A stretch of 62,615 nt of DNA from Nitrospirota bacterium (GTDB lineage: Bacteria; Nitrospirota; Thermodesulfovibrionia; Thermodesulfovibrionales; SM23-35), in NCBI GenBank assembly GCA_013388435.1, contig JACAFE010000079.1, positions 1-62,615 on the forward strand, given 5' to 3'. Position numbers and translations under genes: made by a program. The notes below the pieces were generated by a model. It did not search any database and was not told the origin of the DNA. It saw only the letters and a program-made list of their open reading frames with translations. How positions within the stretch are numbered: the stretch's first letter is position 1; each line of letters starts with the position of its first letter. This document shows, one piece after another, positions 1 to 62,615 of this stretch.

Positions 1-60
1 AATGTAATTTAAATAATGGAGATGTTAGAGAAAATTTATTTTTTATACAACCCCCTTTAT

Positions 61-110
61 CCCCCTTTTTTAAGGGGGAATTTCAGGGAGAGACCCTTTT
101 CCAAGGGGCT
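61..110. repeat. Two short inverted repeats (C-rich/G-rich)
   Basis: CCCCCTT (61-67) pairs with AAGGGGG (72-78) across a four-T loop. A second, weaker pair CCCTT (94-98) and AAGGG (103-107) follows. Such C-run/G-run palindromes are a common dispersed intergenic motif in many bacteria. It could act as a terminator for a gene left of the window, but that gene is not visible. Confidence 0.5.
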
Positions 111-136
111 ATAAAAACAAAAAATAGTTTTATAAA

Positions 137-228
137 TTCCAGTCGCCACAGCGACTAACTTCCAGTGCCGTTTTTCGGCACTCAATTCCAGACCCGCAAA
201 GCGGGTCTCACTTCCAATGCGAAGCATT
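137..228. repeat. Array of four TTCC-spaced mini-hairpins
   Basis: Four perfect stem-loops follow each other, each directly preceded by TTCC. The stems are AGTCGC/GCGACT (141-156, loop CACA), AGTGCCG/CGGCACT (164-182, loop T5), AGACCCGC/GCGGGTCT (190-208, loop AAA) and AATGC/GCATT (216-228, loop GAA). The TTCC starts are at 137, 160, 186 and 212, so the period is 23-26 bp. Stem sequences differ while the spacer is kept, which means structure is conserved rather than sequence. The flank at 235-271 repeats an AAACGCAA-like unit. The open frame that can be read through the array on the minus strand looks incidental. Confidence 0.75.
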
Positions 229-379
229 AAATTTGTTAAACGCAATAAACGCAACAAACGCTATTCGCTCTTTGCCTTCAGCATTTTTTATTAACTATGA
301 GCAATATCAGTATTATTAGGGATTAAAAGAAGAATGTTTTTTTGCTAAATAATGTAGAAATATTTGATAATATAAACAT

Positions 380-385
380 TATAAT
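380..385 (+). promoter_or_regulatory. Candidate -10 box for the phosphorylase-like gene
   Basis: TATAAT lies 44 nt upstream of the start codon at 430 and would give a 5' leader of roughly 38 nt containing the AAGGAAGG ribosome site. No good -35 element is seen, so the call is tentative. Confidence 0.35.
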
Positions 386-429
386 TTTACCCGGTTAAAT
401 TAAGAATAAAGCTATTAAGGAAGGTTTAA

Positions 430-2913
430 ATGAAAAACAAATATGAAAACGTTCCGCATTTGGGTGATAAACATAGAGAGAATATTAATGAAAAGGCTGA
501 TGTACAGTCAATTAAGCAGGCAATTCTTAATAACCTTTTCTATAATCTTGCAAGGCTTCCTCATTCAGCCACTGTTAATGACTGGTATCTTGCTATCTCT
601 TATACAATCAGGGACATGATGATTAAAAAATGGGTTAATTCTGTTCAGGAAATTACTGAAGATATAAAGGTTGTTGCTTTTTTGTCCGATGAATTTCTCT
701 CAGGCCCTCAACTCGAAATGAACATCATAAATCTTGATGTTTATTCTGAAGTGTCTCAAGCTGTTCAGGAATTAGGACTCAATCTGAATGAAATTAAAAC
801 GGCAGAAAACGAGCCGGGGCTTGGATATGGGAGAGCTGGAAGTTTTGCAGCTTCCTCTCTTGATTCACTTACTACACTCGGGATTCCTGCTATAGGATAC
901 GGAATCAGATATGAATTCGGACAATTTAAACAGGATTTTCAGGATGGATGGCAGATTGAAAAAACAGACAAATGGCTTAGTTCTGGAAATCCATGGGAAA
1001 TTTTAAGAGGCGATATTTCTTATACAGTAAATCTCGGTGGTACTACACAATCATACTATGATGAACATAATAATTTTAAAGTTAAGTGGACTCCGAAATT
1101 TGCTATAAAAGGAATTGCTTATGATATTCCTGTTACAGGTTACAAAACCAATAAAATAAATCTTGTTCGTCTCTGGAAGACAGAAGCTATTGAGTCTTTT
1201 GATTATGATGCATTTAACATGGGAGATTACCTCAGCCGTTTAAATGAAAAAATTGCCTCTGAATCAATAGGAAAGATTCTTTATCCTGATGATGAGCCAT
1301 ATCTTGGAAAACACCTCAGACTATCCCAGCAGTACTTTTTTGTTTCATGTGCTCTTCAGGATTTAATACGTCTTCATCTTTTAAGATGGAAAAATATACA
1401 TTCATTTTCTGATTCCTTTGCAATTCAATTAAATAGCGCAAATCCAGCTATCGCAGTTGCAGAATTGATGAGACTCTTGATTGACGAGCATCAGGTTGAT
1501 TGGGATAGAGCATGGTATATTACTCAGAATAGTTTCTCATATACCAATTATGCTGTTGTTCAAGAAGCTCTTAAAAAATGGCCTCTGCCCATATTTGCAA
1601 GCATTCTTCCAAGACATATTGAAATCATATACGAAATAAACAAAAGATTTTTAGACGAGATATGGCTGAAATATCCGAATAACAATGAAAAACTATCTCG
1701 CCTTTCCATAATTGATGAAAATGACCAGAAATATGTAAGAATGGCGCATCTCGCTTCACTCGGCAGTCATATTATTAATGGCATCTCGGAACGTCATACT
1801 GAATTACTTAAGGAAAACCTTATTCCTGATATTTTCGAACTCTATCCCGAGAGGTTTCGCAACATTACAGGTGGTGTGTCACACAGGAGATGGCTGCTGT
1901 TGAGCAATCCCGAACTTGCCGAGCTTATTTCCGGGACAATTGGGGATAAATGGATAAAAAGTTTTAACGGGATAAAACAACTTGAAGCCTTCTCAAATGA
2001 CCCGGGGCTTATCAAAAAATGGCAGGAAGTAAAATTTAAGAATAAGAATAAACTTGCTGACTTTATTAAACGATACAATGGTGATTCAATTGATACTTCA
2101 GCAATTTTTGATGTACAGGCAGGCAGGATACATGAGCAAAAAAGACAGCATCTGAATTTATTGCATATAATAACTCTATTCAATCGCGTAAAAAAAGAGC
2201 CTTCATTAAATATAAATCCGCGAGTTTTTATATTCAGCGGAAAAGCAGCACCCGGATATTTCATCGCAAATCTTATTGTTAAACTTATTAATTCTGTTGC
2301 TGAAATAATCAACAAGGACCCTGATGTTGCCGGTAGAATTAAAGTTATTTTCTTGCCGGATTTTAATGTAGAAAAAGCACAGATAATTTTTCCTGCGACT
2401 GATATTGCAGAGCAGATCTCAACCGCAGGCAAGGAATCTTTTTCTTCGAGTCATATTAAATTTTTAATGAATGGAGCGCTTTCTATTTGCACTATTAATG
2501 GCGGGATAGATGAAATTTGCAGGGAAATCGGAGATGATAATTACTTCAGGTTCGGGTTAAGTCCGCAACAGATAAGTGAAAAGAAAACCAATGGATATAA
2601 TCCAATGGAATATTATAATTCTAATTCTGAACTCAAAGACGCAATAAATCTAATAAGTTCAGGATTCTTCCACAAAAAAGACCCGGCACTTTTTAAACCA
2701 TTAATTGACTCCTTGTTATGTAGAGATGAGCAGATGGTGCTTGCGGATTATCAATCATATATTGAATGTCAGACAAATGCTGAGAAACTATTCAGGGATA
2801 AAAAAACATGGACAAAAAGGTCAATATTGACAGTGGCTGGAATGGGTTATTTTTCATCCGACCGAATGATTTCAGAATACAATAATCTAATCTGGTACGC
2901 ATCAACTTCCTAA
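430..2913 (+). CDS. Divergent glycogen/alpha-glucan phosphorylase homologue, probable pseudoenzyme
   Basis: The 827-residue protein aligns over its whole length with GT35 glycogen phosphorylases (SGKAAPGYF, LLLSNPELAELI, FDVQAGRIHEQKRQ, GYGIRYEFG). The PLP-anchoring lysine is retained at K677 in the motif SHIKF. Key catalytic segments are altered. The glycine-rich GNGGLGRL loop is GYGRAGSF (132-139). The EASGTGNMK phosphate/PLP loop reads ESFSSSHIK. The active-site histidine of the TNHTV motif is tyrosine (Y374). The DTHP motif reads SANP. A normal phosphorylase releases glucose-1-phosphate from glycogen; this copy probably binds glucan or PLP without normal phosphorolysis, or uses another chemistry. 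The start has a good AAGGAAGG ribosome site. It stands alone and converges on ftsZ. The family assignment is firm; loss of activity is inferred. Confidence 0.85.
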   Translation: MKNKYENVPHLGDKHRENINEKADVQSIKQAILNNLFYNLARLPHSATVNDWYLAISYTIRDMMIKKWVNSVQEITEDIKVVAFLSDEFLSGPQLEMNIINLDVYSEVSQAVQELGLNLNEIKTAENEPGLGYGRAGSFAASSLDSLTTLGIPAIGYGIRYEFGQFKQDFQDGWQIEKTDKWLSSGNPWEILRGDISYTVNLGGTTQSYYDEHNNFKVKWTPKFAIKGIAYDIPVTGYKTNKINLVRLWKTEAIESFDYDAFNMGDYLSRLNEKIASESIGKILYPDDEPYLGKHLRLSQQYFFVSCALQDLIRLHLLRWKNIHSFSDSFAIQLNSANPAIAVAELMRLLIDEHQVDWDRAWYITQNSFSYTNYAVVQEALKKWPLPIFASILPRHIEIIYEINKRFLDEIWLKYPNNNEKLSRLSIIDENDQKYVRMAHLASLGSHIINGISERHTELLKENLIPDIFELYPERFRNITGGVSHRRWLLLSNPELAELISGTIGDKWIKSFNGIKQLEAFSNDPGLIKKWQEVKFKNKNKLADFIKRYNGDSIDTSAIFDVQAGRIHEQKRQHLNLLHIITLFNRVKKEPSLNINPRVFIFSGKAAPGYFIANLIVKLINSVAEIINKDPDVAGRIKVIFLPDFNVEKAQIIFPATDIAEQISTAGKESFSSSHIKFLMNGALSICTINGGIDEICREIGDDNYFRFGLSPQQISEKKTNGYNPMEYYNSNSELKDAINLISSGFFHKKDPALFKPLIDSLLCRDEQMVLADYQSYIECQTNAEKLFRDKKTWTKRSILTVAGMGYFSSDRMISEYNNLIWYASTS

Positions 2914-2964
2914 TAGAATTTGCATTATTTCAATCTCATTTTTTTGATTTATAATGAGGTGGGG

Positions 2965-2993
2965 GAGGGGCCTTTTAGGGGGAAAGGCCCCTC
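2965..2993. terminator. Hairpin between converging phosphorylase-like gene and ftsZ
   Basis: GAGGGGCCTTT (2965-2975) pairs perfectly with AAAGGCCCCTC (2983-2993) around a 7-nt loop. It sits between two converging genes, where a shared terminator is expected. Neither side has an immediate long U-tract, so it may instead be a dispersed palindromic repeat. Confidence 0.5.
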
Positions 2994-3005
2994 TCTGGAG
3001 GGAAA

Positions 3006-4184
3006 TTATGCTTCCTGTTGGGGTTGGGGAGATTTTCGCAAAAATGTGGGGACATCTATATGATCGTCATACGACATTATGTCAGACGTTTTTAAATCAA
3101 TACCATATTTTGTTTTGAGATCCTTGGATAAAACTCTTTCAGAACCTCTTAAACTAACAGTCTGTTTTACATGCTGAGGCGCGGGGCTCCATTTCTTAAC
3201 CTGAGGCAGTTCAACTTTTTCTTTTTGGTCATTGAATCCTGTCGCTATAACTGTTACCCTTACTTCATCTGTAATATCAGGATCAATAACCGCACCAAAT
3301 ATTAAGTGGACTTCTTCATGTGCAGAATCATAAATGTAAGAAACAGCATCCTGTACATCATTAAGAGCGAGTTCCATCCCTCCTGTTATATTAACCAGAA
3401 TTCCTTTTGCGCCTTCGATTGAAGATTCTTCAAGCAATGGATTTAATATAGCTTTTTTAGCTGCATCGAGTGCTCCTGTGTCACCTCTTCCTACACCTGT
3501 TCCCATTACTCCTCTGCCCTGATTCTGAATGATAGTTTTCACATCCGCAAAGTCCACATTGATTAGACCCGGGATAAGAATAATATCAGAAATTCCCTGT
3601 ACTGCTTGTTTTAAAACATCGTTTGCTACAGCAAATGATTTAAGCAGCGGAGTCCCCTTTTCTACTACGAGCCCTATTTTATCGTTTGGTATTACTATTA
3701 ACGTATCAACATATTTTCGAAGTTCCTTGATGCCTTCTTCTGCGTTGTTATATCTGATTTTACCCTCATAGAAAAATGGTCTGGTAATTACTGCAATAGT
3801 AATTGCGCCAAGATCTCTTGCGATGCTTGCAATAACAGGACCTGCTCCTGTTCCTGTGCCGCCTCCCATTCCAGCAGTAATGAAGACCATGTCAGAACCT
3901 TCGAGATATTCTGCAATCAGACTGCTGTCTTCAAGAGCAGCTTCCCTTCCAATCTGGGGATTTGAGCCTGCGCCGAGACCTCTTGTAAGGTTTGCTCCAA
4001 TCTGAACTTTTAATGGAGCAAGAGAGGTTTCAAGAGCCTGCATATCAGTGTTTACAGCTATAAATTCAACTCCATGCAGGTTGCCTGCTATCATGTTGTT
4101 AATAGCATTGCCCCCTGCTCCTCCAACACCTACTACTTTAATTTTTGCTGCCTGTCCTTTTGTTTCTTCAATCTCAAAGATCAT
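3006..4184 (-). CDS. ftsZ: Cell division protein FtsZ
   Basis: Tubulin-like GTPase of 392 residues that polymerises into the division ring. The GTP-binding signature GGGTGTGAG follows the N-terminal GVGGAGGNA nucleotide loop. The C-terminal conserved peptide VDVP-type (IDVPTFLRK), which binds FtsA, is present just before the end. It has a strong ribosome site (AAGGAGGG) eight nt before ATG. It is the last gene of the dcw cluster, 28 nt downstream of ftsA, so it probably depends both on read-through and on its strong translation signal. Length is normal for the family. Confidence 0.98.
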   Translation of the reverse strand: MIFEIEETKGQAAKIKVVGVGGAGGNAINNMIAGNLHGVEFIAVNTDMQALETSLAPLKVQIGANLTRGLGAGSNPQIGREAALEDSSLIAEYLEGSDMVFITAGMGGGTGTGAGPVIASIARDLGAITIAVITRPFFYEGKIRYNNAEEGIKELRKYVDTLIVIPNDKIGLVVEKGTPLLKSFAVANDVLKQAVQGISDIILIPGLINVDFADVKTIIQNQGRGVMGTGVGRGDTGALDAAKKAILNPLLEESSIEGAKGILVNITGGMELALNDVQDAVSYIYDSAHEEVHLIFGAVIDPDITDEVRVTVIATGFNDQKEKVELPQVKKWSPAPQHVKQTVSLRGSERVLSKDLKTKYGIDLKTSDIMSYDDHIDVPTFLRKSPQPQQEA

Positions 4185-4212
4185 CTCTTCCCTCCTTCTT
4201 TAATTTTTATTT

Positions 4213-5436
4213 TCATCTGAAAATTCCTTTGACCCATTCTTTCATCTTTCCGAATATTCCTGTAAATGTTGCAGGATATATTTCCATCTCTCTTTCAACA
4301 TTGTAGCCATATAGAACCAGCCCTATTCCTGTTGAATACATAGGATTGCCGGTAATTTCTTTTTGACCATAAATTTTTGACGGCATTCCTATTCTTACAG
4401 GAAGCTTGAATATATCCGCTGCAAGCACATCAATGCCTGAAAGCAAAGAACCTCCTCCTGTCAGAACAACTCCTGATGAAGCTATCTCATATCCTGAACA
4501 TGCTTTTAATTCATTGTTTATAATGTCTATCAATTCTTCTGTACGTGGATAAATAATTTCACATAGTTGTAATCTTGGTATCATGACAATTTCACCAGAA
4601 CGCAAAATCTTTATTTCTTCGTATTCATCAATTGCTGTTAAAACAGCATGACCGTATTTTTTCTTTATTTTTTCTGCTTCGTTAATTGATATTCCGAGTC
4701 CTACAGCTATATCGTTTGTAAAATGATTTCCTCCAACAGCAAGAACCGATGTATGCCTGAGCCATCCATCCCTGTAAAGTATTACATCTGTAGTGCCTCC
4801 ACCTATATCCACAACAGCAACTCCGAGTTCTTTTTCTTCTTCGGTCAATATAGCTTCGGCTGAAGCAAGCGGCTCAAAAACAATATCTATTACTTCGAGA
4901 CCTGCTTTTTCGCAGCATTTAAGTAAGTTCTGCACAGATGTAATTGCGCCTGTAAGAATATATACTTTTGCCTCAAGTCTTGTGCCAATCATCCCAACAG
5001 GGTCTTTTATACCGTTCAATCCATCAATACTGTATCCGGTTGGAATTACATGTAAGACTTCTCTATCAAGTGGAACATATACAGCTTTTGCTGAATCTAT
5101 AACTCTTTCAACATCATCATTTGTGACTTCTTTGCCGCGCACACCCGAAACGCCAATGCTGTTAATACCCTTAATATGACCTCCTGATATGCCGACATAG
5201 ACAGAGTTTATTTCAACTCCTGAAACACTTTCCGCGGTCTCTACTGCTTTGCGAATAGAGTTAACAGTTGCCTCGATATTTACAACAACTCCTTTTCTGA
5301 GTCCTGTTGATGGTGATGAGCTAACACCGAGTATTTCGATCTTATTATTTATTACTTCACCAACAACAACGCAAATTTTTGTTGTTCCGACATCAAGTCC
5401 AACAATTATGTTTCCATGTGTAGTGCCGCCAGCCAT
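4213..5436 (-). CDS. ftsA: Cell division protein FtsA
   Basis: Actin-fold ATPase of 407 residues that tethers FtsZ to the membrane. The phosphate-1 motif GLDVGTTKICV, the SHS2/1C domain (about 90-170), the phosphate-2 motif VVDIGGGTTDV and the adenosine motif VLTGGGSLL are all visible. The C-terminus (GKMKEWVKGIFR) is an amphipathic membrane-targeting helix. Its start codon shares one base with the ftsQ stop (TAATG), which implies translational coupling. Confidence 0.98.
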   Translation of the reverse strand: MAGGTTHGNIIVGLDVGTTKICVVVGEVINNKIEILGVSSSPSTGLRKGVVVNIEATVNSIRKAVETAESVSGVEINSVYVGISGGHIKGINSIGVSGVRGKEVTNDDVERVIDSAKAVYVPLDREVLHVIPTGYSIDGLNGIKDPVGMIGTRLEAKVYILTGAITSVQNLLKCCEKAGLEVIDIVFEPLASAEAILTEEEKELGVAVVDIGGGTTDVILYRDGWLRHTSVLAVGGNHFTNDIAVGLGISINEAEKIKKKYGHAVLTAIDEYEEIKILRSGEIVMIPRLQLCEIIYPRTEELIDIINNELKACSGYEIASSGVVLTGGGSLLSGIDVLAADIFKLPVRIGMPSKIYGQKEITGNPMYSTGIGLVLYGYNVEREMEIYPATFTGIFGKMKEWVKGIFR

Positions 5437-6191
5437 TATTTAATCACCTTTTCAATTACAGGTTTTACAAAAGCTCTCCCTGAAAATCTGAGGTCAATAT
5501 AATCAACATGTATGCCCATATTTTTAATGTCTTCTTCGAGTTTGAGTAACTTGTCAAGTTTTTCTTCATATTGTCCTTCCCCTATTTTTACTTCAAGTCC
5601 GTCAATAACTGCTGTTATTTCATGAGGCTTATATGCTTTAATCTCGATGTGTTCTCTTTGCGTGGACAGGCCTTTTCGATTCATTGCATTCGCAAGATTA
5701 ATAGCTTCTTTGAGTCCCTGCTTATCCCTGAATGGATCCCCGGTTATCACTGGAAGAAAAGGAACAGATTTGTCTCTGATCTCTTCAAGAAGATTCCCCT
5801 GATCATCTATAAGAAAAAGATGTTCATTCATCTCGAGAAGAGCAAAAGGCTCTGCTTCTTTTATTGTTATTAATAGGGTGCTGGGAAATATTTTTTTGAT
5901 ATTCACTGATTTTATCCATGGGGATTTCAACATCCTTTTGCAAATATCTTCGTTTGAGAATGAAAGAAGACTCTCTCCTTTTTTAATGCATGAAAATGCT
6001 TTTAGTTCGTCATCAGTAAGATGTCTGTTTCCTGAAAAAAGGAAGTGTTTCACAGGAAATACAAATTTAAAAGGATTTGAATAAATTAAAAGATATAAAG
6101 AAACGGCAGCCAATATTATCAATATCATAGAAATTGCGTTTCTTAATATTATTAAAATATTCCTGTGTTTCCTGAATCTATTAATCTTCAT
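5436..6191 (-). CDS. ftsQ: Cell division protein FtsQ
   Basis: Bitopic divisome protein of 251 residues. It has a basic N-terminus, one membrane segment (about 13-35), a POTRA domain (about 45-115, beginning [17 protein letters not shown]) and an FtsQ-type beta domain. FtsQ links early divisome proteins to FtsI/FtsW through FtsL/FtsB. It overlaps ddl by 11 nt and ftsA by one base, as in many dcw clusters. Sequence conservation of FtsQ is always weak; position and architecture make the call. Confidence 0.92.
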
Positions 6192-7095
6192 CTTCGATAC
6201 TCTTCAAAATTTCTTCGACTAATTCTTGAAAATTCATTCCTGCTTGCATAGCTATTTTTGGAAGCAGGCTTGTTTCTGTCATTCCGGGTATTGTATTAAC
6301 TTCAAGAACAAATGGATTGCCTTTGTTGTCTATTCTTAAATCAACTCTTGTGGCTCCTCTGCAGCCGAGTGCAAGGTGTGCTTTCAGGGCTTCTTCTGCA
6401 GCTCTTTCATAAACAGACTGTTCAAGTTCAGGAGGAAGTATATACTGGGTAAGCCCTGATGTATATTTTGCTTCATAGCTGTAAAACTCGAGAGATGGTC
6501 TGACTTCTACCCCGCCAAGAATTTTATTTTTTAAAATGCCTATTTGAACTTCCTTGCCTTCTATATATTTTTCGACAATCACCCTGTTGCCGAAAGAAAA
6601 TGCATTTTCAAGAGCAGCACCGAGTTTTTCTTTCTCTTTTAAGATAGTAACCCCTATACTTGAGCCTTCTGTCGCTGGTTTAACAACCCATGGCATTCCA
6701 AAAGGCACATCATATTTAAGAGCAGGTTTTTTTATGACCACAAATTCAGGCACCTGTACCTTAAAATTCATGAAAATCTGTTTTGAGGCTTCCTTATCCA
6801 TTGCAAGCGCTGATGCAAGCACTCCCGAACCTGTATAAGGAATTCCCATAACTTCAAGCATTCCCTGAACAGCTCCGTTCTCACCCCAGCCGCCATGTAG
6901 AACAGGGAATGCTATTTCAATGCCTTCTTTAATTAATAATGAACATAAATCCTTCTGAGCATCTATTAAGACTGCATTATATCCAATGGCTTTCAATGCA
7001 TTAAAAACCGCTGCTCCACTTCTTAGAGATACTTCTCTTTCTGCTGAAACTCCTCCGAATAATACGCCTATTTTTTTATCCTTCAGCAATCTCAT
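6181..7095 (-). CDS. ddl: D-alanine--D-alanine ligase
   Basis: ATP-grasp enzyme of 304 residues that makes D-Ala-D-Ala for MurF. Visible are the N-terminal [14 protein letters not shown] motif, the ATP-grasp loop EGSSIGV, RVDLRID and the metal-binding end [14 protein letters not shown]. It overlaps murB by 20 nt and ftsQ by 11 nt, placing it firmly in the dcw operon. The length is typical for the DdlB-type enzyme. Confidence 0.97.
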
Positions 7096-8014
7096 CTCTC
7101 CCGATTATTTTGATTTCTGGTTCAAGAATGATGCCTGTCTTTCTTTTTACCCTGTATAAAACAATTTCCATGAGTTTTAAGAAATCATCGGCTTTTGCCC
7201 TACCTTTGTTTATAAAAAAGTTTGCATGCAAATTACTGACTTCGACATCTCCAACCCTCAACCCTTTACACCCGGCTTCTTCTATTAATCGCCCTGCGTA
7301 AAGTCCCGGAGGATTTTTAAAGACACATCCTGCTGATGGCTCCCAGATAGGTTGTTTTTCTTTTTTAATTTTCAAAAAATCCCCGATTTTTTCGGCAATC
7401 TCTTTTTTGTCGCCTTTTTTCAATTTAATTTCAGCGCCGATAATTATATTCCCAGAACTTATGCCTGAGGTTCTGTATCCAAAATTCAAAGAATCAGGAG
7501 TAAATCTTTTTATCAATCCTGCTTCATTCATGATGTCTATTGAATAAAGAACATCTTTTATTTCAAGTCCAAAAGAGCCTGCATTTCCATATATCGCTCC
7601 TCCAATTGTGCCCGGAATTCCAGCAAGTTCCTCAATTCCTTTATAACCATTTTCTTTGCAATAATTAACAAAACGTTGCAATAAAACTCCGGAGCCGGCA
7701 TAAATTATCACTGAATCACCATCTTCTTTTATCTTTGTTATATTCTTGAAAGACTTCAATGATATTACAGCTCCTTCAATCCCGTTATCTCTGACGAGAA
7801 TATTTGTTCCGCCACCTAAGGCAAAGAAAGGAATTCCATTATTTTTTAGATTAATTAAAATCCCTATCAGTGAAGGGATATCGGCTGGCAATGCATATAT
7901 ATCCGCATTGCCCCCTATTCTTAAAGAAGTGTGACTGCTCATTGGTTCCATGAACTTAATTTCACCTTCAAAAAGGCTGCCGGAAAATATTTCCCTTAAT
8001 TCAGGTTTAATCAT
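7076..8014 (-). CDS. murB: UDP-N-acetylenolpyruvoylglucosamine reductase
   Basis: FAD enzyme of 312 residues that reduces the enolpyruvyl group to give UDP-MurNAc. The FAD-binding segment [10 protein letters not shown], the GIPGTIGGA motif, the YRTS motif and the C-terminal active-site glutamate in LEPEIKIIG are present. This layout matches the type II (short) MurB family. The ATG shares its A with the murC stop codon. Confidence 0.97.
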
Positions 8015-9423
8015 TATCTAAAATCTTTCTTGTTCAATATATAAAGAATTTCCTCGCCTATTTTCCAGACATCACCAGCGCCGAGTGTAAGAAGAACATC
8101 TCCTTCTTTTAATTCCAATGAAATTTGTTCAGCTGCTTTCTGTCTGTTCTGTAAATAAAGAACTTTGTTTTTCCCTTTATTTTTTATTTTTTCAACAAGT
8201 CTCTGTGAATTTATTCCTTCAACAGGCTTTTCTCCTGCAGGATATATATCAAGCACAAAAAGCATATCCGCATCATCAAAAGACTCAGAAAATTCATCCA
8301 GTAGATCTTTTGTTCTTGAATAACGGTGAGGCTGAAACAACACAAAAAGACTGCCGGATTTTTTATTTGATGGCAAATTCTCGAAAATACCTTCCTTTAT
8401 TGCTCTTAAGGTCGCTTTAATTTCAGCGGGATGATGTCCATAATCATCATAAATCATGATTCCGTTTTGTTCGCCTTTGAATTCAAGTCTTCTCTGTATT
8501 CCACTGAAATTTTCTAATGCGTTTCTGATTATGTCTACATCCATCTGTAAAGTTATACCACAACCTATTGCTGCAAGTCCGTTCAAGACATTATGAACAC
8601 CAGGCAAGCGCATCTTAAATTCACCGAGATATTTATTTTTATGAAGTACATCAAAATTTACAGACATAAAACCTTTTTTAATATTTACTGCACGCAATTC
8701 AGCTTCTTCAGAAAAGCCATATGTCATATACTTTCTGTGTATAAGAGGTAATATTTCTTTTATATGCTGATTTTCAATACAAACTATTGATGTCCCATAA
8801 AACGGCACTTTATTTATAAATTCGAGAAAAGCCTTTTTCAGGGAATCCATATTCTTGAAAAAATCCATATGTTCCCTGTCAATATTTGTAACGACCCCTA
8901 TGGTTGGCGAAAGCTTAAGAAAAGAGCCGTCACTTTCATCTGCTTCTGCTACAAGAAATTCACCTTTGCCCAATACAGCATTTTTGCCTGTAGCCTTAAG
9001 TCTTCCACCAATGACAACTGTTGGATCAAAATTTCCTTCTGTCAATAAAGTTGATATTAATGATGTTGTCGTTGTTTTTCCATGTGCTCCTGCAACAAGC
9101 ACTGAGTATTTTAAACGGGCTAATTCAGCTAACATTTCTGCTCTCGGTATAACAGGGATCGATTTTTTTCTTGCTTCAACAACTTCTGGATTGTCATCTT
9201 TAACAGCAGATGAAATAACAAGAACATGTGCATCATCAACATTTTTTTTATCATGTCCTATGTAAATTTTTATTCCGAGAGTTTGAAGTCTTTTTGTCGT
9301 TTGAGACTCGTTCAAATCAGAACCGGTTACTTCATACCCGAGATTGCGAAGGAGTTCAGCTATACCAGACATTCCAATGCCGCCTATACCAACAAAATGT
9401 ATTATTCTGTATCGTTCAAACAC
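8014..9423 (-). CDS. murC: UDP-N-acetylmuramate--L-alanine ligase
   Basis: Mur ligase of 469 residues adding the first L-Ala to UDP-MurNAc. The N-terminal Rossmann motif HFVGIGGIGMSGIAE, the P-loop GAHGKTTTTSL and the NGLAAIG region are clear. I chose the GTG at 9423 because it gives the usual MurC N-terminus (FERYRIIHF) and has GGGG six nt upstream. A GTG at 9435 would add four residues and leave no room for a ribosome site. It overlaps murG by 8 nt. Confidence 0.95.
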   Translation of the reverse strand: MFERYRIIHFVGIGGIGMSGIAELLRNLGYEVTGSDLNESQTTKRLQTLGIKIYIGHDKKNVDDAHVLVISSAVKDDNPEVVEARKKSIPVIPRAEMLAELARLKYSVLVAGAHGKTTTTSLISTLLTEGNFDPTVVIGGRLKATGKNAVLGKGEFLVAEADESDGSFLKLSPTIGVVTNIDREHMDFFKNMDSLKKAFLEFINKVPFYGTSIVCIENQHIKEILPLIHRKYMTYGFSEEAELRAVNIKKGFMSVNFDVLHKNKYLGEFKMRLPGVHNVLNGLAAIGCGITLQMDVDIIRNALENFSGIQRRLEFKGEQNGIMIYDDYGHHPAEIKATLRAIKEGIFENLPSNKKSGSLFVLFQPHRYSRTKDLLDEFSESFDDADMLFVLDIYPAGEKPVEGINSQRLVEKIKNKGKNKVLYLQNRQKAAEQISLELKEGDVLLTLGAGDVWKIGEEILYILNKKDFR

Positions 9424-10555
9424 TCTTAACCCCACTCCTTGATTTTTGAACTTTGAGTTTTGAATTCTTTATTAAGCTGATTGCTATATCAACAACTTTT
9501 TCTGATGCATCCGGCTTGCTGACTGAAATGCAGCTTTTTTTCATTTCATTCCTGAGATTTTCATTAAAATACAGGTCCTTTATTTCTCCGGCGAGTTTCT
9601 CTCCGCTGAGGTCTTTATCAGTTATCATTTTTGCTGCTCCTATTTCCTGCAGTTTCCTCGCATTCAGCTCCTGATGATTGCCGGCAGCATACGGGTAAGG
9701 AATTAATATCGAAGGTTTTCCCAGAGATGTAATCTCAGCGAGTGTTGTAGCGCCTGCCCGTGAAATTACAATATCCGATACAACATAAGCTTCTCCCATT
9801 TGATAAATAAATGGCGCTATAATTCCCTTAAACTTTGCATTTCTGTATGCATCTCTTATATATTCATAATCAGAGGAGCCTGTCTGATGAATAAACTGGA
9901 TATCATCTTTGATGTCTTTTAGAAAATTGAATGCATCAATAATTGCAAGATTTATACTCCTTGCGCCTGAACTTCCGCCAAAAACTAAAATTGTAAAAAG
10001 ATTTCTTTCAATCGAGAAAATCTTATATGCCGATTCAACACTTCCTTTAAATACCTGAAGTCTTACAGGATTGCCTGTAAGAAAGGTATTGCCTTTCGGA
10101 AAATGCGAAATGCTCTCCTGATATGTTATGCATATTGCATCAACAAATTTCCCAAGTTGTTTATTAGTAAATCCGGGCTTTAGATTCTGTTCAAGTATCA
10201 TTGTAGGAAAAGACATAAGGTATGCGATCATCAGTATTACTCCCGATGCATATCCTCCGACTCCAATCACAATGTCCGGTTTTACAGAGGTCAATATATT
10301 GTATGAATCAAAGACCGCATAAACCATTTTAATTAAAGATTTAACCTTTCTTTTAATTGAAACTCCAACAAATCCTTCAGCTCTTAAAAACTTAATCGGG
10401 TATCCTTCTCTTGGCACAACCCTCGATTCTATCCCGTGCTCTGTGCCCACAAAAATAATTTCATTTGATTCATCCCTTTTTTTAAATTCTTCTGCAACTG
10501 CTATACCGGGGAACAAATGTCCTCCGGTTCCACCCCCGGCAATTATTATTCTCAT
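9416..10555 (-). CDS. murG: Lipid II synthase MurG (GlcNAc transferase)
   Basis: GT28 glycosyltransferase of 379 residues that adds GlcNAc to lipid I at the inner face of the membrane. The G-loop motif GGGTGGHLFPG, the second glycine-rich loop GGSSGARSIN and the UDP-GlcNAc-binding SRAGATTLAE segment are present. The last roughly 15 residues are a basic, family-unlike tail. The start overlaps the ftsW stop by four bases. Confidence 0.97.
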   Translation of the reverse strand: MRIIIAGGGTGGHLFPGIAVAEEFKKRDESNEIIFVGTEHGIESRVVPREGYPIKFLRAEGFVGVSIKRKVKSLIKMVYAVFDSYNILTSVKPDIVIGVGGYASGVILMIAYLMSFPTMILEQNLKPGFTNKQLGKFVDAICITYQESISHFPKGNTFLTGNPVRLQVFKGSVESAYKIFSIERNLFTILVFGGSSGARSINLAIIDAFNFLKDIKDDIQFIHQTGSSDYEYIRDAYRNAKFKGIIAPFIYQMGEAYVVSDIVISRAGATTLAEITSLGKPSILIPYPYAAGNHQELNARKLQEIGAAKMITDKDLSGEKLAGEIKDLYFNENLRNEMKKSCISVSKPDASEKVVDIAISLIKNSKLKVQKSRSGVKSV

Positions 10556-11751
10556 CTTTCAAAAATTATCCTGTTGCCTTTATAATTTCTTTTAAAATTT
10601 CTTGACTCAACCTTTCTTTTTATTATCTTTTTCTTAATAATATTTTTATCTTCAGTTTCTTCATTTTCATCTTTCTTTGAAAGTCTTATAAGCATCCCGA
10701 TCGCAGCCATATTAACGAGCAAGGAAGACCCGCCATAACTAATAAAAGGAAGCGGAAGTCCTTTTGTAGGAACCATTCCTGTAACAACAGCAAAATTTAT
10801 CAAAGCCTGAAGAGCGATCATCAATGAAAGTCCTGTGACAAGGTAACCTATAAAAATATATTTTTTTGAAGCAGCAATCTTTATCCCTCTATAAAAAAGA
10901 ATTATAAAAAGAATAATAACGAAAATCGCTCCAATAAGTCCGAATTCCTCTCCAATTATTGAAAATATAAAATCTGTATGAGATTCAGGCAGGTAAGATA
11001 ATTTTTGTTTTGAACTCCCGAGCCCTACACCTGTTAACCCTCCGTTTCCCAGCGCAATAAAAGATTGAATAAGCTGGAAACCGGTTTTTTGAGGGTCTTC
11101 CCATGGGTTAATAAAAGAAGTTATTCTTCTGAACCTGTAAGGTTCCAGCGAAAGTTTTATTATCACAGGTATAGCCGCAAGAACAAGAATACCGATGTAT
11201 CTTATTCTTGTCCCTGAGAGAAAAAGCATGGCGATCGTAAGGAATGTCAAACTCATTACAGCTCCAAAATCAGGCTGCAAGATTATTATTAACTGGAATA
11301 TAAACATAACTCCTATTGGTTTTATAAAGGAGATAAAACTATCTGTTTTGTAATCAGGAGATGAAATATATTTTGCAAGAAATATGACCATTGCCATTTT
11401 CACGAGTTCTGATGGTTGAAATGTTGATGGCCAGAGTCTAATCCATCTTCTCGCGCCACCAGCTGATACTCCGATACCAGGCACAAAGACAAGTAAAAGA
11501 AGAATTAGAGAAATTATGAGCAAAGGTATTGCAAGTTTTTCGATTACAGAGGGTTTCAATCTATAAGCAATTGCCATAATAATAAAACCAACGACTATTG
11601 TGAAAAGATGCCTTTTGAAGAAGAAGAATTCAGTTGCTCCCTTTTTTATCAATACCGGAGTAAGAACAGACGTGGTGCTATAAATCATAAGGGCTCCAAA
11701 CCCTGTGAGTATCAAAGTAATAATAAGCAGACATTTATCCTGTCTTTCCAT
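10552..11751 (-). CDS. ftsW: Lipid II polymerase / divisome protein FtsW
   Basis: SEDS-family membrane protein of 399 residues with about ten hydrophobic segments. Signature residues include the AGGARRWIRL loop, the large extracytoplasmic loop and the PLPFISYGGSSLL motif. It polymerises glycan strands together with FtsI. The C-terminus carries an unusual Lys/Arg-rich cytoplasmic tail of about 40 residues. The start codon shares one base with the murD stop. Confidence 0.97.
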   Translation of the reverse strand: MERQDKCLLIITLILTGFGALMIYSTTSVLTPVLIKKGATEFFFFKRHLFTIVVGFIIMAIAYRLKPSVIEKLAIPLLIISLILLLLVFVPGIGVSAGGARRWIRLWPSTFQPSELVKMAMVIFLAKYISSPDYKTDSFISFIKPIGVMFIFQLIIILQPDFGAVMSLTFLTIAMLFLSGTRIRYIGILVLAAIPVIIKLSLEPYRFRRITSFINPWEDPQKTGFQLIQSFIALGNGGLTGVGLGSSKQKLSYLPESHTDFIFSIIGEEFGLIGAIFVIILFIILFYRGIKIAASKKYIFIGYLVTGLSLMIALQALINFAVVTGMVPTKGLPLPFISYGGSSLLVNMAAIGMLIRLSKKDENEETEDKNIIKKKIIKRKVESRNFKRNYKGNRIIFER

Positions 11752-13184
11752 TATTTGAGTCTCCTGACAATATCTTTGAATTGTCTCCCTCTGTCCTCAA
11801 AATCTCTGAACATATCAAAACTTGCGCATGCAGGTGATAGAAGAACAACATCTCCTTTTTTAGCTTCTCTTTGAGCAATTTCAATCGCGTCTTTAAGACT
11901 CGAAGCCGTGTAAGTATTAACAAGATCGCCAAGAGCTTTTTTAATTTTCACGGATGCTTCGCCAATTAATATCAGGGATTTTACTTTCTCTTTTACCAGT
12001 TCTCTCAGAGCAGTAAAATCTCCAGCCTTATCTCTTCCACCTGCTATTAAAATCACAGGAGATTCAAATCCTTCAAGTGACTTCATCACAGCTGCGACAT
12101 TTGTGCCTTTCGAATCATTGATATAACTCACACCATTTATCTCTCTTACAAATTCAAGCCTGTGTTCCAATCCTTCAAATTCTTTCAATGAATCTATAAT
12201 CGAATTTACAGGGCAACCTGCAAGGAGAGCCATGGCAGAAGCAGCCATGGCATTCTCCAGGTTATGTACTCCTTTAATTCTTATGTCATCAGCATTAATT
12301 AAAATAGAAGGATTTTTTTCTCCTGTAATATCAGGAATATTGCAGTAAATATATCCATCCTTTATATACATGCCTTTAACATCATGCTTTCTGCTGAAAA
12401 AATAAACCTGTGGTTTTATTGATTTTAATTCTGAATAGTACAATTTCCTTGTTTCATCGTCGTCATAATTAAGAACAAGATAATCTTCTTCTGTCTGATT
12501 CATGAATATCTTCGCTTTTGCATCTATATAATCTTTCATTGAATGGTATCTATCAAGATGGTCAGGGGTTATATTTAATAAGGAAGCTACTACTGGTTTA
12601 AATTTTTCGATTGCCTCGAGCTGAAAACTCGAGACTTCAACTACCACAAAATCAACTGTCTTTTTATCAGCCCGGACGCCGGCAGATTTTAATATTTCTT
12701 CTGTTAAAGCATTACCAATATTGCCTCCGAGCAGGGTTTTGAAACCACCTTTATTCATCATAAAATCAAGCAGGGATGTTGTTGTTGATTTTCCATTTGT
12801 GCCTGTTACAGCAAGAAATCCTTTATTGCAATTAATTATCCGCTCTTCTTCATTCAGTCCAGACACTGTTATTCTATAAGCTAATTCGAGTTCACCTATT
12901 ACAGGCACGCCATTTGACCTTGCAAGAGATAAAGGGCTTATATCAAGAGGAACGCCGGGACTTACGACCACGAGATCAGCTTCCTTGAATAAATATTCAG
13001 GATGTGAACCTAATACAAGCTTAACTTTTTTATTTATATTCTGAATATAAGATTTTAATTCGTCCTCTCGTTTAATGTCAGTTACAGTTACATCAGCGCC
13101 CATTAAAGAAAGCAGGTTGGCTGCGCCTGCTCCGCTTCGAGCAAGTCCCACTATTGTGACTTTTTTCCCTTTAACTTTTTTCAA
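11751..13184 (-). CDS. murD: UDP-N-acetylmuramoylalanine--D-glutamate ligase
   Basis: Mur ligase adding D-Glu. The N-terminal GLARSGAGAANLL dinucleotide-fold motif, P-loop GTNGKSTTTSL and the C-terminal LLSPACASFDMF motif are present. The open frame extends upstream to 13313, but that stretch is antiparallel-frame read-through of the Lys-rich tail of dacA. I chose TTG at 13184, because AAGGA lies six nt before it and the protein then starts MKKVKGKKV, as MurD proteins normally do (477 residues). This start overlaps the dacA stop by 14 nt. Confidence 0.93.
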   Translation of the reverse strand: MKKVKGKKVTIVGLARSGAGAANLLSLMGADVTVTDIKREDELKSYIQNINKKVKLVLGSHPEYLFKEADLVVVSPGVPLDISPLSLARSNGVPVIGELELAYRITVSGLNEEERIINCNKGFLAVTGTNGKSTTTSLLDFMMNKGGFKTLLGGNIGNALTEEILKSAGVRADKKTVDFVVVEVSSFQLEAIEKFKPVVASLLNITPDHLDRYHSMKDYIDAKAKIFMNQTEEDYLVLNYDDDETRKLYYSELKSIKPQVYFFSRKHDVKGMYIKDGYIYCNIPDITGEKNPSILINADDIRIKGVHNLENAMAASAMALLAGCPVNSIIDSLKEFEGLEHRLEFVREINGVSYINDSKGTNVAAVMKSLEGFESPVILIAGGRDKAGDFTALRELVKEKVKSLILIGEASVKIKKALGDLVNTYTASSLKDAIEIAQREAKKGDVVLLSPACASFDMFRDFEDRGRQFKDIVRRLK

Positions 13185-14277
13185 CTCCTGTCCTTTTTGC
13201 AAATTTAAAAGATTTCTTGTTCTTTGTTTTTGATTTTGCGATTTTATATTTTTTAATTTTTCCCTTGGCGTATATCTTTTCTTTCGAGGATTTAATCTTT
13301 GATTTTTTGGCAAAAGAGATTTTCTTGCTGGATTTTTTTATTTTATGGATTCTTTTTGATGGTTTAACAATACTATAATCATCAATTTCTGTGTTTGTTA
13401 CATAAAATACAGGATTTTCTCTATTATTCAGGACATCAAATCCTTTTGTTATGAGTAATTCTGTCTCTCTCCATAACTCTTCTCTGCTCGGACTTCCGAG
13501 AACAGCAACAACTATAGTATCGTTTTTTCTTTCAGCAGCACAAACAAAGCAATGCCTTGCTTTGTTTGTATATCCTGTTTTGCCTCCAACAAGATCATCT
13601 TCAGACCATAAGAGTCTATTTGTATTTCTTATTAATTTAGAGCTGCCATTAGTTGCAGAAACCTGAGTTACTCTCGTGCCGATAATCTCGCGAATTTTCG
13701 GGTATTTAAGGGCATAGCTCATAATTCTTGAAAGGTCATTAGCAGTTATATACTGACCGCTACCCGGGAGTCCTGTTGCGTTTATGAAAAACGTGTTTGA
13801 AGCCCCAATTGAAATAGCTTTCATATTCATAAGTTCTACGAATTTCTCTTCTGAGCCGGCAACCGCTTCTGCAAGAGCTACTGCTGCATCATTTGCAGAA
13901 CCTATTAATGCTGCATTTAACAGCTCTTCAACTGTCATCCTATCACCTGCCCTGAACCCTGCTTTGTGGGGTGGAACACGGGCAGCATTTTTGCTTATTG
14001 TGACGACGTCATTCAGATTGGCTCTTTCAAGTGTTATTATTGCTGTCATGAGTTTTGTAGTGCTTGCAGGGGGACATCTAAGATCAGGATTTTTGGCGTA
14101 TAATAGCCTGCCTGTTGACGCATCCATTACAACTACTGCCCTTGAAAGTATCTCCTGAGAGTAAGAAAATACAGGCAGAAGAAAAACAAATACAAAGAAA
14201 ATTACTAAAGATAACATCTTATTTTTAAATGAATATATTATTTTTTTTCTGCCAGAAATCCACGAATTTTTAAGCAT
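13171..14277 (-). CDS. dacA: D-alanyl-D-alanine carboxypeptidase (PBP5/6-type, S11)
   Basis: Exported penicillin-binding protein that trims the terminal D-Ala from pentapeptides. A hydrophobic signal segment lies at about 20-40. The active-site motifs are STTK (SxxK), SAND (SxN) and GKTGYT (KTG). The PBP5 C-terminal beta domain appears to be missing; instead the last 65 residues are almost all Lys/Ser/Ile, perhaps binding anionic wall polymers. I chose the ATG at 14277 with GAGGTG upstream; a GTG at 14286 overlapping the mraY stop is the alternative. A dacA gene between mraY and murD is not the usual dcw order. Confidence 0.93.
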   Translation of the reverse strand: MLKNSWISGRKKIIYSFKNKMLSLVIFFVFVFLLPVFSYSQEILSRAVVVMDASTGRLLYAKNPDLRCPPASTTKLMTAIITLERANLNDVVTISKNAARVPPHKAGFRAGDRMTVEELLNAALIGSANDAAVALAEAVAGSEEKFVELMNMKAISIGASNTFFINATGLPGSGQYITANDLSRIMSYALKYPKIREIIGTRVTQVSATNGSSKLIRNTNRLLWSEDDLVGGKTGYTNKARHCFVCAAERKNDTIVVAVLGSPSREELWRETELLITKGFDVLNNRENPVFYVTNTEIDDYSIVKPSKRIHKIKKSSKKISFAKKSKIKSSKEKIYAKGKIKKYKIAKSKTKNKKSFKFAKRTGVEKS

Positions 14278-14282
14278 AATTG

Positions 14283-15365
14283 TCACCTCACTTTTAAAGT
14301 TGCCAGACTCAATAAAGCAAGAACTATTCCAATAATCCAGAATCTAACAATAACCTTTGGTTCTGGCCAGCCTTTTAATTCAAAATGATGATGTATTGGA
14401 GCCATTTTAAAAACTCTTTTCCCTGTTAATTTAAAAGAAGATACCTGAATCATTACTGACAATGTTTCAATCACGAATATGCCTCCGACAACAGCAAGAA
14501 CAATTTCGTGTTTTGTTATTACTGCTAATGTTCCGAGCGCGCCTCCCAGACTGAGTGAACCTACATCGCCCATAAAAACATCTGCAGGGTAGGAATTAAA
14601 CCATAAAAAACCCAGGGCTGCTCCGAACATGGCTCCGCAAAAAACAGTTAGTTCTCCTGTGCCGGGCAGGTAAAGAACCTGTAGATATTGCGCCAATCCT
14701 TTATGTCCTGAAAGATAAACGAGAACTCCATTTGCCAGCGCCGCAACAGCTACAAGTCCTATTGCGAGGCCGTCAATGCCATCTGTAAGATTTACAGCAT
14801 TTGAAGAACCAACTATTACAATTATTGAAAAAGGTATATAAATCCAGCCAAGCTCAAAAAGCCATTTTTTGAAAAAAGGTACACTAAGAACATCTGAATA
14901 AGGATCCTTTGGATTTAAATAAAGAAAAACACCTATTGCGATTGCAAGTCCTATCTGAAGTCCAAATTTTTGATATGCTCTTAGACCTTTATGAGTTTGA
15001 CGATAAACTTTGAGATAATCATCAAGAAATCCGATAAACCCAAACCCTAAAAGAGATGCAATCATTACCCATATATAGATATTTTTTAAATCACCCCACA
15101 TCAACATTGAAAGCATTATACAAGTAATAATCAGAATTCCACCCATTGTCGGAGTGCCTGCTTTTCCGAGATGAGCTTTGGGGCCATCGTCTCTTATTTG
15201 TTGGGTAAGGCTTAATTTTCTTAATTTTTCTATCATCCATGGTCCCAATAACAAAGAAAGAAAAAGAGCTGTCAAAATAGCCAGAGATGTTCTGAAAGTA
15301 ATATATCTGAATACATTAAGAGGAGAAAACCAGTCATGAAGGCTATATATTAAACTGTACAACAT
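14283..15365 (-). CDS. mraY: Phospho-N-acetylmuramoyl-pentapeptide transferase
   Basis: Polytopic enzyme of 360 residues that transfers phospho-MurNAc-pentapeptide to undecaprenyl phosphate to give lipid I. The catalytic motifs are all present: the DDYLKV aspartates, NLTDGIDGLA, the FMGDVGSLSLGG loop and the HHHFE loop. About ten membrane helices are predicted from hydrophobicity. It overlaps murF by 16 nt. Confidence 0.98.
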   Translation of the reverse strand: MLYSLIYSLHDWFSPLNVFRYITFRTSLAILTALFLSLLLGPWMIEKLRKLSLTQQIRDDGPKAHLGKAGTPTMGGILIITCIMLSMLMWGDLKNIYIWVMIASLLGFGFIGFLDDYLKVYRQTHKGLRAYQKFGLQIGLAIAIGVFLYLNPKDPYSDVLSVPFFKKWLFELGWIYIPFSIIVIVGSSNAVNLTDGIDGLAIGLVAVAALANGVLVYLSGHKGLAQYLQVLYLPGTGELTVFCGAMFGAALGFLWFNSYPADVFMGDVGSLSLGGALGTLAVITKHEIVLAVVGGIFVIETLSVMIQVSSFKLTGKRVFKMAPIHHHFELKGWPEPKVIVRFWIIGIVLALLSLATLKVR

Positions 15366-16702
15366 AGTTCCTCCATAACTTTTTCCATTCCCATTCCCCT
15401 TGAACCTTTAATAAGAACCGAGTCTCCTTCTTTTAATATTTTGCTAAGTATCTTTCCTGCTTCAGAAGCTGTATCTGATGTGTAAACAGTTCCTTTGAAT
15501 TCATCAGAAGCTGTTTTCATTAAAGTTCCCACAGCTATAAAAATATCTATATTAAGTTTTGATAGTATTCTTCCGATATTTCTATGTGCTTCTTCAGCAT
15601 ATGAGCCAAGTTCAAGCATATCCCCTAAAACTGCTATGGCTCTTTTCTTTTTTGTTCTTGAAAGTTCTTCAAGAGCACCTTGAACAGAATCAGGATTTGC
15701 ATTATACATGTCCTTAATAAAAGTAACTCCATCAATATAAGAATATTCAAGCCTCATCGGAACACCTGTAAAAGATTTAACAGCTTTTTGAATGTTTTTT
15801 AGCGGAATTCCTATTTTGTAAGCGATAGAGGAAGCAGCAAGTATATTATAAATATTAAAAATTCCTGATATTGAAGATTCTATTCTTATACTTTCTTTTC
15901 CTTTGATATGCATCTCAAAATTTAGACCCTTTTCACGGAGTTTAATGTCTTTTGCATAAACATCAGAAATTTCTTTAGCAGAATAATAGATAAGCTCTCC
16001 ATTGAATTTTGAGCTGCTTATGCCTTCAACCATAAACTTATCATCAAAATTAACTGCTACAGTTTTTACAAATTCGAGCATCTCGAGTTTTGTTGAGCGT
16101 ATTGTTTCAATGTTCCCGAACCCCGAGATATGAGCATACCCTATATTAGTCAGTATCCCGTAATCAGGAAGAGCTATCTTACACAACTGTTTTATATCGC
16201 CACGACCACTTGCACCCATTTCAAGAACAATAGCTTCGTCTTCCTGTGTTAAATTCGTTAGACTTAGAGGAAGACCGATATGATTGTTAAGATTCCCTTC
16301 ATTTTTTAAAACTTTATATTCTGTTCCAAGAATTTCTGCTGTCAGTTCTTTGGTGGTTGTTTTACCATTCGTGCCTGTAATTGCAATAACAGGAATATTT
16401 CTTTTTAAGCGCATAAAACAAGCTAAGTCCTGCAAAGCTTTTAATGTGTCTTTTACAAATATAATGGTTTTATCTGTAATCTGTCTTTCTGGCTTTATAC
16501 TTACGAATGCACCATTTCCTGTTTTTATTGCATCGAGTAAGAATTCATGACCATCATTTTTTCTTCCTTTTAAAGGCACAAACAATTCTCCGTGTTTGAT
16601 CTTTCTTGAATCAATGCAGACCCTTGTAAATATATCCGCACCTTTACTGAGGATTTCTCCCCCGGTAGCTTTTAATATATCTTCTAATATTATAAGTCCC
16701 AT
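15350..16702 (-). CDS. murF: UDP-MurNAc-tripeptide--D-Ala-D-Ala ligase
   Basis: Mur ligase of 450 residues that completes the pentapeptide by adding the Ddl product. It contains an N-terminal UDP-binding domain (DSRKIKHGELFVPLKG), the P-loop GTNGKTTTKEL and a C-terminal domain with VLGDMLELG. It starts 60 nt after murE, the widest gap in the operon, with only a weak ribosome site (AGGT). Confidence 0.97.
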   Translation of the reverse strand: MGLIILEDILKATGGEILSKGADIFTRVCIDSRKIKHGELFVPLKGRKNDGHEFLLDAIKTGNGAFVSIKPERQITDKTIIFVKDTLKALQDLACFMRLKRNIPVIAITGTNGKTTTKELTAEILGTEYKVLKNEGNLNNHIGLPLSLTNLTQEDEAIVLEMGASGRGDIKQLCKIALPDYGILTNIGYAHISGFGNIETIRSTKLEMLEFVKTVAVNFDDKFMVEGISSSKFNGELIYYSAKEISDVYAKDIKLREKGLNFEMHIKGKESIRIESSISGIFNIYNILAASSIAYKIGIPLKNIQKAVKSFTGVPMRLEYSYIDGVTFIKDMYNANPDSVQGALEELSRTKKKRAIAVLGDMLELGSYAEEAHRNIGRILSKLNIDIFIAVGTLMKTASDEFKGTVYTSDTASEAGKILSKILKEGDSVLIKGSRGMGMEKVMEELCCTV

Positions 16703-16762
16703 GATTCAGATTAAACCTATCTTTTGAATCGTGTTAATAAATAAATTTTTATCATTATTTCT

Positions 16763-18322
16763 CTAAAATCTTTTTGTTATAGCTTCTTTTGCGATTTCTT
16801 TATCGCTAAAATGTTTTTTTATACCTTGAATTTCCTGATAATCTTCGTGCCCCTTTCCTGCTATTAAGACAATATCCCCTGTTTTTGCCATGTTTATAGC
16901 TTTGATAATAGCCTTTTCACGATCCGGCTCAATAATATAATTTTTGTTTACAACTCCTTTTTCTATATCATCTATAATCTCCAGAGGATCTTCTGTTCTT
17001 GGATTATCCGATGTAATAATAACGAAATCGCTGAGGGATGTTGCCGCTCTACCCATTGCCGGCCTTTTACCTTTGTCTCTGTCGCCGCCGCATCCAAATA
17101 CTGTAATTATTCCGCCCTTTTTTGATATAAGCAGGTTTTTAGAAGCATTGAAATCAAGGAGTTCTCTCGCTGTGATTATCAGTCTTTCAAGGGCATCTTC
17201 GGTGTGGGCATAATCTACGATACATAAAAAATCCTGGCCCATGTCAATTTTTTCAAACCTTCCAGGAACAATTTCAGTATTATTAATTCCCTCTGCAATT
17301 ATATTCAAAGGCACATTCATCGATTTCGCTGCTCCGGCAGCAGCCATGATATTGTAAACATTGAACATGCCGATTAAAGATGTATCTATCTCTATAGTTT
17401 CATCGTTAATTTGAAGCAGGAAATTCATCCCGTTATATGAAAAGTTGATTTTAGAAGCTGTAATATCAGAGCCGGGTTGAAGTCCAAAAGTAAGAATATT
17501 CAAAGTTGAAGAAAGCCATCTGACAGGAAGTAATTCAGAATAAAGCTGTTTGCCAAAAATATCATCTATGTTTATTATTGCAGCTCCATCTGAAGAAAGC
17601 AATTCAACAAATAATCTTCTTTTCGCGTGAAAATAATTTTCCATTGTTTTATGAAAATCCAGATGATCTCTCGTTAAATTTGTAAATACAGCGGCCTTAA
17701 ACTTTGCTCCATCAACCCTGTATTGAGCAAGTGCATGCGATGAAACTTCTGAGATAACATGTGTGCAACCTGCATCAAGCATGTCTTTTAAAAGATGCTG
17801 GAATTCAGGAGATTCAGGCGTTGTATGTATTGCAGGGAATATATCATCACCAATCATATACTGGATCGTTCCTATAAGGCCAACCTTACGTTCCCACAAT
17901 TCAAGAATTGATTTTAATATATATGTGATCGTAGTTTTTCCATTAGTTCCTGTTATTCCGATTAAATTTAATTTTTCAGAAGGTTTTCCATAAAAATTAT
18001 TTGATATGCAAGCGAGTTCTTTTCTGCTGTTTTCAACTCGAATAAATACAATAGGAATCTGCTCGCTATCTAAGGGATTAAATGACTTTATCTGTTCTTT
18101 ATTAAATTGTTTTTCATGCACAATCGCAACAGCACCTTTTTGTATGGCATCCCGAATAAAATTATGTCCGTCGAATTTTTCTCCACGAATCGCTACAAAA
18201 AGCCAGTCATGTTTAATCTGTCGTGAATTATAAGAAATACCTGAAATATCAACAGCATTCAGAATATTATTTTCCATGCTGTCAGTAATTTTACAGTTTT
18301 CAATTATTTTCCTTAAAATCAT
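16763..18322 (-). CDS. murE: UDP-MurNAc-Ala-Glu--meso-diaminopimelate ligase
   Basis: Mur ligase of 519 residues adding the third stem residue. The P-loop is GTNGKTTITY. The DNPR motif (SDNPRTEDP) is diagnostic for meso-DAP rather than lysine specificity, so the peptidoglycan is of the Gram-negative DAP type. The start overlaps the ftsI stop by four bases (ATGA). Confidence 0.97.
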   Translation of the reverse strand: MILRKIIENCKITDSMENNILNAVDISGISYNSRQIKHDWLFVAIRGEKFDGHNFIRDAIQKGAVAIVHEKQFNKEQIKSFNPLDSEQIPIVFIRVENSRKELACISNNFYGKPSEKLNLIGITGTNGKTTITYILKSILELWERKVGLIGTIQYMIGDDIFPAIHTTPESPEFQHLLKDMLDAGCTHVISEVSSHALAQYRVDGAKFKAAVFTNLTRDHLDFHKTMENYFHAKRRLFVELLSSDGAAIINIDDIFGKQLYSELLPVRWLSSTLNILTFGLQPGSDITASKINFSYNGMNFLLQINDETIEIDTSLIGMFNVYNIMAAAGAAKSMNVPLNIIAEGINNTEIVPGRFEKIDMGQDFLCIVDYAHTEDALERLIITARELLDFNASKNLLISKKGGIITVFGCGGDRDKGKRPAMGRAATSLSDFVIITSDNPRTEDPLEIIDDIEKGVVNKNYIIEPDREKAIIKAINMAKTGDIVLIAGKGHEDYQEIQGIKKHFSDKEIAKEAITKRF

Positions 18323-20019
18323 CTCATTACCACAATATCAGGCTTATTTTGTTTTTCTTCAATCGGCACCTTTAAATAAGAAAGTGCCTGATTTGCTATA
18401 TCTCGAAAAACAGGGGCTGCAACCGCTCCACCATAAATCTGTCCCCTGGGCTCATAAATTACCACTATCATCGCAATTCGTGGATTATCCGCTGGAACGA
18501 ATCCTACAAAAGAACTTACATACTTTTCCTTTGAATATCTCTTTGTAGCAGGATTAATCATCTGCGCAGTTCCTGTTTTACCTGCAACATCATTGCCATC
18601 TATGGACGCAAGAGTTCCTGTGCCGCCTTCTTCAGTAACACTTTTAAGGATTTCCCTGAAAGTTTCTGCTGTCCTGCTTGAGATTATGCGTATTTTATCT
18701 CTGTCATTGAATGACGCAATTGTACGGCCATCAGGAGATATGATTTCTTTAACCACATGTGGTGTTACAAGATACCCGCCATTTGCAACAGCAGAGTAAG
18801 CGCGTAATATCTGCAAAGGTGTAACTGCAACTTCCTGTCCTATAGGTATAGCGCCTATGGAAGTCGCAGACCATTTTTCCGGTGGACGTATCCAGCCAGA
18901 AACTTCACCTGGCAGATCTATTCCTGTTTTTTCACCTATGCCCAACAATTTTGCGTATTTATACAATCTTTCTTTCCCCAATTTCATTCCAACCATTATC
19001 GAACCAACATTGGATGATTTCTGAATAACTTCTTTGAATGTCAGAACGCCGTATTTATGGACATCTCTGATTGTCTTGCCGCCAACTTCTATACCACCTC
19101 TGCTTACATCAAAGAGACTATTTGGTTTGAGAATTTTTTCTTCAAGAGCGCCAATGCCAATAACAATCTTAAATGTTGAGCCTGGTTCATAGCAATCTGT
19201 AATAGCCCTGTTGCGTCTTTCAGATGCATTTGCACTACTTCCCTTATTCAGGTCATAGTCAGGCAAATTTGCGAGCGCAAGAATTTCGCCGGTGAATGGA
19301 TCCATCATTATCACAGAACCAGCAGCAGCCTTCCATTTAGACATGGCTTTATCGAGTTCTTTTTCAATAATCTGTTGAAGAACTTCATCTATTGTTAATA
19401 CTATATTATTGCCCTTTATTTCTGTGATAACACCTGAAGAAAGAATTCTGCCGCCAGCATCCCTTTCCACGATTACTTTTCCGCCATTTGCCTTCAGATA
19501 TTTATCATATTTAAGTTCTATTCCTTCGAGAGACTGATTGTCGACACCGACAAAACCGATAATATGGGATGCGAGATTGGATTTTGGATAATATCTTTTT
19601 GCCTCGGTTAAAAAACCAAGCCCGTTTATTTTCAATGACTTTATTTTTTCTGCTTTTTCAGGTTCCATTTTCCTTCCAAGCCAGACAAACCTTCCCTGTT
19701 CCGGTATTTTTGCCAATATAGCCTCGGGTTTTTGACCCATTAAAGAAGCAAGAGTTCCTAATTTTTCATTTTCACGTGTAAAATTCTGTGGATCACAATA
19801 AACCGAATCAAGCTCTAAATTAAGAGCAAGTTCTCTTCCACGACGATCCACGATAATTCCTCTTCTTGCCTGTATGTCCTCGACCTTTATATATTGTTTT
19901 CTTGCGCTGTTAGCAAGAATTTTATGGTTGAAAATCATCAAATCAACAAGACGAAATATAACTATGAAAAAACTAAAAATTATAACAGTGTTGAGGATTA
20001 CAGCCCTTTTTTTATTCAA
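18319..20019 (-). CDS. ftsI: Septal peptidoglycan transpeptidase FtsI (class B PBP)
   Basis: Class B penicillin-binding protein with one N-terminal membrane anchor (about 8-27), a PBP dimer domain and a transpeptidase domain. Active-site motifs are STFK (SxxK), SSN (SxN) and KTGTAQ. No PASTA domain follows, unlike Gram-positive homologues. It cross-links septal peptidoglycan with FtsW. I chose the TTG at 20019 because GAGG lies five nt upstream; a GTG at 20025 would collide with that site. Confidence 0.95.
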   Translation of the reverse strand: MNKKRAVILNTVIIFSFFIVIFRLVDLMIFNHKILANSARKQYIKVEDIQARRGIIVDRRGRELALNLELDSVYCDPQNFTRENEKLGTLASLMGQKPEAILAKIPEQGRFVWLGRKMEPEKAEKIKSLKINGLGFLTEAKRYYPKSNLASHIIGFVGVDNQSLEGIELKYDKYLKANGGKVIVERDAGGRILSSGVITEIKGNNIVLTIDEVLQQIIEKELDKAMSKWKAAAGSVIMMDPFTGEILALANLPDYDLNKGSSANASERRNRAITDCYEPGSTFKIVIGIGALEEKILKPNSLFDVSRGGIEVGGKTIRDVHKYGVLTFKEVIQKSSNVGSIMVGMKLGKERLYKYAKLLGIGEKTGIDLPGEVSGWIRPPEKWSATSIGAIPIGQEVAVTPLQILRAYSAVANGGYLVTPHVVKEIISPDGRTIASFNDRDKIRIISSRTAETFREILKSVTEEGGTGTLASIDGNDVAGKTGTAQMINPATKRYSKEKYVSSFVGFVPADNPRIAMIVVIYEPRGQIYGGAVAAPVFRDIANQALSYLKVPIEEKQNKPDIVVMR

Positions 20020-20034
20020 CCCCACCTCGTAATT

Positions 20035-20382
20035 TTAGGGCTCGTCTAAATTTCTTTTCTCCAGAGAAGCCCTGTAAGGCATATATTTTTTATTCTTATC
20101 AATGCTAATTACCTTAACTCTATCCGGTATTATAAAGCCTTCTTGAGAAGGTTGAGCTGTAGTAATTTTTGCAAAAGATAAAATACTCGTTCTTTCTGCG
20201 AGGAGAAGTTTTCTTTCTCTTAATGCATTCGTTTTTTTGTTTTCTAATTCTCCAATGCTATATTCAAGTTTAAGAAAATCAGAGCGCAGTTTAACTATGC
20301 CAAATACACATGCTATTAGTAAAATTACAAGAAAACTTTTAAGCGTCAAAGATAAAAATCCGGGTCTTTTCCTTCGCATCAT
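20035..20382 (-). CDS. ftsL: FtsL-like divisome protein
   Basis: A 115-residue bitopic protein: short basic cytoplasmic N-terminus, one membrane helix (about 11-29), then a Leu/Glu/Lys coiled coil (about 30-65) and a Pro-containing extracytoplasmic tail. FtsL is too variable for motif recognition, so the call rests on size, topology and its place between rsmH and ftsI. It overlaps rsmH by four bases. Confidence 0.85.
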   Translation of the reverse strand: MMRRKRPGFLSLTLKSFLVILLIACVFGIVKLRSDFLKLEYSIGELENKKTNALRERKLLLAERTSILSFAKITTAQPSQEGFIIPDRVKVISIDKNKKYMPYRASLEKRNLDEP

Positions 20383-21254
20383 ATTTTCTCCGCAACCCTT
20401 AATTTTGCACTTCTTGAAGCTGGATTTATTTTGATTTCTTCTAAAGAAGCTGTCATGGGTTTTCTGGTTATTTTTCTAAAAACGCCTTCTCTCACTTTAT
20501 TGGCTATAAATTGTTTTACAATTCTGTCTTCGAGTGAATGATAGGAAATTACACATAATCTTCCGGATTCTTTCAGAAGATTCTCCGAAGCGTATAGCCC
20601 GGCATTTAGATTTTCGAGTTCTTTGTTTACCTCAATTCTTAAAGCCTGAAAAGTTCTGGTAGCAGGATGTATTTTTCCCCTTTTTCTATAAATACTTTCA
20701 ACGATTTTAGATAGTTCAGAACATGTATTAATCGGGCTTCTTTCTCTGTTTTTTACTATTAAACGAGCAATTTTACGCGAATTTCTTTCCTCTCCATATT
20801 CCCGGAGAATCCTGTTTAATTCTTTTTCAGAATAATTATTAACTATATCCCAAGCAGATAGCGCCTGTGTTATATCCATCCTCATATCCAATCTTTTATC
20901 AGATGAAAAACTGAACCCCCTTTCAGCATCTTTCATCTGAATCATTGAGATACCAAGGTCGAATAATATTCCATCAACTTCAGAGATACCTTCTTCAAGA
21001 AGGATATTCCCCATATCTTTAAAACTCCCCCTTCTCAAAATAACTCTACTGTCAGAAAATCTTTTAGCTGCAAATTCAATGGCTTTAATATCTTTGTCTA
21101 TGCCTATTATTTTCCCTCTGCTATCAAGTTTTCTTAAAATTAGTTCTGAATGTCCTCCCGGTCCTAATGTAGCATCAACATAAACTCCATCTTTTTTAAT
21201 TTTTAAAGCATCTAAAACTTCTCTGTGCAAAACAGGAAAATGCACTTTGTCCAC
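20379..21254 (-). CDS. rsmH: 16S rRNA m4C1402 methyltransferase RsmH (MraW)
   Basis: SAM-dependent methyltransferase of 291 residues acting on C1402 of 16S rRNA. The SAM motif DATLGPGGHSE and the IDKDIKAIEFA segment are clear, with the family end motif ISYHSLEDRIVK. The GTG start at 21254 has no strong ribosome site and lies 19 nt after mraZ; a GTG nine nt later is possible. Confidence 0.96.
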   Translation of the reverse strand: MDKVHFPVLHREVLDALKIKKDGVYVDATLGPGGHSELILRKLDSRGKIIGIDKDIKAIEFAAKRFSDSRVILRRGSFKDMGNILLEEGISEVDGILFDLGISMIQMKDAERGFSFSSDKRLDMRMDITQALSAWDIVNNYSEKELNRILREYGEERNSRKIARLIVKNRERSPINTCSELSKIVESIYRKRGKIHPATRTFQALRIEVNKELENLNAGLYASENLLKESGRLCVISYHSLEDRIVKQFIANKVREGVFRKITRKPMTASLEEIKINPASRSAKLRVAEKI

Positions 21255-21273
21255 ATTAATTCAAAAATAATCT

Positions 21274-21726
21274 CTATATTTCATACGATGACAGCCTTTC
21301 TGCATATGCTTTCCAGTCAATTTTTGCAGGATCAAATGAATTATTCCATGAATCTCTATCCCATAATTCTATTTTTTCTATTTGACCAGCAAGAACTACA
21401 TCAGAATTAAGTCCAGCGTCTTCACGTAAAGACGCTGGAACCAGGATTCTTCCTTGTTTATCCATTTCTGTTTCAACCGCTGATGCAACAACTCTTCTTA
21501 AATAGTAACGTACTGCTTCATCAGAACGTGGTTTGGAGCGAATATTTTCGAGGTGTTTGTTCCATTCCTCGAGTGGATAAATTAATAAACAGGCATCAAA
21601 TGGAGCATTTGTAATATATAATTTAGTGCTATAATTACTTGTAATAATTTCCCTGAAAGGAGCTGGTATAATTAATCTGCCCTTCTGGTCTAATGTGTAA
21701 TAATATTTTCCAGAGAAAGATGGCAC
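21274..21726 (-). CDS. mraZ: Transcriptional regulator MraZ
   Basis: Two SpoVT/AbrB-like repeats make up this 150-residue protein. The hallmark DxKGR motifs are at TLDQKGRLIIPAPFR and MDKQGRILVPASLR. MraZ forms a ring and represses its own dcw operon by binding spaced direct repeats. I chose the GTG at 21726, since GGAGGG lies just upstream and the usual MraZ N-terminus follows. The GTG at 21738 lies inside the operator repeat and lacks a ribosome site. Confidence 0.95.
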   Translation of the reverse strand: MPSFSGKYYYTLDQKGRLIIPAPFREIITSNYSTKLYITNAPFDACLLIYPLEEWNKHLENIRSKPRSDEAVRYYLRRVVASAVETEMDKQGRILVPASLREDAGLNSDVVLAGQIEKIELWDRDSWNNSFDPAKIDWKAYAERLSSYEI

Positions 21727-21734
21727 TTTTCCCT

Positions 21735-21759
21735 CCACTTTTTACCACTTTCTACCACT
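21735..21759 (-). promoter_or_regulatory. MraZ-binding repeats (three AGTGG direct repeats)
   Basis: On the minus strand AGTGG occurs at 21759-21755, 21749-21745 and 21739-21735, exactly 10 bp apart, with A-rich spacers. MraZ boxes in other bacteria are three or four G-rich repeats with one-helical-turn spacing before mraZ. Here they start just after the -10 box and cover the likely transcription start and leader, an ideal repression site. Confidence 0.85.
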
Positions 21760-21761
21760 AA

Positions 21762-21790
21762 ATAATAATTTGATATGAAAATATTGTCAA
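21762..21790 (-). promoter_or_regulatory. Promoter of the dcw operon
   Basis: Minus-strand TTGACA (21790-21785), a 17-bp spacer and TATTAT (21767-21762) form a near-consensus sigma-70 promoter. The predicted start near 21755 falls in the first MraZ repeat. Confidence 0.85.
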
Positions 21791-21953
21791 GTAAAAAAAT
21801 AATATTTCTATATTATGTATATAATTATTTCTATAACTACAATATATTGGATATATATAAATAATTTTAAGCATTAATTTTTTGTATTATCTGATTCTAA
21901 GAAATACAGCTACCTAACATAATTTTTCTATTTTTATGGATATTATTTTTGTC

Positions 21954-21983
21954 TTGACAAAAAGATTTCTTACTTGATACTGT
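21954..21983 (+). promoter_or_regulatory. Promoter of the HU gene
   Basis: TTGACA (21954-21959), an 18-bp spacer and a TG-extended TACTGT (21978-21983) lie 65 nt before the HU start. The 22-nt gene-proximal leader ends in a very G-rich ribosome site. The region between this promoter and the divergent dcw promoter (21791-21953) is very AT-rich with no other recognisable element. Confidence 0.7.
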
Positions 21984-22047
21984 TATTTCAGGTTTTATTT
22001 TCTATTTATTTACTAAAATTCAAAAAATCAAAGAGGGGGGTGATTAA

Positions 22048-22320
22048 ATGACAAAGACCGAGCTAATCGACAAAATTGCAACAAGTACAGGTCTAACTAA
22101 AGCCGTTGCATCAAGAGCACTTGAAGCTACTCTAAATTCAATTAGGACTGCACTCAAAAAAGGACAAAAAGTTACTCTTATAGGTTTTGGCACTTTTTCA
22201 GTCTCAAAAAGAAAATCCAGGAAAGGCCGCAATCCTCGTACAGGCGATACAATTACAATTCCTGCTGCTAAGATACCAAAGTTTACAGCAGGCAAATCTT
22301 TTAAAGACGCAATTAAATAA
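22048..22320 (+). CDS. HU-family DNA-binding protein
   Basis: A 90-residue histone-like protein. The family signature GFGTFSVSKRKSRKGRNPRTG, carrying the beta-arm with the DNA-intercalating NP dipeptide, is at about 46-66. HU bends and compacts DNA as a dimer. The ribosome site GAGGGGGG is strong, consistent with high expression, and a perfect hairpin terminator follows. IHF subunits share the fold, but nothing here specifically favours IHF. Confidence 0.96.
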   Translation: MTKTELIDKIATSTGLTKAVASRALEATLNSIRTALKKGQKVTLIGFGTFSVSKRKSRKGRNPRTGDTITIPAAKIPKFTAGKSFKDAIK

Positions 22321-22337
22321 TAAGATTTTCATTTATA

Positions 22338-22374
22338 TTTGATTAAGGTGCAATTAAATTGCACCTTAATCAAA
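22338..22374 (+). terminator. Intrinsic terminator after HU gene
   Basis: A perfect 17-bp stem (22338-22354 with 22358-22374, loop TAA) is followed by a T-rich stretch AATTTCTTTTTT. It closes the HU transcript 18 nt after the stop codon. Confidence 0.85.
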
Positions 22375-22416
22375 ATTTCTTTTTTATTAATATTGTTATT
22401 TTGTAAGGAGGTATAT

Positions 22417-22722
22417 ATGCTGGCGGAATTCAGTATAGTTCCAATAGGTTCGGGGAGTAGCATTGGGTCGAGACTTGCTGAAGTTCTTGATATTGTTGAT
22501 TCAAGCGGATTGCCGTATAAAATTAATCCTATGGGCACTGTAGTGGAAGGTGAATGGGATGATATTATGAGACTTATAAAGAAATGTCACAAAACTGTAA
22601 TGAAGTCTGAAGAAAGAGCAGTAACAACTATTACAATCGATGATCGCAAAGGAAAACCAAACAGGATAGAAGAAAAAGTAAAATCCATTGAAAAGAGACT
22701 CGGTAAAACTCTTAAGAAGTAA
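22417..22722 (+). CDS. MTH1187-family thiamine-binding-type protein
   Basis: A 101-residue ferredoxin-fold protein of the MTH1187/YkoF-like family (DUF77), members of which bind thiamine or hydroxymethylpyrimidine. The N-terminus AEFSIVPIGSGSSIG and the central NPMGTVVEGEWDDIM segment are characteristic. I chose the ATG at 22417 with AAGGAGG upstream; the frame continues upstream into the terminator of the HU gene, which is not coding. It is 9 nt before the FBP aldolase/phosphatase gene and so likely co-transcribed with it. No TPP riboswitch is present. Confidence 0.88.
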   Translation: MLAEFSIVPIGSGSSIGSRLAEVLDIVDSSGLPYKINPMGTVVEGEWDDIMRLIKKCHKTVMKSEERAVTTITIDDRKGKPNRIEEKVKSIEKRLGKTLKK

Positions 22723-22731
22723 GGAGGTCTC

Positions 22732-23829
22732 ATGTCTTCAAAAGTAACTCTTTCAGTAATCAAAGCCGATGTTGGTGGTTATGTAGGTCATTCGAGCATT
22801 CACAATGATATAATCCAAACTGCTAAGGAGAAATTAAATAATGCAACAGAGCAGGGAATTCTTATAGATTTTCATGTAACACGCTGCGGAGATGACCTTG
22901 AGTTAATAATGACTCATAAATATGGGACAGATGCTGAGGATATTCATCAACTTGCATGGAATACTTTTGTTGCATGTACTGAAGTTGCCAAAGAATTAAA
23001 ATTATATGGTGCAGGACAGGACCTTCTTTCAGACGCTTTTACAGGAACAGTAAAAGGCATGGGACCTGGAGTTGCAGAAATGGAATTTGAAGAGAGAAAA
23101 AGCGAGCCAATAATTATTTTTATGGCAGACAAAACATCTCCAGGAGCATGGAATCTTCCCTTATATAAAATATTTGCAGACCCTTTTAATACAGCAGGGC
23201 TTGTAATAGACACTACAATGCATGAAGGTTTTGTATTTGAAGTTCTTGATGTTTATAAGCGCAGGAAAATAACTTTTAGTTGCCCCGAGGAATTATACAA
23301 TCTGTTGATGTTCATAGGTGCTTTGCGAAGATTTATGATAAGAAATGTTTATAGAAAAGATGGCATGATTGCAGCAACTGCATCCACACAGAAGCTTAGT
23401 CTTATTGCAGGAAAATATGTTGGTAAAGATGACCCTGTTCTGATTGTGCGTTGTCAATCAGGACTTCCAGCGATTGGTGAGGTACTCGAACCTTTTGCAT
23501 TCCCACATACAGTCGAGGGCTGGATGCGCGGTTCACACAGAGGACCTTTAATGCCCGTTGCTTTTTATGAAGCGAATCCTTCAAGATTTGATGGACCGCC
23601 AAGAGTTATTGCTGCAGGTTTTCAATTATGCAAAGGAAAGCTCATTGGACCGAGAGATCTTTTTGATGACCCTGCTTTTGATGAAGCAAGAAGAAAAGCA
23701 AATGAGATTGCAAATTATTACAGACAGCATGGATCATTTGAACCACACAGACTCGGGCTCGAAGATCTTGAATACACTACAATGGACAAATTGATGAAAA
23801 ATCTTGAAAGCAGGTTTATTCCTGAATAA
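22732..23829 (+). CDS. fbp: Bifunctional fructose-1,6-bisphosphate aldolase/phosphatase
   Basis: Archaeal-type class V FBPase (365 residues) that condenses triose phosphates and dephosphorylates FBP in one active site, making gluconeogenesis unidirectional. Metal-binding motifs ADVGGYVGH and CGDDLEL are present near the N-terminus. The Tyr/Lys pair in NVYRKDGM fits the Schiff-base aldolase site, and a conserved C-terminal Tyr lies in NYYRQHGS. The family occurs in archaea and deep-branching, often autotrophic or thermophilic bacteria. It has a strong ribosome site (AAGGAGG) and overlaps tail-to-tail by 14 nt with the next gene. Confidence 0.96.
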   Translation: MSSKVTLSVIKADVGGYVGHSSIHNDIIQTAKEKLNNATEQGILIDFHVTRCGDDLELIMTHKYGTDAEDIHQLAWNTFVACTEVAKELKLYGAGQDLLSDAFTGTVKGMGPGVAEMEFEERKSEPIIIFMADKTSPGAWNLPLYKIFADPFNTAGLVIDTTMHEGFVFEVLDVYKRRKITFSCPEELYNLLMFIGALRRFMIRNVYRKDGMIAATASTQKLSLIAGKYVGKDDPVLIVRCQSGLPAIGEVLEPFAFPHTVEGWMRGSHRGPLMPVAFYEANPSRFDGPPRVIAAGFQLCKGKLIGPRDLFDDPAFDEARRKANEIANYYRQHGSFEPHRLGLEDLEYTTMDKLMKNLESRFIPE

Positions 23830-26422
23830 TTCTTTTTACAAATTTTTCTTCATCTGAACGTGTTTCCAGTCTGCCTTTGAGTTTTTCTTCTAACAACTGA
23901 TTCAATATTATTGAATATATAGGGCCTGGTTTTACTCCCATATTTTTAAGGTCATTTCCATTCAGAATTGTTTTAATATTTCTTAATTCTGTGAGGTATC
24001 TTGAAATGATTTTCTGCTTTTTTCTATCTCTGCACACTGCCATAATAAATAATATAATCTCCAGACTTAAATGTCTGAAGCAATTATAAATTTCAACAGG
24101 ATCATCAGATGGAAATTTCTTCATTATTTCTTTTGAACGGTTGATACCTTTGATTATTAGTTCTTTTATTTTTGAAGGCGGGGAAAGTCTTTCTATAGCT
24201 GCTTCTAATTCTTCATTCGAAAGTTTTGAAAGCAAAACCATTAAATAAAGTAAACTGCTATCCGGTTTTTCCTCAAGGAAAAGAAGCTTGAACCATGCTA
24301 AAGTTTCCTGAAGGGATTTTAGTAGATTTTCAAGTTCTTCGTTGAATATTAGACGATTATGTATAACTCTTAAAAGTCCGTAGTCGGAAAGTTTCTTTAA
24401 TGTATTGACAGGCTCGGTTTCTTTAAAAGAAAGCAATAGTTCTTCATAAATTCTCGGACCTGAAAGCATATTGAAAAGGTTCATCTCAAGAGCTGACTTG
24501 ATCAGGTTTTCGGTGTGTTTGCTGATTTTAAAACCAAACCGTTGCGCAAACCTGACTGCTCTAAAAGCCCTTGTTGGGTCCTCAATAAAACTCAGGTTAT
24601 GGAGCACTCTTATAGTTTTTTCTCTTAAATCTCTCTGGCCGCCAAAAAAATCTATTAATATCCCGAAATCCTTTGGATTAAGTTTAATGGCAAGCGTGTT
24701 GATAGTAAAATCTCTTCTGTACAGGTCTTTTTTTATTGATGATGTTTCGACTTTTGGAAGTGCTGCGGGTGATTCATAATACTCGGTTCTTGCAGTTGCT
24801 ACATCAAGTTTAAGCGCACTCGTGAAAATTTGTGCGGTTCCAAATTTTTCATGAGTTCTGACTTTTGCTTTGAGGATTTCACCGAGTTTTTTTGCGAAAG
24901 TTATACCATCACCTTCAACAACAATATCAATATCAAGATTTTCTTCTCCCCTGAGAAGGTCTCTAACAGAGCCTCCAACAAGGTAAGCATTATATCGCAA
25001 TTCATCAGCAACCTGTCCTGATAGTTTTAATAAATCATATATCTCAGATGGAAATTTCTCTTTTAACCATGAAGATAAATTCCTTCCCATTGTTGGTTTC
25101 TCTTTGGTAATCGTTTCCTCTATTTTTCTGCGTCTCAGGAATTCTTCATAAAGAGTGCGAAGCAGATCAGTTCTTGTTATAGCACCCACAATTTTATCTT
25201 TTTCTATAACTGGCATAAATCTCTGGTTCTGCTCGATCATTAGTGTTTCAATTTCTCTGATGGGAGTTCCTGGCTCTACAGTCATTGCGTCTGTTGTTGA
25301 AAAATCAATGGCTTTGCTTTTCCCAAAACCATGAAATAATGCTTTTTCGACTATTTCACGTGCAATAAGGCCGATATACTTGCCTTCTTTGAGTATAGGG
25401 AGAACATTGACTCCGTATCTTGTCATTACAGATTCAGCTTCTTTGATAGTCATATCGTATGGGATTGTAATAACAGGTCTTGTCATTATATCAGACGCTA
25501 CTTTCCCGGGTTGAACAGAAGAATTAAGAATATCTAAGATACGTTCCTCTATTATCTCAATAGATGCTTCTTTAATGGTTGCGGATGCAGCAGTCGGGTG
25601 TCCTCCTCCGCCAAACTCTGTCATAATGGAAGCCACATTCAGTTCCGGAACCCTGCTTCTTCCCACAACAAGAATTTTACCTTCCATGCCAAGCAATACA
25701 ATTACAGCATCAATATCTTCCATATCCATAATTCTATGAGCAAGATGTGCTGCATCACCCACATAAAATTCTCTCGCTGCTTTTGCTATTTTTATTCTTA
25801 TTCCTTTAATAACTATATCCTTTGAGGTCTGTAGGAGTTCATTCAATATTTCGAGTTCTTCGGTGCTTAATTCCATCTTTAGAAAATTTGCCGCTATATT
25901 TAAATTTGCACCTCTTTTGAGCAGATAAGCTGCAGCAAGCATGTCGCGCTCTGTGGTTGAAGGAAACAACATACAGCCTGTTTCTTCATAAATACCTAAG
26001 GCAAGTATAGTTGCTTCCATAGGCGTAGGATGAAGCTTTTTGTTTTTCAGTATTTCCGTAAAAATTGTTGCAGTCGCTCCAACATGTTCAATTTTTTCGA
26101 GTTCTCCTCTTATGTCCCCTGTAGTAAATGGATGATGGTCATAAATATGTATTTTTATCTTTTTATTTTGAATTAATTCAGCAAAAGGACCTATTCTTGA
26201 AGGCGTCTTTGTATCAACAAGTATAAGACGGGTTATTTTTGAAATGTCAATATCTTTTATCCTTTTTATCTTAACAGGCTGGAAAGCTTCGAGAAAATCC
26301 CTGAGTTTTTTTTCCTGAGAACCAGGGAAAACAATCTCGGCCTCGGGATAAATTTTCTTTGCCGCAACCATTGATGCGAGAGCATCAAAGTCAGCATTCA
26401 TATGTGAAGTTATAATGTCCAA
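23816..26422 (-). CDS. DHH / CBS / tRNA nucleotidyltransferase fusion (A-adding or CCA-adding)
   Basis: A multidomain protein of 868 residues. Residues 1-310 form a DHH/DHHA1 phosphodiesterase (HMNADFDA, YDHHPFTTGD, FGGGGHPTAA). Residues about 310-430 hold two CBS domains, which bind adenine nucleotides. From about 475 a class II nucleotidyltransferase follows (LVGGSVRDLL, catalytic DIDIV) with a poly(A) polymerase RNA-binding tail. Related fusions in Aquifex-type bacteria are A-adding enzymes that work with a separate CC-adding enzyme; the specificity cannot be told here. It starts with TTG one nt after the stop of the GGDEF gene, so it is co-transcribed with it. Confidence 0.92.
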   Translation of the reverse strand: MDIITSHMNADFDALASMVAAKKIYPEAEIVFPGSQEKKLRDFLEAFQPVKIKRIKDIDISKITRLILVDTKTPSRIGPFAELIQNKKIKIHIYDHHPFTTGDIRGELEKIEHVGATATIFTEILKNKKLHPTPMEATILALGIYEETGCMLFPSTTERDMLAAAYLLKRGANLNIAANFLKMELSTEELEILNELLQTSKDIVIKGIRIKIAKAAREFYVGDAAHLAHRIMDMEDIDAVIVLLGMEGKILVVGRSRVPELNVASIMTEFGGGGHPTAASATIKEASIEIIEERILDILNSSVQPGKVASDIMTRPVITIPYDMTIKEAESVMTRYGVNVLPILKEGKYIGLIAREIVEKALFHGFGKSKAIDFSTTDAMTVEPGTPIREIETLMIEQNQRFMPVIEKDKIVGAITRTDLLRTLYEEFLRRRKIEETITKEKPTMGRNLSSWLKEKFPSEIYDLLKLSGQVADELRYNAYLVGGSVRDLLRGEENLDIDIVVEGDGITFAKKLGEILKAKVRTHEKFGTAQIFTSALKLDVATARTEYYESPAALPKVETSSIKKDLYRRDFTINTLAIKLNPKDFGILIDFFGGQRDLREKTIRVLHNLSFIEDPTRAFRAVRFAQRFGFKISKHTENLIKSALEMNLFNMLSGPRIYEELLLSFKETEPVNTLKKLSDYGLLRVIHNRLIFNEELENLLKSLQETLAWFKLLFLEEKPDSSLLYLMVLLSKLSNEELEAAIERLSPPSKIKELIIKGINRSKEIMKKFPSDDPVEIYNCFRHLSLEIILFIMAVCRDRKKQKIISRYLTELRNIKTILNGNDLKNMGVKPGPIYSIILNQLLEEKLKGRLETRSDEEKFVKRIIQE

Positions 26423-26423
26423 T

Positions 26424-27833
26424 TCAGGAAGGGTTTATAACTACTCTGTCCCTGCCTGCATGCTTGGCAGCAAACATTGCATTGTCAGCGATATTGATAA
26501 GATCATCGTAATTTCTTATTTTTTTGTTAGTGCTGCAGGCTACTCCTATGCTAACTGTAATATTTATCTTTTTCTTCAGGGCATCAAAATGATGATTTTT
26601 TATAATATTTCTGAGTCTTTCAGCCTCAACAAAGGCTCCTTTTTCATCTGTCTGTGGTAAAAGTAAAATAAATTCCTCACCGCCATATCTCGCAAATATA
26701 TCAGACCTTCTTGTATGCATTTTCACGAGCTGAGCAAATTCACGTAATATAATATCGCCTACTCTATGTCCGAAAGTATCATTTATTCTCTTAAAATAAT
26801 CTATATCAAACATCATGCAACTCAAAGGCAAACGGTACCTTTCGGATCTGCTGAATTCCTCTTCAATTCTATTGTAGAAATATCTGATATTGTATATTCC
26901 TGTTAAATAATCTGTAATCGCAAATTTTTCAAGTTTTGATTTTTCCAGATTGAGATTTTCATAAAGAAAGGCATTATAAAGGGAAGTTGCAGAAGCATTT
27001 GCGAGTGCAAGACACATTTTTATTTCTTTATCAGTGAAAGTATGTTTTTTCCTTGAAGTTCTTAAAAGAAGGGTTCCAATTATTTCATCATAGAAAATTA
27101 CAGGAATTACGACTATTGAGCGGATACCTACAGTTTTTATGATATCCTGTACCTCTTTCATCAAAGGGTCTTTCGAGGCATCTTTAACAACAATCATCTC
27201 CCTTGAATTAAGGACTTTTCTTATTTCAGGATATTTTCTTAAATCAATTCTTATGTTGGTGATTTTTGGATCTTCATAAGTTGAGATAACATTAGCATAC
27301 TGAGGATCAATAGAATTTATACTGAGAATTGAACATCTGTCAACTTTTATAATCTCGGCAAGTTTTCTTACGATTAGATATAAAACTTCATGCGGATCAA
27401 GTGTTGATGAAAACAAAGTGGCAAGTTCAACAACTGCATGATGATTATTGCCACATTCGTAAAGGGTTTCAATCCACTTTTTTCCTACAGATATTACCCC
27501 GAGTTTATTTTCCAGATCATCCTTATGAAAAGGACTTATAAGATAACATTCTACATCAGATTTAACTATAGTATGAATACCCTGAGTAATATTTTTAGAT
27601 ACTAAAGCAATAACAGGGTACTTTTGTTTAAGTTCCTGAATTTCTTCTAATCCATAAGGGCTATCCGTTAAAATAGCAACTATTTTCTTTTTAAAAGATA
27701 ACTCTTTTTTTAATGAGTTTGAGCTTCTAATAAACTTTGCATTATAATTCTGATTGTTCTTAAAGAAAGATTTCAAGAATGTATTTACTTCTTTATCATT
27801 GCTGTAAATTACAACTTCTTTTTTATTTCCCAT
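26424..27833 (-). CDS. Diguanylate cyclase with degenerate receiver and GAF domains
   Basis: A 469-residue signalling protein. Residues 1-115 have the receiver fold, but the conserved lysine position reads SPF instead of KPF, so phosphorylation is doubtful. A GAF domain follows (about 135-290). The GGDEF domain (about 300-469) is active-looking: GGEEF signature with an RRSD inhibitory site five residues before it. It should make c-di-GMP with product feedback. Its ATG lacks a ribosome site and lies six nt after a candidate extended -10, so it may begin a leaderless transcript. Confidence 0.93.
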   Translation of the reverse strand: MGNKKEVVIYSNDKEVNTFLKSFFKNNQNYNAKFIRSSNSLKKELSFKKKIVAILTDSPYGLEEIQELKQKYPVIALVSKNITQGIHTIVKSDVECYLISPFHKDDLENKLGVISVGKKWIETLYECGNNHHAVVELATLFSSTLDPHEVLYLIVRKLAEIIKVDRCSILSINSIDPQYANVISTYEDPKITNIRIDLRKYPEIRKVLNSREMIVVKDASKDPLMKEVQDIIKTVGIRSIVVIPVIFYDEIIGTLLLRTSRKKHTFTDKEIKMCLALANASATSLYNAFLYENLNLEKSKLEKFAITDYLTGIYNIRYFYNRIEEEFSRSERYRLPLSCMMFDIDYFKRINDTFGHRVGDIILREFAQLVKMHTRRSDIFARYGGEEFILLLPQTDEKGAFVEAERLRNIIKNHHFDALKKKINITVSIGVACSTNKKIRNYDDLINIADNAMFAAKHAGRDRVVINPS

Positions 27834-27839
27834 GTTTAA

Positions 27840-27848
27840 ATTATTGCA
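27840..27848 (-). promoter_or_regulatory. Extended -10 box, leaderless start for GGDEF gene
   Basis: Minus-strand TGC-AATAAT (27848-27840) ends six nt before ATG at 27833. TTAGAC lies 18 nt upstream as a possible -35. No ribosome site precedes the ATG. Confidence 0.45.
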
Positions 27849-27876
27849 AAAAATATGATTATTGTCTAATAAAAAA

Positions 27877-29601
27877 TTAGCTATTTTTTTTATTATTCAA
27901 AAATTTTATGAGATTTTTATAATTCATTGTGTTAATCACATGCTTTTTTTCGAGCCAGCCACGCCTTGCAATAGACACTCCATAAGCCATAAATTTAAAC
28001 TGACTTAACATATGGGTATCTGTGTTGATAACGATCGGCACACCCATTGATGCAGCTTTTTTTGCGTAAACATCATTAAGGTCGAGCCTGAGAGGATATG
28101 AATTAATTTCGAGTGCGGTATTAGTTTCGAAAGCTGTCTTTATTATTCTTTCCATATCAATATTATAAGGGTCTCTCTCTCCTATAAGCCTTCCTGTCGG
28201 ATGTGCGATAAAGGAAACATATGGATTTTTCATGGCAGAAACAATCCTCTGAGTAAGCTGTTCTCTGCTCTGTCTGAAACCCGAATGTATTGAAGCTATA
28301 ACTATATCAAGCTGTTTGAGAATATCATCGGAAAAATCCAGACAACCATCGCTTCTTATATCAACTTCTATGCCTGACAATAACCTGAATCCTTTAAGCC
28401 TCTTATTGAGAGCGTCAATCTCTTTCTTTTCCTCAATGACTTTTTCTTCGTTTAATCCTCTTGCGATTCCAAGTCCTTTTGAGTGGTCTGTTATTGCGAT
28501 ATATTCATAACCTGCTTCCCTGGCAGCGCTTATTAATTCATCGTAATCATGACTCCCATCGCTTCTCTTTGTATGAACATGCAGGTCACCTTTGATATCT
28601 TTAATTTCAATCAATACGGGGAGTTTCCCATCTATAGCTGCTTCAATTTCTCCTGTATCTTCCCGCATTTCCGGCGGTATATAGGGTAGTCCTAATATTT
28701 TATAAATATCCTCTTCTTTTTCACCTCCAAGCTTTTTATCATCTTTCTCCCTGAAAATCCCGTATTCATTTATCTTCAGGCCTGCTTTAACTGCCATTTC
28801 GCGAAGGCGAATATTATGTTCTTTGCTGCCTGTAAAATAAGCAAGCGCAGCGCCATAACTCTCTTCTTTAACCACTCTTAAATCAACCTGAATGTCTTCC
28901 TGAATTATTATGCTTGATTTTGTCGGACCATGCATTAACACTTCTTTAACATCAGGCAAATGGATAAAAGCATTCATGACAGATTTGGGGTCATTTGAGG
29001 TTGCAAGAATATCTATATCTTTAATGGTATCTTTCCATCGTCTTAGACTGCCAGCAAGGCTTATTTTATTGACAGAGCTGTGTTTTTTAATATAATCGAG
29101 AATTTCTTCAGCAACAGGAAGCACTTTACCCAATGGTTTTCTCTCTATGCCCCTTTTTAACATCTCTATCCCTTTTATTATATTTTCTTCGGTCTTTTCT
29201 TTTATTCCCGGAAGACCTGTCAATTTATGTTTGCGGGCATAATTTTCAAGGTCTTCCATATTTCTTACATTCAATTTTTCATAAAGCATTTTTGCGGTTT
29301 TTGGTCCGAGTCCCGGAACTTTCAATAAAGTGCTTAGACCTTCAGGGATTTCCTTCTTAATATCTTCATATGCCTGAATTTTGCCTGTTTTAATGTATTC
29401 TTCTATTTTTCCGGCAAGGTCCTGACCGATTCCTGGTATCCTGAGTAATTCTTCCTTTGAAGTTTCTGCTACATCTTTTGATAGACTTTCGAGCGCAAGA
29501 GCAGCCCTTTTGTATGCTCTTATTCTGAAAGGATTATCACCTTTAATTTCAAGAATATCAGCAATATCATTAAATATCGAAGCAATTTCTTTGTTCTTCA
29601 T
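27877..29601 (-). CDS. polX: DNA polymerase X with PHP exonuclease domain
   Basis: A 574-residue bacterial PolX. N-terminal helix-hairpin-helix repeats (about 50-135: LRIPGIGQDLAGKI, KVPGLGPKTAKML) precede the nucleotidyltransferase palm with GSLRRWKDTIKDIDI and a third Asp in QVDLRV. The C-terminal PHP domain (from about 335) keeps metal ligands in DLHVHTKRSDGSH, AITDHS, SIHSGF and HPTGR, giving 3'-5' exonuclease activity. It acts in gap filling during base-excision repair. It lies 8 nt after the cyclase gene, an unusual partner. Confidence 0.96.
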   Translation of the reverse strand: MKNKEIASIFNDIADILEIKGDNPFRIRAYKRAALALESLSKDVAETSKEELLRIPGIGQDLAGKIEEYIKTGKIQAYEDIKKEIPEGLSTLLKVPGLGPKTAKMLYEKLNVRNMEDLENYARKHKLTGLPGIKEKTEENIIKGIEMLKRGIERKPLGKVLPVAEEILDYIKKHSSVNKISLAGSLRRWKDTIKDIDILATSNDPKSVMNAFIHLPDVKEVLMHGPTKSSIIIQEDIQVDLRVVKEESYGAALAYFTGSKEHNIRLREMAVKAGLKINEYGIFREKDDKKLGGEKEEDIYKILGLPYIPPEMREDTGEIEAAIDGKLPVLIEIKDIKGDLHVHTKRSDGSHDYDELISAAREAGYEYIAITDHSKGLGIARGLNEEKVIEEKKEIDALNKRLKGFRLLSGIEVDIRSDGCLDFSDDILKQLDIVIASIHSGFRQSREQLTQRIVSAMKNPYVSFIAHPTGRLIGERDPYNIDMERIIKTAFETNTALEINSYPLRLDLNDVYAKKAASMGVPIVINTDTHMLSQFKFMAYGVSIARRGWLEKKHVINTMNYKNLIKFLNNKKNS

Positions 29602-29609
29602 CTATTAGA

Positions 29610-31598
29610 TTATTTTTCGGTAAATCTTACAGCCTCGCTATCCCTGCATTCAATTAATATATTTGCTTCTTTTTCGACCAGAGGCCTGAGTTCATAAATC
29701 CCCACCGGCTTTTCCTTGCCTTTTACTATAACTTTTTCGAGCCCTTTTACTTCAACATGTCCGATTCTTTCGTTCTTAAGGGAATCTTTTATTAATTCGA
29801 AAGTATATTCTGTAATAAGTATATTAGCATTATATTTTCTTGTAAGTGCTTCAACTCTGGATGCAAGGTTTACATTATCTCCTATTACTGTATAATCCAT
29901 TTTTCTTCCTTCGGCTCCTATATTTCCTACAAGTACTTCTCCTGAATTAATTCCTATGCCTGCATCAAGCATTGGTTTCCCTTCTGATTTCCATCTTTCT
30001 TGAAGTTCGCGCAATTTATTAAGCATATTCAACGTGCATTTAACAGCGAGTTCCGCATGATTTTTCTGTTTTAATGGAGCTCCCCAGAAAGCCATTATCG
30101 CATCACCCATGAATTTATCAACGGTTCCCTCCCATTTGAATATTATATCTGTCATGGCACCGAGATATTCATTCAATATTGAGACAACCTCTTCAGGAGA
30201 ATGACTCTCCGAAAAAGAAGTAAAACCTCTCACATCAGAAAAAAGAATCGTAACTTCTTTTCTTTCTCCACCGAGTTTTGCCATGCCCGGATTTCTTATC
30301 AATTCTTTGACAACACGTTCTGTTACATAACTCGAAAACATTGCCCTCATTTTACGTGCGTATGTTTCTTCAACCGCATGACTATAAGCTGTTCCTGAAG
30401 CAAACATAAGCAAAGTGGCTATCGAAGGATAAACAACATAAATCCATATCCCTTCATATGAAAAAACAAGATACGCAAGAAACAAAAGGGAAAAAACTAT
30501 AAAAGTTGCTATTACAAAAGATGTAACAGCTTTAAGTCTTCCTACTATAAAAGATACAAGCATCACAGAAGCAAATAGAATGATAAGATTCGTAATTAAA
30601 GAACCTTTTACTAAATATCTGCCTTCAAGTAAGGATGAAATCACATTTGCGTGTTTTTCAACTCCGGGCATTGCAGGAGAAAACGGAGTGACTCTTAGAT
30701 CATAGATACCCATTGCTGTTGCGCCAACAAGGACGATCCTACCCTGCAACTCATTGGCCCCGATTTTTCCTTCAATAATGTCTGAGATCGAATAATGTTT
30801 GAAAGTAAAGGAAGGCCCGTAATAATAAATCAGGCTTCTGCCGTATTTATCAGTAGGAACATATCTTTTCTTGCTTAAATAAATGCCTTTTGTTGCTTCC
30901 ACAACAACTTTTTCATATGGTATCCCGAGATAGATTGAAGCTGTTAATAAGTCAAGTGAAGGGTAAAGATAACCTTTATGTTCTATGAGCATTGTTTCCC
31001 ATCTTAATGTTCCATCGTTTTTATCGGGTATCATATTAATATGACCTATTGCCATTGATTCTTTCATCAGAATAAGCACAGGCGCGAGTACTCCTGTTGA
31101 GCTGAGAGGTGCATATTTATTAAATTTCTCCGGATTCAGAATCGATTTAATGGCTGCATATGTTATATGTTCGTTTTCTCTTGATGTCTGGGTCCTGTCA
31201 AAAGAAAAAACAAGTGGAAGTAATACATTGCCAGCGCCTTTTACAGCCTTTGCGAGTACAGGGTCATTTTTTTCAGATTCTGGCATGAAAATATCGAACA
31301 CAATAAGCTCTGTTTCAGCTTCTGTAAGTTTATTAAGCAAAGATGCTATTTTATCTCTGCCCCATGGCCATCTTCCGAGTTTTTCTATGCTTCTTTCATC
31401 AATTGCAGCTATTACAATATTATCAGGAGCTTTTGTCCTGCCCATCAGGCGGAATCTTACATCATACATTTTATCTTCGAGTATCTCCAGAGGCGTGAAT
31501 TCTATTATCATCAAAGTCGAAAAAATTATGGTGATAAAAAACCCGATTATAAAAATGACCCTGTTTTTCTTAGATCTGTCAAGCTGTATAGCAGGCAT
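29610..31598 (-). CDS. CHASE2-domain class III adenylate/guanylate cyclase
   Basis: A membrane cyclase of about 662 residues. An N-terminal membrane helix is followed by an extracytoplasmic CHASE2 sensor (about 40-315, with DERSIEKLGRWPW), then three hydrophobic helices (about 330-410) and a class III cyclase domain (about 450-625). Metal aspartates are in LFSDVRGF and FMGDAIMAF. The Lys in VDKF and Asp in DYTVIGDNVNLASR suit adenine recognition, so cAMP is the likely product. I chose the ATG at 31598; the frame reaches a TTG at 31613. It leads a minus-strand group with polX. Confidence 0.94.
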   Translation of the reverse strand: MPAIQLDRSKKNRVIFIIGFFITIIFSTLMIIEFTPLEILEDKMYDVRFRLMGRTKAPDNIVIAAIDERSIEKLGRWPWGRDKIASLLNKLTEAETELIVFDIFMPESEKNDPVLAKAVKGAGNVLLPLVFSFDRTQTSRENEHITYAAIKSILNPEKFNKYAPLSSTGVLAPVLILMKESMAIGHINMIPDKNDGTLRWETMLIEHKGYLYPSLDLLTASIYLGIPYEKVVVEATKGIYLSKKRYVPTDKYGRSLIYYYGPSFTFKHYSISDIIEGKIGANELQGRIVLVGATAMGIYDLRVTPFSPAMPGVEKHANVISSLLEGRYLVKGSLITNLIILFASVMLVSFIVGRLKAVTSFVIATFIVFSLLFLAYLVFSYEGIWIYVVYPSIATLLMFASGTAYSHAVEETYARKMRAMFSSYVTERVVKELIRNPGMAKLGGERKEVTILFSDVRGFTSFSESHSPEEVVSILNEYLGAMTDIIFKWEGTVDKFMGDAIMAFWGAPLKQKNHAELAVKCTLNMLNKLRELQERWKSEGKPMLDAGIGINSGEVLVGNIGAEGRKMDYTVIGDNVNLASRVEALTRKYNANILITEYTFELIKDSLKNERIGHVEVKGLEKVIVKGKEKPVGIYELRPLVEKEANILIECRDSEAVRFTEK

Positions 31599-31640
31599 AT
31601 AAATAAATCTCAATTAAAAATATATTCCTATCATAGCATT

Positions 31641-31646
31641 ATTATA
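31641..31646 (-). promoter_or_regulatory. Candidate -10 for the cyclase-polX unit
   Basis: Minus-strand TATAAT at 31646-31641, 42 nt before the chosen ATG. The -35 region is poor. It is only 17 bp from the -10 of the divergent gene, so the two promoters must interfere. Confidence 0.4.
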
Positions 31647-31660
31647 AACATGCTTGCATT

Positions 31661-31669
31661 TGTTAAAAT
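31661..31669 (+). promoter_or_regulatory. Extended -10 box, leaderless start
   Basis: TGT-TAAAAT (31661-31669) ends seven nt before the ATG at 31677, which has no ribosome site. Confidence 0.45.
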
Positions 31670-31676
31670 AAAAATA

Positions 31677-32750
31677 ATGATTAATGTTGAAAAAATATTA
31701 AGCCAGATTAAGCATAATTGCAATATTTCAGATGCCCGTTTCTGGGGCACTTATTCTCTTTGCGGCCTTCTATTGAGATTGCGTGAATTATACCGTATTG
31801 AAAATGGATTATTACCATGGGAAAAACCTTTAACCGAAGATGTTGGCAGATGGATTAATGAAAGGGAAGAATTATGGAGAAAACTCCAGAACTCTGATTT
31901 AACAGATATTAAAATAAATGGAGATAATTTTAATGCATTTGATGAAAGAAAAATCAATAATATTTTGAACCCATCGGGGCTTCTTTATGGAGCAGGTTAT
32001 GGACTATATATGAAGCCCGTATTTTTCATTGCGGAAATAATTTCTCATGAGAAGACCGATGGTTATGATATTTATATTGCTGGCAGGGAATATGCGAGAG
32101 ATCTATCTGATTATCCGGCAATGTTGCAGAATAAAACTATCATTTCAAGATTTGATATGGCAAGACTTCTTATCTGGAATAAGTTTGAGGAAATGAGATG
32201 CAAGAATATTCCATGCAGGCTATCTTATGCTTTTGGTCAATATGGATTAAATAGAGAGCAGGATATTACAAAAGAAACATATGAAAATATTAATCAAATT
32301 GCCCTATCAGAAGCAAAGGGGTATATTTATCATGAACTCGGTGAAGCATACGAAGGTAAAATCTTAGGAGAGGAATGGAAACAATTCCTTTTAAGTCTGC
32401 CTCATAGCAGTGCCGAAGTTTTTGTCCGCTCTGTAAAAGATGTGCTTTCTGATACTTCTGAAAAAGGAATGTTAAAACATATAATTGAAAATGAAAAATC
32501 AGGCTCGCTCGGTTTTTATAATGTCTTTTTAAGCGGATTCAGGAAGATTATATTCCCTGAAATGGCAGAAGCATTTGAAAAATTCAGGGAAAATAAGAAT
32601 TGGGACATTATAGAAAAAGCAAGGAAAACAGGTTATGAAAAAACTTCTATGTACTCCCGTAAATTGCTTGATATATACCACAACCATAAGTCTGATATAA
32701 ACATTCTTTGCAAACTCATTGAACAGGAAATAAACTCTTTTCAGAAATAA
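31677..32750 (+). CDS. Conserved protein of unknown function, Sfum_1244-like
   Basis: A soluble protein of about 357 residues with no signal peptide or membrane segment. The N-terminal stretch ARFWGTYSLCGLLLRLRELYR and the early PWE motif resemble the Sfum_1244/DUF6866 family known from deltaproteobacteria and Nitrospirota; the match is from memory and is not certain. A His/Glu pair in IYHELGEAYEG looks like a zinc- or iron-binding helix but is not a proven site. I chose ATG 31677, since the upstream ATG at 31650 lies before the -10 box. No function is proposed. Confidence 0.75.
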   Translation: MINVEKILSQIKHNCNISDARFWGTYSLCGLLLRLRELYRIENGLLPWEKPLTEDVGRWINEREELWRKLQNSDLTDIKINGDNFNAFDERKINNILNPSGLLYGAGYGLYMKPVFFIAEIISHEKTDGYDIYIAGREYARDLSDYPAMLQNKTIISRFDMARLLIWNKFEEMRCKNIPCRLSYAFGQYGLNREQDITKETYENINQIALSEAKGYIYHELGEAYEGKILGEEWKQFLLSLPHSSAEVFVRSVKDVLSDTSEKGMLKHIIENEKSGSLGFYNVFLSGFRKIIFPEMAEAFEKFRENKNWDIIEKARKTGYEKTSMYSRKLLDIYHNHKSDINILCKLIEQEINSFQK

Positions 32751-32793
32751 ATATTTATTGTGGGGCAGACAAATATATCTTTTCAGAAACCTT

Positions 32794-32802
32794 TGATATA
32801 AT
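32794..32802 (+). promoter_or_regulatory. Extended -10 box, leaderless start for hisD
   Basis: TGA-TATAAT (32794-32802), a consensus extended -10, ends seven nt before the hisD ATG at 32810. There is no ribosome site and no clear -35. Confidence 0.6.
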
Positions 32803-32809
32803 ATTGAAC

Positions 32810-34090
32810 ATGAGAATTATAAAAAATAAAAAAAGCCTTAGTGAATTTCTTCAAATTCTGAGAAAACGTTCAACAGGAGCAAGCTCTGAGATTGAACAAA
32901 GTGTCAGGGAGATAATTGAAGATATTCGGATTAATGGCGACGCTGCTGTTCAGAAATACACACAAAGATTTGACTCTCTTCAAAGAAAGAATTTTAGGCT
33001 CACTTTATATGAAATTGCAAAAGCTGCTTCGATGGTTGATAAGAAGACTATCAGAGCTCTAAAAATCTCAGCAAAAAGAATCAGAAAATTTCATAAAAAT
33101 CAAATAGAACGTTCATGGTCCTTTTCTGAAAAAGGCACTGTTCTCGGTCAAATTATCAGGCCACTTGAAAGGGTTGGAGTTTATGTGCCTGGTGGAAAAG
33201 CCTCATATCCTTCAACTGTTCTGATGAATGTTATACCTGCACAGGTAGCTGGAGTTAAAGAAATAGCTGTTTGTGTCCCGACTCCTAATGGACAGATAAA
33301 TGAAAATGTTATGGCTGCATTGAATTTGCTCGGGATAAAAGAAGTTTATTGTATTGGTGGTGCACAGGCAATTGCTGCGCTTGCATATGGTACGAATACG
33401 ATTAAAAAAGTTGACAAAATTGTGGGCCCCGGCAATATATTTGTTGCAACAGCAAAAAGAATGGTCTTTGGAATTGTTGATATTGATATGATTGCAGGCC
33501 CAAGTGAAATATTAATAATTGCTGATGATTCTGCAAATCCTTCTTTTGTAGCAGCAGATTTATTATCACAGGCTGAGCATGATGAATTTGCCTCTTCAAT
33601 ACTCATAACAGTATCAGAAAAATTAGCGGAAGATGTGGTCAAAGAGCTAAACAAACAACTTGATTTACTCAAAAGAAAAGACATCGCAAATAAATCATTA
33701 GAAAATTATGGTTCTATTATTATTACCAAAGACATAAAAGAAGCTGTTGAAATATCAAATCAAATAGCTCCAGAGCATCTTGAAATTATGACTGAAAGAC
33801 CAACAAAAGTTTTATCATTAATAGAAAATGCAGGTGCAATATTTCTCGGCAAATGGACTCCAGAAGCTCTGGGAGACTATGCAGCAGGTCCAAATCACAC
33901 ACTTCCGACAGGTGGAACAGCAAGGTTCTCATCTCCTCTCGGAGTTTATGATTTTATCAAGCGATCGAGTCTCTTATATTTTACAGAGAAAGGTTTTAAA
34001 TCTCTTTCAAATACAGTTACAACAATTGCAGAAGCAGAAGGATTAGAAGCTCACGCAAAAACAATAAGCATCAGGAAAACATATTTTTAA
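32810..34090 (+). CDS. hisD: Histidinol dehydrogenase
   Basis: Zinc enzyme of 426 residues catalysing the last two steps of histidine synthesis, L-histidinol to L-histidine with NAD. The segment RVGVYVPGGKASYPST, zinc ligands in LSQAEHDEFA and the C-terminal GPNHTLPTGGTARF are all present. It stands alone rather than in a his operon; hisI is also isolated nearby. I chose ATG 32810; a TTG six nt upstream is in frame but lies closer to the -10 box. Confidence 0.97.
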   Translation: MRIIKNKKSLSEFLQILRKRSTGASSEIEQSVREIIEDIRINGDAAVQKYTQRFDSLQRKNFRLTLYEIAKAASMVDKKTIRALKISAKRIRKFHKNQIERSWSFSEKGTVLGQIIRPLERVGVYVPGGKASYPSTVLMNVIPAQVAGVKEIAVCVPTPNGQINENVMAALNLLGIKEVYCIGGAQAIAALAYGTNTIKKVDKIVGPGNIFVATAKRMVFGIVDIDMIAGPSEILIIADDSANPSFVAADLLSQAEHDEFASSILITVSEKLAEDVVKELNKQLDLLKRKDIANKSLENYGSIIITKDIKEAVEISNQIAPEHLEIMTERPTKVLSLIENAGAIFLGKWTPEALGDYAAGPNHTLPTGGTARFSSPLGVYDFIKRSSLLYFTEKGFKSLSNTVTTIAEAEGLEAHAKTISIRKTYF

Positions 34091-34358
34091 GTTTTGTCCA
34101 CTAATTTTTCTGAATTGTATTTGTGATAAATATTATACATATTTTATCTCTGAGTCTTGCGCTAAGTCTTCAGCCCTTTTTCAATTTCATAACATCTGCA
34201 TTATTTAAAGTGCATTTTCAGGATTAAGATAACCTGTCATAAACTCAGTAATAACATATTGTATTTTTTAATATAGTAGATTTTAATACTGTGGATATGG
34301 TCAAATATAAAAATTAGTTTAAAATACTTATAATAAAAATAAATTCTGGAGGTTTTTG

Positions 34359-35660
34359 ATGCATATAGGAGTAATTGGTACTGGTTATGTAGGGCTTGTT
34401 ACAGGAGCATGTTTTGCAGAATTCGGTCTTTTTGTGACATGTGTTGATAAGGATGAAAAGAAGATTAAGTTACTTAAGAAAGGAATAATCCCTTTTTATG
34501 AGCCTGGTCTGGATGAACTTGTAAAGAGAAATATAGCGCAGGACAGGCTGAATTTTACAACAAAAATAGGTAAGGCGGTTGAGAATTCACTCGTTATTTT
34601 TATTGCTGTAGGTACTCCGAGAAGAGGTGATGGTTCTGCTGACATGAAATACGTCGAGGAGGTTGCAAAAGAAATTGCAATAAATATGAATGACTACAAA
34701 GTTATAGTAACAAAAAGCACTGTTCCAGTTGGAACAGGTGAAAAAATAAAAGAGATTATATCCAGCAATCTGAAGAAAAAGATTGACTTTGATATTGTTT
34801 CAAATCCCGAATTTTTAAGGGAGGGTTCTGCGATTGAAGATTTTATGAGGCCAAATAGAGTTGTGATTGGAGCAGACAGCGATCATGCAATCGCGATAAT
34901 GAAAGATCTTTATAAACCACTTTATCTTATTGAAACTCCTTTTGTAATTACAAATATAGAAACAGCAGAATTGATAAAATACGCATCAAATTCATTCCTT
35001 GCAACAAAGATTTCTTTCATAAATGAACTTTCTGCTCTCTGCGAAAAGGTTGGAGCAGATATTCATATGGTTGCAAAAGGAATGGGACTTGATCAGAGGA
35101 TAGGACAGAAATTCCTGCACCCTGGTCCTGGATTCGGAGGCTCGTGCCTTCCAAAAGATACAAGTGCTCTTCTGAAAATAGCTGAAGACAATAATGTTAC
35201 TCTCGGTATTGTTGATGCAGCAGTAAAAGCAAATGAGAGACAAAAGAATTTAATGGTGCAAAGAATTAATGATACTCTCGGGAACTTAAAAGGAAAAAAC
35301 ATAGCAGTGCTTGGAATATCTTTTAAACCAAACACTGATGATGTGCGTGATGCACCTTCGCTCTTTATTATTGAGAAGCTTATATCAAAAGGAGCCAAAA
35401 TAAAAGCTTATGACCCTGCGGTAAAGCATCTTAATACCGATTTAATGAAGAATATAAAGTTCTGTGATGACCCTTATACTACATTGAAGGGCGCAGATGC
35501 GATCATTATTCTTACTGAATGGAATCAGTTCAGAAATCTTGATCTTGAAAAAGTTAAAAGTCTTATGAGGGAATTAAACTTCTTTGATATGAGAAACATC
35601 TATGACCCTCAAAAAATAAGGGCAATGGGATTTAAATATTATTCTGTTGGAAGACCTTAA
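34359..35660 (+). CDS. ugd: UDP-glucose 6-dehydrogenase
   Basis: NAD enzyme of 433 residues oxidising UDP-glucose to UDP-glucuronate for surface polysaccharides. The N-terminal GVIGTGYVGLV Rossmann motif, the catalytic cysteine in GFGGSCLPKDTSAL and the C-terminal SFKPNTDDVRDAPS segment are clear. ATG 34359 follows GGAGG by six nt. The upstream 265-nt gap holds only AT-rich sequence and a TATAAT at 34329-34334. No other polysaccharide gene is adjacent. UDP-mannose-type dehydrogenases are related but differ in these motifs. Confidence 0.95.
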   Translation: MHIGVIGTGYVGLVTGACFAEFGLFVTCVDKDEKKIKLLKKGIIPFYEPGLDELVKRNIAQDRLNFTTKIGKAVENSLVIFIAVGTPRRGDGSADMKYVEEVAKEIAINMNDYKVIVTKSTVPVGTGEKIKEIISSNLKKKIDFDIVSNPEFLREGSAIEDFMRPNRVVIGADSDHAIAIMKDLYKPLYLIETPFVITNIETAELIKYASNSFLATKISFINELSALCEKVGADIHMVAKGMGLDQRIGQKFLHPGPGFGGSCLPKDTSALLKIAEDNNVTLGIVDAAVKANERQKNLMVQRINDTLGNLKGKNIAVLGISFKPNTDDVRDAPSLFIIEKLISKGAKIKAYDPAVKHLNTDLMKNIKFCDDPYTTLKGADAIIILTEWNQFRNLDLEKVKSLMRELNFFDMRNIYDPQKIRAMGFKYYSVGRP

Positions 35661-35676
35661 AACATAAGAATAAAAA

Positions 35677-36120
35677 ATGAAGATAATATGTCAGAACAGG
35701 AAAGCATACCATGACTATCATATTGAAGATACCATTGAAGCGGGACTTCTCCTTCTCGGCACAGAAGTTAAATCCCTCAGAGAAGGTAGAGCAAATCTTA
35801 AAGACAGCTATGTAATCATTAAAGGTGGAGAAGCATTCCTTCTGAACTGTCACATAAGTCCCTATAGTCATGGAAATATAATGAACCATGACCCTTTACG
35901 CACAAGAAAATTGCTTTTACATAAAAAACAGATTAATTATTTAGCTGGAAAAGTCAATGTTAAGGGTTATACCCTGATTCCTTTGAAACTGTATTTCAAG
36001 AATTCTTTTGCAAAACTCGAGATAGGACTTGCAAAAGGAAAAAGACTATATGAAAAAAGGGAATCAATGAAAGAGAGAGAAGTTAGAAGAGAGATTGAAA
36101 AAGCTATTAAGAATAAGTGA
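35677..36120 (+). CDS. smpB: SsrA-binding protein SmpB
   Basis: A 147-residue RNA-binding protein required for tmRNA-mediated ribosome rescue. The conserved GTEVKSLREGRANLKDSYV segment and KRLYEKRE C-terminal region are present, with the basic tail that enters the decoding centre. It lies 60 nt before the tmRNA gene on the same strand, which fits a shared transcript. There is no strong ribosome site, so translation may be coupled to ugd 16 nt upstream. Confidence 0.97.
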   Translation: MKIICQNRKAYHDYHIEDTIEAGLLLLGTEVKSLREGRANLKDSYVIIKGGEAFLLNCHISPYSHGNIMNHDPLRTRKLLLHKKQINYLAGKVNVKGYTLIPLKLYFKNSFAKLEIGLAKGKRLYEKRESMKEREVRREIEKAIKNK

Positions 36121-36180
36121 TAATATAAATATACAAGATCTAATAAATCTCCGTTACCTGTTTGCGAATTAATAAAAACA

Positions 36181-36531
36181 GGGGGCGAAAGGGCTCGACG
36201 GGGGTTACGAGGATCAGGTTGCATGTCGTGGCTCCGTAACCACGTAAAAATGCGGAAAACAAACACAAACGCCAATAACGAACTGGCACTCGCTGCTTAA
36301 TTAAGTAAGCAGCCGCTGCCCTGAAATTGTCTGTGTTTCAGGAGTCAGTGTCATTAAGCAGACTGGCTCAGGAGAATTTCTCCTGACTCTTGAGCAAGAC
36401 AAAAGGAGATTGGATTTCAAAAAGCCTTCCTGATGGCATTTTGAAATCTGAAACATAATAATCAGGATAAACATGTAGATGCCTGAGAGTAGTGCTTTCG
36501 GACGCGGGTTCAATTCCCGCCGCCTCCACCA
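36181..36531 (+). ncRNA. ssrA: Transfer-messenger RNA (tmRNA)
   Basis: The 5' end GGGGGCG pairs with CGCCTCC before ACCA at the 3' end (36521-36531) to form the acceptor stem. The 5' GGCTCGACGGGG and the T-arm GGGTTCAATTCCC give the tRNA-like half. The tag frame ends with GAACTGGCACTCGCTGCTTAA (36281-36301), and the most likely resume codon is GCC, giving the encoded tag ANNELALAA. Two in-frame-spaced stop signals (TAATTAA) follow. The tRNA-like domain and the gene next to smpB make the call firm; the exact resume codon is inferred. Confidence 0.96.
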
Positions 36532-36565
36532 TATAATCAATCTTAATAAAATCAAATGGTTGCGC

Positions 36566-36599
36566 CAGGTTATTTTATTTTTCAGGTTATTTTATTTTT
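36566..36599. repeat. 17-bp perfect tandem duplication
   Basis: CAGGTTATTTTATTTTT is repeated twice without a gap. It is the only structure I see in the 349-nt gap between the tmRNA (36531) and the response regulator (36881); otherwise the gap is plain AT-rich sequence. It is probably replication slippage. Confidence 0.8.
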
Positions 36600-36880
36600 A
36601 TTGTTATGAAAGAGGCAGGTATTTATTTTTGTATTTTAAAATATCATTCTGGTTATCATAAAATTATTGCGAAAAATCTTTATTCTGCTTACAAATAGAA
36701 AATCAAGATTCAAGTCCTGTTCTCTTTGTTACCCGGGTTGTTTTAATCATGAGCATAATTGAGAAATTTATTTATATATTTAAAAATTTGTTTTTCTATA
36801 CCTTGAGTACATTCAGATATGCTCTGCCATAAATATTATTATGAATACTAAATTTTTCCACGATATCCGTATTATTCGGG

Positions 36881-38224
36881 TTAAGGTATTTGTATATTGA
36901 ATCCTTTTATTTTGCGATGAAGATTGCTTCTTTCTACTTCAAGAACTTCTGCGGTCTTTGATATATTCCAGCTATTTTCCTCAAGTTTTCTAATAATAAA
37001 ATCTTTCTCAAAAGCTTCTTTTGCTTCTTTTAAAGTATTAAAAGAGAAATAATCCAGATGTATGTTTTCTTTCAAGAAAATATTTTTGGGCATAATGATT
37101 TCAGAAGGTGTCATAATTACAAGTCTTTCGATTACATTTCTCAATTCTCTGACATTACCCGGCCAGTCATATGTAGAGAGTAATTCTAACCCCTCATTTG
37201 TGATTTTCTTTGGCTTTTTACCGTATTCATCAGCAAAAAACTGAAGGAAATGTTCAACAAGTTCTGGAATATCTTCTTTCCTTTCCCTTAGCGGAGGCAC
37301 ATGAATAGGTATTACATTTAGTCTGAACAATAGGTCTTCTCTGAAAGTGCCCTTTTTTACTTCTTCAAAAAGATCTTTATTTGTGGCAGCTATAATCCTG
37401 ACGTCAACCTTGATATTTTTACTTCCACCAACTCTCTGGAATTCCTGTGTTTCGATAATACGCAGTACTTTTGACTGAGTTGATAGCGACATATCTCCAA
37501 CTTCGTCAAGAAATAATGTTCCTTCATCAGCAAGCTCAAATTTCCCTTTTTTACGTTCGAATGCTCCGGTAAAAGAACCTTTCTCATGACCGAATAATTC
37601 ACTTTCTATAAGTTCCTGAGGAATTGCAGCGCAATTCATTTCAATAAATGGCTTATCCACTCTCGGGCTGTTTTCATGCAGAAGATGTGCAACAAGCTCC
37701 TTTCCCGAACCGCTTTCTCCGAGTATTAATACTCTGCTGTTGCTTTTAGCTGCCATATCAATTTGCTCTTTTAAATTCTGGATTTTTTTAGAACTTCCGA
37801 CAAGTTTCCATTTTTTTGTAATGTCCTCTTTTAAAGCCCTGTTTTCAAGCTCTAATATTCTTTTTTCGAGAGCCAGTTTTGTTACCAGAAGAACTCTTTC
37901 GAGTGAAAGAGGTTTTTCGAGAAAATCATAGGCGCCCGAGCGTGTTGCTTTTACGGCGAGTTCAATGTTTGCATGCCCAGATATCATTACAACAGGCATG
38001 GTTGGATTCAGGGATTTTAGTTCTTTCATGGTTTCTATGCCATCAATCCCGGAGAGCCATACGTCAAGAAAAACAATATCAGGCGAATTTTCCTTCAAAA
38101 GTTTAATGGCTTCTTCTCCTGATGACGCTGTAATTACATCATAGCCTTCATCTTTGAATATATCCGAGAGTGTTTCCCTGATCCCTTCCTCATCATCTAC
38201 TATCAGTACAAGCTTATCTGTCAT
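36881..38224 (-). CDS. NtrX-like sigma-54-dependent response regulator
   Basis: A 447-residue three-domain activator. The receiver domain (1-120) keeps DDE, the phosphoacceptor Asp in FLDVWL and the KPL lysine. The AAA+ domain (about 140-375) has Walker A GESGSGKE and a sigma-54 contact loop reading GSFTGA instead of the usual GAFTGA. A Fis-type HTH ends the protein (SKTAEVLEVERSNLHRKI). Its start abuts the stop of the sensor kinase gene, with AAGGAG inside that gene. The substitution at the second loop residue occurs in some active NtrC relatives, so function is not excluded. Confidence 0.95.
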   Translation of the reverse strand: MTDKLVLIVDDEEGIRETLSDIFKDEGYDVITASSGEEAIKLLKENSPDIVFLDVWLSGIDGIETMKELKSLNPTMPVVMISGHANIELAVKATRSGAYDFLEKPLSLERVLLVTKLALEKRILELENRALKEDITKKWKLVGSSKKIQNLKEQIDMAAKSNSRVLILGESGSGKELVAHLLHENSPRVDKPFIEMNCAAIPQELIESELFGHEKGSFTGAFERKKGKFELADEGTLFLDEVGDMSLSTQSKVLRIIETQEFQRVGGSKNIKVDVRIIAATNKDLFEEVKKGTFREDLLFRLNVIPIHVPPLRERKEDIPELVEHFLQFFADEYGKKPKKITNEGLELLSTYDWPGNVRELRNVIERLVIMTPSEIIMPKNIFLKENIHLDYFSFNTLKEAKEAFEKDFIIRKLEENSWNISKTAEVLEVERSNLHRKIKGFNIQIP

Positions 38225-40243
38225 CTATATCTCCTTTATTGGAATCTCTATTCTAAAAACTGAACCTTTTGGTATATTCTCTCTCACAGTTATTTTCCCG
38301 CCGTGTTCTTTAATAATTCTGTTTGCTATTGCAAGACCGAGCCCTGTGCCGCCTTTTCTTGTTGAAAAATTAGGTTGAAAAAGTCTTCCCATATCAGTTG
38401 TTTGAATTCCTGTTCCTGTATCTGCAATTTCAACAGAAAGATTATTCAATTCTGAATTGAAATCAATAACAACATCAATAACTCCGCTACCAGACATTGC
38501 CTGTATTGCGTTATCAAATATATTAATAAGAACCCTCTTGAATTGTTCTGTGTCAAGTTCAATAGGGGGAATATTATCAGGGATCGAAACATTTATCTTG
38601 ATATTCTTATAGCCATAGTACAGATGAATTACTTCGTCAATAATATTATATAGGATAACTTCCTTCTTTTTTATTTCCGGCATTTTCCCGTATTTTGAAA
38701 AATCGTCAACAAGTTTTTTTAAACTGTCAACCTGTTTGATAATTGTCTGGATAGATTGGGGGAAAGTTTTTTCAAAATCTTTATCTTTGTTAATCCATTT
38801 TTTCATCATACGTTCAGTTGCAAGTTTTATAGGCGTTAAAGGATTTTTGATTTCGTGAGCTATTTTTTTTGCAGCATCCTGCCATGTTAGAGCTTTTTGA
38901 GCTTCTATAGCTTCTGTAATATCATCAAATACAACAAGCATTCCGATATATTTTTCATTGTCTTTAAGACTTGTTATGAAAATGTTAAGAGATAGTTTTT
39001 TATCTCCAATCATTGTGCTAACCTGTTTTTTAACAGGCCTGAACTGTCTTCCCTCTATGCTTTTAACTATTTCTTTTATCTCCTGTGAATCAATTTTTGA
39101 TAAGAGTTCATTGTAATTTTTATTTATAACTTCATCATGTCTCAATCCGAGAATCATGCATGCTGCTCCATTTATCATGGAAATTTCCCCTTTAATATCA
39201 AGCATAATAACGCCGGAATTTATGTTATCAAGTATATTTTTAAGGTACAGGTACGCTGACTGAATGGATTCTTTGCCTGCCTTTAAATTTTTTACCATTT
39301 CATTAAAAGAATTTATGAGAATGCCCATTTCATCTTCTTTTTCTAAATTGATGTGTACATCGAGATTCCCGGAAGATACCTGCTGATTGGCAAAAACGAG
39401 CATCTGTATCGGATCGGTTATATTTCTTGAGATCCTTAAAGCAACCCAGAGCGCAAAGAATACAACTATTGTAGTGATAAAACCGAGTATCAGAAGATAA
39501 TTCGCTTTTACAGGAACTTTTAAGGATTCTAAAGTAAGGTAATTTTCATAAGCATCATTGATTTTCTCTGCGTTCTTTGTAATTTTTGAAGGCATATAAG
39601 TCTCTACAACCACTACTTTTACAACCCTGCCATTTTTATACTCTGGCACAGCAGCCCTTATAAGGTCTCTATTATCTCCTGAAACAACTTCAGCTCCTTC
39701 TTTGCCCTCGAATGCAGCTTTAATAGTTTCGGTTGCTTCTTCGGGAAGATGGTAAATATATTTTACTGTGTAGTTTTTCTGGAAATTTTTTTCATTATAT
39801 ATCTGTTCTCTGGCAAAAATAAGAGCATTTTGTTTTTCATTTTCATAGACTGTTTTTGCGATTTCAACCGAGCTTTCAATCGGAATCTTGATTTGAGGAA
39901 TAAACCAGCGATCTATATAATTTGTGATTAAACCGCTTGCTATAAAAAACAAAAGAGCAGAAGGAATCAAGGTTATAATTACAAATATTGTAACAAGTCT
40001 TGTTTTGAATTTATAACCCGGAACCTGATGTTTTCTCTCAAAAAAAAGTTTCACGAGACTTTTTGCTATGAAAAAAATCAGGACAAGTAGTGCTACAAAA
40101 GTGAGGTTAAAAAGAAGCAGAAGTATAATCTGTGTTGGGAAAGGGATTATTTCATGCCTGACATAGTGGATTTCCAGGGCAAATGATATGATTATAAAAA
40201 TCGCAGACAGAAAAAGAAAAATCTTAAATCTTAACTCTTTCAT
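38225..40243 (-). CDS. NtrY-like membrane sensor histidine kinase
   Basis: A 672-residue kinase with three N-terminal membrane helices, an extracytoplasmic stretch (about 120-245), a fourth helix and HAMP (about 250-315), a PAS domain (about 330-435), HisKA with the phospho-His in AHEIKNPLTP, and HATPase_c (DTGTGIQ, GTGLGLAIA). This is the NtrY architecture. It should phosphorylate the adjacent NtrX-like regulator. It overlaps the upstream DUF4390 gene by four bases. Confidence 0.95.
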   Translation of the reverse strand: MKELRFKIFLFLSAIFIIISFALEIHYVRHEIIPFPTQIILLLLFNLTFVALLVLIFFIAKSLVKLFFERKHQVPGYKFKTRLVTIFVIITLIPSALLFFIASGLITNYIDRWFIPQIKIPIESSVEIAKTVYENEKQNALIFAREQIYNEKNFQKNYTVKYIYHLPEEATETIKAAFEGKEGAEVVSGDNRDLIRAAVPEYKNGRVVKVVVVETYMPSKITKNAEKINDAYENYLTLESLKVPVKANYLLILGFITTIVVFFALWVALRISRNITDPIQMLVFANQQVSSGNLDVHINLEKEDEMGILINSFNEMVKNLKAGKESIQSAYLYLKNILDNINSGVIMLDIKGEISMINGAACMILGLRHDEVINKNYNELLSKIDSQEIKEIVKSIEGRQFRPVKKQVSTMIGDKKLSLNIFITSLKDNEKYIGMLVVFDDITEAIEAQKALTWQDAAKKIAHEIKNPLTPIKLATERMMKKWINKDKDFEKTFPQSIQTIIKQVDSLKKLVDDFSKYGKMPEIKKKEVILYNIIDEVIHLYYGYKNIKINVSIPDNIPPIELDTEQFKRVLINIFDNAIQAMSGSGVIDVVIDFNSELNNLSVEIADTGTGIQTTDMGRLFQPNFSTRKGGTGLGLAIANRIIKEHGGKITVRENIPKGSVFRIEIPIKEI

Positions 40244-40830
40244 TTAAGTGAGCCGGCTGTGAAATATTTAGATTCTTTTTTTATTTTAAATGAATTTTCG
40301 GATACAAAAAACATAAAATAGCCGAGTATAGGAGGGAGTTTTCTGATTTTTGATTCAGCTGTCACCCTTACAAAATATACGCCATTTTCAATATCTTTAA
40401 TATTCGCAAGTTTTATATTTTCGAAATTTAATGCCCATTGAAGCATGGATTCAAATGATTTAAACCTTTTCCTCACCTGAGATGTTCCGTCATTTGAAGT
40501 TGCTATAAATTCAGTTTTCACAGGATCAACCTTAATTGTTCTTGTGAATGATTTGCCTGCAATAAATTCATCAGGCCACATTTCCCATACTCTGAAGAGA
40601 TCTATGTGAAAGACTAATTCTTTTTTTATTCCATTTTTTATTTCTTCAAGAAATTTGTCATCAAAGGTTATGGAAGTTGTGACATATATTTCATTTTCGT
40701 ATATTTTTACCTCAGGGCCTGAGATTTCGGCAGCTATTAAGCTCGATTGAGACGAAGAAAAAATAAAGATGAGAGCTATAAGAAACAAAATTATATCTTT
40801 CTTAAAACAGTCTATAAATATTTTTTTCAT
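40240..40830 (-). CDS. DUF4390 exported protein
   Basis: A 196-residue protein with an N-terminal signal or anchor segment (about 10-32) and a beta-rich remainder; it ends near GYFMFFVSENSF. It matches the DUF4390 family, which is repeatedly found directly upstream of ntrY-ntrX. That conserved context suggests it modulates the kinase from the periplasm, but no function is known. I chose ATG 40830, six nt after AGGA; an ATG at 40833 and a TTG at 40848 are alternatives. Confidence 0.85.
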   Translation of the reverse strand: MKKIFIDCFKKDIILFLIALIFIFSSSQSSLIAAEISGPEVKIYENEIYVTTSITFDDKFLEEIKNGIKKELVFHIDLFRVWEMWPDEFIAGKSFTRTIKVDPVKTEFIATSNDGTSQVRKRFKSFESMLQWALNFENIKLANIKDIENGVYFVRVTAESKIRKLPPILGYFMFFVSENSFKIKKESKYFTAGSLK

Positions 40831-40879
40831 CATTATTCCTATGAACAAAGGCTTGACTTATTTCAAAAATTGTATTTTC

Positions 40880-40888
40880 ATTATAGCA
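40880..40888 (-). promoter_or_regulatory. Extended -10 of the DUF4390-ntrY-ntrX operon
   Basis: Minus-strand TGC-TATAAT (40888-40880), a consensus extended -10, about 50 nt before the start codon. No -35 is obvious. Confidence 0.6.
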
Positions 40889-40945
40889 TAGTAGGTTAAA
40901 CCAGTACTAAAATAGTCAGTAAACTCAATTTGTAAGGAGGATGAT

Positions 40946-41428
40946 ATGGAGATAAAAACAGTTAAAATTAAAATACCCGAAGGTTGCAATATAATACTCG
41001 GACAGACTCATTTTATAAAAACTATCGAAGACCTTTATGAAATCATTGCAACCACAGTTCCCGGAGCAAAATTTGGGATAGCTTTTAACGAAGCATCAGG
41101 ACCATGTCTTATCAGAACAGAAGGGAATGATAACGACCTTATTAATACATGTGTTGATAATCTTAAAGAGACAGGCGCGGGTCATGTATTTTGTGTTTTA
41201 TTAAAAAATGCTTTCCCGATAAATGTTCTGAATCAAATTAAGAATTGTCCCGAGGTATGCCGCATTTTCTGCGCCACTGCCAATCCGCTTGAGGTTGTAA
41301 TATGTGCTACCGAGCAAGGCAATGGCATTATTGGAGTAATAGACGGTTTTTCACCAAAAGGAGTAGAGACTCCCGGGGATAAAGCTCACAGAAAAGAGTT
41401 TCTGAGAAAAATAGGATATAAACTTTAG
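40946..41428 (+). CDS. Adenosine-specific kinase family protein
   Basis: A 160-residue protein of the DUF355 family, named adenosine-specific kinase from a structure of an archaeal member. Characteristic stretches are FGIAFNEASGPCLIR, GAGHVFCVLLKNAFP and the C-terminal GFSPKGVET. It contains five cysteines, more than needed for the fold. The ribosome site AAGGAGG is strong. It is single, with hisI 78 nt downstream. The biochemical role in bacteria is poorly established, so the name is a family label. Confidence 0.85.
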   Translation: MEIKTVKIKIPEGCNIILGQTHFIKTIEDLYEIIATTVPGAKFGIAFNEASGPCLIRTEGNDNDLINTCVDNLKETGAGHVFCVLLKNAFPINVLNQIKNCPEVCRIFCATANPLEVVICATEQGNGIIGVIDGFSPKGVETPGDKAHRKEFLRKIGYKL

Positions 41429-41506
41429 TCAATGTTTCAATGAAGATTTTATTTGATATTGGAAAATAATCATTAATATACGTATAACAATTTGGAGGAA
41501 TAAATT

Positions 41507-41824
41507 ATGCTACCAGAACTTAAGTATGATGAAAAAGGGCTTATCCCGGCAATAATTCAGGATGTTAAAACAGGTGAAGTTTTAATGATGGCTTATATGA
41601 ATGAAAAGTCTTTGCAGATGACTGTAGAAACAGGATACACCCATTTCTGGTCTCGTTCGCGGCAAAAATACTGGAAAAAAGGAGAGACATCCGGGCATGT
41701 TCAGGAGGTAAAGGAGATATTATACGATTGTGACGCAGATACTTTGCTTGTCAAGGTAATACAACACGGCTCTGGTGCATGTCACACAGGCAACAGGACA
41801 TGCTTTTACAGAAATATTAAATAG
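41507..41824 (+). CDS. hisI: Phosphoribosyl-AMP cyclohydrolase
   Basis: Zinc enzyme of 105 residues for the third step of histidine synthesis. Motifs [27 protein letters not shown] and [12 protein letters not shown] carry the zinc and magnesium ligands. It is the stand-alone HisI without the HisE pyrophosphohydrolase domain. A GGAGGA ribosome site precedes it. As with hisD, it is separated from the rest of the pathway. Confidence 0.97.
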
Positions 41825-41843
41825 ACAGAGTCAGGAGAATGAA

Positions 41844-42005
41844 ATGAGTAAATACAAGTGTTCGGTATGTGGTTATATTTATAATCCCGAAGAAGGAGAC
41901 CCTGATTCAGGAATTTCTCCCGGAACACCTTTTGAAAATCTTCCGAATGATTGGAAATGTCCTGTATGCGGGGCAGAAAAATCAGCATTTGAAAAAATTG
42001 ATTGA
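41844..42005 (+). CDS. Rubredoxin
   Basis: A 53-residue rubredoxin with the two iron-binding CxxCG motifs (CSVCGY and CPVCGA). It carries one electron and often serves oxygen- or superoxide-reducing systems in anaerobes. ATG 41844 has AGGAG six nt upstream. The open frame runs further upstream into hisI, but that part is out of family. No obvious redox partner is adjacent. Confidence 0.97.
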
Positions 42006-42029
42006 TTTTTATAATTGTTCTTAAAATTG

Positions 42030-42035
42030 TATAAT
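42030..42035 (+). promoter_or_regulatory. Candidate -10 of the kaiC-kaiB-EAL operon
   Basis: TATAAT lies 22 nt before the kaiC start, giving a short leader with the GAGGGAGG ribosome site. The -35 (TTTATA, 16 bp upstream) is weak. Confidence 0.5.
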
Positions 42036-42057
42036 TCGGGTCAGAGGGAGGATTTTT

Positions 42058-43473
42058 ATGTCAGGAAATAAAAGAAAGACATTAAAAAAGACACCAACCT
42101 ATATTATAGGACTTGATGAAATTTTAAATGGCGGATTGCCTCACGGGCGAACTTCGCTTATTTTTGGAACTCCAGGAAATGGTAAAACAGTGATGGGAGT
42201 AGAATTTCTTTATAGAGGGGCTATTAATGGTGAGCCTGGTATTTTTCTCGGTTTTGAAGAAACAGTGAAAACCCTATGCGAAAATGCGCTTACCATGGGT
42301 TTTGATCTTTCATATTTGAAGAAAAAGAATCTAATATTTCTTATGAATGGGCAGATTGAACCTGATGTAATTGTGAGCGGGAAGTTTTCGCTCAAACCAT
42401 TGCTTTCCATTATTTCAGGAAAAGCAAAAGAAATAGGCGCAAAGAGAATTGTTCTGGATGCTCTGGATGTGGTATTTGGTTTATTAGAAAATCCTATTCA
42501 GGTACGTTCGGAATTATATCAGTTAAATCTATGGCTTATGAAGCTCGGACTTACCACACTTATTACTTTAAAACCAAGAGAAGGTTATCCAGGAACTTTG
42601 TTTCAGGATTACTTCTATTCAATATCAGATTGTGTTATCCATCTCGATGTTAGACAATTAGATCAGGTCTCCACAAGAAGATGTCGTGTAGTCAAATATC
42701 GGGGTTCTGATTTTGGAAGAAATGAATATCCTTTTATTATTACAAATAAAGGTATCCGTTTAATTCCGATTACAAAGTTTGACTTGAGGCATAAACCTTT
42801 TGGAGAGAGAATTTCTTCAGGCATTAAAAGACTCGATGAGATGCTCGGAGGAGGCTATCAGAGAGCATCATGTATTCTTTTTGCAGGTGAACCAGGAACA
42901 GGGAAAACTATTCTCGCATCAACTTTTGTTACGCAGATGTGCAAACAAAATGAAAGAGTTCTGTATTTAAGTTTTGAGGAATCACCTGATGCAATTACTC
43001 ATAACGTAACAAGCGTTGGACTAAATCTCGAACGATTTTTAAACTCAGGGAAGCTTTTAATTTATGGAACAATGCCTGAGGCAACCGGTGTTGAAGAACA
43101 TTTAATGAGACTTTTTGACAAAGTTGAAAGCTTTAGCCCACAACATGTGATTATAGATGCCATTTCTGCTTGTGAAAGAATAGGTGGAAAGGAAGCTGCA
43201 TTTGATTATCTTATGCGTATTTTAAATTTCCTGAAGGAAAAAGGAATAACAGTAGTTCTTACAAACCAAACATCAGGGAGAAAATCACAGCTCGAAATAT
43301 CAGGAAATGGAATATCATCCATGGTGGATACCGTCATTTTTATAACATATGTGCATGGTGAGAAAGAGGTTAATAGAACTATTCAGATTCTCAAAGCAAG
43401 AGGATCGAGCCATTCAAATAAAATAAAAGGATTCAGGATAAATGATAGCGGGATAGAGATTTATGATATTTAA
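42058..43473 (+). CDS. kaiC: KaiC-like double-domain clock ATPase/kinase
   Basis: A 471-residue protein with two RecA-like KaiC domains. CI has Walker A GTPGNGKT (37-44) and catalytic glutamates E67-E68. CII has GEPGTGKT (277-284) and E307-E308. The cyanobacterial Ser-Thr phosphorylation pair aligns with S420-S421 here, so a two-site phosphorylation cycle is possible. The C-terminal A-loop/KaiA-binding tail is absent, in line with the lack of kaiA. It leads an operon with a KaiB and an EAL protein. Known relatives outside cyanobacteria act as timers or stress switches; the partner here suggests control of c-di-GMP. Confidence 0.9.
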   Translation: MSGNKRKTLKKTPTYIIGLDEILNGGLPHGRTSLIFGTPGNGKTVMGVEFLYRGAINGEPGIFLGFEETVKTLCENALTMGFDLSYLKKKNLIFLMNGQIEPDVIVSGKFSLKPLLSIISGKAKEIGAKRIVLDALDVVFGLLENPIQVRSELYQLNLWLMKLGLTTLITLKPREGYPGTLFQDYFYSISDCVIHLDVRQLDQVSTRRCRVVKYRGSDFGRNEYPFIITNKGIRLIPITKFDLRHKPFGERISSGIKRLDEMLGGGYQRASCILFAGEPGTGKTILASTFVTQMCKQNERVLYLSFEESPDAITHNVTSVGLNLERFLNSGKLLIYGTMPEATGVEEHLMRLFDKVESFSPQHVIIDAISACERIGGKEAAFDYLMRILNFLKEKGITVVLTNQTSGRKSQLEISGNGISSMVDTVIFITYVHGEKEVNRTIQILKARGSSHSNKIKGFRINDSGIEIYDI

Positions 43474-43510
43474 ATATTAAGGATTCAGAGAAAATATGGG
43501 GAGGGATAAA

Positions 43511-43864
43511 TTGGCTGATAGCAAACGGGCTAAAAAGAAAGAAAAATTAGCTAATAAAACTGAGAAAAACAAAAATCTGCTTCATTATAATTTAAGGTTA
43601 TTCATTGCAGGTGATGAACCAAATTCAAAAATGGCAGAAAAAACTTTGAAGGATATATGTGAAAAATACCTTCATGGCAGTTATAAACTCGAAATAATTG
43701 ATGTGACTAAGGATTTTAATATATCACTTGAGGAAAAGGTCTTTTTTGCCCCGACTTTGATTATCGAGACTCCTGAATTTAAATCAAGAATTGTCGGTTC
43801 TCTGAACGATGTTCAAAAGTTACTTGAACTTCTCGGCTTGTCTGAAACAGGAGGGAATAAGTGA
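43511..43864 (+). CDS. kaiB: KaiB-family protein
   Basis: A thioredoxin-like KaiB domain covers about residues 23-110, with LRLFIAGDEPNS and the cis-proline segment FFAPTLI that matches the ATPTL of cyanobacterial KaiB. An extra Lys-rich N-terminal stretch of about 20 residues precedes it. I chose TTG 43511, because GGGAGG lies six nt upstream; the in-frame ATG at 43496 has no ribosome site and would add five residues. It starts 37 nt after kaiC. KaiB is a fold-switching partner of KaiC, so a direct interaction is expected. Confidence 0.9.
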   Translation: MADSKRAKKKEKLANKTEKNKNLLHYNLRLFIAGDEPNSKMAEKTLKDICEKYLHGSYKLEIIDVTKDFNISLEEKVFFAPTLIIETPEFKSRIVGSLNDVQKLLELLGLSETGGNK

Positions 43865-45672
43865 GCAAGAAGAAGCTAACTTACAAAGAACTACAGGAAA
43901 AGCTCACTCAGGCTGAAGAAGCTATAGAAGCATTACGTTCAGGAAGAGTAGATGTAATACTGGGTGAGAATTGCCCTCTTGTAATTAAGGCAAAACATTT
44001 TGAAGAAGAATCTAAAAAACTAAATGCTGCGATTGAACAGACATCTGATTGGGTTCTTATAACCGACAGGGATGGAACTATTGAATATGTAAATAAAGCT
44101 GTTGAAAGAATATCAGAATATGGCAGAGAAGAACTAATCGGCAAAAATCCAAGAATATTTAAATCAGGAAAACATAATAGAGAATTTTACAAAAATTTAT
44201 GGGACACGATATGTTCCGGTAATACATTTAACGCAATATTGATAAACAGGAAAAAAACAGGAGATTTATTCGAACTGCATTATACAATAACACCCTTAAA
44301 AGACGAAGAAGGTCAAATTCATCATTTTATAGCTACAGCAAAGGATTTAACAGAACAAAAGATTCTTAAAGAACAGATAGAATATATATCGAAATATGAT
44401 ATTTTAACCGGTCTTTATAACAGGAAATATTTTGCACATGAAATTGACGAGTTGGCAGAAGAAGCTCAGAAACAGACAGTTAAATTTGCCGTGGTTGTTG
44501 TTGATATTGATAGATTTACAGCTTTGAATGATACCTTTGGTTTTGAAGCCGGGGATGAAATATTAAAAAGAGCGGGCAGGAGAATTGTCAATAGTATCTG
44601 TGCAGAATGTAAAGTTGCGCGGTTTGAAGCTGACAAATATGGAATACTCCTTTCTGATATAGAAAACCCTGAGGATATAATTTTGGTGCTTGAAAAAATA
44701 AGAAGCAATTTTAATAACTCATTCAAAATTGACAATGAAGATGTATTCCTCTCACTAAGCATGGGCATTTCAATATTCCCTGAAAATGGCAATAGCGCAG
44801 AAAATCTGATAAAAAATGCTGAAGTTGCTCTCTCAAAAGCGAAGTCAGTAAGGTTGAATAACTACCAGTTTTTCGAAGAAGAAATCAATATTAAAACCTC
44901 TGAATTTGTACATATGCAGAGACATTTATTTCACGCGCTCGAGAAAAATGAATTTATTATGCATTATCAACCTTATTTTGATTGTCAGACCCGTGAATTA
45001 AAGGGTTTAGAAGCATTGATCCGCTGGAATAGTCCAAAATTCGGTCTTGTGCTTCCCGGTATGTTTATACCATTTCTTGAAGAAACAGGGATGATACTGG
45101 AAGTTGGAAAATGGATTATAAGAACAGTGTGTAAACAGATTAAGACATGGATAAATAAAGGTTATGAAAAAAATATTGTTCCTGTATATATAAATCTTTC
45201 CTCAACGCAGTTTGCTCAAAAAAATCTTATGGATTTTATAAATGAGACAATAGAACAGACTGGTATAAAACCTGAATATCTCGGATTTGAGATTACTGAA
45301 AGCACATTTATAGAAGATATTGAAAATACAAAAGCTGTTCTTGAAAGTTTCAAACAAAAAGGAATTTCAGTAAATATAGATGACTTTGGAACAGGATATT
45401 CATCACTTAGCAGTTTATGGAAGTTGCCCTTTAATAATTTAAAGATAGATTGTTCTTTTATCAAAGAATTAACAAGTAATCCTGATAATACTTTTATAGT
45501 AATAACAATAATCTCACTTGCCCATAACCTTAATATTAAGACAATCGCCGAAGGAGTTGAGAATGAACTCCAATGGCAGACTCTTCGCATTCTGAAATGC
45601 GATATGGTGCAGGGATACTATTTCAGTAAGCCTTTGTCAGCGGATGAAATTGAGAGATTCCTTAAGAGTTAA
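43861..45672 (+). CDS. PAS / degenerate GGDEF / EAL c-di-GMP phosphodiesterase
   Basis: A soluble 603-residue protein. Its N-terminal coiled coil (EEAIEALRSGRVDVILG) is typical of proteins linked with KaiB/KaiC signalling. A PAS domain (about 55-170) follows, then a GGDEF domain whose signature is EADKY (256-260), hence catalytically dead and perhaps GTP-sensing. The EAL domain (from about 350) keeps EAL (384-386), NLSSTQF, FEITEST, the metal pair D507-D508 and AEGVENE, so it should hydrolyse c-di-GMP. GTG start overlaps kaiB by four bases, so the two are translationally coupled. Confidence 0.92.
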   Translation: MSKKKLTYKELQEKLTQAEEAIEALRSGRVDVILGENCPLVIKAKHFEEESKKLNAAIEQTSDWVLITDRDGTIEYVNKAVERISEYGREELIGKNPRIFKSGKHNREFYKNLWDTICSGNTFNAILINRKKTGDLFELHYTITPLKDEEGQIHHFIATAKDLTEQKILKEQIEYISKYDILTGLYNRKYFAHEIDELAEEAQKQTVKFAVVVVDIDRFTALNDTFGFEAGDEILKRAGRRIVNSICAECKVARFEADKYGILLSDIENPEDIILVLEKIRSNFNNSFKIDNEDVFLSLSMGISIFPENGNSAENLIKNAEVALSKAKSVRLNNYQFFEEEINIKTSEFVHMQRHLFHALEKNEFIMHYQPYFDCQTRELKGLEALIRWNSPKFGLVLPGMFIPFLEETGMILEVGKWIIRTVCKQIKTWINKGYEKNIVPVYINLSSTQFAQKNLMDFINETIEQTGIKPEYLGFEITESTFIEDIENTKAVLESFKQKGISVNIDDFGTGYSSLSSLWKLPFNNLKIDCSFIKELTSNPDNTFIVITIISLAHNLNIKTIAEGVENELQWQTLRILKCDMVQGYYFSKPLSADEIERFLKS

Positions 45673-45703
45673 AACTCGTTGGAATAAGAAGGAGATTTTA
45701 TAT

Positions 45704-46372
45704 ATGGAAGATTTAAAGCATTCCGAGACATGGAGAGTATTCAGAATTCAATCAGAACTTGTTGAGGGTTTTGAGACTTTAAATGACCTTGGTCCTGCGG
45801 TGGCAATTTTTGGGAGTTCCCGCATGAAGCCAGGCTCACATTATTACAAAAAAGCTGTTGAACTTGGCAGATTTCTTTCGAATTCAGGTTTTTCAGTTAT
45901 AACAGGCGGAGGGCCCGGAATTATGGAAGGCGCCAATAGAGGAGCCAAGAAAGGCAAGGGAAAATCAGTTGGACTGAATATAGAAATTCCGGCAGAACAG
46001 CATCCCAATCCTTATCAGGATATAAATCTTTCTTTCAGATATTTTTTTATCAGAAAACTAATGTTTGTCAAATATTCGATGGCTTTTATTATATTTCCGG
46101 GCGGATTTGGCACAATGGATGAATTGTTCGAGGCATTGACCTTATCTCAAACAAAAAAGATAGGAGTATTCCCTATAATTCTATTTGGTAGCGAATACTG
46201 GTCTGGATTGGTTGAATGGTTCAGATCAACACTTATACCGCACAATACAATTGATGCAAAGGATCTCGGGTTATTCAGTGTTGTTGATGAAGTTCATGAA
46301 GTCTGTGGAATTTTGCAGGAATACAGAAAAGCATATAATCAGGAAATACCCGAATGCAAACAACTAAGATAA
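45704..46372 (+). CDS. LOG-family Rossmann protein (nucleotide phosphoribohydrolase-like)
   Basis: A 222-residue protein of the TIGR00730/LOG family. The signatures GGGPGIMEGANRGA and PGGFGTMDE define the family, members of which remove the base from cytokinin or purine 5'-monophosphates. ATG 45704 follows AGAAGGAG by about eight nt. It is 31 nt behind the EAL gene and may belong to the same operon. An activity on AMP-like nucleotides is possible, but not shown by sequence. Confidence 0.92.
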   Translation: MEDLKHSETWRVFRIQSELVEGFETLNDLGPAVAIFGSSRMKPGSHYYKKAVELGRFLSNSGFSVITGGGPGIMEGANRGAKKGKGKSVGLNIEIPAEQHPNPYQDINLSFRYFFIRKLMFVKYSMAFIIFPGGFGTMDELFEALTLSQTKKIGVFPIILFGSEYWSGLVEWFRSTLIPHNTIDAKDLGLFSVVDEVHEVCGILQEYRKAYNQEIPECKQLR

Positions 46373-46933
46373 TTATTTACGGGGATGTACCATGCGGTAA
46401 TCCACGGGTCTTTCTTTAAGACCTTTATCTGACCATATACCAAGCTTATTTTTACGCGCTGTTGATTGAGCTGCTGTTAATTCATTGACATACTTTACAT
46501 TGGGTGGAAAAGTAAAAAGCATTGCATAACCATTTTCAAGCATTTTTTGATTAATTAACTGCCCGTCAGCAGTTCTTAAATAAGCCAGTAATCTGCCATA
46601 TTTATCTCTTTTATCAATGTCGTATTCAATAGATACTTTCCAGCCCGAAGAACTTATTATAGATTGGAGAAATTCTTTTGATTTTTCGCCCCATGGTTTT
46701 TGTGCCAGTTCAGGTGCATCAATGCCAATTAGCCTTATCTTCTCCTCTTTTTTACCAATTCTCGCGGTAAGTGTATCTCCATCCGCTATTGATAAAACAG
46801 AAACTAAAGAATCTGTAGTCTTATCCTTTGTAGTGCTTATATTTTCATTTATCAGATAAAACACAGCGACAATAATAAAAATTATCGAAGTAAATAGATT
46901 TGCCTTCTTAAACTTTCTATTTTTTATATTCAT
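46373..46933 (-). CDS. Staphylococcal-nuclease-like (thermonuclease) protein
   Basis: A 186-residue SNase-fold protein with an N-terminal signal-anchor (about 11-29). The catalytic Arg (RLIGIDAPE), Glu (WGEKSKEF) and second Arg (KRDKYGRLLAYL) all remain, so it should cut DNA or RNA outside the cytoplasmic membrane with calcium. Its stop abuts the LOG gene stop, with no room for a separate terminator. It has no ribosome site; TATAAT lies seven nt before the ATG. Confidence 0.93.
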   Translation of the reverse strand: MNIKNRKFKKANLFTSIIFIIVAVFYLINENISTTKDKTTDSLVSVLSIADGDTLTARIGKKEEKIRLIGIDAPELAQKPWGEKSKEFLQSIISSSGWKVSIEYDIDKRDKYGRLLAYLRTADGQLINQKMLENGYAMLFTFPPNVKYVNELTAAQSTARKNKLGIWSDKGLKERPVDYRMVHPRK

Positions 46934-46934
46934 A

Positions 46935-46970
46935 ATGCATATTATAAACTTTTGAGGTTATAATATGCAT
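46935..46970. promoter_or_regulatory. Perfect 13-bp inverted repeat holding both divergent -10 boxes
   Basis: ATGCATATTATAA (46935-46947) and TTATAATATGCAT (46958-46970) are exact reverse complements 10 nt apart. The left arm contains the -10 (TATAAT) of the nuclease gene on the minus strand, and the right arm that of the malic enzyme gene on the plus strand. The symmetry fits a dimeric regulator site, or a fixed back-to-back promoter pair. Confidence 0.75.
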
Positions 46971-48383
46971 ATGCAATTAATACCGGGACCCGGATATACA
47001 ATCACCATTAGACTTGAAATGCCAAAACAGGTAGGACTTTTTTCTTCTGTAGCTTCTGTTATAAACAAAGTGGGTGGTGATATATGCGCTTCTGATATTG
47101 TGAAAACCAGTAGCAGTTCTGTTTTCAGGGATTTTACTGTAAATGCACGCGATGACGAACATGAAAAGGAAATAATAGAGGCTGTAAAGAAAATTGAAGG
47201 AGTCAGAATAGTACATGTATCTGACAGAACATTTCTTTCCCATCAGGGTGGCAAAATTGAAATACACAACAAGCTCCCGATAAAAGACCGCAATGACCTT
47301 TCAAGAGTTTACACTCCGGGTGTAGCCCGAATATGCATGGCAATTTATAATGACAGACAGAAAGCTTACCGTTATACAATAAAAAGAAATTCTATTGCAA
47401 TCATAACTGATGGCACAGCAGTTCTCGGACTTGGAGACATAGGACCTGAAGCAGCATTGCCTGTTATGGAAGGCAAAGCAATGATATTTAAAGAGTTTGC
47501 AAATATTGATGCTTTTCCTTTGTGCCTTTCCACAAGTAAACCTGATGAAATAGTAAATACGATTATAAACATATCACCCTCATTTGGTGGCATTAATCTC
47601 GAAGATATTTCTGCTCCGAGATGTTTTGTAATTGAGGAGAAACTTAAAAAAGAACTTGATATTCCGGTATTCCATGACGACCAGCACGGCACCGCAGTTG
47701 TGGTGCTCGCTGCTCTATTGAACTCATTAAAAGTAGTTCACAAAAAGATGGAGGATTTAAAGGTTGTTATTTCCGGTGCAGGAGCAGCAGGTATTGCATG
47801 TTGCAAAATATTAATAGAAACAGGTGTGAAAAATATAATTGTCTGTGATACATCAGGCTCGATATATGAAGGCAGAACCAATAACATGAACCCTGCTAAA
47901 AAATGGGTTTCTGAAAATACAAATCAGGATAAATTTAAAGGAAGCCTCCCGGATGCTTTAAGTGGAGCCGATGTTTTTATAGGTGTCTCGACAGGAAATA
48001 TATTAACTGTAGAGGATATTAAGAAAATGGCTGGTGATTCTATTGTTTTTGCGCTTGCCAATCCTGTGCCTGAAATTTCACCTGATGAAGCTTTGCCTTT
48101 TGTAAGAATTATGGCAACAGGAAGGTCTGATTATCCAAATCAGATAAATAATATGCTCTGTTTCCCTGGACTTTTCAGGGGATTGCTTGATTCAAGGGCA
48201 AGAATGGTTAATGAAGAAATCAAACTTGCTGCAGCAAAAGCAATAGCTTCAGTAATAGATGAAAAAGACCTGAGCGAAGATTATATAATACCAAGTATCT
48301 TCAATAAGAGAGTTGTTCAAGCAGTTGCATCTGCGGTTGAAGAAGAAGCATATAGAACAGGAGTTGCAGGAAAAGAGAGATGA
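46965..48383 (+). CDS. NAD(P)-dependent malic enzyme with N-terminal ACT domain
   Basis: A 472-residue enzyme that decarboxylates malate to pyruvate. Residues about 12-85 form an ACT ligand-binding domain, implying allosteric control. The catalytic part shows YTPGVAR, GLGDIGPEAALPVMEGK, DDQHGTAVV and the Rossmann motif GAGAAGIA. Two starts are possible. ATG 46965 has GAGG seven nt upstream. ATG 46971 lies directly after the inverted repeat and would be leaderless. fdhD overlaps the end by four bases. Confidence 0.95.
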   Translation: MHMQLIPGPGYTITIRLEMPKQVGLFSSVASVINKVGGDICASDIVKTSSSSVFRDFTVNARDDEHEKEIIEAVKKIEGVRIVHVSDRTFLSHQGGKIEIHNKLPIKDRNDLSRVYTPGVARICMAIYNDRQKAYRYTIKRNSIAIITDGTAVLGLGDIGPEAALPVMEGKAMIFKEFANIDAFPLCLSTSKPDEIVNTIINISPSFGGINLEDISAPRCFVIEEKLKKELDIPVFHDDQHGTAVVVLAALLNSLKVVHKKMEDLKVVISGAGAAGIACCKILIETGVKNIIVCDTSGSIYEGRTNNMNPAKKWVSENTNQDKFKGSLPDALSGADVFIGVSTGNILTVEDIKKMAGDSIVFALANPVPEISPDEALPFVRIMATGRSDYPNQINNMLCFPGLFRGLLDSRARMVNEEIKLAAAKAIASVIDEKDLSEDYIIPSIFNKRVVQAVASAVEEEAYRTGVAGKER

Positions 48384-49141
48384 ATTCTTATATTGAAAAG
48401 AAGATACTAAAATACAAAGACAACTCAGTTATAGAAACTATTGACTATATTGCTGTTGAAAAAAAATTACAGGTAGTAATTAATGGTAAAGAAATTGTTA
48501 GTTTTTTCTGCACACCTTTACAAGTTAGAGAACTTGTAATAGGTTTCTTGCTTACCGAAGGAATTCTCAAAGGTCATTTTTGCGCGGAATCCCTGTCAAT
48601 TAACTATGGCGATGAAATAACCGTAAATATAACTCTCGATGGTGAGATTGAGGAACGCCAGATGACAATAACATCCGGGTGTGTTGGTGGTGTTACTTTT
48701 TCTGCCAAAAAAGAATTAAACAGAATATCTGATAATTTTGTTTTAAATGCAGAAACATTAAAAAAGTTATTTATTGATTTTAACCAGAGAGCTGAACTCT
48801 TCAGAATGACAGGGTGTGTCCATGGCGCTGCGATCGCAGACAGGGATGGAATAATTTATTTTTCCGAAGATATTGGAAGACACAATGCGGTTGACAAAAT
48901 TATTGGATGCTGTATCCTTGAGAATATACCATTCCCGGAGAAAATTCTAATGGCGAGCGGCAGACTTTCGTCAGAAATTGTAACAAAAGCAGGGAAATGG
49001 GGAATACCTGTTATCTCGAGCAGAACCTCGCCAACCAGCCGCGCGGTTGAAATTGCTGAAAAAGCAGGGATTACACTCGTAGGTTTTGTAAGAGGGGACA
49101 GGTTCAATATCTATTCAAACTCCCATCGCATAAAAACTTAA
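48380..49141 (+). CDS. fdhD: Formate dehydrogenase accessory sulfurtransferase FdhD
   Basis: A 253-residue protein that passes sulfur from IscS to the molybdenum cofactor of formate dehydrogenase. SGCVGGVTF keeps only the first cysteine of the E. coli CxxC pair, as in many FdhD homologues. Other family motifs are SEDIGRHNAVDKIIG, SGRLSSEIV and SSRTSPTSRAVE. It is translationally coupled to malic enzyme. No formate dehydrogenase lies in the window, but its presence in the genome is implied. Confidence 0.95.
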   Translation: MNSYIEKKILKYKDNSVIETIDYIAVEKKLQVVINGKEIVSFFCTPLQVRELVIGFLLTEGILKGHFCAESLSINYGDEITVNITLDGEIEERQMTITSGCVGGVTFSAKKELNRISDNFVLNAETLKKLFIDFNQRAELFRMTGCVHGAAIADRDGIIYFSEDIGRHNAVDKIIGCCILENIPFPEKILMASGRLSSEIVTKAGKWGIPVISSRTSPTSRAVEIAEKAGITLVGFVRGDRFNIYSNSHRIKT

Positions 49142-49162
49142 TTTATGCACAAACACTATTTA

Positions 49163-49171
49163 TGATATAAT
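49163..49171 (+). promoter_or_regulatory. Extended -10 box, leaderless start for gspE
   Basis: TGA-TATAAT (49163-49171), a consensus extended -10, ends six nt before the ATG at 49178. No ribosome site precedes the ATG. Confidence 0.6.
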
Positions 49172-49177
49172 TTTTTA

Positions 49178-50707
49178 ATGAACACCGTTAAAAACATTCC
49201 TTATATAAGCCCTGAAGATTTGCCGAAAGTGCCATTTGTGATAAACGGCATTTCTTCGAGATTTATCCGCGAGAATAAAATAGTGCCTCTTGAAATGAAA
49301 AACAACATTCTGAAAGTTGTCATGGCAAATCCGGATGATTCTTCTGTAATAGATGCTTTGAGGGTTGCGACATCTTATGATATTGTTGTTTATACTTCAG
49401 ACAAAAATATTCTTGAAGAATATATTTCCCGTTTCTTTGAACAGGAATCGCAAAATATAAACAGGATCATAGAAGACATTGGAGACAGGAGCATAGAATT
49501 TCTCAGGGATGAAGAAGAAGATATAGGCCATCTGAAAGACCTTGCATCAGAAGCGCCGATAATCCGGCTTGTTAATATGCTTATAACGAGAGCTGTTGAA
49601 AGCAGGGCGAGTGATATTCATATTGAACCTTTTGAAGATGAACTTAAGGTGCGTTATCGCATAGACGGAGTTTTGCATGATATTGAATCAACTCCAAAGA
49701 GACTGCAGGCTGCTATTGTATCGAGAATAAAGATTATGGCAAAACTTAATATAGCAGAGAGAAGGCTGCCACAGGACGGGCGCATAAGGCTTAAAATAGG
49801 CGAGAAAGAGCTTGATTTAAGAGTTTCGACAATTCCGGTGTTATACGGTGAAAGTGTTGTTATGAGACTCCTGCATAAAGAAGGAATTGTTATAGACCTG
49901 AACCTTCTCGGATTTCCTGCCCATACTCTTAGTCTGTTCAACCAGTTAATTCAGAAACCGAATGGAATAATTCTTGTGACAGGACCAACTGGAAGCGGGA
50001 AAACCACCACTCTTTATGGTGCGCTTGACAAAATCAATGCACCTGACAAAAAGATTATAACTGTTGAAGACCCTGTTGAATATCAATTAAAGGGAATAAA
50101 TCAAATTCAGGTAAAACCGCAAATAGGGCTTAATTTTGCAAATACTTTGAGGCATATTGTCAGGCAGGACCCTGATATTATCATGATAGGTGAAATCAGA
50201 GATCTTGAGACAGCGGAAATTGCGATTCAATCAGCCTTAACAGGCCATCTGGTATTTTCAACATTGCATACAAATGATGCACCGAGCGCTATTACAAGGC
50301 TGCTTGATATGGGGGTTGAAAATTTTCTTCTTTCATCTACCATAAGAGGAATACTTGCTCAGAGACTTGTCAGAGTTATCTGCCCTGTATGCAAAGAACC
50401 TGATGAATCCATTGCTGATAAAGAACAATTAAGTCTCTTTGGCATTAACAGCTCAGTTCAGATATATCATGGAAAAGGCTGCGAAAAATGTGCTTTTACA
50501 GGATATTATGGCAGGTCAGGAATATTTGAATTGCTTGTTATTGATGATGACATCCGGAAGCTGATTCTGAAAAATGCTGATTCAAATCAAATAAGAGACG
50601 CTGCAAGAAAAAATGGCATGAAAACTCTTCTTGAAGACGGCGGAGACAAAATCAAAGCAGGCGTTACAACCATCAGCGAAGTTCTTAGAGTTACACAGGA
50701 AGCCTGA
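49178..50707 (+). CDS. gspE: GspE/PilB-type secretion or pilus assembly ATPase
   Basis: A 509-residue hexameric motor ATPase. An N-terminal MshEN-like domain is followed by Walker A GPTGSGKTTT, the Asp box, Walker B IMIGEIRD and the His box STLHTND. A four-cysteine zinc motif (CPVC ... CEKC) is present. Length and the N-terminal region favour GspE over PilB. No other type II secretion or pilus gene is adjacent, so it is an orphan here; the rest must be elsewhere. Confidence 0.93.
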   Translation: MNTVKNIPYISPEDLPKVPFVINGISSRFIRENKIVPLEMKNNILKVVMANPDDSSVIDALRVATSYDIVVYTSDKNILEEYISRFFEQESQNINRIIEDIGDRSIEFLRDEEEDIGHLKDLASEAPIIRLVNMLITRAVESRASDIHIEPFEDELKVRYRIDGVLHDIESTPKRLQAAIVSRIKIMAKLNIAERRLPQDGRIRLKIGEKELDLRVSTIPVLYGESVVMRLLHKEGIVIDLNLLGFPAHTLSLFNQLIQKPNGIILVTGPTGSGKTTTLYGALDKINAPDKKIITVEDPVEYQLKGINQIQVKPQIGLNFANTLRHIVRQDPDIIMIGEIRDLETAEIAIQSALTGHLVFSTLHTNDAPSAITRLLDMGVENFLLSSTIRGILAQRLVRVICPVCKEPDESIADKEQLSLFGINSSVQIYHGKGCEKCAFTGYYGRSGIFELLVIDDDIRKLILKNADSNQIRDAARKNGMKTLLEDGGDKIKAGVTTISEVLRVTQEA

Positions 50708-50718
50708 AAAAGCTGTTA

Positions 50719-52851
50719 TTATCTGGATTGAACAATATCAAGAATTATCTCTTTCTCTTCCATATCAACTCTGTCTATTCTTACTTTGATTTCCTTCCCT
50801 ATCGTAAAAGTGCGTTTAGTATGCCTACCATAAAGAGTCATATTGTGCTCATTATAGTGGTAAAAATCATCTGTCATATAAGAGACATGAAGAAATCCTT
50901 CCACAAAAAAATCTTTTAGTCTCGCTCTCAGTCCGTAAGGTGTTATACCTGTAACTTTTGCATCAAATTCATCTCCAACCTTGTCTTTCATAAACCAGAC
51001 TCTCATTGCGTCCAGTACTTTACGTTCTGCTTTATCGGCAAGCCTTTCAGTGTAAGAAGAACTAAAAGCAATGTCAGGCAATATGCTATCTAACTCCTTA
51101 ATTCTCCTGTCCGAAAGATTTTTTTTGTATAAAACTTCTCTAAGAATTCTGTGCACCACAAGATCAGGATACCTTCTAATAGGAGAAGTAAAATGAGTGT
51201 AACATTCCGAGGCAAGTCCAAAATGTCCTACATTTTGATTTGAATAGCGCGCCTGTTTCAAACTCTTTAAAATTATTGAATGGATAATCTCTTCTTCGGG
51301 TCTTCCTTTTATTTTCTTGAGAATTCCGGAAATTTCAGAAGGTTTGATTATTTTAGTTTTATTTCTGTTTTGCCCTGATCTTTTTGAAGGAATTATTGCT
51401 TGAAGTAGTTTTGCGAGATTTTCCATTTTTACGGAGTCAGGTTCTTCATGAACTCTGTAAAGAGAAGGGATACCGAGTTTTTCAAGGTATGAGGCAACTG
51501 CCTCATTTGCGGAAATCATAAATTCTTCAATCAACATATGCGCTAAATTTCTTTCAGCAGTTAGAATAGTTTCAGGTCTTCCTGTTACGTCAAGAACAAT
51601 TTCAGGTTCTGGTAGGTCAAAATCAAGACTGCCTCTATTTAATCTTTTATTTCTCAGAAGACCGCATAATTCACTCATGAGTTCAATATCTTGAAGCAGA
51701 TAATCATATTTTTTGCGTTCTGTTGAATCATTATCAACCAGTATTTTTCTTACCGATGTATAAGTCATTCTTTCATTACTTTTTATTAAACTCGGATAAA
51801 AACTCGAAGATATAAGAGCTCCGTTTCTTTCGAAATCCATTTCCACAGTGAATGAAAACCTTTCAACATCTGGTTTCAGACTGCAAAGGTCTTCAGAGAG
51901 TTCTTTCGGAAGCATTGGAATTACTCTGTCGGGGAAATAAACACTCGTGCCCCTCTTGCGGGCTTCCAGATCTAAGGATGAGTTTTCTTTTATAAAATAT
52001 CCGACATCTGCAATGTGAACAAACAAAGTATAACCATATGGACTTAATTTAATAGAAACAGCATCATCAAAATCCTTTGCTCTTTCTCCATCAATGGTGA
52101 TTGTGTTAAGACTGCGAAGATCTTTTCTTCTTAATTGCTGAGGCAGATTGTCAGGAATTTTTTGATAAAGGAATTTTGCCTCTTCCTTAACAGCAGGAGG
52201 GAATCGTGATGGCAGATTAAATTCTTCTATGATCGCTTCAATCTCTGATAACGGATCTTCTGGCTTACTGAGAATTTTAACTATTTTACCAGAAGCGGGT
52301 TTTCTATTTTCAGGATGGCTTACAATTTCTGCAATTACAGTATCACCATTGCGTGCTCCTGCCCGATCTTTAGGAGGAATGATAAGGTCAAAGTTAATAG
52401 CCCTGTCTTTTGGTTTTACAAAAAAGCCGGTTTTTGAAGTTATGAATTTGCCTGAAATTCTTTGATGAACCCTGTGTAGAATTCTTATAATTCTTCCTTC
52501 TCTTTTTTGCCAGTTTTCTACTCTTACAAGTACTCTATCATTATTCATTGCACCGGCATTTGCCCATGAAGGAATGAAAATATCTCTTTCACCGGGTTTA
52601 TCCATTATCACAAAACCATATCCATCTTTATGGGCTTCATAAAAGCCGCTCACAAGATTCATATCTTCAGCAGGACCATATAATCCTTTTCTCGTCAGAA
52701 CTATTTCGCCCTGTTTTACCAGATTTCTTAGAGCTTTCTTGAGAGCGCGTGCTTCTTTATGGTTTAATCCTAAGAGGATTACAATTTCCTTGAAATTAAC
52801 AGGTTTCTTTATCTTTTCTCTGAAAAAACTCAGAATAGTTTCGTTGTCCAT
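50719..52851 (-). CDS. rnr: Ribonuclease R
   Basis: A 710-residue 3'-5' exoribonuclease. An N-terminal winged helix (about 1-65) and cold-shock OB domains precede the RNB domain, whose DGERAKDFDDAVSI motif carries the metal-binding aspartates. A C-terminal S1 domain (about 630-705) ends the protein. It degrades structured RNA and takes part in tmRNA quality control. I chose ATG 52851, which lies two nt after the stop of a small upstream ORF. The in-frame extension to 52890 overlaps that ORF and is unlikely. Confidence 0.94.
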   Translation of the reverse strand: MDNETILSFFREKIKKPVNFKEIVILLGLNHKEARALKKALRNLVKQGEIVLTRKGLYGPAEDMNLVSGFYEAHKDGYGFVIMDKPGERDIFIPSWANAGAMNNDRVLVRVENWQKREGRIIRILHRVHQRISGKFITSKTGFFVKPKDRAINFDLIIPPKDRAGARNGDTVIAEIVSHPENRKPASGKIVKILSKPEDPLSEIEAIIEEFNLPSRFPPAVKEEAKFLYQKIPDNLPQQLRRKDLRSLNTITIDGERAKDFDDAVSIKLSPYGYTLFVHIADVGYFIKENSSLDLEARKRGTSVYFPDRVIPMLPKELSEDLCSLKPDVERFSFTVEMDFERNGALISSSFYPSLIKSNERMTYTSVRKILVDNDSTERKKYDYLLQDIELMSELCGLLRNKRLNRGSLDFDLPEPEIVLDVTGRPETILTAERNLAHMLIEEFMISANEAVASYLEKLGIPSLYRVHEEPDSVKMENLAKLLQAIIPSKRSGQNRNKTKIIKPSEISGILKKIKGRPEEEIIHSIILKSLKQARYSNQNVGHFGLASECYTHFTSPIRRYPDLVVHRILREVLYKKNLSDRRIKELDSILPDIAFSSSYTERLADKAERKVLDAMRVWFMKDKVGDEFDAKVTGITPYGLRARLKDFFVEGFLHVSYMTDDFYHYNEHNMTLYGRHTKRTFTIGKEIKVRIDRVDMEEKEIILDIVQSR

Positions 52852-52852
52852 A

Positions 52853-52927
52853 TTAATTGTAAGTTTCGGCAAGAATAAGATTAGAAGCAAAAATAGATTT
52901 CTTTATAGCTTCAATTGTTTCAGGCAT
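52853..52927 (-). CDS. 24-residue upstream ORF coupled to rnr
   Basis: ATG 52927 has a perfect AGGAGG five nt upstream, whereas rnr itself has none. The 24-codon frame begins MPETIEAIKKS and ends LILAETYN with TAA. One nt after that TAA the rnr ATG begins, so termination would deliver ribosomes to rnr. No homologue is recognised. The protein may have no role of its own and act only as a translational leader. Confidence 0.6.
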   Translation of the reverse strand: MPETIEAIKKSIFASNLILAETYN

Positions 52928-52948
52928 AATTGCCTCCTTGATATTTCT

Positions 52949-52957
52949 ATTTTATCA
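52949..52957 (-). promoter_or_regulatory. Extended -10 of the leader ORF-rnr unit
   Basis: Minus-strand TGA-TAAAAT (52957-52949) lies 22 nt before the leader ORF start, leaving a short leader that contains the AGGAGG. Confidence 0.5.
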
Positions 52958-53106
52958 CAAGCTGCAGGATATATCTTAATGTATAAATTGACAAAGATTT
53001 CATGTGTATTTTACAGTAAATAGATAACTTACCTTAGCTTATTTTTAAATATATGCCTTGAGATTATATAAAATGTGTATCAAAAATATTTAAGGAGGAC
53101 AAGAAT

Positions 53107-54462
53107 TTGCTTAAATCAATAGAAGATATAAGCCCGACAAAAAAGCGTATCAGCATAGAAATCCCTGTAGAAATAATAGAGAAAGAATTTAATTCTTCTC
53201 TTGAAATTTTAAGAAACAGGGTAAAAATTCCTGGTTTCAGGCCGGGCAAGGCTCCTGTTAATCTTATTGAAAAAAGGTTTGGTAAAGAAATAGAGGCAGA
53301 AGTTTTAGATAAATTAATTCCTGAACATTATAATATGGCTTTAAGGGAAGCTGATTTGCAGCCTGTTTCAATGCCTGAAATGCAGGAAAAATTTGAATTT
53401 AAAAGGCATAATCCTATTAACATGACTTTTGTAATCGAAGTTCTTCCAAAAATAGAAAATTTGAATTATGAAAATATCAAAGTTGAAGATATTCCTGTAA
53501 CAGTGGAAGATTCTGATGTTGATTCAATGCTCAAGCAATTGCAGGAACAGAAGGCTGTGCTTGAAGTTTCAGAAGAACCTGTCTCTATGGATGACCTTAT
53601 AAGTTTTGAACTCGCAGATTCTAAACTCGAAGGTGATGAAGAAGTTCCGGAACTAAAGGAAGCTCTCGAAACAATGGGAAACGAAATTTTTCCTCCTGAC
53701 ATTATGGAAAGAGCTCTGGGCAAAAAGAAAGATGACATTATTGAATTTACAAGAACATTCGAAGATAATTTTAAATATGAAAAATTAAGAGGCAAAACAG
53801 CGACAATAAGACTTGTATTGAAAGAAATAAAGAAAAAATCTCTGCCGTCTATCGATGATGAATTTGCCAAAGATCTTGGTTATAATGACATGAATGAGTT
53901 AAGAGAAAAGTTAAAGGAAAGAATTCATAGTTTTAAAAAACAACAGATTCAGAGAATACAAAAGGCTTCAATTATAAATAACCTGATTGAGTCAATAAAT
54001 CCTCCTGCCCCTGAATCTTTAGTCAACAGGGAGATAGAGGCACTAATAATGCAGAAGAGTGTATCAGAAGAAGAGCCCGCTGTTGAGACTGATTCAGTAA
54101 AGGAAGTTCTTGATATTGCTGCCGAAAAAAAACCTGAGGAGAATCCAATTAAACAGCAGAAAGCTATTAAGGAAGCAGAAGATGAAGAATTAAAACGCAG
54201 AGAAAAAGCAATTAAGAATGTCCAGGCTTCTATGATTATTGATGCCATAGGCAAAAAAGAAGCTATTTTTGTAACTGATGACGAAGTTGACAGGCGCATA
54301 GAATTGATTGCCAGGAGTTTGTCAGCTACTCCAGAAGCTCTGAGGAGTTTTTATATGTATAAAGAAGGTTCACTGGATAGTCTGAAACACTCGATATTCC
54401 AGGAAAAAGTACTCGATTTTCTTTTATCAAAAGCATCTATTGAGGCAAAGGAGAATAAATGA
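53107..54462 (+). CDS. tig: Trigger factor
   Basis: Ribosome-associated chaperone of 451 residues. The N-terminal ribosome-binding signature GFRPGKAP is at about 45, a PPIase-like domain spans about 155-245, and a helical C-domain follows. Within that C-domain about 45 residues (314-360) are an acidic/basic insertion rich in Glu and Lys that is not typical. TTG start follows AAGGAGG by about eight nt. It is the first gene of tig-clpP-clpX, a widely conserved protein-quality unit. Confidence 0.95.
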
Positions 54463-55061
54463 GCATCATACCTATTGTTATAGAACAAACAGGACGCTCT
54501 GAAAGAGCCTATGATATTTATTCAAGGCTGCTGAAAGACAGGATTATTTTTATCGGAAGTGGCATTGATGATAATGTGGCTAATATTGTTATTGCGCAAC
54601 TATTGTTTTTACAGACTGAAGACCCTGAAAAAGATATTCATCTTTATATTAATTCACCGGGAGGCATCGTATCCTCTGGTCTTGCAATTTATGACACCAT
54701 GCAATATGTCAAACCAGATATAGCAACTTACTGTATTGGTCAGGCTATGAGCATGGGAGCTTTACTTCTTTCTGCAGGAACCAAAGGCAAGAGATACGCA
54801 TTGCCGCATTCAAGAATTATGATACATCAGCTTATGGGAGGATTTCAGGGACAGGCAACCGATATAGAAATACATGCCCGTGAAATTCTTAAGATGAAGG
54901 ATGCCTTAAATAAAATACTTTCAATTCACACAGGACAATCCATCGAAAAAATACAGATAGATACTGATAGGGATTTCTTCATGTCCGGACAGGAAGCAAA
55001 AGAATATGGAATAGTCGATGAAGTAATTTCAAGCATAAAAGACAGGAGGCCAAATGGCTAA
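54459..55061 (+). CDS. clpP: ATP-dependent Clp protease proteolytic subunit
   Basis: A 200-residue serine protease subunit forming the double heptamer chamber. The catalytic triad is visible: Ser in [11 protein letters not shown], His in [10 protein letters not shown] and Asp in [11 protein letters not shown] overlaps the tig stop by four bases, and clpX overlaps its end by eight, giving tight coupling. Confidence 0.98.
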
Positions 55062-56295
55062 AAAGGATGAGACCAGCCTTAAATGTTCCTTTTGCGGTAA
55101 AGGACATGCTGAAGTAAAAAAACTAATAGCCGGCCCTTCTGTATATATTTGCAATGAGTGTGTTGAACTATGCAATGAAATAATAGCTGATTCAATTCAA
55201 GATGAAATAAAGAGATCAACCTATTCAAATCTTCCTTCGCCGAAAGAGATACATAAATTCCTCAATGATTATGTCGTCGGACAGGAAAGAGCCAAGAAAA
55301 TATTATCAGTTGCGGTTCATAATCATTATAAGAGGATTAATAACCCTCCGGGTTCTGATATTGAATTACAGAAAAGCAATATCTTACTTTTAGGTCCTAC
55401 GGGCACTGGCAAGACATTATTTGCACAGACTCTCGCAAGAATTCTTGATGTTCCTTTTGCGATTGCGGATGCAACAACTCTGACTGAAGCAGGTTATGTG
55501 GGAGAAGATGTTGAAAATATTATTCTTAAGTTATTGCAGGCATCTGAATATGATGTAGAACGTGCTCAGAGAGGAATAATATATATTGATGAAATAGACA
55601 AAATAAGCAGGAAATCAGATAATCCCTCTATAACAAGAGATGTATCCGGAGAGGGTGTTCAGCAGGCTTTGCTTAAATTAATTGAAGGAACAATAGCAAA
55701 TATACCACCTCAGGGTGGCAGAAAACATCCCCAGCAGGAATACATTCAGGTTAATACTACAAATATTCTTTTTATATGTGGCGGTGCATTTGTGGGACTT
55801 GATGAAATAATAGAAAAACGCATAGGTCAGCGAACTGTGGGATTTGTTTCTGAAACAGTTATGAGAAAAGACAGAAAGATTGGAGAGATGCTCAGTCTTG
55901 TTGAACCAGAAGACCTTATTAAATATGGCATGATACCCGAATTTGTCGGCAGAATGCCTGTGGTTGCAGCACTCGATGAATTAGATGAGACTGCTTTAAT
56001 AAAAATATTGACCGAGCCCAAGAATGCTCTAATCAAACAATACCAGAAACTCTTATCATTCGAGAACGTAAAGCTGAAGTTTACTGAAGGAGCTCTGACA
56101 GCTATCGCTAAAAAAGCAATTCAACGTAAAACAGGTGCACGCGGACTCAGATCCATTCTCGAAGATATTATGCTTGATGTTATGTATGATATTCCGTCCC
56201 AAAAAGGTGTCAGAGAATGTCTTGTAACAGAGGAAACAATAAATAGAAAAGAAATGCCTTTATTGATATATGAAAAAAAAGCAGAATCAGCCTGA
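55054..56295 (+). CDS. clpX: ATP-dependent Clp protease ATPase subunit ClpX
   Basis: A 413-residue AAA+ unfoldase. The N-terminal zinc-binding domain shows CSFCGK and CNECVELC. Walker A is GPTGTGKT, Walker [11 protein letters not shown], and the ClpP-docking loop and [11 protein letters not shown] sensor 2 are present. It degrades tmRNA-tagged proteins among others, so it works downstream of the smpB-ssrA pair in this window. Confidence 0.98.
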
Positions 56296-56311
56296 GTTAT
56301 ATACTGAATGA

Positions 56312-56761
56312 CTATATACGTGTTTTACCAGATGAAACAGCCTTTTCAATTGCTGTTCTGATTTTTTCTCTTAATTCTTTTTCTGTTATCTGGCTTATGG
56401 TATTTTCGATATAGATTATTTCTTCATCCGAAAGTTTTTTATTTTCTTTTTTGAATATTTTTGAATTTTTGTTGTATGTTGTAGCCTGAACTCTTCCTAT
56501 CCTGAATCGTATTGATTTAACACCGTAAGAATCGAGTTTAGAGATAATTTCATTCCTGAAAAATTTAAGTTCCTGCATCCACGCAGGCGAATCAACATTG
56601 ATTAGGAGTTCACCTTCTGAAAAGTTTAATGGATAAATATGTGATACTAATGGAGGGTGGAAAATATTGTACCAGTTTTTTTTTAATCTGGAAAGCCTTG
56701 CACCATCTTCTAAATCAAAGTTTTTTATCAGAGGTGCAAGGAGAATGTCCAGACGTTTCAC
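56312..56761 (-). CDS. DUF721 / DciA-like protein
   Basis: A 149-residue protein whose central part (about 22-100) matches DUF721, the KH-like domain of DciA, the replicative helicase loader in many bacteria. The stretch ELLINVDSPAWMQELKFFRNEI is the conserved core. The GTG start overlaps the rpmB stop by one base. A C-terminal basic helix could bind DNA. In DciA lineages this gene replaces DnaC, but it cannot be proven here. Confidence 0.75.
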   Translation of the reverse strand: MKRLDILLAPLIKNFDLEDGARLSRLKKNWYNIFHPPLVSHIYPLNFSEGELLINVDSPAWMQELKFFRNEIISKLDSYGVKSIRFRIGRVQATTYNKNSKIFKKENKKLSDEEIIYIENTISQITEKELREKIRTAIEKAVSSGKTRI

Positions 56762-56949
56762 TATAGTGCTTTTTTTACTGAACCTGAACGGAGACAGCGG
56801 GTGCAGACATAAACTTTCTTTGAGCCTGTTTCTGTAACAATGCGCAATCTCTGCAAGTTCGGCGTTAAAATTCTTTTGGTTTTATTGTTTGCGTGACTGA
56901 CATTATTACCGATAATTCTTTTCTTTCCGCATACAGAACAAATTGCCAT
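56761..56949 (-). CDS. rpmB: 50S ribosomal protein L28
   Basis: A 62-residue ribosomal protein. The start [22 protein letters not shown] is typical, and the two CxxC pairs (CSVC, CTRC) show the zinc-binding form of L28. ATG 56949 has GGAGG upstream; ten further upstream codons are open but not family-like. The promoter lies 45 nt upstream. It is translationally coupled to the DUF721 gene. Confidence 0.97.
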
Positions 56950-56993
56950 ATTTTGAAATTCCTCCTTTAATAATTGCATTCAGTAGGTCTATT

Positions 56994-57022
56994 ATGATAA
57001 CATGTTAAAACCAATGTTACAA
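56994..57022 (-). promoter_or_regulatory. Promoter of rpmB
   Basis: Minus-strand TTGTAA (57022-57017), a 17-bp spacer and TG-preceded TATCAT (56999-56994), about 45 nt before the rpmB start. Confidence 0.6.
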
Positions 57023-57092
57023 GAGTAGTTTTGCGGGATGGTGACCTCTTTTTTGTCCCGTCAAATTAAAATAAATTAATGGATTGATTAAA

Positions 57093-59525
57093 ATGCAGAA
57101 AATTAGAATATATGAGCTTGCAAGAAAATTAGGTGTTCCTAATAAAATTATAATCGTGGAACTTGCCAATCTCGGCATAGAAGGCAAGACCCATTCATCA
57201 AATATCGAACCAGATCTTGCGTCCAGAGTTGAACAAATAATAAGAAGAAAACGCGGGGAAACAGTTCTTGAAATTGTTCCTCAAGCTGAAACAAAAGAGA
57301 CAAAAGAAAAGGAAGTAGCGCCTCCTGTTGAAAAACCTGTTTCTGAAAAGAAAAAGGAAGCAAAACCACATATTCCCGAAGCAGAAAAAGCAATAGCAGT
57401 TGAGGAGACTAAAAAAGAAGAGAAGAAAAAACCTGAAATCGTCAGGCCAGAGCCAGAAACAACAAAGATTGAGAAAGCAAAACACGAGAAACATGAACAT
57501 ATAGCCAAGGAAGTAAAAGTTCATGAAATCAAAAAACCTGTCATACCCGAAGAAGAAGAAGAAACAAAAATCCCGGACAGATTTAAAAAAGAGATCGAAG
57601 TAGAAAAAATAGAAAAATTCAAGACAAAACCCGGGATGCAAAGAGCATTTCAGACTATCAGAAAAATAGAACCAAAAAAATGGCATGATCAGAGAATCGC
57701 CAGGCGCCCCGGAAAATTCAGACAGATGCCTGTTGAAGAGAAAAAAATACAGCCACCCCCTGTTATTCACAGGAAGAAAACCATTAAACTGCAGGAAGGT
57801 ACTACAGTTAAGGAATTTGCAGAGCTTATAAGTGTTAAGCTATCCGATGTTATAAAGAAATTTATGGAACTCGGCTACATGCCCACAATTAATCAGCCTG
57901 TGGATACAGATGCAGCTTTACTTATAGCCGATAGCTTTGGTGTAAAATTGGAACTCGCGGCTGTCGAAGAAGATGTTCTTGAGCAGGAAGTTCAGGAAGA
58001 AGCAAGTAACTTGATTCAGCGACCTCCGGTTGTAACTATCATGGGTCATGTTGATCATGGCAAAACATCACTTCTTGACGCTATCAGAGAGACAAAGGTT
58101 ACAGAATCAGAAGCAGGCGGGATTACCCAGCATATTGGTGCTTACAAGGTTAATCTTGGAGGAAAGGATATTGTATTTCTTGATACACCGGGGCATGAGG
58201 CATTTACTTCAATGAGAGCAAGGGGAGCAAGGGTTACAGATATTGTGGTTCTTGTTGTGGCTGCAGATGATGGTGTAATGCCGCAAACAGTAGAGGCAAT
58301 TAATCATGCCAAGGCTGCAAATGTACCTATTGTTGTTGCGATTAATAAAATTGACAAACCAGAAGCTAATATATCGAAGGTTAAAAATGAACTTGCAGAA
58401 CATGGAATAATTTCAGAGGAATGGGGAGGCCAGAATATTTTTGTTGAAGTTTCTGCGAAAAAAAGAATCGGGATAGAAAAGCTTCTCGAGATGATACTAC
58501 TTCAGGCTGAAATAATGGAATTAAAAGCCAATCCTGACAGACAGGCAAGAGGCACAATTATAGAAGCAAAACTTGACAGGGGCAGAGGACCTGTTGCTAC
58601 AGTTCTTGTACAATCAGGAACTTTAAGGGTTGGAGATGCTTTTCTTGCAGGGGTTCATTCGGGTAAAGTCAGGGCATTAATAGATGACACAGGAAGAAGA
58701 ATAGATGAAGCAGGACCCTCTACGCCGGTTGAAGTAATCGGTTTTTCGGAAGTTCCTTCATCAGGAGATATTTTTACTGTAGTGGATGATGAAAAAAGGG
58801 CGAGACAGATAGCTCTTGCAAGACAACAAAAACAAAAACTTGCAGAGATTGCAAAGGCAAAGAAACTGACTCTTGATGAAGTATATGCAAAGATTAAAGA
58901 AGGTGAGATTAAGGAATTAAACATAATAATCAAAGGTGATGTGCAGGGTTCGGTTGAAGCGATAAAAGATGCTTTTGAGAATATCACACATCCGCAGGTA
59001 AAAGTTAAGGTTATACATACATCTGTTGGTGGTATAAATGAATCAGATGTAATGCTTGCTACAGCATCAAGCGCTATAATAATAGGGTTTAATGTAAGAC
59101 CGGAAATCAAAGCCTCTCAAATTGCTGAAAAAGAAGGAGTTGATATAAGGCTTTACAATGTTATATATGAAGCTATTGAGGATGTTAAAAAAGCTCTTGA
59201 AGGTCTTCTTGAACCCACGCTTAAGGAAAAGATTCTTGGCAGGGCAGAAGTCAGACAGATATTCCCCATATCCAGAATCGGTACTGTTGCAGGATGTTAT
59301 GTTCTTGATGGTACTATAAGCAGGGCAAGTGACGGTGTAAGAATAATAAGAGATAATATTGTTGTTTATGAAGGTAAAATAGGTTCTTTAAAAAGAATCA
59401 AAGAAGATGTCAGAGAAGTACAAAGCGGTTATGAATGCGGCATTTTAATAGAGAATTTTAATGACATTAAAGTTGGGGATATAATAGAAAATTACATCAT
59501 AGAAAAAATCGCTGCAAAACTTTAA
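57093..59525 (+). CDS. infB: Translation initiation factor IF-2
   Basis: GTPase of 810 residues that brings initiator tRNA to the 30S subunit. An N-terminal IF2N domain (about 1-50) is followed by a long Glu/Lys/Pro-rich linker (about 55-180), a second IF2N domain and the G domain with [16 protein letters not shown] and NKID. Domains II-IV complete the protein. I chose ATG 57093 with only a weak ribosome site. The usual nusA upstream is absent; rpmB is divergent instead. Confidence 0.97.
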
Positions 59526-59630
59526 ATTTAAATCTTCTGACAGATAAAAGAATTCAAACATGAAAATTCATTCCTTAATTCTGGCACATCAGAAATATTT
59601 AATAATCCATAAAATTAGAAAGAGGTAAAA

Positions 59631-59990
59631 ATGCTTCCATATAAACGTTCAAAAAGAGTAGGGGATCTTCTCAGAGAACAGATTGCAGAGATAATCCAGT
59701 ATAAACTCAAAGATCCAAGGATGGGTTTTATTACTGTTACAGGAGTTGATATGACTGATGATCTCAAGCTCGCATTTGTATATGTAAGTGTTTTAAAAGA
59801 AGAAGATAAACAGCTTTCTCTTGAGATACTCAATTCAGCCAAAAGCTTTATCAGAACAGAACTCGGTAGAAGGATTAGAATAAAAACTATACCTAGTCTG
59901 GAATTCAGGATAGACACATCTATAGCTTACGGAAGCAGGATAGAGGAACTTCTTGAGGAAATAAGGAGGAAGGGTGAGGGTTCCATCTGA
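59631..59990 (+). CDS. rbfA: Ribosome-binding factor A
   Basis: A 119-residue KH-fold protein for 16S rRNA 5'-end maturation and cold adaptation. The start YKRSKRVGDLLREQIAEII and the later RIKTIPSLEFRIDTS match the family. An AGAGG ribosome site precedes it. The infB-rbfA-nrnA order is common in bacteria and supports the call. Confidence 0.96.
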   Translation: MLPYKRSKRVGDLLREQIAEIIQYKLKDPRMGFITVTGVDMTDDLKLAFVYVSVLKEEDKQLSLEILNSAKSFIRTELGRRIRIKTIPSLEFRIDTSIAYGSRIEELLEEIRRKGEGSI

Positions 59991-60927
59991 CCTTTTGTCA
60001 TTTATAAAACAGGAAGATAATTTTTTAATCGCAACACATATTAATCCAGATGGAGACGCTCTCGGTTCAGCGCTCGCACTTATGTTCGCCCTTGAATCAA
60101 CAGGCAAAAAAGTTATGGTTTTTGACCGTGACAAAGTTCCTGATTTTTACCGATTTCTTCCCGGGCAGGAAAGAATTATACACCTTCTAAATAAATCAGA
60201 AGTTAATTCCAAAAATATCATTCTTGTTGATTGCAACAATCTTGAAAGAACGGGTCTTGATAATTTTATATTTAGAAAAACATGTGTAATTGACCATCAT
60301 GAAACAGAGAAAAACTTTGGTGAGATAAAATGGATAGCGCCTGAAATTGCTGCTACTGGCATATTGATTTATCATCTTCTAAAACATTTAGAAATTAAAA
60401 TAACACCTGAAATTGCAACAAATCTTTATACAGCAATAGTAATAGATACAGGTGCGTTCAGATATGCAAATACAAATGCTGATGTTTTACGCATAAGCGC
60501 TCAATTGGTGGATGCCGGAGCAAACCCTGCTTATATTTCCAGCAATCTTTATGAAATGTGGTCGGATGGAAGGTTTAGACTCCTGATAAAAGTTTTAAAT
60601 ACACTCGAAATCCGGGATAAAATAGCTTTAGTCTTTGTCACAGAAAAAATGTTCGAGGAAACCGGAACATCGCATGACGATACAGAAAATTTTGCGAACT
60701 TTCCCAGAATGATGGCAAATATAAAAGTCTCAATTCTTTTAAGGCAACTCGATAATGAAACATGGAAAATAAGCCTTCGTTCCAAGGGCGATGTAAATGT
60801 AGCAAAGGTTGCATCTTTATTTGATGGCGGCGGACATAAAAACGCAGCGGGTTGCAGGATAAAAGGCTCAATTGATGATGTCAAGAATAAATTAGTGGAG
60901 ACACTTTACAGGACTTTAGAAATTTAA
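59974..60927 (+). CDS. nrnA: DHH-family oligoribonuclease / pAp phosphatase (NrnA-like)
   Basis: A 317-residue DHH/DHHA1 phosphoesterase that degrades nanoRNAs and dephosphorylates pAp; some members also hydrolyse pGpG. The motifs are HINPDGDALGSA, the DHH triad in VIDHHETEKNFG, VIDTGAFRYANT and the DHHA1 glycine patch FDGGGHKNAAG. The GTG start overlaps rbfA by 17 nt and follows AAGGAGG. If it uses pGpG, it would finish c-di-GMP degradation begun by the EAL protein. Confidence 0.93.
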   Translation: MRVPSDLLSFIKQEDNFLIATHINPDGDALGSALALMFALESTGKKVMVFDRDKVPDFYRFLPGQERIIHLLNKSEVNSKNIILVDCNNLERTGLDNFIFRKTCVIDHHETEKNFGEIKWIAPEIAATGILIYHLLKHLEIKITPEIATNLYTAIVIDTGAFRYANTNADVLRISAQLVDAGANPAYISSNLYEMWSDGRFRLLIKVLNTLEIRDKIALVFVTEKMFEETGTSHDDTENFANFPRMMANIKVSILLRQLDNETWKISLRSKGDVNVAKVASLFDGGGHKNAAGCRIKGSIDDVKNKLVETLYRTLEI

Positions 60928-60953
60928 ACCGAAAAATGCTGTTAGAATATGTA

Positions 60954-61934
60954 TTATTTCAAATGGTACTCCACAATATCTTTATCATGTAAGACATAGT
61001 CTTTTTGCACCCTTTGACCGCCAAACTTTGCAGATCCCCAGATACAAACATACTTGAAATTGCTAATAAAATCTTTGTGTATCATCTCGGCAAGGTCAAG
61101 AACAGTCGAACCTGATGGAAGTATAAAAGGTGTAGTCATGTCAGGCTCTTTACCGGGTTCTTTTGAATAAACCCTGATTATTCCGGAATTTTCAAATATT
61201 GTTCTTCGTAATTCTTCGAGACCCTCTTTTTTAATCGTAGAAACCTTAATAACAGGAAAAAGAGAATCAAAAGATTTTAAAAGCTTTTCAGTCCCTTCAA
61301 TAGTTTCGGGAATATCGATTTTGTTCGCAACTAATATTGCAGGTTTGGCTGGATAAGTATAATTCTTTAGTTCATTCTTTTTAATGAGCATAATCTTCCA
61401 TTTTTCTAATTGTTCAATTAAAAGTTCTGCCTGTATATCAGGGTCTTCTGATATATCAATAATCAGTAATAACATATCAGCCACCCTCAGGATGCCAGAG
61501 ACCCAACCATCTGTTGATTCATTACCAATAGGAGGGAGGTCAACGAGTTGGAATTGGATATCTTCATAAGACATCATCCCGGCTAAAGGTATAACAGTGG
61601 AAACTGGATAATCTGCGATAACAGGATTTGCATTTGTCAATGATTTTAAGACAGATGATTTACCGGAATTTGCAAAACCAACAAGGCAAACCTGTGCAGC
61701 ACCTTGATTTTCTACGGTATATATATCTCCCTTGCCTGTTTTTTTCTTTTTAATTGCCTCTTCCCTAAGCTGGGAGAGTTTTCTTCTCAGATCAGCCCTG
61801 AGCTTGTCAGTGCCTTTGTGTTTTGGTACTGTTGCTATAAGCTCCTCAAGAGCGAAAATCTTTTCCCCAGGGCTTACAGCCTCTCGAAACTTTTTTTCTG
61901 CTGAATAATATTCGGGCGGAAGATTTGCCGGCAT
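60954..61934 (-). CDS. DRG/Obg-like GTPase with TGS domain
   Basis: A 326-residue TRAFAC GTPase. The G1 motif is GFANSGKS, and G4 is NKID. The G3 motif, DxPG in Obg/DRG proteins, reads DLPP here, so the usual glycine is missing. A TGS domain ends the protein (about 260-326, with KDYVLHDKDIVEYHLK). A conserved helical region precedes the G domain. Relatives bind ribosomes. ATG 61934 lies six nt after an extended -10 and has no ribosome site. Confidence 0.88.
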   Translation of the reverse strand: MPANLPPEYYSAEKKFREAVSPGEKIFALEELIATVPKHKGTDKLRADLRRKLSQLREEAIKKKKTGKGDIYTVENQGAAQVCLVGFANSGKSSVLKSLTNANPVIADYPVSTVIPLAGMMSYEDIQFQLVDLPPIGNESTDGWVSGILRVADMLLLIIDISEDPDIQAELLIEQLEKWKIMLIKKNELKNYTYPAKPAILVANKIDIPETIEGTEKLLKSFDSLFPVIKVSTIKKEGLEELRRTIFENSGIIRVYSKEPGKEPDMTTPFILPSGSTVLDLAEMIHKDFISNFKYVCIWGSAKFGGQRVQKDYVLHDKDIVEYHLK

Positions 61935-61940
61935 AATAAA

Positions 61941-61949
61941 AATATAACA
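61941..61949 (-). promoter_or_regulatory. Extended -10 box, leaderless start for TGS GTPase
   Basis: Minus-strand TGT-TATATT (61949-61941) ends six nt before the ATG at 61934. Confidence 0.55.
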
Positions 61950-62010
61950 CAAAATAATTTCTGAAAATATCCATTATCTTTAAGTTAAATAATGCAGACA
62001 TTGCGAAATT

Positions 62011-62090
62011 AAAAAAAAGGCAGAAGACTTTAGGCTGAAGCCGAAGAGTAAGCCTCAAGGGCAAAGGCGATTAAAATCGTCTCGCCCTTG
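62011..62090 (-). terminator. Compound palindrome and T-run after the edge gene
   Basis: On the minus strand, after the stop of the edge gene, CAAGGGC/GCCCTTG (62056-62062 with 62084-62090) encloses GGCGAT/ATCGTC. A second pair AGGCT/AGCCT (62032-62036 with 62051-62055) follows, then eight T residues (62018-62011). The order stem, stem, T-run fits a terminator, perhaps derived from a dispersed palindromic repeat. Confidence 0.6.
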
Positions 62091-62115
62091 AAACTTAAAT
62101 AATAAAGTTTTCAAT

Positions 62116-62615
62116 TTAATATAAAAGCTTTATTCCACCAACTCTTATCTCATCTCCTTGATTGCCAATCACCATTTTTAACTCTAAGGTAATATCTCCA
62201 CCTACTCTGGGTTTGGGCAATTTTACATAGCTTGTATAACAAACAGGGTCAGTTGAAGTAAGATTAGTAGGATCATCATGAATAACAAGAGCAGAATCAG
62301 GAGTCGTTGTTTGAGTTAATCTAACCTGAGAAATATATGTAGAGCCTGGTTGTTTTGTATTCACTTCATAGCAGACCTGCACTGCTCTGATGACCTTTTT
62401 TTCCTGGGCTACTAAACCAACAAGTACCCATTGAAAAGAATCTTCTGTTACAGGTTTTGAAGCAGTAACCTTTATTGCTGTGCTGGGACAACAATATGGA
62501 CTGACTATTAGATCTGATGGCGGACCAGCTGGACCAACCGCTACAGCAGTTAGCGGGCTGAAACATATATTTTCAGCCTCCACTGATGCAACCATTAAAA
62601 ATAATACTGAAACCA
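62116..62615 (-). CDS. Secreted protein of unknown function, 5' end beyond the window
   Basis: The minus-strand frame is open to the right edge, so the true start lies outside. The first visible residues (VSVLFLMVASVEAE) are the hydrophobic end of a signal peptide with a likely cut after VEA. The ATG at 62595 sits inside this signal peptide and is not a good start. The mature part, about 155 residues, is rich in beta-prone Val/Thr and has several Cys (PYCCPS, VCYEV, VCYTS), suggesting disulphides. I do not recognise a family. A terminator-like palindrome follows. Confidence 0.7.
   Translation of the reverse strand, partial: VSVLFLMVASVEAENICFSPLTAVAVGPAGPPSDLIVSPYCCPSTAIKVTASKPVTEDSFQWVLVGLVAQEKKVIRAVQVCYEVNTKQPGSTYISQVRLTQTTTPDSALVIHDDPTNLTSTDPVCYTSYVKLPKPRVGGDITLELKMVIGNQGDEIRVGGIKLLY

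Follow-up and report, generated by a model that had tools for sequence, protein, structure and literature searches.

Glycogen phosphorylase is a textbook example of allostery. No natural pseudoenzyme is known to us in its family, GT35, and a full-text search of an open-access library found none. A precedent for how such a protein might act comes from plants, where the beta-amylase pseudoenzymes BAM4 and BAM9 lack catalytic residues and regulate starch breakdown (PMC12892837). These proteins belong to the beta-amylase family, which is unrelated to phosphorylase, and miss one catalytic glutamate, whereas the bacterial pseudo-phosphorylase considered here has lost most of its site. The phosphorylase fold can also take protein partners, as seen in the solved bacterial complex of E. 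coli GlgP with HPr (PDB 9s8k), although in that complex a canonical GlgP is bound, and by HPr instead of a LOG protein, the candidate partner discussed below. Type II LOG proteins, defined by a PGGxGTxxE motif with catalytic Arg and Glu residues, include Cg1261 and Tt1465, which are hexameric and hydrolyze AMP (PMC5379747). In the literature covered, no phosphorylase-like partner was reported for either of them. Among GT35 enzymes of the TIGR02093 type, the GlgP of Crocosphaera subtropica (PDB 9wvu) shares 52% identity over 805 columns and the PLP lysine with the protein described here, in which the glycine loop, DTHP motif, H377, N484, K568, and GTGN loop of that enzyme are nevertheless replaced.

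The gene occupies positions 430 to 2913 on the forward strand of the window, by which we mean the whole 62,615-nucleotide stretch of Nitrospirota DNA analyzed, and is classed as a pseudo-glycogen-phosphorylase gene from its open reading frame, profile matches, and structural model. As the original prediction had stated, the frame is complete, running from an ATG at 430 to a stop at 2913 and encoding 827 amino acids with no internal stop or frameshift. GT35 family matches span the protein end to end (PF00343, 919 bits; TIGR02093, 978 bits), and with its GT-B phosphorylase fold and PLP lysine it has the features of a GT35 (PF00343) protein. TIGR02094 ("more_P_ylases"), a profile of more distant GT35 relatives, gave a partial, weak match of 67.6 bits against a cut-off of 191.7. 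The score against the NCBIfam glycogen phosphorylase equivalog NF011562 was 805.7 bits, below the cut-off of 1546, but this cut-off is narrow, so missing it says little by itself. The structure modeling that had been proposed predicts that the complete glycogen phosphorylase fold is kept: an AlphaFold model built from 62 sequences reached a pLDDT of 89.6 (13 sequences gave 43), matched Crocosphaera GlgP with a TM score of 0.95, and could also be superposed on the E. coli and mammalian enzymes.

Upstream of the gene, a consensus scan picked out a putative sigma-70-like promoter (342..371, forward strand; TTGCTA, 18 nt, GATAAT); the number of such hits was not above chance, and the stretch is largely identical in the sister species. 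Sequence reading placed a Shine-Dalgarno-like AAGGAAGG at 417..424 on the same strand, 5 nt before the ATG, and this too is kept in the sister species. Short G+C-rich inverted-repeat-like stretches, such as gacccgcaaagcgggtc, lie at the upstream contig end (1-240), where the sister gene's upstream region cannot be aligned. On its other side the gene adjoins, tail to tail, ftsZ and the remaining division and cell wall (dcw) cluster. No relative indicating viral origin or carriage was found in IMG/VR, and all plasmid-borne relatives fall below 60% identity.

Within this intact frame, the original prediction held that the GNGG loop, the GTGN phosphate loop, the TNHTV histidine, and the DTHP motif were all altered while the PLP lysine remained. 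Residue-by-residue alignment agreed on every count and added N484 and K568 to the losses. On the forward strand, the NGG of the glycine loop (rabbit residues 133-135) has become Y133-G134-R135 (826..834), DTHP now reads S336-A337-N338-P339 (SANP; 1435..1446), the equivalent of rabbit H377 is Y374 (1549..1551) as TNHTV has changed to TNYAV, the equivalent of N484 in TNG is G481 (1870..1872), and the GTGN phosphate loop (rabbit 675-678) has given way to S672-S673-S674-H675 (SSSH; 2443..2454). K568 and K574 are the phosphate-site lysines of glycogen phosphorylase; the equivalent of the first is now G565 (2122..2124), and that of the second, K571, is kept. The PLP lysine, K677 (rabbit K680; 2458..2460), is retained. 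Over 25 active-site positions the protein carries 18 changes and 48 canonical homologues carry none, and the full set of features of an active glycogen phosphorylase (NGG at 133-135, K568 with K574, GTG(N), H377, N484, and DTHP) is lacking. Judged by these residues, phosphorolytic activity has presumably been lost and glucose-1-phosphate would not be made.

Orthologues were sought in 20 species genomes of one uncultured Thermodesulfovibrionales (Nitrospirota) family, and 13 were found, one per genome and including the window's own. They share 54-87% identity with the window protein (87% in the sister species, 54-64% in the other 11), and canonical homologues start at about 54%. The 48 canonical proteins used for comparison came from Nitrospirota, Cyanobacteria, Bacillota, Verrucomicrobiota, and other groups and included the nearest relatives (49-54% identity). 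All 13 orthologues are eroded, with 4 to 19 changes at the 25 active-site positions. An intact NGG loop occurs in none of them and in 48 of 48 canonical proteins, and each lacks K568 or K574 (K574 is gone in nine, K568 in four), both of which are invariant in the 48 homologues. Changes fell more often on site columns than on other canonical-invariant columns (Fisher p = 1.7e-5 for all 13 members; p = 2.3e-4 without the window's own genus), where the p values count related sequences as independent. In the tree the 13 form one clade (SH-aLRT 100), which branches from within the canonical GlgPs of Nitrospirota and cyanobacteria.

These orthologues also bear on the origin of the gene. It begins 430 bases from a contig end in a metagenome-assembled genome (2.15 Mb, 98% complete), which might point to a recent mutated allele, a mis-assembly, or a frameshift-masked artefact confined to a single metagenome bin. 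No close homologue had canonical motifs, the observation named in advance as indicating such an allele; instead, the sister and the 11 other orthologues are eroded, 13 independent genomes carry such genes, and in the independently assembled sister species (L003/L037) the gene likewise adjoins ftsZ and has the same motif losses. We therefore reject a mutated allele or assembly artefact and give it practically no weight. A second, milder erosion (N133D, G677S, N678S) was seen in genome G013, which is without the pseudo-phosphorylase/LOG pair; it affects L022 on contig 132, that genome's only TIGR02093-type GT35 and an orthologue of the canonical GlgP of the window's own genome.

Not every site residue has been lost. 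Most of the 13 orthologues still have R569 and E672 (or D), and the least eroded members have four or five changes; one of these, the least eroded of all (L010: N133S, G134S, K574N, S674T), could by its sequence retain some activity. Together with the finding that 9 of the 13 genomes have no second TIGR02093-type GT35, this is what would be expected of an ordinary, perhaps slow, glycogen phosphorylase that tolerates substitutions. We consider that reading improbable, as every member is without an intact NGG loop and without one or other of two otherwise invariant lysines, and as the genomes have other phosphorylases. The window's own genome encodes a second GlgP (L002, contig 56), which belongs to the same family and is 42% identical to the window protein, but has all 25 motif positions intact and falls in another lineage of the tree. 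Intact TIGR02094 alpha-glucan phosphorylases are present in all 20 family genomes, every pair genome included, so glucan phosphorolysis could continue even with this GT35 lost as an enzyme. Of the other glucan-related domains, a GlgA-type domain (PF08323) was found in 18 of the 20 family genomes, the search coming up empty in the window's own genome, where its absence could be an assembly gap, and in G002. CBM48, as in branching and debranching enzymes, occurs in 19 of 20, and the window's own genome has CBM48 proteins along with two or more phosphorylases.

The original prediction had interpreted the pattern not as decay but as a selective loss of catalytic residues, and this is supported. 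Between the window gene and its sister, dN/dS (NG86) was 0.10, with 0.10-0.14 in two further pairs and 0.05 and 0.14 for the canonical paralogue, and none of the 13 orthologues has a stop in frame. Constraint is unevenly distributed: segments 121-140, 441-460, 561-580, and 661-700, which hold active-site residues, vary more than they do in the canonical sister group, and most remaining segments vary less, particularly 61-80, 261-320, 341-360, and 741-780. Columns at least 95% conserved in canonical proteins evolve at 0.38-0.47 times the background rate in pairs of pseudo-phosphorylases and at 0.00-0.11 times in canonical pairs. Catalytic residues have thus been lost while purifying selection acts on the remaining protein, as in a pseudoenzyme. 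Relaxed constraint in the catalytic core, and the absence of the gene and its LOG companion from 7 of the 20 family genomes, could also describe a pseudogene on its way out that has yet to acquire stops. Such a fate is very improbable, and largely refuted, given 13 intact frames over a family-deep clade at dN/dS values of 0.10-0.14, many regions that are better conserved than in active relatives, and conservation of the putative promoter and ribosome-binding stretch.

A complete frame, purifying selection, and a retained PLP lysine would suit equally a neofunctionalized enzyme whose altered site catalyzes another PLP- or sugar-phosphate reaction. A new activity should fix a common set of new residues, however, and different active-site residues have been lost in different lineages, with no position at which all 13 proteins share one new residue; we regard neofunctionalization as improbable on this account. 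Of the clade that GT35 alignment was expected to reveal, the eroded group itself was recovered, at 13 members, but not a single fixed set of replacement motifs. Because the losses differ between lineages, we read the pocket as being under relaxed constraint in a still-selected protein and not as a new active site, and a non-catalytic function maintained by selection is, from these sequence comparisons, very likely. Of 19 core site columns, K677 alone shows no change across the 13 proteins; a structural role of PLP would account for this, and PLP may accordingly serve as a structural cofactor in the pseudo-phosphorylase.

The most conserved block of the clade, which hardly varies at all, comprises the tower helix, 280s loop, and alpha-8 (residues 267-321; 1228..1392, forward strand). 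Within it, R314-L-H-L-L-R-W-K321 is identical in all 13 orthologues and variable in the canonical sister group, and R314 aligns with mammalian Arg309 in our alignment. In the mammalian enzyme these elements provide a dimer contact, the active-site gate, and Arg309/Arg310 of the glucose-6-phosphate (G6P)/nucleotide effector site (PMC10116597, which the rabbit names used here for regions of the window protein follow). With its active site lost in parallel and its tower, 280s loop, and alpha-8 frozen, the clade offers a natural experiment that parts the regulatory from the catalytic portions of the fold. The automatic label "glycogen phosphorylase" is probably wrong for this gene across the whole bacterial family.

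The sole repeated neighbor of the pseudo-phosphorylase gene encodes a type II LOG family protein of about 240 amino acids. What is new here is their co-occurrence: LOG is present in the same 13 of 20 family genomes as the pseudo-phosphorylase and absent from the other seven. In whole-genome searches, 12 of the 13 yielded a copy with 89-100% identity to the query, and the window's own genome yielded a 91-residue piece at a contig end, unlinked to the pseudo-phosphorylase and ending before the PGGFGTLDE and FFVRK motifs. Complete copies contain both motifs and the catalytic Arg and Glu (TIGR00730, 169.6 bits), as expected of a type II LOG. Their best PDB matches are Cg1261 and Tt1465 (5wq3, 1wek), with which they share PGGFGTLDE and the catalytic Arg and Glu and from which they differ in a distinct conserved N-terminal stretch. 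Six genomes have LOG immediately downstream (gaps of 6, 15, 55, 65, and 68 bp, with the genes overlapping by 1 bp in G008), two have it one gene off, and five have it 7 kb off or unlinked. In G014 (L121, 5000-12300), the approximately 7 kb between the two genes carry Schlafen/AlbA_2 and DNA-methylase signatures and look like an insertion that split the pair. Four other candidate partners, an HNH protein, a CxxCxxCC protein, an acyltransferase, and an ABC ATPase, were rejected since each recurs in at most 5 of the 13 genomes; a LOG gene in the window itself (45644-46369) was likewise set aside as a separate, generic LOG with 48% identity.

The exact match of 13 in 20 has a chance of about 1 in 77,520, or about 1 in 1,820 among genomes at least 90% complete (12 of 16), with linkage ignored in both figures; the sample is all 20 family genomes that exist, and 3 of the 7 without the pair are less than 85% complete. 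On a species tree made from RpoB alone, presence of the pair is scattered, with six changes, five of them forced by supported branches, and its clustering does not exceed that of shuffled labels. Conservation is stronger in LOG than in RpoB (mean difference, 8% versus 14%). After RpoB is allowed for, LOG distances still track pseudo-phosphorylase distances (partial r = 0.58, permutation p = 0.004), a correlation that owes something to the near-identical genomes G009 and G018; by itself, the LOG tree has too little resolution for branch-by-branch comparison. Such tracking of each other and not of RpoB is also what joint transfer predicts, and the genes are immediate neighbors in six genomes and separated by a single gene in two, so both could be passengers of one mobile or linked block, their association being incidental. 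We find this possible, if on the unlikely side: five genomes keep both genes though unlinked or 7 kb apart, and no other neighbor is common to more than 5 of the 13. Relatives of the partner LOG (63-70% identity) are encoded elsewhere in the Nitrospirota by genomes that have no degenerate GT35, indicating that LOG does not need the pseudo-phosphorylase. Three of these relatives (L134, L136, and L137; ORF starts only) adjoin an apparent phosphoketolase/acetate kinase in one genome and a transketolase in two, neighbors suggesting that LOG may have a role in ribose-5-phosphate supply or a link to the pentose phosphate pathway.

The eroded active site, the still-selected body, and the constant co-occurrence with LOG together point to a protein that probably serves as a regulator or scaffold and not as a catalyst. 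Our preferred explanation, which we hold to be likely, is that the pseudo-phosphorylase persists in a non-catalytic role, as a regulatory or scaffold protein that is probably dimeric and plausibly works with the LOG AMP-hydrolase. Selection would have ceased to act on the GT35 phosphorolytic site while actively keeping the rest of the protein, and a dimer, probably PLP-stabilized, would serve as the regulatory or scaffold element. The most plausible partner is the LOG enzyme, which would convert AMP to adenine and ribose-5-phosphate and whose activity or location the pseudo-phosphorylase may tie to glucan or nucleotide status. A functional link between the two proteins appears somewhat probable, and a direct complex is conceivable, although we lean against assuming one. 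More speculatively, and with rather low confidence, the two could constitute a dedicated system in which a type II LOG AMP-hydrolase has the dead phosphorylase dimer as its regulatory subunit, which senses energy or glycogen status. Sensing might then occur through the part of the dimer interface that was formerly the AMP/G6P effector region (alpha-8, 280s loop, and tower) or through former glucan sites, and the status sensed would control conversion of AMP to adenine and ribose-5-phosphate; AMP or glucan sensing and direct binding are the least certain parts of the model. The pseudo-phosphorylase is thereby a specific candidate partner for type II LOG proteins, whose function in bacteria is little understood.

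Elsewhere in the window, an 868-amino-acid fusion on the reverse strand (23816-26422) joins DHH/DHHA1 and two CBS domains to a polyA-polymerase/tRNA-nucleotidyltransferase head. A double-domain KaiC-like ATPase (471 amino acids), a 122-amino-acid ORF, and a PAS-GGDEF-EAL protein lie close together on the same strand at 42058-45672, and a fructose-1,6-bisphosphatase of the PF01950 (FBPase_3) type is encoded on the forward strand at 22732-23829.
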